64,000 bases of DNA from NCBI RefSeq assembly GCF_000003605.2, contig NW_003156733.1:978037-1042036 (forward strand), in the 5' to 3' direction. This DNA is from Saccoglossus kowalevskii. Lineage: Eukaryota > Hemichordata > Enteropneusta > Harrimaniidae. The notes beneath the pieces are model-generated. The model did not search any database, was not told the DNA's origin, and saw nothing but the letters and a program-made list of their open reading frames with translations. This document shows, in pieces, positions 1 through 64,000 of the stretch. The position numbers and the translations under genes are program-made. Positions within the stretch are counted from its first letter, which is position 1. Every line of letters starts with the position of its first letter.

Positions 1-450
1 TGTTATAATGTGACCTGAACACATAAACTGTTGTAATGTGACCTGAATACATAAACTGTTGTAATGCGACCTGAATACATAAACTGTTATAATGTGACAT
101 GAACACATACAATGTTGTAATGTGACCTGAACACATAAACTGTTGTAATGTGACCTGAACACATAAACTGTTGTAATGTGACCTAAACACATAAACTGTT
201 GTAATGTGACCTAAACACATAAACTGTTATAATGTGACGTTAACACATAAACAGGTGTAATGTGACCTGAATACATGAATGTTGTAATGTGACCTGAATA
301 CATGAACTGTTATAATATGACCTGAATACATGAATGTTGTAATGTTACCTGAATACATGAACTGTTATAATATGATCTGGATACATGAACTGTTGTAATA
401 TGACCTGAACACATGAACTGTTGTAATGTGACCTGAATACATTATTACTA
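1..450. repeat. 28-bp minisatellite array
   Basis: About 16 head-to-tail copies of a unit close to TGTTATAATGTGACCTGAAC followed by ACATAAAC. Copies differ by point changes (TGTTGTAA, GAATACATGAA), and some lack about 2 bp. The window opens inside the array, so its left end is not visible. The unit is not a multiple of three and no coding role is apparent. Confidence 0.95.
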
Positions 451-636
451 TCATATCAAAAAAAGCAAATAGTTTTAATTACCAAAGAATTAGTATTACC
501 GTAAATCAAATAAGAGTTTTAATGATGCACTGTCATACTTTTCAAGTAAACAAGGCAAATATGTTATGAATAAGACAGTTTGCAAATTTAGACATATTAA
601 ATTTTGTGTCAAATATATGTACCAGGTAGATGCAAT

Positions 637-680
637 ACATTGTATTGTATTTGTATTTGTATCTGTATTTGTATTTATTT
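637..680. repeat. TTTGTA microsatellite
   Basis: Six-base repeats of TTTGTA/TTTGTAT with one interruption. They lie just beyond the 3' side of the minus-strand LINE and could be its simple-repeat tail; that link is an inference. Confidence 0.7.
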
Positions 681-2767
681 ACACCAGATAATATAAATAA
701 ATTTGTATAATATAAAATTACATTATTCATATGTAAAAAGAAACAAATGTAGGTAGCAAATGTTTTTGAGCACGGTTTATTATGATGTAGTTAGTTTTGT
801 TTGCCTAACACCAGTCTACACATGTATCATCAGCAAACAAATCGAAGGCATTAGTACAGGTATTAATATCATTAATATAAAGTAGGAATAACAATGAACC
901 GAGAACTGACCCTTGGGAAATCCCAAACTTAATTTGTCTTAGAGATGACGTAGTGTCGTGTACATTGACTTATTGGTACCGACTATCTAAATAACTTTGA
1001 AACCACTAACCTCATGTTTGCGAAGCAAAATAGCATGGTCTATGATATCAAATGCTTTTTTTAAGTCAACGAAGATGCCAAATGTGACTTAACCTTCGTC
1101 CATATTTTCCATAATGTCTGAAACAAGATCAGCAAGTGCAAGTTGATTGGATTCTATAATTTTGCTAATGACGGGTGAGAGTGAGATAGGTCTATAATTA
1201 CTGACTTCAAGAGGGGACCCTTTTTTTTATAAATTGGGGGTAATTTCGGCTTCTTTAAGTGTATCTGGAATATGCCTGTGGTGAGGGAGAGGTTTATTAT
1301 GTAAGCCAGAGAACTACAATTATTATTATGGGCTACGTTAACAATAAACCTGGGATGTATTCTGGGCCCATTGTTTTGTTTGGGTCAAGATTTGCAATTT
1401 GTTTTAAAACGTCAATTTCAGGTTGAAAAAAAATGAATTGCTTAGATTCTCAGCAGAAAGGTAATTGGTAAAATGTTTTGATAATTGGATTTGGGAAGCA
1501 AGAATAGGGCCGATATTGTTGAAAAAATCATTAAACGATATTTTCAGACAACACTGTAACATCCTAATTGCGATTTAATTTCTTAATAAATGTAGCTCTA
1601 TTATTATTTAATATACTATTGATTATTTGCCTGGTTTTATTAGTATTGTCAATGGCAGATTAGAATCTTGCAATATAATAATCTCGTTTTGCCTTTTTTA
1701 GGAGTTTTGTCAGAAAATTTTCTTTTTTGTTATGTTTATTTCAGATTTCTACATTGTTGGGTATTTTTTTGGGGGGGGGGGCATAATCCATTTTTTGTTT
1801 TTGTTGCGGAAACGAGGCCTCTAGATAGCCAAGGTTCTCGAAAAGGGTAACATTTGCTACGACATATTTTAACTGGACCATGCTTTAATTATACATTACA
1901 AAACAATTCATAACATATTTTGAGGGCCTGATTGGGATCATTACAATCAAAAACTGGCTGACGACAAATAGAATTTCAATCAGAAATAGAGAGATTTGGA
2001 TTATACGAAGAGAAATCACACTTGTAAAATGTTGCGTTTTGACTTAAGTTGTGTGAAAGATTTCTAACAATGTAAAATATAGGAAGGTGGTCAGTAATAT
2101 GAGTCAGTAATATAAGCACCACATTCAACATAATAGTCGGTGATGTTGGTGATCACGCGATCAATGACAGTCCTGGTATTTGGAGTATCTCCGGTTGGGG
2201 CATTATTCAAAAAGTATAGCTGTTTAAAAGTGTAACATATGCAGAGTTTCTTAGGGGGGCGTCCAAAATGATATCAATCTTGAGATCACCCAGAATAATA
2301 CATTTCTTATTTGAAGTGGTCATAACTATTAATGAATGAGGGGTGTGGGTTTCCTATAAATGACTGCAATTACAATATTCTTTTTATCAAGGGTTGTTTC
2401 AACAAAGATAGATTCACAATGGGTGATTTGTAATTGGTTGAAGCTAGTAAATGATAGTGAGTTATGTAAATACACCACCACCTTGGGAATGTTGACGACT
2501 AGAGGTGATAAGTTGGTATTCTGGAATAGTATATAGAGAACAATTAGACTTATGTAACCAGGTCTCGGACAGGGCTATAATGGGGAAAGGGGAGAGGGAG
2601 ATAAAATCATCAAAATGTTTAGAAAGAGATCTAATATTTAAATGGAAAACTGAAAAAAAGATTGTTTTTTAAGTGTCTACCTGTATTAAATTGTTCCAGT
2701 GAATATTCTTTGCAGTTATATTTAGTGGGTTGAATGTCAGTTGTTTCCGTCATGGAGTATGTACATA

Positions 2768-2793
2768 GGGAATAATAATAATAATAATAATAT
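2768..2793. repeat. ATA/AAT microsatellite
   Basis: About eight tandem AAT triplets inside the LINE, between ORF1 and ORF2. It may have expanded after insertion. Confidence 0.8.
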
Positions 2794-2876
2794 TAATGTT
2801 TACCTAAACAATCTTGTTGATGTCCTCATATCTTTCTATATACATATGATGCTTTTTATACTTTTCTTGCACAAAT

Positions 2877-3602
2877 TCAACCACTATTTGTCCAGATGAA
2901 TCTGTATTCGTTGGTTTTACATTTCTGATTACGTTGCGTCAAGTTTACATTGATGTAAATGCGGGTACTATCCCCTGTTACAATATCCCGTGTTGTTTTA
3001 CATTTGAGGTACTTTTTGACCAAATACAGTCTATTTCTAACAGTGCGTCTTGTAAACTTGACAATAATAGTTGCCGGTTGATTTCCACCACTATTTTTCC
3101 TTACGGGTAAACGATGCGATATCTCAATATCAGCCTCCGCTGCAACTTTCACAAATAGATCGTCCGTATTTTCACCGACTTCTTCCGTTACACCAGATAT
3201 TTCAATATTATTTCTGCGTGAATATTGTTGCAAGTCATTTATTTCATCCCTTGTTTCTGTCAACTTTTTCCTAAGGTCTTAATTTTCAGCTTTGAATTGT
3301 ACGATCTGTTCTGTGAAGTTGTCAAAGCAATCACTCACATATGTGACAGATGGTTGTAATTCAAGTAATTTAATTTCCATGTCAGTTAGTTTATCTACCT
3401 TTGATATCAGTTCAGCTAAGGTTGCTTGAATCTTGTTGTCTTCTTTTGAAGTTCCATTGTCTGTACGGTGGTCGGCCATTTTCGTTGACCTTGGCGCGGA
3501 TGGAAAGCAAACAAGCTGACAGTTTTTACATAGATGTAAATCACCTTGGCACAGCTTAGCTCTTGCTTGTCCACAGTACTGGCACTTCATCCTTAGAAGC
3601 AA
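2877..3602 (-). pseudogene. LINE ORF1 (zinc finger, coiled coil, RNA-binding region)
   Basis: One frame of about 240 codons interrupted by a single TAA at 3276-3278. The first 30 residues carry a Cys-rich cluster (CQYCGQ, CQGDLHLCKNC) like the PHD/zinc-finger start of CR1-type ORF1 proteins. A Leu/Lys-rich segment suited to a coiled coil follows. After the stop comes the conserved block DLQQYSRRNNIEISGV and then SHRLP, the usual core of LINE ORF1 chaperone domains. In living elements this protein coats the RNA. With one internal stop and a broken ORF2 this copy is dead, although ORF1 is its best preserved part. Confidence 0.8.
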
Positions 3603-3719
3603 ATAAATATTGGTAGTTTTTAAGGTGAAAACTAGAAAAGTAAATAAATATTACCACCACACCCCGTCTTAGGTCTTCAGAACGAAGTGAACACTACCAA
3701 CTTTCTGGGGATGTTGGTG

Positions 3720-5520
3720 TATGGTGCAGAAAAAATACTCTGAAGATCAGATACTCAATTAAGAAGTATTGTACAGGCAATTCATTCACAGTTAAGACTC
3801 CTTTGAAGAATCTGGTTTCATCAGCTCGTGTACCAGAAAGTACCACGGTCGACCTCTTTCACTTTGCAGAAAAAGGTCAGAAGCGTTTAAAGAGTTTATT
3901 CATGACGGATTGCTGCCATCATCAATGATCTCGGTTTAGGATCCAATGAAGAAGCTAAAGCTGAAAACTTTCTCAAACTTGAGAAAGAAAACTAAAGTTC
4001 AGTTAGGTGACAAGCTGCGCGAGGAGCGTCAACTACTTGGTTGATTTCTCATCATCCAAATAAGCAGACCTGAGCTGTTGCCTAAGTTAGAGGAAACAAT
4101 TGATGAGCATGGGATGTCAGTCATTCCACGCTACCTTTATGCTGTTCCCACTGTATCTGCACAGATAAGACGAGTCTGATGCATGCCATTGAAGATGCTG
4201 AAGTTCAACATGTTCAATTTGACCCTTTCGTTGATATGGTGCCAAAAGATCACCTGCCTAGAGTTATTTTTGTTGATGCAATGGCTTTACTACAGAGCAT
4301 GAAGAAAACACGAGCCATGAAGATCTTTCTGATCTTGAAGAGGTTTTTATAAAGCTTATTGAGTGGATGAAGGTTGGCTACAATGAGGGTCGAGTGGTCT
4401 TTGGCCTCTATGATGACCAATCTTTAAAGAATATGACACGACAGAAAAGAACAACAACATCCACAGAATTTTTGATCCATCCAGAAATAAAGCTCACCAT
4501 GTCTACCAAGGAGCAAGAGTATTTGCTCAGGATTTGCTAGGACACTTAGCGACAATACATTCAAGCTAGTTGTTGTTTATGAAACAAACAAGAAAGGTCA
4601 GGACTTTGAAGAGAACCATTCGCATGAAGAGGCAGATACTCTGATTCCCCATCAAGTTTTGGTTTCAATAAGTGAGAGTGTTCCGCGAGAAGTGTGTGTT
4701 TGGTCACATGACACAGATGATTGGTTTGGCCTTACGTGGTTACCTAGGAGCTCAAACTCGTCTGAAGTTCTTAACTAGTAATGGCATGAATTACAGAGAA
4801 ATTGATGTAGCTGAATAGCTGACTGAGGTGGGAAATGTGTAGGAATCTCCAAAAAGACCTAGATGGTGCTGTCACAAGGCGGAGTCAAGTGTGTCTACCA
4901 AACAAGACTGCCCTTGTGTTGTGGGTTCTTTTCCCCACTGCTTTTTTTAGCATTAATTGTGACTCGTATATTTGTATACAACCAACAAGCAATAACTGGT
5001 GACCCTGGTGTAGTTAGTGTGAACATACAACAGACACAATTATATACTAGCAGTTAACGGTTTATTAAGTATAACGGGAACAGATTAAAGGTCAATATTA
5101 ATTAAGTCACACCGCACAAGGCTCAAATCACAGCAAGTCGAACTAGAGCCAAGTGCGCGTTAATCAATTCTCAACGAGTTAGAGCCTGTACAGTAGCATG
5201 GAGCTTACATACACGTGTCAACAATGTACGAATGAATCGTTTAAACTGACACCGTTCCAATCATTAAATATTGCCAAATACACTAAATACTGTCCAGTTC
5301 TTCTTTTTAAACAAAATGCTTGGAGTTTAGAAGATGGCAGTTAGGCTGCTGTAAAGTCTCTCAGCCTACCTGCCCCTCAAGATGTTATTGAGCTGTGGGT
5401 GTGCAACTGGGTGCAAAGGAACAAGATGCAGTTGCTATAAGAATGGTCTTCCTTGTACTCCGCTCTGCAAATGCTATGTCATGGACTGTGCAAATGTGAT
5501 CAGCAATGAAGTGCATGAGG
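3720..5520 (+). mobile_element. Broken multi-copy ORF, probably transposon-borne
   Basis: Plus-strand translation gives protein-like stretches in several frames: LPKLEETIDEHGMSVIPR, DPFVDMVPKDHLPRVIFVDA and EEVFIKLIEWMKVGYNEG, then an acidic SHEEADTLIPHQVL block and, at 5340-5510, a Cys-rich tail (SCGCATGCKGTRCSCYKNG then CTPLCKCY). I recall similar proteins as repeated uncharacterised genes in cnidarians and echinoderms, with a PIN-like acidic core and a CxC tail; this is memory, not a search. The Cys-rich tail is separated from the core by about 400 bases of unrelated AT-rich sequence, so something probably inserted there. The copy is clearly broken. Function unknown. Confidence 0.5.
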
Positions 5521-6112
5521 GTAATCAGTAGTTGATCATGATATATATTCTGCTTTAACATAATACTTGTGTGATGTCTGCGTTTTAATGTAAAGCAATT
5601 TTATGTTTATCCATTTACTACCAAAGGTCTTATGTGACACCAGATATAATCATATGAACATTATATAGTTACTGTATTTTCTTAACTAGAAGTCAGTGAT
5701 AGTTAGGTTTTATTCCAATGTGTCATCTTTAGCTACTAATGTTACCAGTTTGAAATTATAATACTGTATGTCCATTCATGTAATTTATAATGACTTTGAC
5801 ATTGTTTAATACTTTAAAGCCAGTGATGGCCACTTAAAAAACTTAGTTTCTTGCTAGTATGTCATTTTGTATGTTTTACATATTTAGTCAAAATAGAACT
5901 AACTGTGCATAAGTTTGAAAGTACGTGCGTAGTAATAATATAACTATAACTTTTGCTAATGAACTAATTTATGTGACTGGAACATCAGTTATAAATTGAA
6001 GTCAGTGGCAGGTGCTTCTGATCATGTTGAAAGTATCATAAATGCAATCAGCATCATCAAAAAACCCTAAAATTACCCCAAGATCATGAAAATAGGTTTA
6101 ATATTAGTTAAG

Positions 6113-6195
6113 TCTTGGGGACCTGGCCGAGAAGGTGCGCAATTAAATGCCACTCCCTAGAGGGGGGTTAACAAGTTTGAACCCCATCATTTTCT
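6113..6195 (+). repeat. tRNA-like SINE head or tRNA pseudogene
   Basis: TGGCCGAGAAGG matches a pol III A box as found in Ser/Leu tRNAs. About 50 bases on, AGTTTGAACCCC resembles a B box. The T-arm stem does not pair well, so this is not a working tRNA. A-rich sequence follows, as in tRNA-derived SINEs. Confidence 0.35.
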
Positions 6196-6748
6196 GATAA
6201 TTTGTTCAAAAAAAGTCCAATAAAACAAAAAAATCAATTTTAGCACAAAAAACCTATGGAAGTTGTTTTCTTGACACTCCGTACCACACTAATGTCATTA
6301 ACAGTTTCTCGGGCATGCCTTTACCAATTTCATTCAAACTTGGCCTTTACACCCGTTTCATGCACATTTGTAGTTAAATACTAAATACTGTCCCAATATT
6401 TAAACATAATTTGACTATGAAACATGATCACCGAAAACATGATGGGGACTATGGAATTGACAATGACTTGTTTATTTTAAATTATATTCGAAAATTGCAA
6501 AGAACTTGAATTTGAAAGTGTGTTTACCGCTATTCAACGTGAACGCGGCCACATACATTTATCAACGCTGGATTATCAGCATGCAAAAAGAAAGTACGAA
6601 TACTAAATATAAATTTGCACAATGAGTTGAGACAGATAATGCCTCTTTAATATGGGTAACTAATCACGATGAACGGAAGGAATTAAGGCAAAGTAATATT
6701 TGTACAGTTTATGCTATATCGATTTTATTGTTTACCTTCTCCTGACAG

Positions 6749-7684
<936 letters not shown>

Positions 7685-9289
7685 TTTTCAATTAGTATGC
7701 TAACATTATTGTGTAACATGTTTGTGATGAAATGTGATTTTCAATGAGAAACATTGCGCTAAATTAGCATCGGGTGTGTTCAAGCATGCAAAGCATGATG
7801 GGGTTTTATACATTAGATTTGGAGTTTGGTATTAACTTTAACAAATCACATAATTGGATACATCTTGGCTTATACTAACCTATAACAAATTACTCTGTTA
7901 TTCCAATCACTGTTTAAGTACTAGTACTGAATTAACAAATCTTATTAAATATTTGAATAATCACCATCTTTGATATATATTTGATGTGTACGAATTGTTT
8001 TTTTAACAACTAGTTGATAGTGCATATTGTGGAAATGTGCTAAAATTGTTCTTACTTTAAATTGTGTATTCATTCGGAAAGGCATGAACATTACAATAGT
8101 TCAAGCATTCAGATCACATTACAACAGTTCATGCATGCAGCTAAATTTCGATGAAAACGAATAATATCTAAACACAACAAAAGCTTTACCGTAACAAATG
8201 AACTTAAATTTCCTCGAAGACAAGGCATATGCACGGGGAGATCACTTGTAGTATTTATATGGGGATAAATTCACAAAACCCACCTATTTAAAAAAATATT
8301 TCATAAAAATAAAACACACCTAGATACTAAATTTCAAGAAAAACATCCCCTTATTACATGTAGACTAGTTCATAATAATGATACAATGGATCAATCATTG
8401 CCATATATCACACATTATATCACCAGGGCCTAAATATGACCCTTTCGATACTCAATAACGTCTATAATGAATAAATGGCAAAAATTTATGAGATTTTGCT
8501 AAAAACTATTAAAAACAAGTCGTTGTTAATTAATGACATGTTTCTCTTTCAGGTTTTAGTCACTGTATCAATTATAAACAGTACAATCAATGTGCATAGG
8601 TATCAATGATATTCCTATGTCTTGTCTTTTTTACTCCCGTGTGCGTGTGCAAAACACACTATGGGAGTCTTTGTGGTTAGTGCATTTGTGTGTATGTCTG
8701 TTCGTGTGTGCGTGTCTGTTTCACTGATATCCCAAAAACCAGATACTAAAAAAACATAAATACTATGAGATAATACTCATATCTGAGTATTTTTTGGTTG
8801 AAATTGTGTGAAATTAATGTTCTAATTTGCATAATAATCATTCAATTTTAAGCATTTTTAATTAAACCAATTTTAAACCATTTTTAATTTTTAACCATTT
8901 AACAGATTTCACCGAGACTTGAAACATACATGCTCTAGGATAATGCGCAGACAATGTGCAGTTATGCATTGATTGAAAGACGAACCCCATGTTGTTTGGG
9001 CACTATAATTAGCAATCTTTCGTTCCAATTTGAAAATGCCTACTTCTTTTCATTAGCGTATGAGCAGTCCAAAATATTTGGTAGAAATATCCTCCGAAAA
9101 CTCAATACATATTACTATTTGCAACATTGCAAAATTATTTCTCCACTTGACTGTGTTATTTAGTTTGCTGGAAGGTGTTATTTTTTGTCTTTCTCTATTA
9201 TTTTCTTGCCGATTCGTTGATGATTTGACCGAGACATACCTAGACTTATATAGCAGATGGTTTCTCTTCCTATTCACCTGGATGCAGTG
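7685..9289. other. Non-coding stretch
   Basis: AT-rich sequence with no supported gene. At 8634-8668 an imperfect hairpin (CTCCCGTGTGCG... with ...CACTATGGGAG) precedes a GTGT-rich run, possibly the end of an unidentified repeat. The open frames at 8954-9316 overlap on both strands, match nothing I recognise and are probably chance. Confidence 0.6.
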
Positions 9290-9620
9290 ATACAAAGTAT
9301 GATGCAGTGGAAGCATTCATTGCTACAAGTGCTCCATTGAAAGCTTTGATGAAGGAGTTCGATTACCTTCAGGCGTAATTACAAGAAGATGGTTGAAGTG
9401 CTTCTTAACTTTATATCATTCCTGAGAGAAGGAAATTGAAAGCTGCATTTGGAGACCTTTGCGGCAATGTTACCATGGATGGTAATATATGATCATCATA
9501 ATTATGGAAAGTGAGGTGCTGTGTATTTTAGCTGACATGTACAACCTGGAGAAGAATGCCCCAGAAGTTTACAAGGAGTTTCAGTTAATTTTTTTGGAAT
9601 ACCCCTTGAAGGTAACTAAA
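9290..9620 (+). mobile_element. Second fragment of a multi-copy uncharacterised ORF
   Basis: Plus-strand translation gives KMVEVLLNFISFLREGN, then LHLETFAAMLPWMVIYDHHN and AVYLADMYNLEKNAPEVYKE. I recall this block from the same class of repeated uncharacterised invertebrate proteins as the remnant at 3720-5520, so both may come from one element family. It is short, broken and has no visible splice sites. Function unknown. Confidence 0.4.
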
Positions 9621-9839
9621 ATTTGGTACTTATATACAACAAAAACATAATATCGCTGGATGTATTGAACTTATTTTGAATGGTGCTAAAGTGTATGTTG
9701 TGTATGTAACGGAAACAATCATCTTTGTCTATTTTGCTTTGGTATTCTGATTTTCTTTATATTTACGAAAACAATTTATGCAATTTCCGTATATAATTAA
9801 TATACAAATGTACATGAAGTAAGGCCTGCTTATCGCAAT

Positions 9840-10693
9840 TGACAGGGGCACACACAGAACTCACACTGGACAGGGAGTTCTTTCACTGCTCGTATAGGGT
9901 AGACAAGACAATAGTACTGGAAATGAAAAACACATACAGCAAAATATCGAGTTAAAGCTCCTGGCTTTAATACATCTCAAAATAATTGCAAGAAATAAAG
10001 CACAGAAAGTACAATGAATAACATCACTAAAATAGGGGATTGCTTAGGGAAGTGTGCATTGGTGATAACTCACAGGTCCAGGATGTATTATTGAACGACA
10101 GTCAATGACTTCTGCAACACAACAACGGCGAAATACAGGAGTCTTGCTTGCAGAGGAACGCTGTTATTCTGAAAGGCACCGCTGAAAGCAGGAGATCGCA
10201 GAGCAGTTCATACAAGTCTCACAGAATGATGGTTGTAGCCTGTAATATCATATCCTAGCAGATTACACAGGAAAGCAAGTTGAAAAGACAGACACCAAGT
10301 TGAAATGATCGACCCAAACTGTCCTTGGTCTGTCCAATTTATAGGCAGTGACACCACCTGGGTTCCCACATGAGCCAATCAGAATGTAATCTTGCTGGCA
10401 GCTGTGTTACGTAGGCAACTCAGTAGATCATAAACATCTATTGTTATTCAAATAACAGCACACCTGGTAGATTACAATTATCCTTCCAAAGTTGTAACAC
10501 CCTTTGTTATGTAAATTACAAGCACACCTGGTAGAACCCACTGTTCTTCCAAAGTTGAAAACAAGTATGACCTGTCAATCACCTTTATGACAGTTATCAC
10601 AACGCACACCGCTTCTTCCCATGATTCCATGCACACTTCCATTTGCAGGGTTTGAGGTAATATGACAAAAACATAAAATAAAGGATGCTGACA
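9840..10693 (-). repeat. LTR of a Ty3/Gypsy-like element
   Basis: An 854-bp block beginning TGACAGGGG and ending GATGCTGACA on the plus strand, so it has TG...CA ends. On its inner side the minus strand reads GATGAGGGGGCAA, a good polypurine tract. On the minus strand the block contains TATAAATTGG, suitable as a promoter TATA box. Two related segments with the shared phrase AGCACACCTGGTAGA lie at 10450-10530. This would be the 3' LTR of the minus-strand pol fossil to its right; no partner LTR was recognised. Confidence 0.6.
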
Positions 10694-12100
10694 TTGCCCC
10701 CTCATCAAGACTGAACATGGCACATTTTCAGTTCAATAATCAGCATCAACTGCCAATAAATTTACATTTCTCAAAATTGCAAAAAAAAATGTAACAGTAA
10801 TTCTAAGTATTGTCAAACCTGCTTAAACCGCATTAACCTACTGTTTACTTCTCGTGCCTTGTTTAAATAAATTAATGGCTGGTGATTAGTCTCCAAAATA
10901 AATTCTTTACCATATAAATATTGGTGAAATTTATGCAATGCCCAAATCACTGCCAAACACTCTTTTTTCAACTACAGAATAAGAGTTATCTCTGGCTAGC
11001 AATTTACGACTGGCATATGCCACTGGCAATTTTTCTTCCTCATATTGCTGCAATAAAACTGCACCAAGCCCAACTCCAGATGCATCGCATCTCAAAATAA
11101 AACTCTTAGTAAAATCAGGCAACCTTAAAATTGGTTGCTTACTCAATAAAACTTTCAAGTTAAAGGCACGTTCTTATCTCCCCAGACTACCTTTCTTGGC
11201 TGACCTTTTCTGGTCAAATCAGAGACGAGCTTCTATTGTAGCAAAATTTGGTACAAATTTGCGATAGTACCCAGCCATGCCAAGAAACACTTTGAAGGTC
11301 TTGCGGTTATGCCTGCCTTCCTTAAACGAGCCAAAACGTCCTGTACAATCGCCTTCCAAGATTTTGAATAAATTAAAATGTCATCAATTAAATTCTCAAC
11401 TTTACCTTCAAGACCTACCAACAAGATACGTATCATATGGAAAAAAGAGGTTGGTGCATTCACAAGCCCGAAAGGCATGCGTCGAAACTGAAATAAACCA
11501 TCAGGTGTGAGAAAGGCTGTCTTTTCTGTAGCGTCCTCACTCATGAGGAGTGCTAGTACCGACCCTATTTTAATCGTGAACACCCCTTCCTTTCTTATTT
11601 ACCAAAACAATGGGTGAGGCATAAGGTGAATTTGATGGTTCAATTACACCCATCTCTACCATACTCTTAACCTCTGACCTCACCATATCTGTCATAGCGA
11701 ATAGTTTTGACCTAACTGGTTCAGATGTTACCAATTTAATATCATGCTCACCAATTTTAGTCTTTCCAGGACAATCAGTGGAAAACATCAGAAAATCCTC
11801 TCATAACTCCATCAATCTCTCTATGTTGCTCGACATTCAACTCATGACCAACGAGACAATCAACAATCGTTTCCTCGCACTGAATTAGCACAGATCCCAA
11901 CTCACCACTGTTACACAGTATTTCCAAGAACCATTTCCATGGATGGGATATGGTAATACTTATTAAATAAACGTCGCAGCCAATCAGTGCTAATCATTGT
12001 TTTCCTAGCCGTCTTATGCCTACCACCCCAAAAAATATGAAACAACAATTTATTTCTTCATTTGAGATTTACAACCGTATGAAATGTCCATAGCTTTAAT
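9840..12100 (-). mobile_element. Broken Ty3/Gypsy-like LTR retrotransposon fossil
   Basis: Minus-strand pol fragments: a reverse-transcriptase segment with FRRMPFGLVNAP and the DD-type active site in LIDDILIYS (about 11230-11790), and an RNase H segment with ILRCDASGVGLGAVL (about 10930-11160). The RT-RNase H order and these motifs fit Ty3/Gypsy. Gag, integrase and the right-hand LTR were not recognised, and the element carries several breaks. It is an old, dead copy of moderate age; the right boundary is approximate. Confidence 0.8.
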
Positions 12101-14946
12101 TATTTGGAACTTCCCAAGCAATGTCAAGTCTCTCATTTTCTAAAACCTGAAAGATGCCTTAATCTTTTCTGTTGCCATTGGCTCATCATAAGAGAACTAT
12201 TTTAATAATGTTTGGCAACTTTAAGGTAGAGATGCATTTTACGTGACAGGTATTTTAATTAGTTAATTAGGAAACCAAGATGACCTCCCTTGTCCACAAA
12301 ACTATATATTTTCGGAAAGCTTATTGTATGAATTTTAAAATTTTGTTAGTATTTTTTTATGGACACTGTAGTTTGAAATATGCACAAAAATGTGCTTTTT
12401 TGGTCAAAAGCGATTTAAAAAAAATTAGCTTCTAAACCATCTGTTTACTATGAAGAAAGTGCTGTCTTGAAAACTGTCTACCAGTTGTCAATTTTGCAGG
12501 GCAGCAGCTCAAATTTCACTACTTCAAGTTTATGCATAAATTAACACCCAGGCTAGTTGTCTGTATGGTTGTTGTAACATTGTTCAACCAAAAACAATGC
12601 CCGACGGCGTGTTGAAGATAAACACATTGTCTATTATTTGTGAAAATTTAAAAACAAAAGGTCAAAGCGTCGAGGAGCTATTCTTTTTTTAAAGTTCTGG
12701 GATGTGTACTAAAAAGAAGCTGAGATAATTGCTAATTTGCATAACAATTCACTCAGTAAGAAGTTTGTTAATGCTCATAATTAAAATGGCTGTAACAGTT
12801 CCAAATTTAAATGTATTATCGTTCTGTTAAAATAATATGGAGATCCTGTCATTTCTTTTTTTCACCATATTTCTTTTTGATTATTTATGTACAGCCTTGC
12901 TAAATCTTGCTAAGCATTCAAAAGAGAGAATGTTTGCACCTGTTATCTATATTTTAAAATCGTTTTTTGAGTATGTTCCACTTCTCACAATTCTACAAAA
13001 TTTTAACAGTCTATAGCCAAGACGTTTCGGATAATAAAAAGCAAAAAAAAAAGAATTTCACTCCCAAGTGCCCACAAACCTGCATCTCTACCTTAAGCGA
13101 ATATGCCCCCAAGATGCAACACTGGAACACATTGCCTGAACTCTGTAACCATGCACGGGAAATGGCAAGATCCAGGTACGCAGTAATCGCACTGATGATG
13201 TTAATCTTGCAATCGAAATCAAATCAGGATGTGAAACAAAATACAAAGTGTCGAACAAACAAAATAATACTACTTTATTAGCAATAATATAACAACTTAA
13301 ACTTAACTTTGCATTAGATATATGTAATTTATAGTCACTTTTAATTAGAGTCTTCACATTACTAAAATATCTGCCAAACGGTCAATCGCACGTGTATATG
13401 TATACATTCATGGCATGTATATGCATAAAGTTTGAATGAAATCCATCAAAACGTGTCAGAAATATGACGATGCAGGAACACATTGAACCCAAATCACTAG
13501 TTTCTGTTTTTCGGACTACCGTTTAAACGGGAACTAAATATTAGCGACAGCCCAACATGATTTGATAAAAAATAAACTAAATTTACCTACCCAACTTATT
13601 TGGCTAAATTTAATAGTGTACAGAGATTAGCTGTTTTCACCATTTATATTCGGCGTTTTACATAAGTCAGACACTTTTTGCACATTGTGTGGTATTTTTT
13701 TCAGATATAACAACTGCTGAAAAAAGACCGCGCGTGTTAAGGTGACCACACAATTAAAGGCTGCTTATGGCAGAGGTAATATTGCATAAAACGCTAAAAT
13801 CTTTGAGGCACATACTGAGGTACTCGATCTCGAAGTCGTTTGCACCTGAACTGATGATGATGATGACGACATCACTGGTAGTTTCGCATGTGGCAAAGTC
13901 AATGTGATAAAAATGTTTAAATATATATAACAAACCAATAATGGCTCTCCACGCCACAATTCCAACACCCATCGATGTTACTTTAAGTATCACTGTTTAT
14001 AAAGTCCAGAGAGTAAAGTAATACTCCCAAATAACGAAGAATATTCAACTTTTTCGGAGAGCGCAAACAGACAGCTCACACTCCTCTGAAAACACGTGAT
14101 ATCGACCAAAAATGTTTAAATAAAGGCCTATTAAGTGAATGGGATCAAAATAATGTAAAGATAATATAGTAATAATATAGTAATAACGTCTAAATAAAAG
14201 CTAATAAATAAATAATGATAATGTGTTTATGCTAATGTAGAAATAATTACGAAATGATGTAATTGTAATGTTGAAATTTACATGGCTGGTAAATTCTGGC
14301 CCGAGAATGTATAAGAATGTCTATTTACACAGATAAATCTAAACACCCAAGTGAAAAACAATATATAATGCAATACAGTGAAAATCGGGATATTATGTTT
14401 TCAGAATTACCACACTATTAGGTGTTTATGAAAAAACATGGCTCTTTGTCACCCCTTACGGTTATAGGAGTATAATCCAAGAAAAGGATTTGGGAGAATT
14501 TGAAAATTGCAATTGATGAAAACGGCTATTTTGTTGCATATAACTTGTGCGAGCATGTCTTTGTTAAATATAGCATATTTGGACCAAATAATAATCGAGC
14601 GTTTCACCCGCAAAATATACTAATTTTCCCCCAGATAGGTCTTATATCCACTGCCACATACCCCTGCTTTTAATTAACTCGCCAATGAAAACGCGCAGTA
14701 AACTGTCTAATAAGTTGGTGTTCGTGTTTACATATCCGAGTTCCATCGAACACTGATTTTATTACTAATGGCGAACAGATTCGGTCATGTTGCATGATAT
14801 GTTCAAAACCGAATTTATGACCTTTTTATGACCTAAGTTTGTTTACACAAATATCTGCCAGTGATGATTTTTAATTGCGTATTGTGTGTGTATTTAGTTG
14901 ACAGCCATATACGAAAAAAAATACTAATTTAACACATTATTTTCAG
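12101..14946. other. Non-coding stretch
   Basis: No supported gene. The right part (about 14690-14940) is alignable by eye to intron 1 of protease copy C (shared phrases such as CATATCCGAGTTCCATCGA and ATGACC-T). It is therefore old intron sequence of copy B, whose signal-peptide exon is no longer present. Confidence 0.6.
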
Positions 14947-15667
14947 ATAGGACAACCACGGTTGTGGTAAGTATTATTACGTATCTCTCAAATAATAATA
15001 CACGTCATTGTCACGAATTGTATTCAGACAAGCGCTTACGAATATGCCCAGATATGCTGATATGCGATCGTGGGTGGAGTTCCGGCAACACCTCATAGCT
15101 GGCCATGGGCCGCACAACTGAAGTATCAAGGCGACCATGATTGTGGAGCAACGTTGATTCATCAAAATTGGGTGGTGACGGCAGCCCATTGCACCCAGGA
15201 TAGCATGTAGGTGGCTATACTTGGTTGGTCTATCGCCATCTATTCGAACTGAGACTTGAAATGACACACAAACTGTGTATATCTATCCACATTTAAATAG
15301 GTAATCAATTCGGATTCATGGAAGGATATAGGGTAATCATCTGAAAGTTTTATTCGTACACTTCAAACTGTATTCATTTTATTAGTTTTCTCTATTCTGA
15401 CATGGAGAATTATCAAGTCCATCTTGGTTCTCACTCGAACGACAAAACCGTTGTTGGAAAAGAACAACAAACTGGAGTCAGTGTTATTGTTAAGCATGAT
15501 TTTTACGACAGCATAACAAAAGAGAACGACATAGATTTGGTGAAATTAAAATACGCCGCCAACCTAACAGAATATGACATTTGTGAATATTGCATGTTTG
15601 TCCGATTCAGAGACCTACTATGAAGCTGGTACTGAGGGCGTTGCTGTTGGTTGGGGCGTCGATAGCG
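14947..15667 (+). pseudogene. Trypsin-like protease pseudogene, copy B (5' half)
   Basis: Paralogue of copies A and C. Three exon remnants survive. A 20-nt micro-exon at 14947-14966 has intact splice sites and the same TTVV end as copy C. The segment at 15064-15206 encodes [18 protein letters not shown] and the catalytic His in VVTAAHC. A third exon ending at 15667 carries NDIDLVKL with the catalytic Asp. Damage: the propeptide part of exon 3 (CGV region of copy C) is replaced by intron-like sequence, consistent with a deletion; the acceptor before 15399, ACAG in copy A, reads ACAT; about 7 extra bases near 15578 shift the frame; and no exons with GDSGGP follow in the next 3 kb. Intron sequence to about 15770 still matches copy A. 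Confidence 0.85.
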
Positions 15668-15770
15668 GTTTGTAATTAATAATTACGAAACGTGAAACAC
15701 ATTTGAACAGACCATATAATAACACATCTGTTTACCAACAGTTAATCTTTATCATTTATATTTTCGAATA

Positions 15771-17919
15771 AAACTTTGAACAAACTCATCAGTTTTGGGG
15801 GGAAATTGTGCGCTTACTAATTACCTAATTTGCATAAATTAATCAAGGTACTTCAAAGATAAATTTAGGTATATATGTGCTTTTGGATAATCTACAGTTC
15901 TGTAAATATAAATAGATGCATAATATGCATAATTGCAATATACTAAGCACTGGTGCAGATAGTGACATGCACCAGTGCTATAATAAAGGTGTCTAACAGT
16001 GTGATGTCACTAATGTTAGTATTAGATGACTGTATATGGTCACGTGACATCAATAATATGTATAACTGTAATATTTCACATACTGTTCCTGATAGAGACA
16101 TGTAACTAAAGCCATAATTTCGTTGTCTGATAGGATATGTGACCAGAATATCAAGTCATCTTATATTGTCAGTTAGTTAAAAATAGTTAAACCATAGCTA
16201 ATTGGACCCCCCCCCCTCTGATCACTGCTTGCAGTTGTATTTGTAATTGCTATATTTCTTCTCGAATTATTTGAAGCACGTGTACTTACTGTAAATATAA
16301 ATGACAAAGAAAAGTCTATGACCACAATAGGAGATATTTAACTTTTTTGATAAATGGTGCCTACTGGCCTGCTAAATTTCACCTAGATACAACAAACACT
16401 TATACAACAGGGCTTTTGAGTTGCTATAGTATCTAGAGGTAAACAAGTTGACGTGATTGAATACTATCATGCCATACTGTCAAAGTACAAGCCGTCAACT
16501 CGATTAATCAAGTAGATTTCTATACAGCGATGAGGGAGGTAATTATAGACCTACATTTCTGTGTATCCAATTAGCATAGCTTGCCACGTGTCAGAGGGAT
16601 TACGAAGATGTCATGATTGCCATGCATACAGCACCATACCAGTCCATAACAAAATCCCGTTGAAAGAGTGAATTGTATTCAAAATCTAGCATTAAAAGTC
16701 TAGCCGAGAAGCGTGATAAAATGTCAGACAGTATGGAGAAAATTATGAATTTCCTCAACTCACTGAGAGAAATCGTAGAGACGGTTAAGGCATCACACTT
16801 ACAGCATACAATAAAATATGTATAATTGAAACGGGTATCCTTCACAACATACACAGGAAGAGAAATTGTTCGATAAGCAACATCCAGCACATACCATATA
16901 TAAAATAATACAATCTTTACCTCAAATGAAAATCCCAGTTGAACATCCAAAGCTGAGAGGAATTCTCACACGTTGTTGTATTAAAACTAATTATTTCTTC
17001 ATGATATGAAGGTGTTCTAGGCTGCAGATATGAAATACTATCTAACTTATCAATAGCCTTTAGTTCTATTGGCATTACTATGAATAAGCAATGCTACACC
17101 ATTGAGGTAGTCATTATAGGATATGCAAAATTGCATCAGTAATTTGGATCAGCCAAGAATGTGTTTTCCCAAACCCTGACTGAGCGTATGAAAATAGGTT
17201 AGCAAATAACTCGAAATTTTATATTGAACGGTGACGTGCCAAATCGCAAAGACTATCATTTTCTTTATACAGCGGAAAAAGCTATGAGATTCAGAAACGC
17301 CTGGAAAGCAGAAAACAAAATACTCATATATAGAAAAGACGAATAAGGTTTTCAGCGGTGTTTCCGAATAACAGAAACAACGACCAATGATATGCTACAG
17401 AATATACATAGTTGGAAACAGATAATATGATAGTCTAGTTAATAATTAATCTGAGGATTGATGTGATACGTACAACCTCACACTAATGACGTACCTCGGG
17501 CCAATTATGAGACGTTTAATTTCCCCTCGGTTGATCGAGCTATGCTGACGATTATCTACTAAATAAAATGTGCAATTGTGTTGGTCGCCCTCTATGTCCA
17601 GTATAGGAGATTGTTGACGCCCTGCCAAAATTATTTTTAACTTGCATATCTTTGGTCACAAGTAAGTCACGTGGTAAAAAGCATTCATGTTATTCAAGTT
17701 TTAATACAATTGTAATGCCTGTCATAGTTTTTGTGTTTGTTTTTTTTGTTTTTTTCTTCCAGTTGCATCGGTTATTGAATGAAACTGCTCTCGACCTCGC
17801 TGTGATTACTAGTATTAAACTAAATGCAACATTTCGTTCTTTTTAGATTCTTTGAAAAGCCAATATTATTTTTTTTTTTTAAATTCAACCTTTATCTTCC
17901 AATAGCAAAAGCCTTGATA
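15771..17919. other. Non-coding stretch with a small perfect hairpin
   Basis: No supported gene. At 15946-15979 AGCACTGGTGCA pairs perfectly with TGCACCAGTGCT around a 10-base loop. Plus-strand translation at 16670-16830 gives a coiled-coil-like stretch (SLAEKRDKMSDSMEKIMNFL), and 17228-17345 gives DYHFLYTAEKAMRFRNAWKA. Together they could be remnants of a LINE ORF1 or another decayed gene, but I cannot identify them. Confidence 0.4.
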
Positions 17920-18051
17920 TTTAAGGGCGGCAGTCCTCGTGGCGTCCTGTTCAATATGGGACTCATGGCGACGTATGCAACGCGTGAAAAATATATTGTT
18001 TATTTAAGTGAAATTCGAACACGCGTTGCGCGACGACCGCCACCCTTTAAA
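17920..18051. mobile_element. GC-rich MITE-like repeat, copy 1
   Basis: A 130-bp, CpG-rich element in AT-rich surroundings. The ends are imperfect inverted repeats: TTAAGGGCGGCAGTCCTCG on the left, and the complement of the right end reads TTAAAGGGTGGCGGTCGTCG. Inside are CAATATGGGACTCATGGCG and CGAACACGCGTTGCGCGACG, both shared with the copies at 28956 and 55268. Confidence 0.7.
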
Positions 18052-18166
18052 GGTGTCAATAGAATTCAATTTTATCTTTTACTGAAACTTGGTCATCTCC
18101 ATTTTAAATATCTGACGTAGTCGCGTCAATGAACAAACAGGTGGCAAATCACCTCATCTATCTATT

Positions 18167-18347
18167 CAGTCGCGCCCTCTGGCGACGAAGCGTTCTATGG
18201 CGTCAAAATGGTGTAGATCAGAGACAACTGTATTAGATAGTGTAGTCGTTCGCCATTTACGTTATTTGCTTTGTTATTCAGTAACGACTATAGATGAAAA
18301 ATGTGACATTAACGTCACTGAATGGTGTCGTCGATAGAGGGCGCGAT
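18167..18347. mobile_element. Short inverted-repeat element with GCGCCCTCT ends
   Basis: The left end TCGCGCCCTCTGGCGACGA is mirrored by the right end, whose complement reads TCGCGCCCTCTATCGACGA. About 180 bp overall with no coding capacity. It may be a MITE; no clear target-site duplication was seen. Confidence 0.5.
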
Positions 18348-19120
18348 CTATTAAAAGGGCGAATCACACTAAACATATTAGAAAGATCGATGTCGGATAA
18401 AAAAAACGTATTTGCTTTAGTTGGGGTGGGGGGTGACCTCAAATTTTTTTCATCTTACAAAAACGATTTTATTTTTTAATGAAGTCAAAAAATCTTGGAG
18501 TATTTGAAGTTCGTTTTTTAATCTAACCATGGACAAAATAACAGAAAATGAAAAAAAAAACACATCCAAGACAAGAAAATGGTTTGGTCCGAGTGTAAAT
18601 ATGTGCGTCAAACAAACTGCTATGCCATACTACTGTCTGATTATAAATTTGTATTTATTGGTGAATGTAGTCTGACGCCATGATCAATATATATCAACTA
18701 AGTTTCAGTGGGGGTAGGGTGGTGGTGGGGGCTAAAGGAATTACTTAAGTTGTTTATCCTACATTGAACTTTTAATGTTGTCCCTAGCTGTTGACTGAAC
18801 GTAAAATAAAAAAATGTCTGTCATGCAAATTTCGGGTATTGATTATAGAATAGCGTTATAAACACGCCCGTCCTATATTGCCGATGGGAAAATGTCAGGT
18901 ATTTTTTTTTTCTGTGACGTCAATTCAATTCCCATGTCGCATTTTCAAACACACTCTGCATATCGGCACATTTGTTTTTATTTAATCGCCACCCATAAAG
19001 TAATAATTTCCTAAGGTCATTGAGGTCAAATAAGTATACAGCTATTTGCATACTGTGTCACAGGCTATTTGTCTCAGATTTACTAACTATTTCATCTAAA
19101 TCCAGCTCATTCGAGTCAAG

Positions 19121-21103
19121 ATGTCGATCAATGACGTAATCGTCTTGATAACTGTCGTCACTTTCACGCTGGGTAAGTCTCGCATGTACAGCGTCCATGG
19201 TCTGTGTCATGTCAGTTACCATCTGGATAAATTCAACTTCAAAAAATTACATTTTAGTGCGTCATTGAAAACGAGCAGTATAATCTCGTGGTTGGTCGTG
19301 TTTGCACATCCGATTTCCATCGATGTGCTTTGCCAATGACGAACCGTGGCGGTCATGACGTATGTCAAGTTCAAGTGAATATATGACCATTTGTTGACAC
19401 ACTTAAGTTTGTTTACACTCACACCTGCACACACAAAGCCGTGTTGCGTGTAAGAATGGTATATGACATGCGTACTGACAGAACGGTTGGTTTATTTTTA
19501 TATTTTTTCGAGAAAATGATCTTTTTAATCATGATGATGGTGATGACATTTGTTATTGATTTTTTTTTTTAATTTGATTGTTTTAATTTGTAAGTTAAAT
19601 TTTATTTAATAGGCAAATAGAAATATTCACTAATTCAGCTCATTCACTTTTTTTCAGCTTTATCAACCACGGTTGTGGTAAGTCACATTAATTTTCTTCC
19701 CGTTTCTAACACGTCAATGTCACGGTGCAGGGAACCGAATTTGATTCAGAACAAATCTTGCGAACACGTCCAGACATGCTGTTTACACCGTATACTGGCT
19801 TTCGTCACAATTTGATAATATATTGACAATAGATGTGGGAAACAACAAATGTGTACACAGCTTGTTCTATGTAGATGACCTCATATCCCTGGAGGTCATC
19901 GTCCATGCGTGACTAAGTTGTACCTAACTAGGTTTCTGTTCAATATATTGTCCATAGACTGCGTCGTGTGGAGTACAAGCAATACCACCGAGTACGTCAT
20001 TGCCTGGCACGGCGATCGTAGGTGGAGCTCCAGCAACACCTCATAGCTGGCCATGGGCCGCACAACTGAAGTTTCAAGGCAATCATTATTGTGCAGCAAC
20101 GTTGATTCATCCAAAGTGGGTGGTGACGGCAGCCCATTGCACCCAGGAAATATGGTAGGTGGTTATACTAGTACTTTGTTGATCTATCGCCATCTATTCG
20201 ATTTGGGACTCGAAATGACAAACCAGTTGTTTATATCCATCCACATTTATATGAGTAATCAATTCGGATTCGTGGCAGAATATATAGGGTAATCATCTGA
20301 AATTTCTATTCGTTCACTTCAAACTGTATCTATTTTATTTGTTTCTCTTCTCACACAGGGTGGGTTTCTCTAAAGTTCATCTGGGTTCTCACTCGAGAGA
20401 CCAAATCGATGTCGGAAAAGAAGTACAGATTGGAGTCANNNNNNNNNNNNNNNNNNNNNNNNNNNNNNNNNNNNNNNNNNNNNNNNNNNNNNNNNNNNNN
20501 NNNNNNNNNNNNNNNNNNNNNNNNNTATTTAAACACGACGAAACGCGAAATAAGCAAATCAAAACATATCTCATACATATGAAATACACATGTCAAATTA
20601 ATTTTTTTTTTTTTGTTTTTTTTGTTTTTTCAGACACTTCAGTTGACGATACCGTACTTAACCAAGTGGTTGTCCCGGTGATTGGCGTGAATGTATGCAA
20701 TAGCACCCAGATGTACGATGGTTATATAAAAGACGGCATGTTTTGTGCCGGATATGCAGAAGGTGGCAAAGACGCGTGCCAGGTGATCATAGTTTAGACT
20801 AGGGTGCCACCTCACGTCAGGCACAATGCTCATACAACCAGTCATCATTTATGAAATTTATAAAATGCGATTTTATCAGTTTGTTCGAATCAATGTACAA
20901 TTTCTTTGTTTAAGTTAATAGTTCAATTCTCGTTACAGGGCGATAGCGGCGGACCATACCAAGTTGCTCGCAGTGATGGTTCATGGGAATTATACGGACT
21001 AGTGAGTTGGGGTGATGGGTGCGCTGAACCTAATAGACCCGGCATCTATACTCATATTCCAACCTATGTTGATTGGATAAATGACGTAATAGCGTCAACA
21101 TAA
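19121..21103 (+). CDS. Trypsin-like serine protease, copy C (six exons, one gapped)
   Basis: Secreted S1 protease. Exons: 19121-19172, 19658-19677, 19958-20154, 20359 to the gap at 20439, 20634-20782, 20939-21103; phases agree at every readable junction. Exon 1 encodes a signal peptide ([17 protein letters not shown]). Exon 2 is a 20-nt micro-exon (LSTTVV). Exon 3 holds the propeptide [17 protein letters not shown], whose Cys would bridge to the catalytic domain as in chymotrypsinogen, then [14 protein letters not shown] and the catalytic His in VVTAAHC. Exon 5 ends KDACQ and exon 6 opens GDSGGP, giving Asp in the S1 pocket (trypsin-like) with Ala after it. The catalytic Asp must lie in the gap. 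The C-terminus stops at INDVIAST, without copy A's hydrophobic tail. Start: the only Met with a signal peptide, 52 nt before a GTAAGT donor. Confidence 0.88.
19658..19677 (+). CDS. 20-nt micro-exon of protease copy C
   Basis: Flanked by TTTTTTTCAG and GTAAGT. It enters in phase 1 and leaves in phase 0, so it links the signal exon to the propeptide exon in frame. The same 20-nt unit with both splice sites survives in pseudogene B at 14947-14966, which argues that it is genuine. Confidence 0.75.
20439..20525. other. Assembly gap (87 N) inside protease copy C
   Basis: The run of N begins within exon 4. By comparison with copy A, about 190 coding bases plus the start of the next intron should lie here, more than the 87 N shown. 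The gap length is therefore nominal. Confidence 0.95.
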
Positions 21104-21190
21104 TCGATAACTAGCAAAAAATTATATTTCCCCACAAATTTCCTTGTAATTGTGTATCTGATTCCATAACGCAATATTACAAAAATCATA

Positions 21191-21196
21191 AATAAA
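21191..21196 (+). terminator. Poly(A) signal of protease copy C
   Basis: AATAAA lies 88 bases after the stop codon, in an AT-rich 3' region; it is the first such hexamer downstream. Confidence 0.6.
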
Positions 21197-22809
21197 TTTT
21201 GCTAATGATCGAGAAAATGTATTTTCGAGTTCGTCTTTTTTCTGAAAGCTAGAACGCGAGTAAGCCTATGGGCTGTCTGCTGCGCACGAAGTTTACGCGG
21301 CGAAGTCCCGATCTGATTCAATTATATCTCTGGTAAATCTGGGCATATTATCAAAAAACACAAGTCGTTTTCAATGTGAGTTGGTTGTGTCCCGTTCATG
21401 ACTGTCCAGGTCCATTATTCGAGTAAGAAGTAGACGTTACAAGCTACTCGTGTCGATAAGTTGCATTGTTACCGTAATCGTATTAAGTTAATGGGTGGTA
21501 TCTCAACTGCAAGAGCAAAGGGGTCTGCGTGAATTAAAATATTCAATGTTTATGCCGAATACCCATACCGCAATATCTTTAACTAACGGCGTTATGTCGA
21601 TGATCAGAAATTGTTTGATTGTGGGAGGTCGAATCGAATATCCCCCGACAAGAATACCAAAAATAGCCGTATTGCACCATGCAAAGGAAATCAGCAGTAA
21701 CATTCAATCTGTCTCTTAATGAGGGCGATCGTCATGGCAATACAAATGACGATCTAGTTATGTCGCATTTCCGGAGACGTAAACAATCCAGCACGAGTTT
21801 CCGGTACGAGCCCTCTAGCGTCTGCGTTTGTGTTTGACCGAGGCATTTCTCCGCAACCCAATACCGTTTCAAAAATACGCTGGATCGAACAATGCAGCAG
21901 CAACAACGAGTTTCCACCGCATGGCGCCTTGTAATATTCAAATCCTCCAGTTTGAGGTTCCCATAATTTTATCTAGTGATTTCAACACTAATTACAACCG
22001 CTGATAAATATTTACCCCATAATTCAAATCTCAATGTAAGTTGCTGCTTGCTTGATTTTTTGTTCGATTGTATATTTAAATTTATTCAAATACCTTGTGT
22101 TAATATGGCTACGTTAGGGGAGATTTTCCTGAGCGTGTTGCGTGTACTTTAAGAAATATAACTGAGATGTTTATGTGATTTATATGAAAAAGGCCGTGTA
22201 GCATCACTCATATAATTACACATCGACGACATCCAAGACAATCCCTTTCAATACCAAAACGGATGATATTTTTGGAATCGTGTCATTTTATTTCAAATAG
22301 ATTCCGGTATATATCACGTTTCTTGCGTCTCTTATTTTCCTTTGAGTGAAATTCACAGTAATCGAAAAGAGCATTTTGCATAGAATGTACCGGTACGTGT
22401 TTAAGATAATTACCAATAAACTCCTAAACTATTCAGACTATTAAATCGTATACAATACGAACAATGCATTTTTTTCCAAAGCGTATATCGGTTGAATTTG
22501 GTTTTGGAAATTTTGAGCTTATTTCAAAAACTTCATAACGTTATTTTGTCATTGCAAATCAATTCTGTCACGTCAACGGCTTAGTACATCATACCAAATA
22601 ACAAGAGAACGCCACTTGATAGGGGACCATTAGTAGGACCATGCCAAATGTTTACATTTAAATCACAATGTCGTCTTCAGTTCTAGTGGCATCAATATGA
22701 AGACCGTTTTTTACACGTCTATACGGTTAAGTACGAAGTTAGGGTTACCGAGACGGAACACTTCCAAAACCATTCTACATTTAATTTAGTAAGCCACATA
22801 ATTAAAATC
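21197..22809. other. Non-coding stretch
   Basis: No supported gene. The overlapping open frames at 21495-21941 lie on both strands and show no recognisable domain. Confidence 0.5.
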
Positions 22810-23500
22810 CGCTCTCGTCAGTTCCTTCTGTTGATTTAAATGTCTCTGTGGATTATATATTTAGATTAAATAATGGGGATTAAAACAATGTCATTGATGC
22901 TATCATTATATATCACTACAACAAGATGATAGCTTTATACGTAATTAAGTGTTACAGTTATGTCTTACAAATGTACTGAAAAACGATGCTTTGAGGACCC
23001 TGCTCTACTTCTTCTTTCAACTGCGCTGTCGATGTTTCCAGCGTTCTGAACAACAAGATATTATATTAAGCCGAATCCCCGGAGCAATAATGTACCAACT
23101 GGTGTCGTATTACTGGCATTAAAGAAACGAAAAGAAATATCAGTAGGCGCTTGATCAATCGTACTCAAGAGTGTTAAAATGACAGGAGATTTAGTTTATT
23201 GACAACCGGACTCATATAATGCCAAACCGCCAGTTGGTATGCAATCCAAATTAGTTGGATGATACCGATGGTGCACCTATATGACTGCGTGGTCTGCATG
23301 GTGAATTCGTGCTAGCCATCTGAAACAATATTTACAATGTTAAACAGCTTTGGTTTACTGGGTAATCATGTAAATGCTGCATGGAGTAAACGAAATATTT
23401 ACTAGAATTTCCGCTGATCGTAATTCTGTTAATGATCTTTCCAAAAGGAGGATGAATTATTGCGTAGTTTATATTCGATGATAACAATTCCTATATAACT
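22810..23500 (+). repeat. Diverged direct duplication, unit 1
   Basis: Aligns by eye with 23815-24460 in the same orientation. Shared phrases in order include TTAAATG-CTCTG, ACAAATGTACTGAA, CTGCTCTACTT, AACAAGATA, AATGTA-CAACT-GTGTC, CTGCGTGGTC-GCATG and TTACTGGGTAAT. No open frame is conserved between the units. Confidence 0.7.
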
Positions 23501-23814
23501 ATTTGTAGCTCATGTCTGGGACGCTGTTTCAAGTCAGATTAAAAGTGCAGTGGTTGTGGTTTCAACCAAGAAATATACAAATGCAACGTCTTAATTTTAG
23601 CAGTCTAGCTGGCAGACACATGTATCGACGATAATAAGAATTATTAGCCTGAAGTACTCATGGAGGTGGTAGGATGTGAGTATCCGATATAGGAAGCTGA
23701 CACAGTGTCTGTTGACAAGATAAAACGAAGTCTAGTCCACTAAGGCGAAACACCCCCACATTTACTCTACACGATTTAGCAGATAAAACATAAATAATTT
23801 TTTTTTTATATCCC

Positions 23815-24460
23815 ACTTAGAGACTTAAATGGCTCTGGATTAAAACACATCTGTATGAAAACTTGTCAGTATTTTCGTTAACATCATTTAGTATATGTTC
23901 GAGGACTGTTCAAAATGATGAATAAAAACGACGTTTTTTGCGCCTTCATTTTTTCATCGATGGCGTTAATGCTATCAATACCAGCCATGTATATACCAGT
24001 ATATCCCGTTTCATACTTAAAGGAGTTTTCAAGTTAAGTCTCACAAATGTACTGAACGACAATGTTAACAGACTGCTCTACTTTTTATTCAACTTAAAAA
24101 CAAGATACTAGTACCATATTAATCCAAATCTCTCGAGTCAGAATGTATCAACTAGTGTCATATTACTACTTTAGAGAAATGGGAACATTTGTAATAAGCG
24201 CTTCGTTAACCCAATTACAATATTATTAAAATGAATTTAGTGTATAGCCGAATTGATCAAACTGAAACATCAATCCGTTACTGAGGACAATGCAGTGATT
24301 CTGCGTGGTCAGCATGATAGATGTGCTGTTAGTCAGAAATTCTGACAATGTTTAAGAACTTACTGGGTAATATTGTAATGATGTTGAATCTATTAATGTT
24401 CCTCTTAACAGGTAGATGAATTCGTGCAAAGTATGAATTCAATAATAATATTTTAGAAAT
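23815..24460 (+). repeat. Diverged direct duplication, unit 2
   Basis: Partner of 22810-23500. The shared blocks are in the same order with many substitutions and indels, so the duplication is old. The content looks non-coding. Confidence 0.7.
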
Positions 24461-27400
24461 TAGTATACAATGTCGGAAAATAACTGAGCTTGATAATAAT
24501 CTGACTGAGAATTAGCCAGCCGATGAGATTGATAATTTCAACCAATTGACAAGCTCGTTAAATCACAATGACCAATCAGCTCGTTTCTTTTGTCGGCAAT
24601 CATGTACAAGGCCATGTCCTGTGTAACCAGTCATGTACAAGGCGAATGTTGACTATGAGTATTTAAGGAGTAATAATAATAATAAGAAGAATGAGAGTTA
24701 GCAGAAAAACAGTTATACAAATGCTTAAACTTGCTAAAAAGCGAGAGTGTAAGCGAAGCTGACAGTGACTTGATGTCCTCGTTGTGTATGCAGTGACGTC
24801 ATTTTGGTTGCGTGTGGTGTCCAAACATCACCATAACACGTACACAATACACGTACAGGTGACAATACGTGGTAATATTATCACAGCTTTTGATTTACAT
24901 ACGAGATTTATTCATAATACAAGCTCTGTGATATCAACTCGTTAACAATGGCAGAGCAGGAATAGAAACGAAACGTCCTCGTTCCCGATACAAAATATAT
25001 ACGACGTATTTGTTATTGCATAGATCACGATCTTCTAGCAGAGTTAATTCCAGTTGTATTAAATCAAATGCGCATTTTGCATAATTACGAATAACTATGT
25101 GAAGGAGACCCAGTGCAGTTAGAGGGCTTCAGATCTAGGTCACTTTTATAAGAAGCCACTCTGATGCAATAAACACCAGAGCATTGCCGCATTGCTGATT
25201 AAAAAACCTGATGTTTGTCGACAAGGTGAAAGCATAATAGGTCGCCGTGTGTTATTTCTGGTTGATTTAGTCATTCCCCTGTTTATGCACTGAATGGTAG
25301 AATTCAGATTTCAGTTTTCTTTCAGACGTGACTATGATTTACTACCCCTTCAGCTGCTGCAATAATACAATATATATTTTATGCGAATCGTTGCATTTAG
25401 CTTGACTCAAATGATCACTTAAATCACCATAAATCAATAACTATGTTACAAAGCATGTATACGGATGTTATATCTTGTGTTAGGTTAGGCGAGCCAATCT
25501 GCCAACTATTTTTCATTTCAATTTTTCCGATGTTCGTGAAGAATTATTACAGTTTTGACAAAGAGAGATCATATTAGTTTAGTTCAGTAGTAACGTGAAT
25601 AACATGACATGATAGTTGGACACGGTTGCACTGCGTAGACCTCAAGCAAATCGTCAACACGGTCCATTTAAAATAAATCATTCTGCAGCCGTTCTGTAAT
25701 AATGTCATCCCCCACAGACCATTTTACGTTTGACACAGAATAAGACAGAGAAACAGCTCAGAATGACATTCGACGTATATTGACCTATGATCTACTGCCT
25801 GCAAATGCGGGGTACTGAATTTGTCACTGAAACTGATTGCGACATGGAAAAGATGGCATGCTTATTGCTTTCGAAACCCTGACGTCAACAGATGTTACTG
25901 TTTGACAAACCACACAACGCTCTTTTGTTTATTTTTTATTGTTTTTGTTGTTTTTTTAAACTTGTAATCTCATATCGCGTGTATTTTTTTTATTTGCGTG
26001 CCGCGGGAATAAATATATTAAACGTACGGGGGACTGACTCCATCCAAAACAGAATTAAAATTAAAACTTAACAAATATTATCAGTGCATCTTTTTAAAGT
26101 GAGAGTCAACCGTGACATATATAGTTTTAGGTGTTCTTATTCTGAATACGTGAACTTTAAAAAATATTTCAAATTAGGGATTTATTAAAGAAGTCCACAC
26201 ATACGGTGTACAGTTATGGAAACATATCGGGTATCGTTGGTACGGAAGATGAAAAGTCGTACCAGATCAAGTTCTCACTCCGTGTCAGACAGAGTTGCCT
26301 GCTACACAACCGTTCACCGGCCGACTCGGGATGGAGTGTGTCTTTATTTGCGATCTTCAGGGATACAAGTTACATAGGCCAACTGCATCACTCGTTGCTG
26401 ATTGCTGCTCGCTCATGAGTATCCACGAAGCCATTTTTTTTTCAAACGTGACGTCATTAACTTCACATCTCTTGAATGTCACTCGTGTTAGCGTGTGTTC
26501 ACTCACGTACCAGTTTATTTATTTTGCTTAAACCACGAAGCAATTATGGATGGCTGTGGCATAACAAATTGTTGTGTTTGCTACTAATAATCGGACGATA
26601 TCACCCCCAGAGTTGCACACTGTTTGTTAGTCGCTAGTCATGTCTTCAAACAGTAGCGTTTATAATTATTATATTACGTCATAAAACATCTATATTCCTG
26701 TCTTATATCCTACAATCTCGAAAATAAAAACTATGATAGTAATACGGGAGACACATAATGTGCCTAGAGTGTCAGTTTCTCCCTTGATATGAGTTGATTT
26801 ACAGCGTGCTAAAAATAATCATAAAAATGGGATCACTGCAGTATAGACAGCACCTTAAGGTGACAGCTCCTCGCATATTATTGATAATAGCAATGATGGT
26901 CCTCTAACAGCGATATGACGGTTAAGGGGCTGATTTCAAAGAAGAAAGCGTGTGGACCGCGCTCATTATTGAGCTTGGAGTAACCTCTGGGTATTTTTCA
27001 ATCTTGTCAATTCAGTGTACACGACCCACACTCAGCAAAAATATGTTTGTCTCTCTTCCATTTCAGAAGAGTGACGTATTTTATAAAATATTCATCAGTT
27101 CCTTCGCAGTATCCAACGTGTGGGTTCCCAGGACGTTATATGTGTGATTGTGTCTCGTGTATATGACTTTCAAACGAATATACCAAAGGTCGCGGGGTAC
27201 GTCACGTCACTATTATCGATCGCTGTTCCAATTGCACTGATTAATTTCTCAATGTCAACCTTGATGCAAAAGTACGAAGATTGATTACCAGAAGTCACAT
27301 CTCCCAGTTTCATCGTTATCTTTTGGGTATGTGATTACAGACATCTGTTCCATCCAGTGAAATACAATACATTACCCCTCCCCACCGCCCTTAAAATATC

Positions 27401-27545
27401 CGCGCAACAATGCTATTAGCGTTAATTGTGTATACGGTACCCATATTTGTTTTCATTTTTGTTATTTTAATTCGAGTAATACGCTATTTAAAGGCTCAAC
27501 GACGAGTAAATTGCCCAGGCCATATAAAAAACGGGCGTCATCGTA
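24461..27545. other. Non-coding stretch
   Basis: No supported gene, only short unsupported open frames. A short TAA-repeat run lies near 24670, and CATGTACAAGGC occurs twice between 24600 and 24650. Confidence 0.5.
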
Positions 27546-27717
27546 TTAAAGCGGGAGGGTCATCACCTGCGCACGCCCGGGAATTAAGCGACGATAACAA
27601 CACTAGCGACGAGAACAACACACGCTAAAAATGCAGAGGCTCATGTGTAGATGTTTGTGAACAATGACAAGCTATGGCCATCTGATGCAGGCGCAGGTGA
27701 CGACTTCCCCGCTTTAA
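27546..27717 (-). mobile_element. TTAA-flanked MITE, copy 1
   Basis: 172 bp bounded by TTAA on both sides. Terminal inverted repeats start AGCGGGAGGGTCATCACC (left) and, on the complement of the right end, AGCGGGGAAGTCGTCACC. Read on the minus strand it matches the copy at 46004 (GATGGCC-TAGC-TGTCATTGTT). TTAA flanks are typical of piggyBac-type insertion, but the TIR lacks the usual CCC start, so superfamily is uncertain. Confidence 0.75.
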
Positions 27718-28955
27718 ATGTCTCGTGGAACCGTGTAACAAGACAGTGTTCCTGTTTTCCGGGCCACTCCATATTCACTATCGGCATTATGTGATACGGC
27801 TGCTCTTCCATACAATACACAAATACGCGCAGTGATACGCTTCTCACAGAAACATTTCAAGGCCAAATACAAAATATCCTGACATTGATCAATATTCATG
27901 TATTATTAAATTTAGGACTAAGAAGTGAGAAGTATTTTCTAACCGTTCTCAATATTAATCGGAAGTTCTTTGTTATTGAGTGGTGCTATTATATCCCCGG
28001 GCTTCCGAACTGCAATCTTTTAATTCCGACGTCATGCGGTGATTTTTGAATACGTTACTCGTGACCGTGGCAGTGTTCCCTGTTATTTCCCATCAATCGC
28101 CACTCGTGTACCTCGTGTGTTGCCGTATATAATTTCCCATTGCCCGGTTTCACGCTCGTTTTGCACTTTGCCGAAGATGCAATCTGCACCGTGCTCAAGT
28201 CAAGGTTTAACGAGTTTATCAATAATTCTTGTGTTCCTTTATTTTCACCATCCTATTATATATTTTCGACTCGAAAATATAATACCGTAACCAAAGAGAC
28301 CCCAGCGTTTTACTATGCAACTCGATTGACATAGGGCAAATTGCTATATACTTGTGAAGAAATCTCCCTAAAGGGGTGTATGTTGTTAGGGTAGACTCCC
28401 GACCGATTTTGATTTTTTTGTTTGCCGCACGTACATTTACGACTGTTTCTGATGAGGAAAACATAATTACAGTGACTTTCACCGTTTCAAATGTTAATTG
28501 TGATCTTTTAGATCACCAAGTTACAGATAAAATATAGCCTGACAAAATTCGGACAAGTACCCATTACATTTGTGTAATATAAATACATGCAGAGTAATTC
28601 TAATTACGTAACACTTCTTCCTTTCTCAATATTTCGTAAGAACTAGAGACCTATCCAAGAAACATAATAAGTGTTTCGTAAGATACCCAGAATAGTAATT
28701 CAGATTTTTTTCAGAATGATATTTATCGGTGTTTAGTATTTCTCAGTCATCCGTATTTTGGATCTAAAACCAACGGTCAAGGAACACTGAACATAACACG
28801 ACGCGCTGGGGTGACGACAGCACGATGTCAATCTATATTAAATAATCTTTAAAAAAACATCACCATATTTGTTACTGCCAACGTCCCATCCATGTAACAT
28901 GAGACTAAACAGTTTTCCCAAACTGCACAGCAACGATTAAATATTACGAGTCTAC
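27718..28955. other. Non-coding stretch
   Basis: Nothing supported beyond unsupported short open frames. Confidence 0.45.
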
Positions 28956-29086
28956 TTTAAACGGCAGTGGTCGTCGCGCCGCGACCTGTTCGATATGGGA
29001 CTCATAGCAGCGTACATAACGCGTGTATTGAATACATTGTTTTTGTACGTGGAATTCGAACACGCGTTGCGCGACGCCCTTTAAGT
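28956..29086. mobile_element. GC-rich MITE-like repeat, copy 2
   Basis: Same family as 17920-18051. Ends TTTAAACGGCAGTGGTCGTC and GCGCGACGCCCTTTAAG; inside are GATATGGGACTCATAGC and TTCGAACACGCGTTGCGCG. Confidence 0.7.
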
Positions 29087-32000
29087 CTCGTCTGTAAATG
29101 TCATATCAAACTTGCGTGAGAATGAAAGGAGACAGTAGTGAATATTAACCTGGCGCGGTTGGTCATTTGTTGTATAATTAAATTTCAGCCGCAGACGGAT
29201 ATACAGATGTGAACAAATAATATACTCTTAACAGTCAAAGTACATGCGCTTAGATATACGACTAGAAAAACACTTTTAGACTGGCGTTTGAACCAGGTCA
29301 CTGACTTCCACTCATAATTTGCGCATCGATTGATTACATCTGTTTTTATCCAGGTAACAATGTCTCAACAGAATAAATTCACCGGTGATTTGTTTCGTGA
29401 AAATTGAGCACTGTGCAGCATCGTAAGATCTAGTTTCTACCCACCCGAATAAAGCAAGAGAAATTGACACAAAAGCATTACTGTTGCTTGTCCTTGTAAA
29501 AATTACCCGGGCAATTGACTACCATCATTTGGCGATGGTATTTACAACAGTTCACGGCGGTTAGCGCGGCATTGTCTCGCAAACGCGCCAATATAGTTGC
29601 CTGACAGTTATATTAAATGCAGTTACAAGGTTAATAGCTGTTATTCTCCGACTACGTCACTAATACACATCACGCTGAAAAGACATATTATGAATTTGTA
29701 TAAAGTATTTCTTTTTTTATTTATGTTTAAATTTGCTGTACTGAACAACAAATCTAGGCAAGGCGTCTTCCTTCTAATACATGGGAATATATTGGACATG
29801 CACTAACACATGTAATGATAACTCTTCAAAGAGCGTCGAAAGACAATTCACGAGTCGTTCATATAAATCTTATATATCCAATAAGATCTATCGATATTCG
29901 ACATAATTAAAGATTCTTTTTTTAGATTTCGTCGCAGTACGCGAAGTTAAATAAAAAAAGAACGACGATAAATTGTAGAAACTAGTAAATACATACAGCT
30001 GATTTAATGATATATGTTTTATCTCAGAATACCTAGGACGAGAAACGCAGCAAAACGTCTTGATGCCCAGTTGCATACGTGCACTTTGACAGTTGACCAC
30101 GGGCATCTCTCGGTTCTCAAAATGTGTTTTAAGCTTGCGTTACGTGTATACATTACCTTGTCAATGCATATCCGATTGCCACTCACGGTGAATTTGTTTG
30201 AGTCTTGATGCATGCGCGACAGCACTTGCATCAATATTGTTAATTTCAGCTGAGGATGAGGCTCACGTTTTCTCCCCATAAAACTGAATTCGGGTAAAAT
30301 TAAAACATCTGAGACACAGGTGCGTTTAACACGTTCCATTTCCGAGCTACCTCATTACGAGAAAATATATTGAGCGTAGGAATTCATTTCTATGGATACT
30401 TTATGGAAAACTTATATCCTTGTCGCTCCTAGAAGTTGTTAAAAGTCGTCTAAGTCATAGTAAAATTGGGAAACATGTAATGCAGGTCCAACAATTTGGT
30501 TAACATGATACGACATTTAGTTTGTTTTCGTGTTCATTTGCAGCCTGTATTTTACTATCTCAAAGTACTCCAGGGGTTCTGTGGTGTACATGATCGACAA
30601 TATATACTAGTACGCTGTTTTCTTGCAGACAAAGCTTCTCATAATATTTTGTTTCTGTTAAATGTTATAAATTCTGTCAGGCTGTATGACAAAAATAAAA
30701 CTGTACCAATTGCTGTGAGTAGTTGGCCACACTTTGACAGTAACGTCCAAAATATTATCCTTTCTTTCTGTTGTGTGATAGTTTGATATCTTTGAAGAAC
30801 GATTTTCGTGATTATTGTCCTAACAGGATATATCGATACGACGTAGATTGTATGACGTACTTAAACATATATACAGCTTAGTACTACGCAAGTCGTCTAT
30901 TGGCCGCGGTGATTAGTCACGGCGAGGCAATAATTTGTAATCTGCCTCTCTGTGATTGTACTGCTGCGTTCGTCCCAAATGAAATTCCTGTCCGGAGGGG
31001 AATCGTAAAATTAAAATCACAAATAAAATAACAAATGTCAATAAAACGGTTAGAGCCAATCTATTACCAAGACATAGGTTATATGAAACGGTTAAATTAG
31101 AAAAGTGTAAATTACATGTTGTTGCTGGGGAATTATTTCTGGGTCAATTTAAATTCTCTTAGACGTTTTTCTTCCGTGTTCATTTTCTTCATACAGAGTA
31201 TAATGTTGCTAAACCTAGTATCGCATTGACTTGTTTCTAAAAGTGTATTATGACGATCACGCACGCATGCCATTGAGTGTAATACGGTATTGATCATTTG
31301 GTAAACTGACGAATAAAGTGTGTTCATTGGCAACTACCAAGTCTTTGAAATAGACGTACGCTTTGAGCATTCTCAACACAATCTTGGAGAGACCCATACT
31401 CATTTTTTAAAAACCATTTTAGTGCACTTTTAGTAACGTCTGATAATCACTAATGTGGAACACACAGCGTGAACGCTGGGGGCGGTTCCGCGATGGATCC
31501 ACTGAGGGAGATATCCATTTCACTCGGATTTCGATTAATTGACTTTTACATATACGGATTTGTGTGACATACATAAGTTACCTCTACGAGGGGGGGGGGA
31601 TTAAGTAATGGGTACGTTTTCTGTAGCTTAAGACTTGTTAGTGAATTTGAACACGCAATGTCGTAAATCTGCATACGTAATTCTCAAGTTGATTTGTCAT
31701 GTCTTTTACGCGATATTTTCGTTGACTTTTATGATTAAGGGTACACATCGGTGGTGAAACGGACATGGGCTTATCAAATCAATACTTTTGCCAACCAACG
31801 CCTAGTCGACGCTTGTGGTGTCTCTTAATGCACATAGAAAACTGTTCAAAAGTAGTAACATTTGCAGATCATTGCATAGTTTAATCGGGAATATAGTGTG
31901 AATATATATGTCTAGTGTAAACCTAATTGAGCTTGTGTGAGGTTTTCTGCACAGTTAAACTGTTTATGGCTGCGTAAAATCAAGAGCATTTCTAGCCGCT

Positions 32001-33560
32001 ACGTCATAGAAGCCGAAGATAGTTTTCCTTTCTCGCAGTACGTCCTCGCAATCGGGTAGTAGACAAGTTCATTTGGTACAACGATTCGTCCAAAATAAAA
32101 TTGAACTAACATATCCCGGTTTTATAACTTATTTAAAAATACGGTAAGCGATCATAAGGCGCGCCGTCGTACCAGATACTAGTTATTAACCTCCCTCACG
32201 TTCTCTTACAGCATAGCGCATGCATCATTTACAATTGCATCTTAGAGATGCATTTATTTTCCCTCCGGCAACAATGATCACATGAGAAACTATTAAACAC
32301 TCACCGAGTGCGTACTCTGCCCTGTGTAATCGTACAACATACACCTATCATGGAACGAAAATAAATCATGGCCGAACACAAAAAAAAAAAAACACTCAAA
32401 CGTTCTAAACGTGATGTCATCTCACATATCTATGGGCTATTTCTACATTGTATATTTCAGCTTAGTCATTAATAAGGTTACATTTCAAGTTGTAACATTT
32501 CATATTTAAGATTCCTGACGAGGAAGGCAACCATCGCTGCCATGGTTACAGTATCGTAAACCTTTCTTTATGGGCGGACAAATGTGAATTATTGTGAAGG
32601 CGAACAATATAAATGCGCATATATATCAGTATACTCTGCTGAAAATAGGACGACAGAAAATATGTATTTTTTTTAAATAGCACACAAAGTGATATTTTGT
32701 GAATTCATCATGGACTCCTTAACAAAGAAAATATTGGCCCCTACACACCGTGTTGTATATAAGTTCGTCATGTCATTTACATGGAACGCCTACCATGAAT
32801 TTCAGAAGGATTCATAATTATGTGGTAGACATGATGACGTGAATATCGGCGTTTAAATACAATTACTAGGTAAAAACTACTCCGATTTCCTCTGTAATGT
32901 AGAAACGAACAATATACAGAGATCGAATGTCAACATTGTTTATTCTGTTATAGCTACGGGGTCATTTTCTGATTATTTCAGACATTGCTTGTTTGCCGGT
33001 TGTTGTTGTTCATATGTACCGAATGATGGAAACGAATGTAATCGGAAGTGTTGTTTACGGATAGTTTTTCTGGCAATTTTATTTTTATCTTCGTAGCACA
33101 TCTAGTAGGGGGACTGTTATTTGTATACGCAATGATTTGGACTTTAATATTAATTTAATGACCACAGATCTGAATGGTAGGACCGTTATTTTTTCAGTTG
33201 ATGTCATGCAAAATCCCTATTAATTTTTATGAACCAAATCAAGAGGACGAACACGCTCAATTTCTTGATTCACAATTATTATTACTTAATAGGTGATTTT
33301 CCGTACAATTGCGAGATCTCGCGAGATGCATGAAAGACGCGCTGTAAAAATAGAACGATTTGATTTTCAACTCGAATTTCTTTATTTCGTAGCTCACATC
33401 GACCGGTCGATCTTCGACAGAGGAATATTGCTTTCGAATACCCTCATTTAATCGAAATTGTCTATCATCAAATGTATACAGCACATTATTAAGCATGGAA
33501 ATGCCCCCAAAATACTTTCGCGTTTGTCGAATCCCACGCGATGTTTGACGCCACTACGAC
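29087..33560. other. Gene-poor stretch
   Basis: About 4.5 kb without a recognisable gene. Short open frames occur on both strands but show no domain, splice context or satellite structure. Confidence 0.5.
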
Positions 33561-33599
33561 GCTATGACCTTTGTTTGTCCTGTTTTTACGTTCGATTTC

Positions 33600-36500
33600 A
33601 CGCATAACGCGTGATTCTCGCAGTGAACGGAAAATGGTCTATTCTGCTACACTCCAATTATTTGGGGGAGGTGACCACAATTTCACAGCTGATATATTTC
33701 TGGATAGAATGCTGGATGTAAACCCCTCTTTATGGAAACGTTCTTTTGAAAAACTAAAATATATTTGCGCTAAGTTTGAGTTGATAGTTATATGAAGGAT
33801 ACGTAATCCTACCACAGATGTATGGAGACGTCTTTTTCGATTATTTTCCTTTTTACTAATTCTCTTTAGTTGGCGACGACTAATGCAGATATTGTCTCCA
33901 GTGTACAATCTGACCATTCCGCAATTACTATCATGTCTGTTGGCGATGATAGAATTAAGTTTGTAAAATTAACAACAGTCTTCAGAACGGGGTAAATTAT
34001 AAACAGATCGTTCATGAAAATGTTAAACGCTGGATAGAAGACGGTAACAAAGTTACTATGGGACTTCCTCAAATACAAAATCTAAGTTTGTACCATAAAT
34101 CATAGTAAAGCATCTACTAGGAAAATAAAAGATGACTGATCTGGGAATAATCAACATTTTGGAAATCAGCTTAGCCAGTACTCATATGAAACTGTACGAA
34201 ATGATCTAGAGGGCATAAGAAAAAAAAACATCAGGCAGAGTATAATCATGTTACCACGCTGGCTCCCATCATGCATGAAATCAAGCGGTATGAGTACGGA
34301 GAAAAAAACACACAAAATTCGTCTTGGGCATAGAACGCTCTCTTTGTTAATTAATAGTACCAATAGAATAATGTTAGATCCAAAGGAAAATCAGAAAGAA
34401 ATATATTTTTCTATGAGATTCTATACCGTAGCATGTGTATACATAATACCTCTAAAATTGGTCATTCATTTAAACCTACAGTTAAACTAGATGATTCGGA
34501 GAGAGAACTTTGTGAAAGCCTTATTACCAGCCCTGAAGCCTTGGATGCTATGCCCAGAGATAAAACCCCGGGCAATGGTGGACTCAGTGTTAAGTTCTAC
34601 TGTATTTTCTGGAATATATGTGTAAAATACCTTGTTAAAACATTAAATGTTGCGTATGTAACTGGTGAATTTTCAAATAGACCAAATAAGGGATTCATTA
34701 CACTTATCGAAAAAAAGGTTAAGACAGTAAAGGGTTCATCCGCAACTTGCGACTAGCCACTTTGCTTAATACAGATTATAAAATTTTATCAAAATTTATT
34801 GCTCAAAGGTTGGATAAGATGCTGCCCCAAATTATTCATGAATGTCAAACGGCTTTTATCAAACGCAGATCCATTGAAGATATAATGCAATTCACCAAAG
34901 ATAATAATTTTCCTGGATTCTCGTAGCAATTAATTTCCAGAAAGCATATGATAGCCTTGAGTACAACTATATCTTGTATGCATTAAATCAATTTAATTTC
35001 GGTAAATCGCTACAGCATTAGGTCAAAGCACTTTACCCAAATCCAACCAGTTTTGTGATGAGCCGTGATTCGAGTACTGGATATTTTGCTCCTTGAAGGA
35101 TAGTCAGGCAGGGTGACTCTGTCCCACCTGCCCTCTTTATTTTAGCCTTTGATGTATTTCTGACACAAATTAGACAAAGTGCGACTAGTCTATTAAAGAA
35201 ATGAATATTCAAGACTCGGATATAAAATATGATTTCTGAGAAATCTTAGCTCTGTTGATCATTTGTTTACATTGTTAGATTTATGCGGCACGTTTTCAAG
35301 ATTACAAGTAAACTACAATAAAACGAAGCCATGTGACTTGGGGAATGGAAGTCTCGTACAGATAAAACCTATAGTATCCACTGGCGAATGACACCAATCA
35401 AAATTATTGGAATATATTTGTCTTACAATAAAGATCTTAGATTGATTTGAATATTGAGAGACTATTCGATTTGCTAAAGAAATGTTTGAAGCTTTGATCT
35501 GTTTGAACACTGTCATTGATAGAAAGTTGTGAAAACTGACGATATTAAAACAATAAACACAAATTTATTTGGAATGGGCAAGACAGGGTGGCAAGAAATA
35601 CTATGATTTCTGATATTGCTCGGGGAGGGGAGTAATTCATTAGATATTTTTGCTCTGTGTCATTTTTTTTTAGAATCAAGTGGATATAACGTTTCCTAGA
35701 CCCAACTGTCATCCATCCTTGGAAAAAAATCTCTCTTTTTATCTTAGACCCATCGGAAGTAGCATTATCTTCAGAAGTAACTATCAAACCTCTCTTCTTT
35801 CTACCTCACTACCTTTTTTTATAAGAGTCTTCTGTACATTTGGTAAAGGTTGAACATCTACCAACAGCAAACTCAGTCAGTGTTAAATATTGTAGTTTGG
35901 AACATCTCTAAAATACCCATAAATGACAGGAGTGTATGTTACCTGGAATTTGTTTATAAAGCTATTATTTATATTGCTGACTTGTATGATGCTGGTGGGT
36001 ATCCACAAACACTTTTCAACGCACGGGGCTAACAAAAACACATTTATTTTCTATTATCAAGAATTACTTTCATCTCTGCCCTCTAAATCATATTGTGTTA
36101 GACCAGAACTTTTAATTGGTTTGTATATTGAAAGTGAGTTTGCTCCTTTGGACGGCATTAATTGTAGGCAATTACGCAGATTACTGTCTGCGTCCTATTT
36201 TGTATCTCTCATAGGCGAAACGTATTGACAATCTTTATTTGATGTTCTAGGCAAAGAAAGGAAAGAAATTTATTTACTCCCATTCACAGTTACAATAGAA
36301 TCCAAGCTTCAGGAATTCCAATGGAAACTAAATCATAATATTTTGTATACTAATTTTATGCTTTTCCATATGAGACCTCATTCAGTAACCTTAAGTCCAT
36401 GTACGTTTTGTAACAACGCAATGAAACAGTTTTACATATTTTTGTGCAAAGTGATTATATAAAGTCACTATGAAATGTTATATTTAAAAAATAAGGAATT

Positions 36501-36800
36501 CCCTATATATATTTCAGCAAAACGGGTAATTCTAGGTTACAATACCTTTTCTAAATTGCTGAACCATATCATACTAATTATTAAACGATATATGAGAGCA
36601 AGTTAAAGGGTAATCTAGCTACATTTAATATGGAGAAGACAAATGTTTTGGTTACAAAAACATTAAGAATCCCGGGTATGCATCCTATACAAAAAAGTGG
36701 CAGACTTTTCATTGTTAATATTGTACCTGTATTTTTATTTGGATACATATTATGCAATGTAATCACGTCTTTGAATAAATAATAAAAAATATTCATTAGC
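33600..36800 (+). mobile_element. Degraded L1/Tx1-type LINE
   Basis: Plus-strand ORF2 remnants in order: endonuclease (GGDHNFTADIFLDRMLDVNP near 33665), reverse transcriptase (MPRDKTPGNGGLSVKFY at 34550; LNTDYKILSKFIAQRLDKML, then ECQTAFIKRRSIEDI near 34765-34880; QGDSVPPALFILAFDVFL near 35110), and a C-terminal Cys motif (CTFCNNA near 36400). These match the L1/Tx1 group (DFN-DLDR endonuclease; KSPGSDGF; DYKIL; QTGFI; QGDPLSP). Many stops and frame changes: inactive. No ORF1 was recognised, so the copy may be 5'-truncated. The right end is placed after an AATAAATAATAAAAA run near 36775. Confidence 0.85.
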
Positions 36801-37246
36801 ATTGGAAATTAATTATAATCGTTGTGCATTTATTTAATGTCTGTTAATTACATCTATTCTAACATCTTTGTTAACCGAGTGTTTATGTATTTTTTTTGCT
36901 TTGCGGTTTTCTATCAGAAATCCGAATAGAATGGCCACCGAGATCACGTTGGCGGTGAAATTGTTTTTAAATACCACAGTGACATAAAGCCAGTGAAACA
37001 TTGAACTCGATGATAGAGGGGAATGAAACACTATCTGAGGGGCGAAATAAGTTCTACGTCTTTCTTGCTTTCAGGAAAATTTAATTAATCACATGACGTA
37101 ATGTTGAGTGACGTCACTTGAAATACACGCTATAGACAATCTGATTTGTAGGTTAGACAATTGAAACCTTTAGTTCAAATGCAGATTAATTTAGTCATAT
37201 GTGACGCAATAGGAGTCAACAAGTGTCATCACATCATCTCGGGTCC
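36801..37246. other. Non-coding stretch
   Basis: AT-rich sequence between the LINE and the hAT-type MITE; nothing supported. Confidence 0.5.
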
Positions 37247-37254
37247 AGAGTTGA

Positions 37255-37416
37255 CAGTGGCGGATCCAGAGAGGGGGCCAGGGGGGCCATGCCCCCCCCC
37301 AAACGCATGACGATTCATATCATCTGGATTACGCATAGTTTCTTTCCCATTTTCGCTCCGTATATCTTAAGCGAAGCTTCCCCCCCCCCCCGTACATTTT
37401 GCTGGATCCGTCACTG
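37255..37416. mobile_element. hAT-type MITE, complete, with 8-bp target duplication
   Basis: 162 bp starting CAGTGGCGGATCCAG and ending CTGGATCCGTCACTG, near-perfect inverted ends. It is flanked on both sides by AGAGTTGA (37247-37254 and 37417-37424), an exact 8-bp target-site duplication as made by hAT transposases. Internal C-runs and G-runs; no coding capacity. The intact duplication suggests a fairly recent insertion. Confidence 0.93.
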
Positions 37417-37449
37417 AGAGTTGATACATTTGATACTTAAAGTGTGGCA

Positions 37450-37980
37450 NNNNNNNNNNNNNNNNNNNNNNNNNNNNNNNNNNNNNNNNNNNNNNNNNNN
37501 NNNNNNNNNNNNNNNNNNNNNNNNNNNNNNNNNNNNNNNNNNNNNNNNNNNNNNNNNNNNNNNNNNNNNNNNNNNNNNNNNNNNNNNNNNNNNNNNNNNN
37601 NNNNNNNNNNNNNNNNNNNNNNNNNNNNNNNNNNNNNNNNNNNNNNNNNNNNNNNNNNNNNNNNNNNNNNNNNNNNNNNNNNNNNNNNNNNNNNNNNNNN
37701 NNNNNNNNNNNNNNNNNNNNNNNNNNNNNNNNNNNNNNNNNNNNNNNNNNNNNNNNNNNNNNNNNNNNNNNNNNNNNNNNNNNNNNNNNNNNNNNNNNNN
37801 NNNNNNNNNNNNNNNNNNNNNNNNNNNNNNNNNNNNNNNNNNNNNNNNNNNNNNNNNNNNNNNNNNNNNNNNNNNNNNNNNNNNNNNNNNNNNNNNNNNN
37901 NNNNNNNNNNNNNNNNNNNNNNNNNNNNNNNNNNNNNNNNNNNNNNNNNNNNNNNNNNNNNNNNNNNNNNNNNNNNNNNN
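37450..37980. other. Assembly gap (531 N)
   Basis: Unresolved bases immediately right of the MITE. Open frames that appear to cross it are artefacts. Confidence 0.98.
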
Positions 37981-38684
37981 AGGACGCGACACGACGACTG
38001 CCAGCCTTAAACATATATACTCAATATTCTTTGAAGTACGTCGGCAATAAACGCATTTATGTATAGGTCAAAGTTAAATAACACTGGTCTTAATGAATAA
38101 AATAGTAGGTAGACTTAATGAAGTCTAACCAACACAATAGGTTGGGCTGCATCGGCAGCTGGCAAGAACCACGTACGGCAACTTTGAATACGCCAATTTG
38201 GATTCAGTAATTATGTATAAATGGACGTGCTTTGAGATTTCGCCATCTTGTCTTCAGCGTGATACCAATCAAGATTTGGAATCGGGTTCATTTCTGAAAC
38301 TGTGTCAGAAAAGGAACGGAAACAACTATAACGTCGCCATACCGCCAATGGCAACTGTTACCCAACATGTTTTTCTTTTGGAAAACAATGTTCGTCTGTG
38401 CGCAAGATATTTTGAAGTAAGGTTGCATACAGAATAGTACCAGTGTATGATATATAATATGATTTGCAACTTATTGTATGGTGAACACTAATGTACCATT
38501 AGAAAAAACAGACATGGATACAGATATGTATGTTAAGTAATATTCGGCATTATGTTGCTTCATAATTTATATCAATTTTTAATCTTTCAAAAGAATATAG
38601 ACATGGATTACATTTCACACTGCTGTGTAAAAATTACCAACGCCGATATTTGTATTTGTAGTCCTAGTGTTTTTTGGCATGTTA

Positions 38685-39365
38685 CTATTTTGAAATCGGA
38701 TCTTATAAATAGACATAAACATAATGACATTATTTTGAAATCAGGTCTTATAAATAGAAATAAACATAATGACATTATTTTGAAATCAGGTCTTATAAAT
38801 AGACATGAACATAGTATCACATTAATTTGAAATCAGGTCTTATTATAAATAGACATGAACATAATGACATTATTTTGAAATCAGGTCTTAATATAAATAA
38901 ACATGAACATAATGACATTATTTTGAAATCAGTTCTTATAAATAAACAAGAATATAATGACATTATTTTGAAATCAGTTCTTATAAATAGACATGAACAT
39001 AGTGACACATTAATTTGAAATCAGGTCTTATAAATATAACTGAACATAATGACTTTATTTTGAAAATCTGTCCTTATAAATAGACATGAACATAGTGACA
39101 CATTAATTTGAAATTAGTCTTATAATTACAAATGAACATAATGACATAATATCTCGAAATCAGGTCTTATAAATGTACATAAACATGGTGACACATTATT
39201 TTGAAATCAGGTGTTATAAATAGACATAAACATAATGACTATTTTTTGAAATCAGGTCTTATAAATGTACATGCACATAATGACATTATTTTGAAATCAG
39301 GTCTTATAAATAAACATGAACATAATGACATTATTTTGAAATCGGGTCTTTAAATAGAAAAGAAC
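38685..39365. repeat. 45-bp satellite array
   Basis: About 15 tandem copies of a unit containing ATTTTGAAATCAGGTCTTAT and a variable AAATAGACATGAACATAATG part. Because 45 is a multiple of three, unit-periodic peptides open on both strands (HNDIILKSGLINRHE on plus; FKIMSLCSCLFIRPD on minus). Indels break the frames between 38820 and 39020, and start or splice signals are absent, so coding is unlikely. Confidence 0.92.
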
Positions 39366-40652
39366 TAATTGACACATTAGTTTGATACACCCAATACATT
39401 TTTAATATCTCATGCTTACACTAAATATGGACGCATTTTGTTATCATGTTGGCGTCCGGGGACGAGGATAAATCATTCAGAACGCGTTTGTTGGGTTGGA
39501 CATAAAATTTCATCAAAACTAGTGCAATCTTTGCTTCATCGTAATTGTATATTCTTTTTTTTTTTTACTGTACAAACATTTATATAATATAGCAATATTT
39601 CGAAATCGCCATCTTTCTTTTAAAAATGTATGATGTATGTGTTTATTACAAAAATGTTTTTATAATATACCTTTTTAAAAATATATATTGTATATAGCAT
39701 TCATCACACCCTTATACACAGTCTGATCAAAACATAATGTATCGCGCATCATGTATTAGTTTTAATATTATTTATTTGAATTATTTGTTCATACATTTTA
39801 TTGTGGATTTTTGCCACTTTTAAAATTTAAACAAATTTCCAGCAAATAAATAATAACATTAATAACATTTCTAATTAAAATATTTAAAAAAACACGTATA
39901 TTATTTACATGTCCTATTTAATATATTCATGTTTAATTAAGTAAAATTCATTATATCTGAAAAACATTCTGAATAAATTATTTTAGAATTCATATACATA
40001 TTCGAGTATGTAACACGAGTTTCCGTATTGTTTTCTATTGATTCCCCTAGTGTATATTGCTTTGTCTATAAAGATAGAGGGACATAACATTTGCATGTTT
40101 ATTATGGATATGATTTTGCCTCCAAATCATGTTAAAATAAGTCTCTGCTGTATGAACAAAGATTGCCTCACTTGTTCCCGACATGATAACACAAATTTTA
40201 CAAATAATGTTTTTATTGCGTGATCAGTTATATTGAGTGTGCACTAATGCAGGGAACATATGGATTGTATAACCAGGAGAAGAAGGCAAATATATGTCAC
40301 AAACAGCAATCGATTTCAAATTAACACTCGATAAGGGAACCATTAGAAGCTCTGGGGCGATGATAAACTTTCATTTAGTTTTGTTCTATATTTTCAATAA
40401 TGAATTCGCTGTAATTTCTTTATTTACCCTGTTTGTAATATTTGTTTCTCCAACAAATAGACGTGCAGATTTTTACTTGATGTTATACATCCCAACAAGG
40501 TGTTTTTTTCCTATTATTGTTTTTCTGCGCTGTTTTTTTTTCAATTTTGCCATCGCCTCCAAATTTTCTAATAGTCTACCCCTGAATAAAAGAATACATG
40601 CACACGCAAAGTAGAATTGTTGTAGGTGAACGCTCCATAACATGCAACTATT
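39366..40652. other. Non-coding stretch downstream of the GPCR gene
   Basis: Very AT-rich. It probably includes the receptor's 3' UTR on the minus strand. A minus-strand AATAAA at 40419-40424 is a candidate poly(A) signal about 230 bases after the stop. Confidence 0.45.
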
Positions 40653-42655
40653 TTACTTTTGTTCGAAAGACGTAATCGGGGATTTGAAAACAGACTTTCT
40701 ACGACGTCGCTCATGGGGAGGGATCATTGTTGGTCTTATGCTTTCCCTCCTTCTCTCACAGTCGCTTTCGCTCCCACTGCTTCTTCTATCACTTTCCACA
40801 CGGCGCCTGTTCCCAGGCATCGCCGGAGAAGTCATGAACGGCTGATCTGAAAAGCTGACTCGTTGGCGAGAGCTTCTACGCTCTAATCGTCGACTATTGA
40901 GTTTGATCAAACTCTCCTTCCTTGTAAGGCATGGTCGGCCGATAAGTCTTTGAGAAGTTGACGTCCTCCTCTTGCCATGTTCGTCATCTGAAATTATCAT
41001 TTCCTCTGCTGAAGGTAGGAGTCGAAAGCGGTTAAACTGTTCTTCGCTGTCCACGTTCTGGTTCGATGATTTTCTTAATCGTTCTGGTGTCAACTTTATT
41101 CCGGCCTTCAAAACGCTATCGTGTTCATCATCGCCTAAGCCTAATGGTACAGCGTGCTTTGCCTCGTCAGAATCAACCTCTGTTTCCTCCGATAAACGGC
41201 TAACTATACCTCTTCGCATTGTACTGATTTTTCTCTGAGACAAATCTTCTGTGTTATACTTTCGTGCTCTTGGCGGTGTTATATCCATCTGAATGACGTC
41301 GCTTATTTCTAGGTTGTAGCTCAGGGTGGATGTTAGACTGCTCCGTCTAAGCAACGCTGGACGGCCAGCACACTCACCTCTGCCAGATATCTTCGAAGAT
41401 GGTGGCCGAGGCGTTTTCACTTCTAAATTAGAGCAGACCGTAGGGTGAGAATAGTGATGCCGTGAGTAGCGGGCATCTCCACTGTCAATGACTACAGGAA
41501 TGGCCTTCAATACTCTTTTTCGTTTTGGAGACGAACTTAACATATAGTTTGGTTCATGTTGTAAGCTGGCTCTTCCTCGTCTACCTCTCTGTGGTTCGCG
41601 ATAATTGTCAACTAGAAGATGATGTAGAGTTCGCCTTTTCGGCTTCCTCCTTGTCTCACTGATTACGTAACCACATTGGTCAAGATCTGCAACTTCTCCA
41701 GGTAAAGTTTCTTGCAGTGAAGACAGTATCACTTTCTTTTTTAATAAAGAACTTGTACTAAATGTTCTGCTTACCCTTGAGTCTTTTCTTTGACGACGCT
41801 GTTGAGGGGAGTGCTTGGGACTTATATCGCCGATTGAACTATTGAGGGAAAGTGTCTCGATTTGGCACTTGTTGATGGCTTCATGTAGTAATGTCTGAGG
41901 AGTCAAGTGTGAATTGGGAAACACCTGTTGACAGTCATTGTCATCGTCATAAAGCAGGTACAGTGGGTCACTATCCTGCCCGTCATCGTAATCTTCATCG
42001 CATATTGGGTCGCCATATCCGTCATCTGAAGATGAGAGCTCATAGTTAAAGTCAGTTTCTGATGCTTCAATGCGCCGCAGACAACCCTCTTTCCTGCGCA
42101 AGAAGCGACTGGACACGATGACTGCCGATGATGGCTTTGGTCGCAGGCTATCAAAGCAACACTTCTGTCGAAGAAGATTCCTCAGTCCCCGTCTAAACGG
42201 CCTGTAGAGTAGAGTATAGATGTACGGATCAACGACGGAATTGGCGTATATCAGGTACTTTGACAACACCATATATTTTCGTATTGTGTTTTTGTCAAGT
42301 ACCATCACAATCTGCAGCAAATGAAGCAATGAGTACGGCGTCCAACAGAGTATAAAGAAACCTATCACTAGGCATAATATTTTCACAGCCTTTGTGCGTT
42401 CAGAACGAATGAGTGCGGGCCTTCTTCTTTGGCCATCAACCTGAGGCATTGCATCGATGCGACGAGCCTGGGAGCGAGCTGCGCGGACCATGTGGTAGTA
42501 GCAGTATACCATTACCAGCAAAGGGATAGCATACGCTACAACGAACACAATGAGTGAGAATGGAAGGTTACCACTCCAGTTCACTCCACATCCCAATTCC
42601 TGCGACTGGTAATGATACTCTCCGAACCCAACAAGTGGCATCAATGAACAGATAC
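40653..42655 (-). CDS. GPCR exon 4 (end of TM4 to stop)
   Basis: Acceptor TTATTCTAG before GTATCTGTTC. With exon 3 this gives WICPGICSLMPLVGFGEY, the correct Trp-to-Pro spacing of TM4. The open frame continues 5' to a Met at 42719, but those 21 codons are intron (pyrimidine-rich acceptor tract). Encodes TM5-TM7 and the whole tail in one exon of 2003 nt. Confidence 0.92.
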
Positions 42656-45600
42656 CTAGAATAAGATGGACAAATATAAATGTCATCAACACGCAAATAG
42701 ATTGGAGGTTGTTTCCCATGCTAGCATACGCGTGTAGCGTTTGCGCTGAATATCAGGCGTCGGTCGTCGCGTAGTTTAAATTCTTGTAAACAAAAAATAT
42801 ATTTGCACGCGTTGTATATGTCGCGAGGACGTCCAATGATAAACATGGCGCACAAAAAGTGCTTCGATTTGATCAAGCATTTCTTCTCTCCGATCAATGA
42901 TCTCACATACATTTCCTTGAGAATCACACAAATCTAATGGAAACAAATTAATTTTATTTGTTTTCGTCCTCCTCAAAAAAAAATGCCTTATAAAAACTCG
43001 AGAAACAAGAAATAAAAAAAGTCTGGTCTAAAGGCAAAATAATTATATTTATTGATGAATGCGCTTGTGTATTGAACCAATATGACAAATAATCTATTAT
43101 AATTTATCGTTTCTCGTGTTTTATTTTTTAAGGACATAAGCGAGTGTCAAAGTTCTTACCTAAAGGCACAAGATCGATCTACAGCATATCCAAGTATTAC
43201 TTGATTTCAAATATAAGTCTCATAGCACTTTGTGCTTCATGGTCTATTTGGGCTCATGCGATTATTTATATATTAGGCTACACATTTAGAGCTACATATC
43301 CCTGCCAAATCCCTTTAGCCGCGGGGGGGGGGGGCAATGCGTTTTTACTTAAGGTATACATACCTGGACATATCCATATGATCGAAACCATGTACTTGGC
43401 ACGTATTGGTGTCATCATATTAAGATAATCCAGTGGGTGCACCACTGCGCAATATCTGGAGAGAAAAAAACAGAAAAAAACACAGTTTTAACATTAGCAG
43501 GGAAAGCGGTTCTTGGTCATATTTCACCGGTAATAAAATTCCTCATTTACAAATGAAAAACCTTTATTTTTCATGCTGTTTTTTTTTTTTTTTTTTTTTT
43601 TGTTGTTTCAATATAGTTTTCCGTGATCATATTTTATTCACGATAAATATTAATATTCTGGTATGTGTTCGTCTACAAAAATTTGCAAAAATCGTAACCT
43701 GTTGAATCTTTCATATATAAATGGCTCTAATAAAAAAAAATACTGTCACTTAAGTACGCTGTCAGTATAGTCATTGATCGTGTGCCAATTGCCATGCGTG
43801 TCGCATTGAACTTAAATAAATTAATAATTATCTAATTGCCCTTTTTTACTTGACTTTACAAACAATATTAACGTTGAAAGTAACTTACCAACTGGTCTGA
43901 TACGTATGTAGGATTGCATGGTAATTTCGTACCTAGTAAATGGCTAATATGTATCAGCATCATACCGTTAACAATAAGTTAGTTTATTAAAAAAAAAAAT
44001 ATCGTCCTTGGAAACAAAATGAGTTTTGTCAGAGTTACTTACTGCATCTATGTAAAATAACTTACGACACATCCATTCATTTCTGGTAACCAATACGAAA
44101 ACTATAAACTTACAGAAACCTGAGAGGTATATTATTAATTAGTATTTCAATACAATAGAGTTAAACCAGGTATTATCACGCACATAACTGACGTTATGTA
44201 TACTTCCATGGCATTATCTTCAACATACTCACCAATATCAGCTGCATATTTCAGTTTTGTATTCCGCCCACCAGCAAGAACGACTCCATATAGAGCAATA
44301 CTGAATTTTACCGACCTCCGACCTTTTTAAATTACTTTAAACATTACAGTGCAATTCGAAAAGAAATAACGTGAACCAGATATTGCTTGCTACCTTTACA
44401 TATAAATACTAAATTGTATGAAAAGTGTATAAAACCTAAACATTGAATAACCTGAAATGTTTAAGACAAAAGCTGTTGTTCTTGATAATGGGCAGCTACG
44501 AGCATTTGGGTCACACCTGATATTGGCGGTTTCAAATAGAATGGCTATTCATCAAGATTGAGAATGAATGCAAGCCATCAAATAATACACAATCGCTGTA
44601 CAAATAAATCGGATCCCGGGTCTGTGTTTATTTGTCAACACTCACGCAAAAATATAGCGAGACTTTCTAGATTCGAAGAGAATAATGAAAATGATTTCAC
44701 AGGTCATGGAAAACATCAATGTCCTGAATATCGTTAACATACTTAAGAAAATAAAAAAAAATGAAAATGACAATCACGAATAACCCTCTCCCCTATCCTA
44801 GTAGAAGTTTTTTAAACAACTATAATGGGTTTGTATTAGTTATTATAACTGATCGTGGTTATTTGGTTTACTTTTGAAATCAAATTAGGATTAATTAACA
44901 TTGTTTGTTTTTCCGTTACACGCTGTAAAGATGTTTTACAATATAAAGGCGAGAAACTTGTGCACTAAGTTCAAAGTTCCTTGTCATTCCTCTCTTGCAG
45001 TTCAATCTTTAACATACACACACTGTAACGTTCATATAAATTACCTGTTTGCCGAAAAATACCCAGGTTTTGTGAGTATCGTTAAAACAAGTGTGCCAAG
45101 TTTGAAGGTCTAGCTATTTCCCCTGTAGTTAATTAACTAACATACATAAACCATGCTGTAACTTTGACCTTTGTCATGTATGTCGCATGGAACCCAGATC
45201 GAACATGAAATGTGAATATTATGCCGGAAATTTGGCAACAAATAAAATGAACTTGAACTGGGTGACAATTTTGTCTCGCTGCTTTCATTCTAGATGTGAA
45301 TTGCCATATAGTCCAGTTTAGTCTTGGGGTTGTAGATTAGGGAAGTCGATTTCCTATTCTTTAGCACATTAAAATTCAATTTTGAAGCAACACACCGGTG
45401 TTGTTATTGTTATTGTTGTTTCTGTTTTGTTTTGCTTTGTTTTTGTTGGTTGTTTTGTGTTTTTCATTGTTACCTGTGTTACTACTGCTACGGTTGCAAA
45501 TACGTATGTGAACGAAACAGTGTATCATTCAGTTCATTCCGACCCACCTGTCAATGGAGATACATGCTACGGTTAGCGTAGATGAGACACTGAACAGCAG

Positions 45601-46753
45601 AGCCAAGAAACCAGTGATTTCACACAGCGCACTTCCTAGCAACCATCTTCCAGTAATCAGTGATATGAGAGAGAAAGGCATTGCCAGCACTCCGACTAAT
45701 AAATCGCTGATAGCCAGGTTGACCAGGAGCAGACCTAAAATCATAGAAAATTCTAATATAGTCACGCGATAGGTCAGTCAGTAGCAAGCCTGAAATCTTG
45801 GGGGAAATATCATATAGTCACGTGATAGTTAGGCTAGTCTGTAGGAAGTCTAAAATCAAAAATGTGGCGCTGTTTATATTGTTTAATGTACTCGCCAGAT
45901 ATTTGATTTTTTTTAATGATTTGGTCATTTGTTTTGTGTTCTCGGACAAGTGAATTTCTCTATACGACCTGTGTACGTCGATTTATGCTAATGTTATTCC
46001 CAATTAAAGCGGGGGAGTCGTCACCTGCGCATGCGTCAGATGGCCGTAGCGTGTCATTGTTTAGAAACAAGCGTCTACCCATGAGCCCTTGCGTTTTTAG
46101 CGTCGCTTGGTGACGACCCTATCGCTTTAACCCTCCCGCTTTAATCACTGGTGGTGGTAGAGTGTTTTTCTCTTTCGGTGTGTAGCTTGCAATTTACTTT
46201 TTTTCGTAAACAATTCCCCCCTCATGATTTAAATTGACCGACCCTTTAATCATATTTAAGGGACTCAATGCAAAATAGCTCTGAACGTAACCCACCTTAC
46301 TTGTTGAAGCAGTACACCATCTAATGCCCCCTTGTTTGGTTCTTAAAAAAATAGGGGAAACAAGAAACCGGTGGGTGGAAAGCAAATATTCGGATGTATC
46401 TTTCAGTTGGGGAATTGAAGCGAACGCAAATTAATTTGACCTTTTTCATGAAATACGACTATACAAAGATTACTTTGATTTAAAATATGTTGTCTTGCCC
46501 ACTACGTAAACACGCCACTGGAGAAAAATAGTCCGAATCTGCTATCATGCAAAGGTTATGCATTTTGCTGATGAGATCGTTATTTTTTTTTATATTTAAT
46601 AATTGTGATGGTTGAGGGGAAGACAATGGCAAAACTTCTTTATTTTTAATGCAGATTACTCGAGGGTTTAAGTTTCACGAGGTATTTTAACCGACATATA
46701 ATCTGACGTTATGTAATCGGTCTCGCTCGTAACCCGCAATTACTAATATTGTC

Positions 46754-46796
<43 letters not shown>

Positions 46797-49700
46797 ACCG
46801 CTGCGTCATGGGAAAATAATTGAAACCAGATAACAAGAGCGTTGCAATTATAGTATGACGTGACCTTTGTCAATCGACTTTCTAATGTTTCGAGTCATTG
46901 TTCCCGTGCATACTAAAAAAGTACCATTTTGGGCAGGAACGACGCGAGTAACACCAACAGGAAATCGACAAAGACTGATTAAATGATCAATTTATTAATT
47001 ACTATTATTATACATTTGTCACTGTAACGCCATACGTTACAGCATGCCGTAATTTTGCAGTATTTTACGGAGTATTTTCATCCTACCATATTAGGAAATG
47101 CGAATTCCAAATATAGAATGATTACGCGTGTAAGCGTGCTCTAATAATAAAAACAAACATGGCTGACACCGGGGTTTGACCGGACTCAACACAAAGAAGT
47201 TCGCTGATTTTGGATTTCGGCGTTCCAAAGATGTATCCTTGAACGGAAAAGACGTATAATAGTAAGGTTATTACGAGAATACCTCAAAGTATGCACTCAG
47301 ACAGTACGCCGCGCATCGACCTCCGCTGCGCGTCAGTCGATCTCAGCTGTAATGTCTTCGTGCATACTTTGAGGTATTATCGTAATAACCTCATATTATT
47401 ACACATTATTATTATGTTACAGCGTGCCGTAATTTTGCGGTATTGTACTAGATAGTTTCATCCTGCCATATTAGGAAACGCGAACTCCAAATATGGCACG
47501 AATACGCGCGTAATGAAAAATAATTATGACTGGCCCAAGGGTTTGACCGGACTCCACACAAAGAAGTTCGCTAAATCTGTTCCAAACGTTTTGGTTTTCG
47601 GCATTTCCATGATGTATCCTTGGAAGGAAAAGATGTATAATAATAAGGTTATTACGAGGATACTGCAAAGTATGCACGTGTTTTTTATTCAGTTCGTAAC
47701 ATCCGTTGAAATCTATTCAATTTCCAAAGTTTTTCTTCGTGTGTTTACGTCTTTTCATGAGAAGATGCAATTGTGCCCAGCACATGAGTATTTATTACCA
47801 GTTAGCAATACAGCTGCTATCACCGGCACCCGGGGTCTTCAAATCATCGGGCTCCGATAAAAGTAATCGTATCCATTTAGTTTTCACTTAACATCCGACC
47901 AATCATCGTGAATTTTAACTTTAGTTTAATCAAATGTAACCACATAGTCCCAGCACTTCCTGTTAACAGATTACAGACAATACTCCAATATTGACGATCG
48001 TGTCGTGATCACATATATGCAAAATAATTGCTCTCATTCGTTTAACACACGTTGTTAGCTAAATCGTGTTTCACGTGTCATACCTATCGTCTGCTAATAA
48101 AATTATTGTTCCTAAAGGTTACGTCATTATCCAACATTCTTTAACGCGTGTGTCACCCATGCTTTATTGTGTTATTTGTAAGCGCTGTAACAGTTTGCCC
48201 GTATAATTAGTGTTACCCCAATTACTGCAGCAATGGTGATTCACACAACGGGGCGTCTTCCTTACCTCGGAGACTGACTGTTCTGAAAATAGATTCCAAA
48301 CCCATGCTGGGCATGGTTTTTGTTATTCCGACGATCGGTCAAAGTTCACCTGATATTATGAATTGTAAACTTAGCGATAATGCCCATATATGAATTTACA
48401 TCTATGTTGATATTTGTACTACTGAACCAATTCACTTTTTAGAATATACCTATTAGATGGCTGGCATATTCAGTTAAAGTTCAGGGCCACCTATATTTTG
48501 ACTCTTATTTTAAGGATATGTCTACATGTTTGATTTCCATTATAGTTTCTAAAATATTTAATCAACTTAAATCCAAAATGGCTTAAATTTACGATTGGAT
48601 TATGTGGATGTATGTATGAAGCAGTAAAGTTGTAAATGTGTTTTAAGTCAGAGAAATGATTAGGGCAATAATAGTCCAGTTGGTCAATAAGCCATGCACT
48701 TCGATCATTGGTGCGATCTCTGCAGTACGTTCTCTGTGCGCGACACGTTGTCGTTAATTATTAATTAGTTTTTTTTTTCATTTTTGGACTATTTATGCTA
48801 GTAAAATTTCTTAAACGTAAGCTGGTTTTGGCGCGGCGGTAAGTTATTTTGGTGACGTGGTAAACAGAGAATCACGATAGATTTATGTCCTGTGCAAATC
48901 ATATTGTAAGTCATTGTGGATTAAGATTGTTTAAGATTGTTTGCATATATGCTCAAATAGGGTCTAAATATTGGAGACGCCGTATTTAATGTCAAGCAAA
49001 CTTTTTTCAAAAATACACACACAAGCTTTCCAAACTTATACGACATTTATCAGTAACTCTTGTTGCTACCAGTAGGTCATATACCCATGGAATAATGTTG
49101 TTTTCTTAACAGCGGTTCGATGAGTTATATTATAAAGATTTATTGGATTATGTAACTAATGATCATTTAGTTTATTCAAGATATACAGCAGTGCGGTTGT
49201 TTCCAGTATACATACGGTTTCCCGGTCCCAAATTGCGATAGTATTATAAAACGTGTGTTTTAAGTTTTCCAAGTCTGCCAGTCCCCACTTTTTTCAGTTT
49301 GTATGGTTGGCCTGATTCTTCTATTGGATACAAATGGTTCGGGCAGGGTTATGTGTGTATGTCTATTGGCTTTCATGTTAAACAATAGTTTAAAATGTCA
49401 CTCACTGGACGGTCGTTTAATTGAGAATCTCTATCCCTTGGAGGATAATACAATCGCCCATGTCGTGATAACATGAGCATCACATGTGTTATTGTATTGT
49501 CAACCGTGACGTCACAAAACAGCACAATGTGTTATCTACCTACTCGTTTCCTTGTCTCCAGCTGGCATGGATTTTGATTTTTTTATTGCATTTCCACAAA
49601 AACTTAAATGTATCAGGCGCGTTTGTTTGACTGAAATGGCCTTTCCTAGCTAGTTACCAGAAATATCTATAAACCATACTGTCCGTCTTAATCTTAAATT

Positions 49701-52700
49701 ATCGTTTTCAATATGAGACCCATGCAACGTTTAGTACCACGCGTGCTAAATGTATTCTGTAAACAAGAAATTCGGTCGTTTTAATGTTATCGTCCACCGC
49801 GAATCATGAGTGTTCGATATGTTTTGTGTATTAGGTCACTGAATCTAAACGCATAATCTCGGAGTTTAATAGTTACGTGAGTATCGGTAGATGAGTCACC
49901 TTCTTTGACAGAATAGTCAGTATACCGTTGCATATAATCGACGGTGCAAATTATTTTCATTTGCGTGGCTGCAGCGAATAAAGACGAACGTGCAATGTTA
50001 CCCGTGCATCAGTGCACGTTTTGTTTTCATCGTTTCTCCTCAAGTAAGGTTAATCGGTCAAACTCGAAAGAGTTGTAATCCCTATGGACTAGTATTAGTC
50101 AGCCACTTTTTCTGTTGAACCCCCGGGGTTAAATTCAAGAACAACGTAGTCGGTTCTGTAATATATGTTACAGCCCAGGAGAGTATGCGTGTTACTAGTA
50201 TTACCTCAATCATTGCGTTTGTGGCAGTAATTTCGATTCACATCACGAAGTGTTTTAGATAGTTCTGTCTTACCTCGGTGACTGACAGTTTTTTTATACA
50301 GACCCGACAACCATGGTGGGTGGTATTATCCCGGTGATAGGTACATTGTTTTATATAACAAATAAAAACATGTAAACATTTATTATATCCTTTTACAAAA
50401 TTGGTTTGATTATTTATGTTATAAAAATATTGGATTATGTAACTAAATATTGCCATGAATACGGTTTCATGATCATTCTAGTTTAGTCAAACGTATATAG
50501 CTGACTGTGTAGTTTTGTTTTATATACGGTTTCCATGTCCCCCAAATCTTAATAGTATCATAAAACGTGTGTTTTAATTTTTCGATGTCTGCCGCTCCAC
50601 TGTTTTTCGTTTGTTTGCCTCATCCGGATCCATTAGACACAAATGATTCGAACAGGATTGTATGTACCGTCGAAATGTTAAAGTTAAACAACAGCGATAG
50701 TCACGGAGCAGGGCCTCGTTAATGGCAAATTAACTGTCGGTGACAGATCGTTACTTGAAATTTACCGATTTGATGACCACGCCGGTGTTTTTGATTAATT
50801 GTGGCACACATACAAGAATCGGCATGTAGCATTCTAATCGGAAAAGGTATAATATGGGCTGAGGGAATTTTATTGCTGGCAATTTGTTTTACTGGGCATC
50901 ACTCGATTTATATAATTTATTGTTCATTGATGTAATACGGGGGTCAGGATTATTTAGAATTTTATGACCGTGTCATGATTTAATCGGTCTTGCATGTTAA
51001 CATTGCTTTATGGTTACAATGGAATCGAGTGAGATCTCGTTGAGAGTGAGAAAGCCGTGAGAACTTGTTTTCGAATATCACATAGGTTAGCATTCACCGT
51101 CAAGATTAACGACTCAACAAACACAATCAACGTCGAGAATCTCTCCATGAAAAGTCTCCATCAAAATTCAGCAACATAAAATTTGTAATAACAATTTATC
51201 CGAGTAATTTTGGGTAGAAATAATTTATAACTCAATTTGTTTAATATGTTTGCATGACAATAGCGACGGAAGCAAGAAAAGTGACATAATCTGTCTGGGC
51301 GAACACAATGAAATTTACATGTTACCGGGAACATATAAGTGCGGTTCAAGGCGCACCCAGACTCGTTATAACATAAATCAAAACGCTCAGAGCATAGGGA
51401 ATATCTCAGTGAATTTGAAGACAAATTGAAATACATGACACATTCGCAGCTTAATAAAAAAAGATGAGGATAATTCATAGTATCGTTTTAATGTTTGGTT
51501 GCGCACTAATAATATTAATTTGATGCGCATGCGCTTCGGATTAATGATACGTACTATTGAAATGCTGAAATAACAAAAGCGAACAAGTCGCCCACATTCC
51601 TCTCCTGGACAAATGTATTCATTTCATACGAAATATATCACAAACTACGCAGATTACTAGCTTTAATAACAACATCTTAATCATGTCATACTTAGTAAAA
51701 CAAAGAAAACAAGCGAACACACCTATAGAATTACAATGTACATTGTATGACATTTAAAGACGCCGAGTTACAAGATTTTTTAACTAACGAGCCATTGGCA
51801 CAGACACGAGGGACGCCCTTTGATCTTCAAAGTCGGAAGCACATAGCAGAGGACGACCAAGTAAGGACCCGCCTTGGGAGCGAGGCTGTGACGTCGAGGG
51901 TAATGAAAAAAAACAGATTGAGTTAAGAGGCCCGAATACAAAATAAAATGTATTTTTTGAGTGTTTAGCGGATAACGACATGTGCGTTATTCGTGTGTGT
52001 TCTTGAATAAATCACATACAAGTGCATTTTGTAGGGTTATATTTTTTTCCCATGAAGGCAAATACAATTGCTTGCCAGTAAACAAGGTTGTTGCTATCGT
52101 TACGTCTACACAATATGATTGAAAATTTGTGTACAGTTATAGTCGGGCTAGGCAAGGTGAAATAAACACTTGAGATAAAGAAATCGCCTATGTACATTAC
52201 CGTATGTGGGGAACACGTCATTGACCTATCAACTAGAGACTGCGTGCAGATCAGAAATTGCGCGAAAGTTATAGTGCATATTGAATGCATTCATGTTCCC
52301 TTCACGGCCATTGTTGGTTACCAATATCTCTAAATACTACGTCCCATGAATCACACAACGATCACATGATGCGATGATTTTAATATTGTGTAATGAAATA
52401 TGAATTGCCAGGAGGAGCATACACTTTGTAACTCGAGTTTCAGATAACGATGCACAATGCGAAGATTTTATCGCTGGATAACTCTTAATACCCTTGATGT
52501 GTCCAATGTAGCAGTGCAATCATTCGAAGATTTCAATCGATGTAGCTTTCCTTGACAACAAAATGTTTCCGGATTTCACCCAACAGGATGTTATCACAGT
52601 GTATTAAAACTTGTTGCTTATCATTTATATTTTCACTATTAGAATTTTTTGATGCGCATGATTTTTATCTGTCTGACTATATAAGTCAATTTTCGACTTG

Positions 52701-54867
52701 TTTCTAAGACGGGTTACGAGGCGCACGGTCACTGCCTTTCGTATGCAAACACATGAACCAAACGAGTGCAAATTGTTTCCTGATTTTGCGAGGTATCTCG
52801 TACTCTCACTCTTTGGAGATAAAATACGTGTCAACTCGTCTGATTACAGGTGTTGACATTATTGTACATTTTGGGCGCAGAATTAACTGCGTCATTCATC
52901 GGTAAATATATGGACGACATCGGATTAATAGACTAGTCCGTCGGGAGGTTAGGTTTCATACACCTCAACAACGATTTTAATTATATTGTCCCCCAATGGC
53001 GAATGTGCACAGGGAAGGCTTTGCCGCGTTAATTAAGTATAGCTCAATTACCAATGGCAAAACCAGACATTCGCCATAAACACTGCGATAAAGACTTTCC
53101 GTTTACGACATTGTGAAATTCTTTCGTTTTTATGCAAAAAATATACAGTATTGTACGAAGTAAAATCATATTTATTAAAGTTATTGTTCATACATGGGTC
53201 GTTGAACACATTACATAGTTTGTAATTTTATAACTCAAGACAAATAAAAGGAAAAAAATATAGACAATATAGCTAATTATCTATGTTTCTGTAATATTCT
53301 TTTGTAACCGGTAATTATGAAAATTATTCATGGGAACATAGGGATGACATTTCGTTATGAATTAATATTAATATAAATTTATAAATTATCTTGTTAACAA
53401 AAAATGTCGCAAAAAATGAAAAGTATTTCACAATGTCAAAAACAGAAAGTCTTTATCGTATTGTTATCATACATCAATTTTTGTAAAATTGTCGCAAAAT
53501 ATGTTTCAAATAGTAATACAAATAACTGAAATGTTGCCATAATATGACTATTTATTAAACAGGGTTCACTTAAGTTTTGACTTAACAACGCATTAGAAAC
53601 TGCTTTGTCTCACAGTAATATAGTGACTTTACTCTGTGAACAAAAATACTGTGTTGTTAAGGTGGTATTCGTGAAACGAAATCGTTATTTCTTGTAGACT
53701 GTATGTCGCTAGTGCAACACTATGTATGTACTAGTATATTCGTTTTTTTAAGTACGCCGATTTTATCTTTTTTTGGCTTTATTGTTTCCATCTCTAATTT
53801 CCATTCATCTTGAAAAAAAAGACGCACGTGTCGAATATCACATTTTTTGTCTTGTTTAAACGGATACACATACATCCAATCCATTCAATCAATATAGTAT
53901 GTGCCAATGCATCATTGTTTTCAATTAATCAATGTACAATTTGCAAAAAATTTCGTGATTATATTCATTGATTACATGCATTTTCTTGGAAACATTTCAA
54001 ACGCGGCTGAACCGCTAATATCCGGATTCAGTATATGATTAAATCGTTGCAAAGTTTTGTCGTTTTGTACGTGATGTATCATTTGTAGCTTGAGCAGAAA
54101 AGTTTAGATATAGGCCGTTATATTTGACAGTTAACGCATGAATATTCTGTTCGTTTGTGAATCGTGTATCCAGACCCGGTTGGATTAATTCACAGGACTC
54201 ATGTGTAAGTCGTCTGTGTTGTCTTGCATTCCTGTCCAATTTATGGCGTCGACGAATAATATTTCATAAAAGTATATAGTGACAAATACGTCAAACTGCG
54301 ACTACTAGGCGCCAACTGCAGTCAGTTCGTGGGATCAGGCATACCTGTTGAGGTTGACCTGATGTCTGTCGAGATAGGACCATCTCGTCCCCTGTGCCAT
54401 CAAATGACGGAAGGGGTCAATGTAACTAACGATTGACAATATTAAATTGAAATATTAATATATTGCTTTTGTTATTTCGCATTTACGTTTTCCCCATTTC
54501 TGTCAATAAAAATGAAATAAAAAGTAACATAGACACATGTGGTGTCATTATTATCATTAGTAGTATTTTTAAATGTTTCCCTAGTATGAACATCGGCAAA
54601 AACAACCGTGAAAGATAGGAAGATTTACATCATCAGCAGATGATGTTACTTACTAGTGATGAGTTGGAGTTCCGGAGACGAAATGTGATAGATCACCCAA
54701 CACACAGAAATATTACCAAGTACGGCTAAAATAATCATAAGCGCGAGAAGAAAACCTCCGCCAACTTGAATATCAAACGAGATGAAATTCGCGGAACTTA
54801 TATTATTTGCAGCGTTACTGTCAAAAATCCCGCCTGTAGCATTGTCAAGAACGGTTGAGTTCTCCAT
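40653..54867 (-). CDS. Class A GPCR with a ~500-residue basic C-terminal tail
   Basis: Seven-helix receptor, 831 residues, from exons 54867-54654, 45734-45548, 43455-43364 and 42655-40653 (phases 1, 2, 1 agree). N-terminus has three N-glycosylation sites (NST, NAT, NIS). TM1 has LGN; TM2 NLAISDLL (Asp82); Cys109 would bridge to Cys187 in extracellular loop 2. DRY is residues 133-135, followed by CAVVHPLDY; TM4 has Trp161. TM5 has IPLLVMVYCY; TM6 has CWTP (268-271); TM7 has DPYIY (307-311). Position 3.32 is Ala and the opsin retinal-Lys position is Tyr, so neither a classical amine receptor nor an opsin. After residue 330 comes a cytoplasmic tail rich in Arg and Ser: an acidic patch (SSSDDGYGDPICDEDYDDGQ), then many RRxS-type sites (RRSSLTS, RRTSTS, RRESIR, RRRKSVF). 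Ligand unknown; GPR161-like and other orphan families are possible relatives. Introns are 8919, 2092 and 708 bp. Confidence 0.9.
43364..43455 (-). CDS. GPCR exon 3 (DRY, second intracellular loop, TM4)
   Basis: 92 nt between CTCTCCAG and GTATGT. It completes the Arg of DRY and encodes YCAVVHPLDYLNMMTPIRAK, then YMVSIIWICP and the first base of Gly165. Proline six residues after Tyr in the loop and Trp in TM4 sit at the expected distances, and both phases fit the neighbouring exons. It is too short to stand out as an ORF. Confidence 0.9.
45548..45734 (-). CDS. GPCR exon 2 (TM2-TM3)
   Basis: Acceptor ATTTTAG before GTCTGCTCC; donor GACAG before GTGGGT, splitting the Arg codon of DRY (phase 2). 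The boundary within DRY is a site used by introns in several class A receptors. Confidence 0.92.
45728..45860 (-). repeat. 60-bp tandem duplication at the GPCR exon 2 acceptor
   Basis: On the plus strand the block ACCTAAAATC...ATATAGTCACGCGATAGG is followed by GCCTGAAATC...ATATAGTCACGTGATAG and then GTCTAAAATC. Each copy carries a minus-strand acceptor-like GATTT(T/C)AG. Only the innermost (exon start 45734) joins in frame; use of the next one at 45789 would add 55 nt and shift the frame. Confidence 0.7.
46004..46144 (+). mobile_element. TTAA-flanked MITE, copy 2 (in GPCR intron 1)
   Basis: 141 bp from TTAA at 46004 to TTAA at 46141. The left end AGCGGGGGAGTCGTCACC and the inner GATGGCCGTAGCGTGTCATT match copy 1 at 27546 in opposite orientation. 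It is internally shorter than copy 1, and a second TTAAAGCG-like motif lies inside its right end. Confidence 0.75.
46758..46793. repeat. (AT)18 microsatellite
   Basis: Uninterrupted dinucleotide run in GPCR intron 1. Confidence 0.98.
47029..47305 (+). repeat. Direct repeat, unit 1 (GPCR intron 1)
   Basis: About 80% alike by eye to 47411-47675. Shared phrases include GCCGTAATTTTGC, CATATTAGGAAA, GTTTGACCGGACTC, ACACAAAGAAGTTCGCT and GATGTATCCTTG. Confidence 0.8.
47259..47401. repeat. Imperfect 140-bp palindrome
   Basis: AATACCTCAAAGTATGCA on the left is answered by TGCATACTTTGAGGTATT on the right, with flanking AAGGTTATTACGA / TCGTAATAACCT continuing the stem. The centre (TACGCCGCGCATCGACC) is GC-rich with its own inverted TGCGCG parts. 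It could be a MITE nested beside the direct repeat. Confidence 0.8.
47411..47675 (+). repeat. Direct repeat, unit 2 (GPCR intron 1)
   Basis: Partner of 47029-47305. It also ends in AAGGTTATTACGAGGATAC-GCAAAGTATGCA, i.e. one arm of the palindrome without the other. Confidence 0.8.
48230..49360 (+). repeat. Duplicated intronic block, unit 1
   Basis: Contains GATTCACA-CA, CTTACCTCGG-GACTGAC, then (49125-49350) TTGGATTATGTAACTAA, ATACGGTTTCC, ATAAAACGTGTGTTTTAA and GTCTGCC-CTCC. The same order recurs at 50225-50665. Confidence 0.7.
50225..50665 (+). repeat. Duplicated intronic block, unit 2
   Basis: Partner of 48230-49360 with the middle deleted: TTGGATTATGTAACTAA, ATACGGTTTCC, ATAAAACGTGTGTTTTAA and GTCTGCCGCTCC occur in order. 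No conserved reading frame. Confidence 0.7.
50666..54653. other. Remainder of GPCR intron 1
   Basis: AT-rich intron without a supported gene on either strand. Confidence 0.5.
54654..54867 (-). CDS. GPCR exon 1 (N-terminus and TM1)
   Basis: Starts at ATG (54865-54867) and ends ACT A before GTAAGT, phase 1; 71 complete codons. No signal peptide is needed because TM1 begins near residue 36. It is the only Met upstream of TM1 in this frame with a good donor. Confidence 0.88.
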
Positions 54868-55267
54868 TTTCTCGAGCTCTATGTAAAAAGGGCAAGGCGA
54901 AGATACATGCTATTGCATCCACGTGCTCGGCTTTTTCACAGTACTTCTGGAATCTCCAATGAATATCACCATGCCTGTTCGAGACAACCGCACGAGAAGC
55001 GACGTCAAATGCTCGCATAGCCGAATGAAGTAGTTATATTATGACGAGCTTGCTCCGATGTGTCCGTTCTCATCATGTATATCAATTGATACCCACTGAT
55101 TCGACCAATGCGATTTTCCATATAAGGACTGCCTCCTTGTACGTGACATGAATACTAATGAGGAGAGCGGTTGCAAACTGTGTCGTGCTTTATCGGGTAA
55201 TTATGGTGATGTCGATTTTCGCATGGCAGTAGGCTCTCTTTACAATGCAAGATGTAGAGTTGAAGCG
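54868..55267. promoter_or_regulatory. Upstream region of the GPCR gene
   Basis: Presumed 5' UTR and promoter by position only. No convincing TATA box or other element at a fixed distance was seen. Confidence 0.3.
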
Positions 55268-55390
55268 ATGCGGTTGTTGCGCCGAGTTTGATATGGGTCC
55301 CATGCGACGCATGCAATGCGTGTCAGTAAAACAACTTGTTTACGCGAAGTTCCAAGGCGCGTTGCACGGCGACGGTGACTTTTAAAATTG
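55268..55390. mobile_element. GC-rich MITE-like repeat, copy 3
   Basis: Diverged member of the 17920/28956 family: GTTGTTGCGCCGAG, GATATGGGTCCCATGCGACG, TTTACGCGAAGTTCC and GGCGCGTTGCACGGCGACGG in the shared order. It lies just upstream of the GPCR start. Confidence 0.6.
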
Positions 55391-58300
55391 CGTTGCCATT
55401 AAAAGAAGGGATGTTCTTGGTTTAAATTAACTAAAAGTCTGTAGCCTAATAATCAGGCATAACAGCGATTTAAGTGGCTACTACATGTTCGTGATTCAAA
55501 GGATACTTTTTATGCAAATGTGTTGATTAATATGCATGATTTTGTGGGATAGAACATTAAAGCGATTTATCGCGCTTAGTCGGAACTGTCATTTGAATCA
55601 AATTTGAGATATCAGTGTACATATGCATTCGACAAAATTAGCATGTCCGTGCTATTTGCATTTATGAATACAGGAGGTATACGGGTCGCGCCCTCTAGTC
55701 ACGGGAGTTTCTGTGACGTCAATGACATATGTGAATGATAACACTATCATTCATACTGTGTTTACAAATAGAAATAAAACACATGGTTTAATTAAGTAGC
55801 CCCTCTGTGTCTGAAATATAGTAAAATCCCTAAAAAACATCACCATCATTGATGGAGGATTACGGATAAGAAAAAAAAAAACATCGACACCGTTAACGGA
55901 CTTTTAACATCCATTCTCACCTACGGAAATCTTAACCACTCCTAGCACGATATATTGGTTCATCCTTACATGGAGGTAAAAGACAGAATCTTAGTACTTT
56001 GCGAACCCCGCCAAAAAACAGACACCGCTTAACTTAATTATAATTAGTAATTTCTAATATGGTCAGTAAATGGGCCATCGTGTAAGTTGTTGAATATTGT
56101 TTTTGCTCTTGGGAATCTGTATAATATAAGGCTAGGCCTCATCCATCTGAACGTCATTTCCCCCGAAAAAAATTATTTGAATATATTCAACATTTGATCG
56201 TATTTAATTATATATTTTCCTCGTTAATGTTTAGACTATTGTCGATAACATTTCACAATCTACAGATAAGGTTATGTTTACAATTTTTTAAGAAAAAAAA
56301 AGGAAAAACATTACGTAGCTTTATTTTTTTTTTATTTTTTTACGTTCAGAGGTCAAAAGTGAATGGTAGTGACGAGTATGTAAACTCTCGACAGATCGGA
56401 AAACCCAAATTTCGAGGAAATGTCGCTGTAGTTTTTTAGTTCATTAATGTATGATCTTGCACCGCTACCAATCAGTTTTCGATATGTAAATCATGCCGTG
56501 TATTGCTAAACCTGACATTTTCTGTCAAAAATAAGGTTTATATTGCTAGCAACTTATCACCTGAAATAAACACATGTGTTGACTTCCTTTAAAGTGGGTT
56601 GAAGTACACCCGTTGACAATTAAATGTGAAATTGAACAGCCTCAATCGTCACGCAGCGCGCGTTCGAAAGAAAAAAAGTGTATTTTACAAGTTGTGCGCA
56701 CCACAAGGAGCATATATATCGAAAACGAATCGAACCGGAGCAACTACTATGGCGCTCTAAGTGGCAAATGCATCCATAGACAGTATCCAGGCGAGGTTAA
56801 CAATTTTAACGGATATGAGTTTGAAATTATATATAACGGATATGAGATTTGAATTACATACACCAGTTGTCGCTGCTTGTTCGACAATATTTTGCGTTCG
56901 ATACTTTAATGTCCGGTTATACTTAAAATTGTACTAATGTACTGTAACTGTAATCCTTAAGAAACAAATATTATAGTACGTAATTGAAACTGGTTTGAAA
57001 CAGAAATAACCCAGGCTAAATAAAAGGATAAATATTATATAAGATGTTTCATGTATGCTGACTAATGAGGATATTTTGTTGCCATGGTGTTATCCTTATG
57101 TAGTAGATATGTGTTTTCATAATTTGCGTGTAACCGGCCATGAAGTTGTTACCATGGTGATTAGCTCAGATCAGTTTATGTACGATAAGCTAGTGAACGT
57201 GAATGGTTAGTGCGGTTACGTCGGCGCTGTGAGAAGCGATTTTCTGCAACAAAGGAACACTATCTAACTAATCCAAAATCATCTATTGCAGCCGAGATTA
57301 TCCTAATTAAAAAGTCAAACACGATACCATGCAACCCCAAGCTCGGGACAAGGATACTCGTATTCTTGGTGAATTAAAGAAAATCAAATACGACACCATC
57401 CACCATCTTCAAGATAGAAATTGAATCAAGGTCACCGTTTGTACAGTAATTGTACATTGTATCTACAAGATTGTTCCTTATTGGTTCCCAAGCTTAACGC
57501 CTAACAGTCAGACCAATCAAATAGCAGCTTATTTGTTGACAATTTCTTTTAACGTGTCAATTTCTGCTTTGTTTGTATGCCTTGACTGACCTCCACTATT
57601 TCCCTACTAGGAGGATAGCACATTCGAGCAATCTGGACAATATGTGTATTATAGAAAACGTAGCTATATAATAGAGTTTGAACCAGTTAGGAGACACTTC
57701 CCCAGGTATAGATTCAATCTTCCTATGAGAAATTATGTGATCTATCAAATAAAAATGTATTGTAATGAAGAATTCAATTCGGAAATAAAAGCATTGTTTG
57801 GTGATATCGTTATCATAATGACATTTTTCGATTATTGATTATGGTTGTGTATGAATTATTCAAAACTGAGATGCAATATATATTATTTCCAGGTTTTCAA
57901 ATAGTTTATACATACACACTAACACCCAAATTATTTCTTGATAAAAAAAAGTGAATTTTCATAACAAATGGATCTAAAGTATGATGCCTTACTTTGCATA
58001 TCTAAACTATATAGACTACAATAAATGCAAGTTTTATATATTTGTTTTAGATCTAAAATAAAATGTTGAATTAATTGAATAATCAATCAAATTTTAACTT
58101 TGTTTGCAAAATTACATTTTATTATTATTTGTGATTCGCCTAGTTTGAATGTTGACATCTGAGTCCTGTTATTCACCACATGTGTCCTCTATATGTTCGT
58201 CGCATCTTTATTAGATAACAGCGTAACTCGCAATCACGAAAGTAAATCATGATCTGCATACATAACCCACATGGCAATTCTTCCTAACCACCAATCGTGT

Positions 58301-58464
58301 TACACTGTGCATGTTTCTGGAGTTCAATTAATATTTTCCGGATCTTTAGATGCACGCATTGAGGCATATTTGCAATTCACACGTTCACGCATTCATATTG
58401 CCCTTCTTATCAGTGCCATGTGTGTGGAGTACTAGAATATGCGTTATCTAATTTGCAATGTTCC
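55391..58464. other. Non-coding stretch
   Basis: No supported gene. Contains one AGAGGGCGC motif (55688-55696). Confidence 0.45.
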
Positions 58465-58583
58465 ATTTGAGATGATACTGGTTCAATTAATCTGAAAAAA
58501 ATGGACCACATGTAATTGATAACGATAGGCACTTCAACTTTTAACTTTAGAGGGCGCAAACAGAGCTTGCCTATACATCCTCT
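58465..58583 (+). repeat. Inverted repeat arm, left
   Basis: About 115 bp including GGTTCAATTAATCTGAAAA, GATAACGATAGGCACTTCAA and CTTTAGAGGGCGCAAA. The reverse complement lies at 59211-59335 with few differences. Confidence 0.85.
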
Positions 58584-59210
58584 TAGATGAAAAGTGTTTT
58601 TACTTCCTTTTTTTCTTCTTGTTTTCATAAATTTTGTAATTGGGCTAAATGATGGCCATAAGTATTTTAAAACTGGAGACATGTAATATATCACAGTAGG
58701 TTCAACATTGTATAACCGAGTATGAAATGATCCATTTAACATTGAACTTATATATACTTTTCTTCTGTCAAATTATATTACAGTTTTGGTGTAAGTGTGT
58801 ATGTATATTCCATTTCAGAACAGTATGGTTCGCAATGGTGTGCCCGACTATGAATTAAAAAGATTACGTCATTATTTTGTGTGAATATACAAAGTATGGC
58901 TAGCCACAACTTTTATTTTTATCATATTTGTTACACTATATAAAATTATGATAGATCTGAAAATACTAAATGCAACTGGATTAGTAAGCGATTGCATGAT
59001 ATCGTAACGTTATGCGGCATATGGGCTGATTATTGACTATTATCTGATCCAGTCACACTACGTGCGTGGCGTGTTCTAAATATTTAACACACTTTAGAAT
59101 CATATTTTAGATTTCAATGCTGCTGTAAAAAGCATCCTGATTTTGACAAGCCTGCTATAGTGTGAATACACGCGGAACAGGACAACATACAATATAACCA
59201 TACTATTCTG

Positions 59211-59335
59211 AGAAGCAAGCTCTTTTTGCGCCCTCTAAAGTTAAAAGTTGAAGTGCCTATCGTTATCAATTTACATGTGATCCACATTTTCGATCCATTT
59301 TTATTTTCAGATTAATTGAACCGGTACCAACGTTG
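59211..59335 (-). repeat. Inverted repeat arm, right
   Basis: Mirror of 58465-58583. The 627 bp between the arms hold no recognisable gene, so this could be a foldback element of about 870 bp or two opposed copies of a short repeat. Confidence 0.85.
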
Positions 59336-60004
59336 AATGTTTTTTTTTTTTTTTTTTTTTTTGCAATGGTATCGAATACACATGGAACATAATGTTTGTC
59401 CCCAGGAAATGGTCACTCCATCAAGCGTCAAAAGTCAAAGTGACGTCAAGTTTAGAACCATGTGTCTGACATAGATGACTTGGATGCAAGTGCAGGAAAA
59501 TTCAAGTCCAAGTTCAAGTTTCTCCACGACTTACTTTATTTAAACGGGGAAACACGTGACTTAGCTTGACGTGTCACGTGAATCAAAATGCATGATCTAA
59601 TTGGATAATGGTTGCAAGATTGTTGAAGTTCATGACGTCGCATTTATACTGACAGATAATATAATTTCGCCATATTCATTTCGAAAAGTGGTCTAATATT
59701 TGTTAACTGGAATCTACAATGATCTAGGCTTGCAATTTTAATTTAAATCATGGTAACATTGAATTCCAATCTGTTTTTAATTATTCGCGCATTCAATGAC
59801 ATATGTAGATCTGCTTTCATAATCATCGTCACAGTACAATCGTTAATTATAAGATAACTTTACCTCAAGTTAGCTATTTTAAAAGTATAGCCGAGTTGAT
59901 TGGCTGATAATTCATTGGTTTTAAAATCGTGCATCAGAGAAAAAATACAAACCACGAAACAGTTATTTTTTTAATTAGTATGGCATACTTCTATATCATG
60001 TTTT

Positions 60005-60180
60005 ATATCGCAACAAAAACTTCGTGCCTGTGGTGCGGTATTCCTTTTCTCAGCCCACGTTGACTATAGCATTCTTTTCTCGTCCTGACGTTCACGCAAG
60101 GCATTCCGTTTCGCTTTGACATTGGTAGCAGCTCTGTACGTAATCTGGTTACGGTCTCTAAACGTCCAAACCTCTCTCTG
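60005..60180 (-). pseudogene. Decayed copy of a PAN-domain exon
   Basis: Aligns base-by-base by eye with the PAN exon at 60872-61134 (AAACTTCGTG, GCGGTAT, TTCAGCC/CTCAGCC, AAGGCATTC/GAGGCATTC). Minus-strand translation retains YQCQSETECLA followed by a stop, then frame changes. It is a broken tandem duplicate of a host exon. Confidence 0.7.
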
Positions 60181-60846
60181 TCTAGGCGGAAAACAACATT
60201 TTAAATACTAACTCGCGCCCTCTGACTACTGTTCGCTTCAATGTCGTGTTGATTGGTAAATATCATCACTACTGTTTGGCATGAAGTCGCCCGTGTCATT
60301 AAATCAAACTGTTAATTGCTGTGAACGAAATTGTTTTCACCGATCTGTGTAAGCTACTTCGTGTCACACCACTGAAGCGTGTCGTCCCATAGGAGACACG
60401 GCTTGTTGGATAGTTGTATTTCGAAAAGAGGGGGCAATTCAATGAGACCGTTGGCGTTCACTTTCAGTTAGTCACGGCGAAATGCTCTCAAGGACTTGGC
60501 TGCCTGAGCGAAACACGTGAATATGCTAAAATGTCAGCATGTAAATCTTTACACTTTCAATTAGGCGTAAAAAAAACTTGTTTCGCCACTGCACGTCACC
60601 CTCTGTTTACGAAACCTACAATATTTGCGTGCCGGAAAATTGTTTCCACCCCACCCCTTCCAATTTTCCAAAGCTTAAAGGATAAGTTTCTGGTCAGCGT
60701 GCGCATAATCAAACAGTGTGGACCGGTTGTTTTTTCACCACTATACAGCGCCCTCGATTGATTAGGTTATGAAATCTGCGAAATTGGCATGCGTTATACC
60801 CAGAAATAAAAAAAATGTAAACCAACAGAACATTTTGATGTGATGT

Positions 60847-60852
60847 TTTATT
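60847..60852 (-). terminator. Poly(A) signal of the PAN-domain gene
   Basis: Minus-strand AATAAA about 20 bases beyond the stop codon. Confidence 0.6.
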
Positions 60853-60871
60853 CACAATGCAATTGTTACAT

Positions 60872-61134
60872 TTATTTGTCAATTCGTTCCACGAATGTAC
60901 CAGAATCGCAACAGAAACTTCGTGTCTGTGGCGGTATCTCGTTCTTCAGCCAACACTGGCCATAGCTTTCCGGTCGCTTATCGAACGTCCACGCGAGGCA
61001 TTCTGGGTCACTTCGACATTGTTGGCAGCATTCGGCTTGGCTGCCGACGACGTTGTATCTGCCGTTGTTTATATCGCTTCCCTTTCGATCAACGTTATTT
61101 TCAATCGTATTTGTACAAGACGTTGGTCCGCGAC
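60872..61134 (-). CDS. PAN/Apple-domain protein, last exon
   Basis: Acceptor TTTCTATAG then GTCGCGGACC (phase 1 entry), 86 residues to TAA. PAN_4-type domain: SCTNTIENNVDRKGSDI, then V-GSQAECCQQCRSDPECLA, WTFDKRPESYGQCWLKN, and a last Cys pair (FCCDSG). The order C...CCQQC...C-AW...CWLK is the family signature. PAN modules bind proteins or glycans outside the cell, and a phase-1 start is usual for shuffled extracellular modules. Upstream exons were not found with certainty. The C-type lectin exons to the right on the same strand could belong to the same gene. The 3' UTR is very short: AATAAA overlaps the stop codon and recurs at 60847-60852. Confidence 0.8.
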
Positions 61135-61410
61135 CTATAGAAAGATTAAATAACAAATGTTGCTTGTCGCCTCTTGAGATCTTAGGGCTGTTTCTAGGGT
61201 GGACGGAAATTTCGACCACGGACAAATAAAGTACAATTTTTAGTAAAATTTACATATTTTGGTGAGTACAAGAGTGGGTACAAGAGTATAGAAGTTAAAA
61301 TTAAAATTTGTATCCATCAGGAACCATCAAAAGTTGCCGTATAAATAGTCATTTAATTCATATTGGGGTGAGTGGATTAGAGGGTGTTTTTATCTTCGCT
61401 GGCAAGTTTG

Positions 61411-61444
61411 ACCATAGACCTTAGAGTTTTCTAAGGTCTATGGT
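61411..61444. repeat. Perfect 15-bp stem, 4-base loop hairpin
   Basis: ACCATAGACCTTAGA, loop GTTT, TCTAAGGTCTATGGT, with no mismatch. It lies in non-coding sequence between the PAN and lectin exons; no target-site duplication was seen. Confidence 0.95.
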
Positions 61445-62795
61445 ATGACGACCCACGTTGCCTTTCATAGTGACCATGATTTCTGTATATACAAATGCTC
61501 CGGCCAATGTCAAGCTAGAATCCCATACATTTAAAGTGCGGCACTTGGAAATGAATGTTGTGACATGTGGCAAATGTTCCAACCTTTGGGTAATAATATC
61601 GACTAAATTTCAAACAAACCTGTACACCTGTAGGTATGAGGCCAGTGAATTTGAATCAAGCAATATAAACGGCATATACGTATATAAATACACGCAGACA
61701 GAACAATTTTGGAACACTAAATGCGACTCATGCTTATTTGAATCCGAACACAACATGCCAATTCTATCACGACTCGCTAGATTCAAACTTCCATCCAATC
61801 AGAGAATTCCAAATAAAACTAATTCCAAACAAATGCTAGAGGGCGCTATAGCCAAACATTTGTGTCCATTTACAATACTGAATGCCCACAGCAACGTATG
61901 TAGTTGTAATCAGGGCGGCTATGCACAACACAGTCAGTGTACCGCATATTCAAAGAACAACTCGTTTTCGTAATATTAGATCATTTGATAGGAATGTTCA
62001 TAGGGAGTTTGCTAACTCTCCGTACGAATTTTGCGGTTTGCGCCCGCTGTAACATTATATACGCATATGAAAAGTCTCCGTATTATACTTACCCTCATAT
62101 CGACAAAGAACGTAAAAAACTTTATCACTGCATGTCTCGTCAGTCCACTTGTAGGAGTGTTCCCTGGAAAAGTATTTTGCAAATCAAAATTAGATGAGCT
62201 GATACTTGATTATGATGATTTTTTAACATTAAAATGTTTAACATTCAGTCATCTTGCATCAGATCGTCAAACGAGTACTTGTCCATATCGAGATATATAT
62301 TGCTCTGGGATAGCATTATTTAAAACGATATGGCCACCGGTCGGTCTTTTTGAATCACATGAATCGCAATGTCGCTGTAAAACGTGATTGCACTCAGCCA
62401 AGGAATGTGAGGGACATAGGGAAAGCGAGGACAGCATTAATTGTGAAATAAAATGGAAGGAATGCTTGATTTTCGGATGATTTTTCTAAAAATTAAGAAA
62501 GCAGCAATCTGGCCGTCTTGAACTTGATCGTCAAACTAAAACACATGTATATCTATGACATGAAGCATAATGAATACATAAAACGGCGACTAAAAAGACT
62601 GCCAAGAGTGGAGAGGCAGATAAAAAAAACATTTCACGGCAACTGCGCAATGTAAACGAATTAGAGAATGTGAATTTCATAAAAAAAATTGTCATCAGAC
62701 ATATTTGAATAACATAAAATAAGAAAATATAAATGATAATTAATCTAGCTCCATAAGTTTCCTCCCTTCAGATTTGAAATGAATGGCCCCTTGTT
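61445..62795. other. Stretch with unsupported open frames
   Basis: Plus-strand open frames at 61458-61973 (171 codons) and 62031-62387 exist, but they lack a recognisable domain and overlap minus-strand frames. If the PAN and lectin exons are one gene, this would be its intron. Confidence 0.4.
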
Positions 62796-62913
62796 TCACA
62801 GAGGTTTGACCTTCAAATGAAACAAACTCCGTCTTTGAATTACAAGGCTGCAATCGTTGTCGACACAATTGAACACCATTTTCAACCATCCAAATTTAAA
62901 TTCAGGCCTTACG
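62796..62913 (-). CDS. Possible third exon of the C-type lectin gene
   Basis: Acceptor AATTCTAG followed by a phase-2 exon VRPEFKFGWLKMVFNCVDND then CSLVIQRR and a stop at 62796. The Trp and the two Cys are where the last part of a C-type lectin fold needs its Trp-x-x-x-Cys and final Cys, though their spacing (five residues) is short. The phase fits the donor at 63578. The match is tentative. A GTTTGT donor inside the exon could alternatively lead in phase 1 to the PAN exon. Confidence 0.4.
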
Positions 62914-63577
62914 CTAGAATTGACGACATAATTAAATCGACAGCATTCTGGTATTGTTTCAGGTTTACCCAATTTCATAAATGTGACTATTTTGACATCT
63001 GACAGAATACATTTTATTGAAGCAGCACAAACGACGGTGAATGTGTTTTTGTTTGTGTGACTTCAGTAGACACACTCACTGGGGGTGTTGATTAATAAAT
63101 GTAACATTTAGAAATTTGAACTCAATCCGTCTGGGCAATTTTGAGCCCGGCTCAAACCCGAATTTAGTGTTTCTTTGTCTAGTTTACAAATAAAATAAAT
63201 AAATAAAAACAAAAATTAAAAAAAAAAGTCAGGAAAAGATTTTATTTCAAAGGGATGAAGTTCGGGAAAACAATGCCAATGTACGATAGTTTTTTTTTTT
63301 TTTTTTTTTTTTGTATCACTTTTCATTCTTCAAATGTTCAACTTTTCATTAATATTATGTAGTCCATCGTGATTCTCCAGCAAAAGATTATGGGTAAAGT
63401 ATGACAACATAGCCACTGTTCTAAATTGTTGTGAAATGAGTCAGACTCGAAAACGTTTACATTTAGCATTTAATGCCCTGCAATGGAACATTCTGATTGG
63501 TGGGGAAAGAACTAGGTAATGATTACGTCAAATATGTCAACCAAATTAAATATGCTAAGAATGATTTCAAAAATTAC
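62914..63577. other. Non-coding stretch, presumed lectin intron
   Basis: AT-rich, with a poly-T run at 63291-63313. No exon recognised. Confidence 0.4.
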
Positions 63578-64000
63578 ATTGACATCACAAGGCAGTCACC
63601 AGTACCGTCTGGCGAATAAGGCGCCCATGCTGTGTACGACATCGGGGTACCGTCTCTATAAGTCCAGACACCTTCTGTACCTTTGTCTCTCCCGTCAATC
63701 CAATATCCTGTTAGACAATATTATACCGGATTATTCAACTGACAACGAGAAGCGATATTGTGGAAAACTACTGCACAATATTCCCTGACGTCTGCATCCA
63801 AAGAGTAGACATTTTCGTGAGTCTAGAAATAACAATACAAACAACTCACCGAGTGGTTCTGAATTCATGGTTGCAATAAAATCCACAACGGTGTCCTGCA
63901 TGTGCTGCGACGTAATTCTGGCAATTCTCCCGTCGTCATTACGACAGTATTGGCTGGCTTCCCTCCACGTCTTGGGTTCGTTAATGAACTTAAACGTACC
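63578..64000 (-). CDS. C-type lectin-domain protein (two exons, 5' end off the window)
   Basis: Exons run from the right edge to 63850 and from 63707 to 63578. The first encodes TFKFINEPKTWREASQYCRN and DDGRIARITSQHMQDTVVDF, matching the W-EA--YC---GG-LA-I core that opens the fold. Donor GTGAGT (phase 1), acceptor TCTAACAG. The second encodes GYWIDGRDKGTEGVWTYRDG then TPMSYTAWAP and GDCLVM, the W-G--D---EG-W-W-DG and DC blocks. The calcium/sugar motif is SPD-G rather than EPN or QPD, so classical sugar binding is doubtful. A GTAATT donor ends it in phase 2. Probably extracellular; a PAN exon lies downstream on the same strand. Signal peptide and N-terminus are beyond 64000. Confidence 0.85.

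Follow-up and report, generated by a model that had tools for sequence, protein, structure and literature searches.

The 64,000-nucleotide stretch of DNA analysed here (the window) carries on its minus strand a gene for an 831-residue class A receptor whose C-terminal tail is longer than the receptor core and is enriched in sites of the type [RK][RK]x[ST]. We assign a probability of about 0.5 to the reading that this protein is an orphan, probably cAMP-coupled receptor, and that its tail would be a multisite substrate of PKA-like basophilic kinases, with feedback from cAMP; the proposal is drawn from sequence.

Gene model and receptor core

The reading frame is assembled from four exons, all on the minus strand, that are separated by GT-AG introns with junction phases 1, 2 and 1. 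Exon 1 (54654..54867) supplies the ATG, an N-terminus with three N-x-S/T sites and TM1, and runs to residue 72, where a GTAAGT donor (phase 1) follows. Exon 2 (45548..45734; acceptor TTTTAG, donor GTGGGT, phase 2) encodes TM2, ECL1 and TM3 as far as the Arg codon of DRY, which is interrupted by the intron; exon 3 (43364..43455; acceptor TCTCCAG, donor GTATGT, phase 1) continues from DRY into the beginning of TM4. The open frame of exon 4 (40653..42655; acceptor TTCTAG) holds the rest of TM4, TM5 to TM7, helix 8, the whole tail and the stop codon. The start ATG stands in the context GAAAATGG; the 15th codon upstream of it is an in-frame TAG, with no in-frame ATG in between. The initial annotation had proposed that four phase-matched exons yield a full 7TM core. 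Indeed, the junctions at residues 72, 134 and 165 are all ungapped in an alignment with the beta1-adrenergic receptor, and the Pfam profile 7tm_1 matches residues 51-311 (E 3.6e-57, 194 bits). The receptor gene is real and looks intact.

This profile match and the conserved landmarks of the helices identify the protein as a class A (rhodopsin-like) GPCR. The landmarks comprise N52 (1.50), D82 (2.50), C109 (3.25), the DRY motif (R134), W161 (4.50), C187 in ECL2, P209 (5.50), a CWxP motif in the form CWTP (P271) and an [ND]PxxY motif in the form DPYIY (P308), a common variant of NPxxY.

The ligand class had been left open on the grounds that position 3.32 is Ala and the position of the retinal Lys is Tyr. 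We find the same residues (Ala116 at 3.32 and Tyr301 at 7.43) and, in addition, His at 6.55; neither the amine anchor nor the retinal lysine is present, and two contacts of adenosine receptors (6.55 and 7.43) are likewise missing. An aminergic receptor was rejected with Asp3.32 replaced by Ala116, and an opsin with the Schiff-base Lys at 7.43 replaced by Tyr301. Adenosine receptors carry Asn6.55 and His7.43; the gene has His and Tyr at these positions, and this class was rejected as well.

The solved chains most similar to the core were those of the beta1-adrenergic, H2 and A2A receptors, with 5-HT1A close behind; GPR161 was absent among the best 60 of the 897 distinct solved-chain sequences that passed 0.001. 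The core was also compared with a panel of 12 human receptor sequences, of which GPR161 alone was verified. By blastp, A2A (135 bits), beta2 (129), H2 (129) and 5-HT1A (105) matched at 27-33% identity, with GPR52 (110) scoring above the last of these; by phmmer, 5-HT1A came first (133 bits), followed by H2, A2A and beta2. GPR161 ranked seventh by blastp and eleventh by phmmer, where OPN3 scored above it. A 13-row tree, built mostly from these unverified sequences and representing a small panel, not a full class A phylogeny, places the gene on a branch of its own, outside the opsins (100/100), GPR161+GPR101 (99/98), GPR52+GPR21 (100/100) and the four amine receptors (99/97). The opsins RHO and OPN3, which make up the first of these groups, score under A2A, beta2, H2 and 5-HT1A. 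From this separate branch and the blastp and phmmer rankings, we class the protein as a putative orphan class A receptor in a broad amine/adenosine-like region, without the amine Asp3.32.

The beta-adrenergic, H2, A2A and 5-HT1A receptors differ from the gene, which has Ala116 at 3.32 and a tail of approximately 500 residues. The TM5/ICL3 segment of H2 (ARDQAKRIN) resembles ARSQARRID here. Elsewhere in the genome, a single-exon receptor (L003, G000:C1465:554575-555357) is 52% identical over 292 residues to human histamine H2; since this H2-like receptor is present, the gene is unlikely to be the H2 orthologue. L003 is also the best-scoring sampled match to the receptor core (33%, 151-152 bits).

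Tail length and composition

The tail (residues 326-831; 40656..42173, minus strand) comprises 506 amino acids, compared with 325 in the core, and all of it lies in exon 4, just as the initial annotation had described it. Arginine makes up 12.6% of its residues and serine 13.6%. An acidic block, likewise remarked on before, is evident in the charge profile at residues 376-425 (41874..42023, minus strand), with a net charge of -9 in residues 376-400 and -5 in residues 401-425. A known domain was considered for the tail and rejected: a Pfam search of the tail returned no family at E 1, and a search of residues 316-831 against solved chains gave no meaningful E-value, the sole PDB match standing at E 1.8.

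A disorder prediction had been suggested as a check. FoldIndex was below zero in 89% of tail windows (centred 351-806) and in 1% of core windows. AlphaFold2, run on the single tail sequence, returned a mean pLDDT of 37.5 and one helix, at residues 417-428, which overlaps the end of the acidic block; without an alignment this method scores ordered proteins low as well, so that its value fits disorder but does not prove it. We infer from these predictions that the tail is probably disordered.

To place the length of the tail in context, we compared it with 50 receptor loci of the same genome, chosen non-randomly from a match list of 149 rows: the eight best matches, two picks with long frames (L012 and L013) and 40 loci taken down the list. 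A complete frame and an [ND]PxxY motif were present in 43 of the 50; those dropped (L012, L042, L045, L046, L047, L051 and L053) could conceal long tails, and the control loci, being poor in introns, may give a biased picture of tail length. Within those bounds, the control tails had a median of 38 residues, the longest had 231 and none reached 300. The length of the tail is thus unmatched among the receptors sampled (43 of 50 measurable). At E 0.1 or better, it matched none of the 43 control proteins. The match list was also inspected by eye. In every row considered, the open frame extended beyond the matched stretch by at most 323 residues, a figure that excludes one row running into N and four rows of the split receptors L012 and L013; because of this ceiling, a same-exon tail of 500 residues is impossible in the rows considered. 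Long phospho-rich receptor tails are already known, and it is in length, among the receptors sampled, that the gene is exceptional. In the portion of the open-licence literature that was available, a receptor of this kind was not found described.

Two further loci deserve mention. A receptor on C1465 has an open frame of 7540 amino acids that enters a stretch of N, and this length is not real. L012 (G000:C46:810083-811939) is an amine-type receptor frame of 756 amino acids with a very long third loop, in which an acidic block and basic-serine sites can also be made out by eye. Long, disordered-looking receptor parts in this genome can thus occupy a loop and not the tail, and acidic, basic-serine sequence is not unique to the tail, since certain receptors of the genome carry it in long third loops.

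Kinase motifs and a proposed cAMP feedback

The initial annotation had counted at least six RRxS or RRxT sites in the tail. There are exactly six RRx[ST] sites (residues 601, 727, 757, 788, 800 and 816), and they belong to a larger set of 12 [RK][RK]x[ST] sites. Both numbers exceed those expected in composition shuffles: 6 vs. 1.47 for the strict motif (P 0.002) and 12 vs. 3.06 for the relaxed one, a count that none of 5000 shuffles reached. When dipeptides were preserved, the expected means rose to 2.86 for RRx[ST] (P 0.053, borderline) and 5.35 for [RK][RK]x[ST] (P 0.005); clustering of arginines therefore explains part of the excess, but not all of it. The control tails point in the same direction. 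In their 1975 residues there are nine [RK][RK]x[ST] sites, a per-residue density five-fold lower than that of the 506-residue tail (Poisson 5.7e-6), and six RRx[ST] sites (Poisson 0.005). In the polar stretches of eight receptors, loops included, five [RK][RK]x[ST] sites occur in 1430 residues (0.35 per 100, vs. 2.37 here).

The PKA consensus is given in PMC13289941 as RRXS/T-phi, where phi denotes a hydrophobic residue next to the acceptor on its C-terminal side. Three of the RRx[ST] sites are followed by a hydrophobic residue, compared with 0.39 expected from composition (P 0.008) or 0.78 with dipeptides kept (P 0.037); for [RK][RK]x[ST] the count is five, compared with 0.83 (P 0.0013) or 1.46 (P 0.012). 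After [RK][RK] doublets, S/T peaks at +3, the PKA position (12 of 34, vs. 18% overall). After RR doublets the peak lies at +5 (8 of 19) and +3 comes behind it (6 of 19), a pattern that argues against an array shaped by PKA alone. Basophilic motifs do not discriminate among PKA, PKC, CaMKII, RSK and Akt. The earlier suggestion that the tail is a kinase substrate holds as a prediction from motif density, which is above that of the shuffles and of the other tails; PKA is not singled out, because its consensus is common to several basophilic kinases.

The same data bear on a possible but tentative alternative: the tail might be a disordered phospho-tail used mainly by GRK/arrestin, PKC or CaMKII, with no special tie to PKA, and its length might reflect lineage-specific drift. 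The generic basophilic character of the motifs, the arginine and serine content and the +5 peak after RR doublets are what such a tail would display. Against it, the +3 preference after [RK][RK] and the number of sites followed by a hydrophobic residue beat both shuffle controls, whereas S/T-x-x-D/E (15 vs. 13.0 expected) and S/T-P (9 vs. 5.9, P 0.12) show no clear enrichment.

Under the substrate reading that we prefer, the receptor would probably couple to a cAMP-raising G protein. Its activation would raise cAMP, and PKA would then phosphorylate the arginine-serine-rich tail beside its acidic stretches; the resulting change in tail charge could alter desensitisation, partner binding or trafficking. 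The coupling to Gs, the part played by the kinase and the feedback loop are all inferred from the relatives of the core and from the motifs. The beta1-adrenergic, H2 and A2A receptors are Gs-coupled, 5-HT1A is Gi-coupled, and G-protein coupling is not reliably readable from sequence. The scheme would amount to heterologous feedback in the manner of the beta2-adrenergic receptor, with more sites. That receptor has LRRSS sites in loop and tail, with one such motif after helix 8; it is phosphorylated by PKA in heterologous desensitisation and is a closer functional analogue than GPR161. If the tail is indeed a PKA substrate array, the gene would be a compact case of multisite receptor self-feedback and a convergent counterpart to GPR161.

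A bolder proposal, to which we give little credence, is that the receptor has its own cAMP read-out: approximately a dozen PKA-type sites, alternating with acidic blocks, would form a graded charge switch, possibly also keeping PKA close by, and the tail would represent a third direct route by which a seven-TM protein engages PKA, with an evolutionary origin separate from GPR161 and Smoothened. Smoothened, which belongs to class F, uses a non-phosphorylatable site, whereas RRx[AGNV] is not enriched here (1 vs. 1.17 expected); a pseudosubstrate array was therefore rejected, one lone site of this kind being possible. The tail of Smoothened engages PKA as a pseudosubstrate and inhibitor, according to PMC13289941.

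Integrity of the tail and the GPR161 parallel

It is unlikely that an internal splice or a retained intron shortens the tail, leaving it partly untranslated in the main isoform. A strong donor-like AG|GTGAGT (41372..41379, minus strand) lies within the tail near residue 590 and could mark an alternative splice or the start of an exitron. Moreover, codon usage leaves the tail unmarked as coding: a score trained on eight receptors of the same genome marks the core weakly (0.043) and gives the tail -0.010, which is separated neither from 86 intron windows (mean -0.023, sd 0.032) nor from the other frames; as a gauge of coding potential the score proved uninformative. Weighing against a shortened tail are its 506 codons without an in-frame stop, where approximately 28 stops are expected from base shuffles (the lowest of 300 had 13). 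Past the donor come ten of the 12 basic-Ser/Thr sites, and meeting one such donor by chance in 2 kb would not be very unusual (roughly 0.06-0.24, by simple arithmetic with equal base frequencies).

A parallel with GPR161 had been drawn in the initial annotation. GPR161 is likewise a class A orphan with an extended tail and RRSS, and this part of the parallel stands: it holds KRRSSVTF, and the tail here ERRSSRQRVSF. The homology does not follow. The tail of GPR161 is less than half as long, the two tails do not align, and the local alignment of the core with GPR161 (BLASTP, 27% identity, 102-110 bits) ends at helix 8. At least six of the 43 sampled receptors match human GPR161 better, at 115-140 bits, the best being L016 (G000:C3692:94210-94995; 30%, 140 bits), and GPR161 pairs with GPR101 to the exclusion of the gene in the 13-row tree. 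A GPR161 orthologue was rejected on these grounds, and the resemblance, as far as the sequences go, appears to be one of style, with descent not shown.

GPR161 was called the only receptor then shown to be an AKAP, and a PKA site was noted, in a 2020 review (PMC7017137); according to PMC13289941, L465P disrupts the AKAP helix of GPR161. The scaffold role once suggested for the present tail found no backing. Windows fitting a crude AKAP pattern number two, vs. 3.5 in shuffles, and no hydrophobic amphipathic helix was found in the tail by this test, which is weak: the tail of GPR161 itself reaches no more than five of the six pattern positions, and the strict pattern missed its own helix. With these AKAP counts, the unaligned tails and the GPR161+GPR101 pairing set against the shared class, the extended tails, the RRSS motifs and the 110-bit core match, a GPR161-type receptor whose tail serves PKA as both anchor and substrate is very improbable.

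Rfam, at gathering scores, had no match in the 64,000-nucleotide window. Trypsin-like serine protease exons lie in a row on the plus strand at 6687-7016, 15345-15620 and about 20288-20797, and probably form a tandem cluster; the first two match Pfam Trypsin, and the third, partly N, was read by eye. On the minus strand, 11236-11598 is a reverse transcriptase fragment (RVT_1, E 1.1e-10), probably a retroelement remnant, and 60875-61249 is a PAN domain exon (PAN_4, E 1.2e-14).
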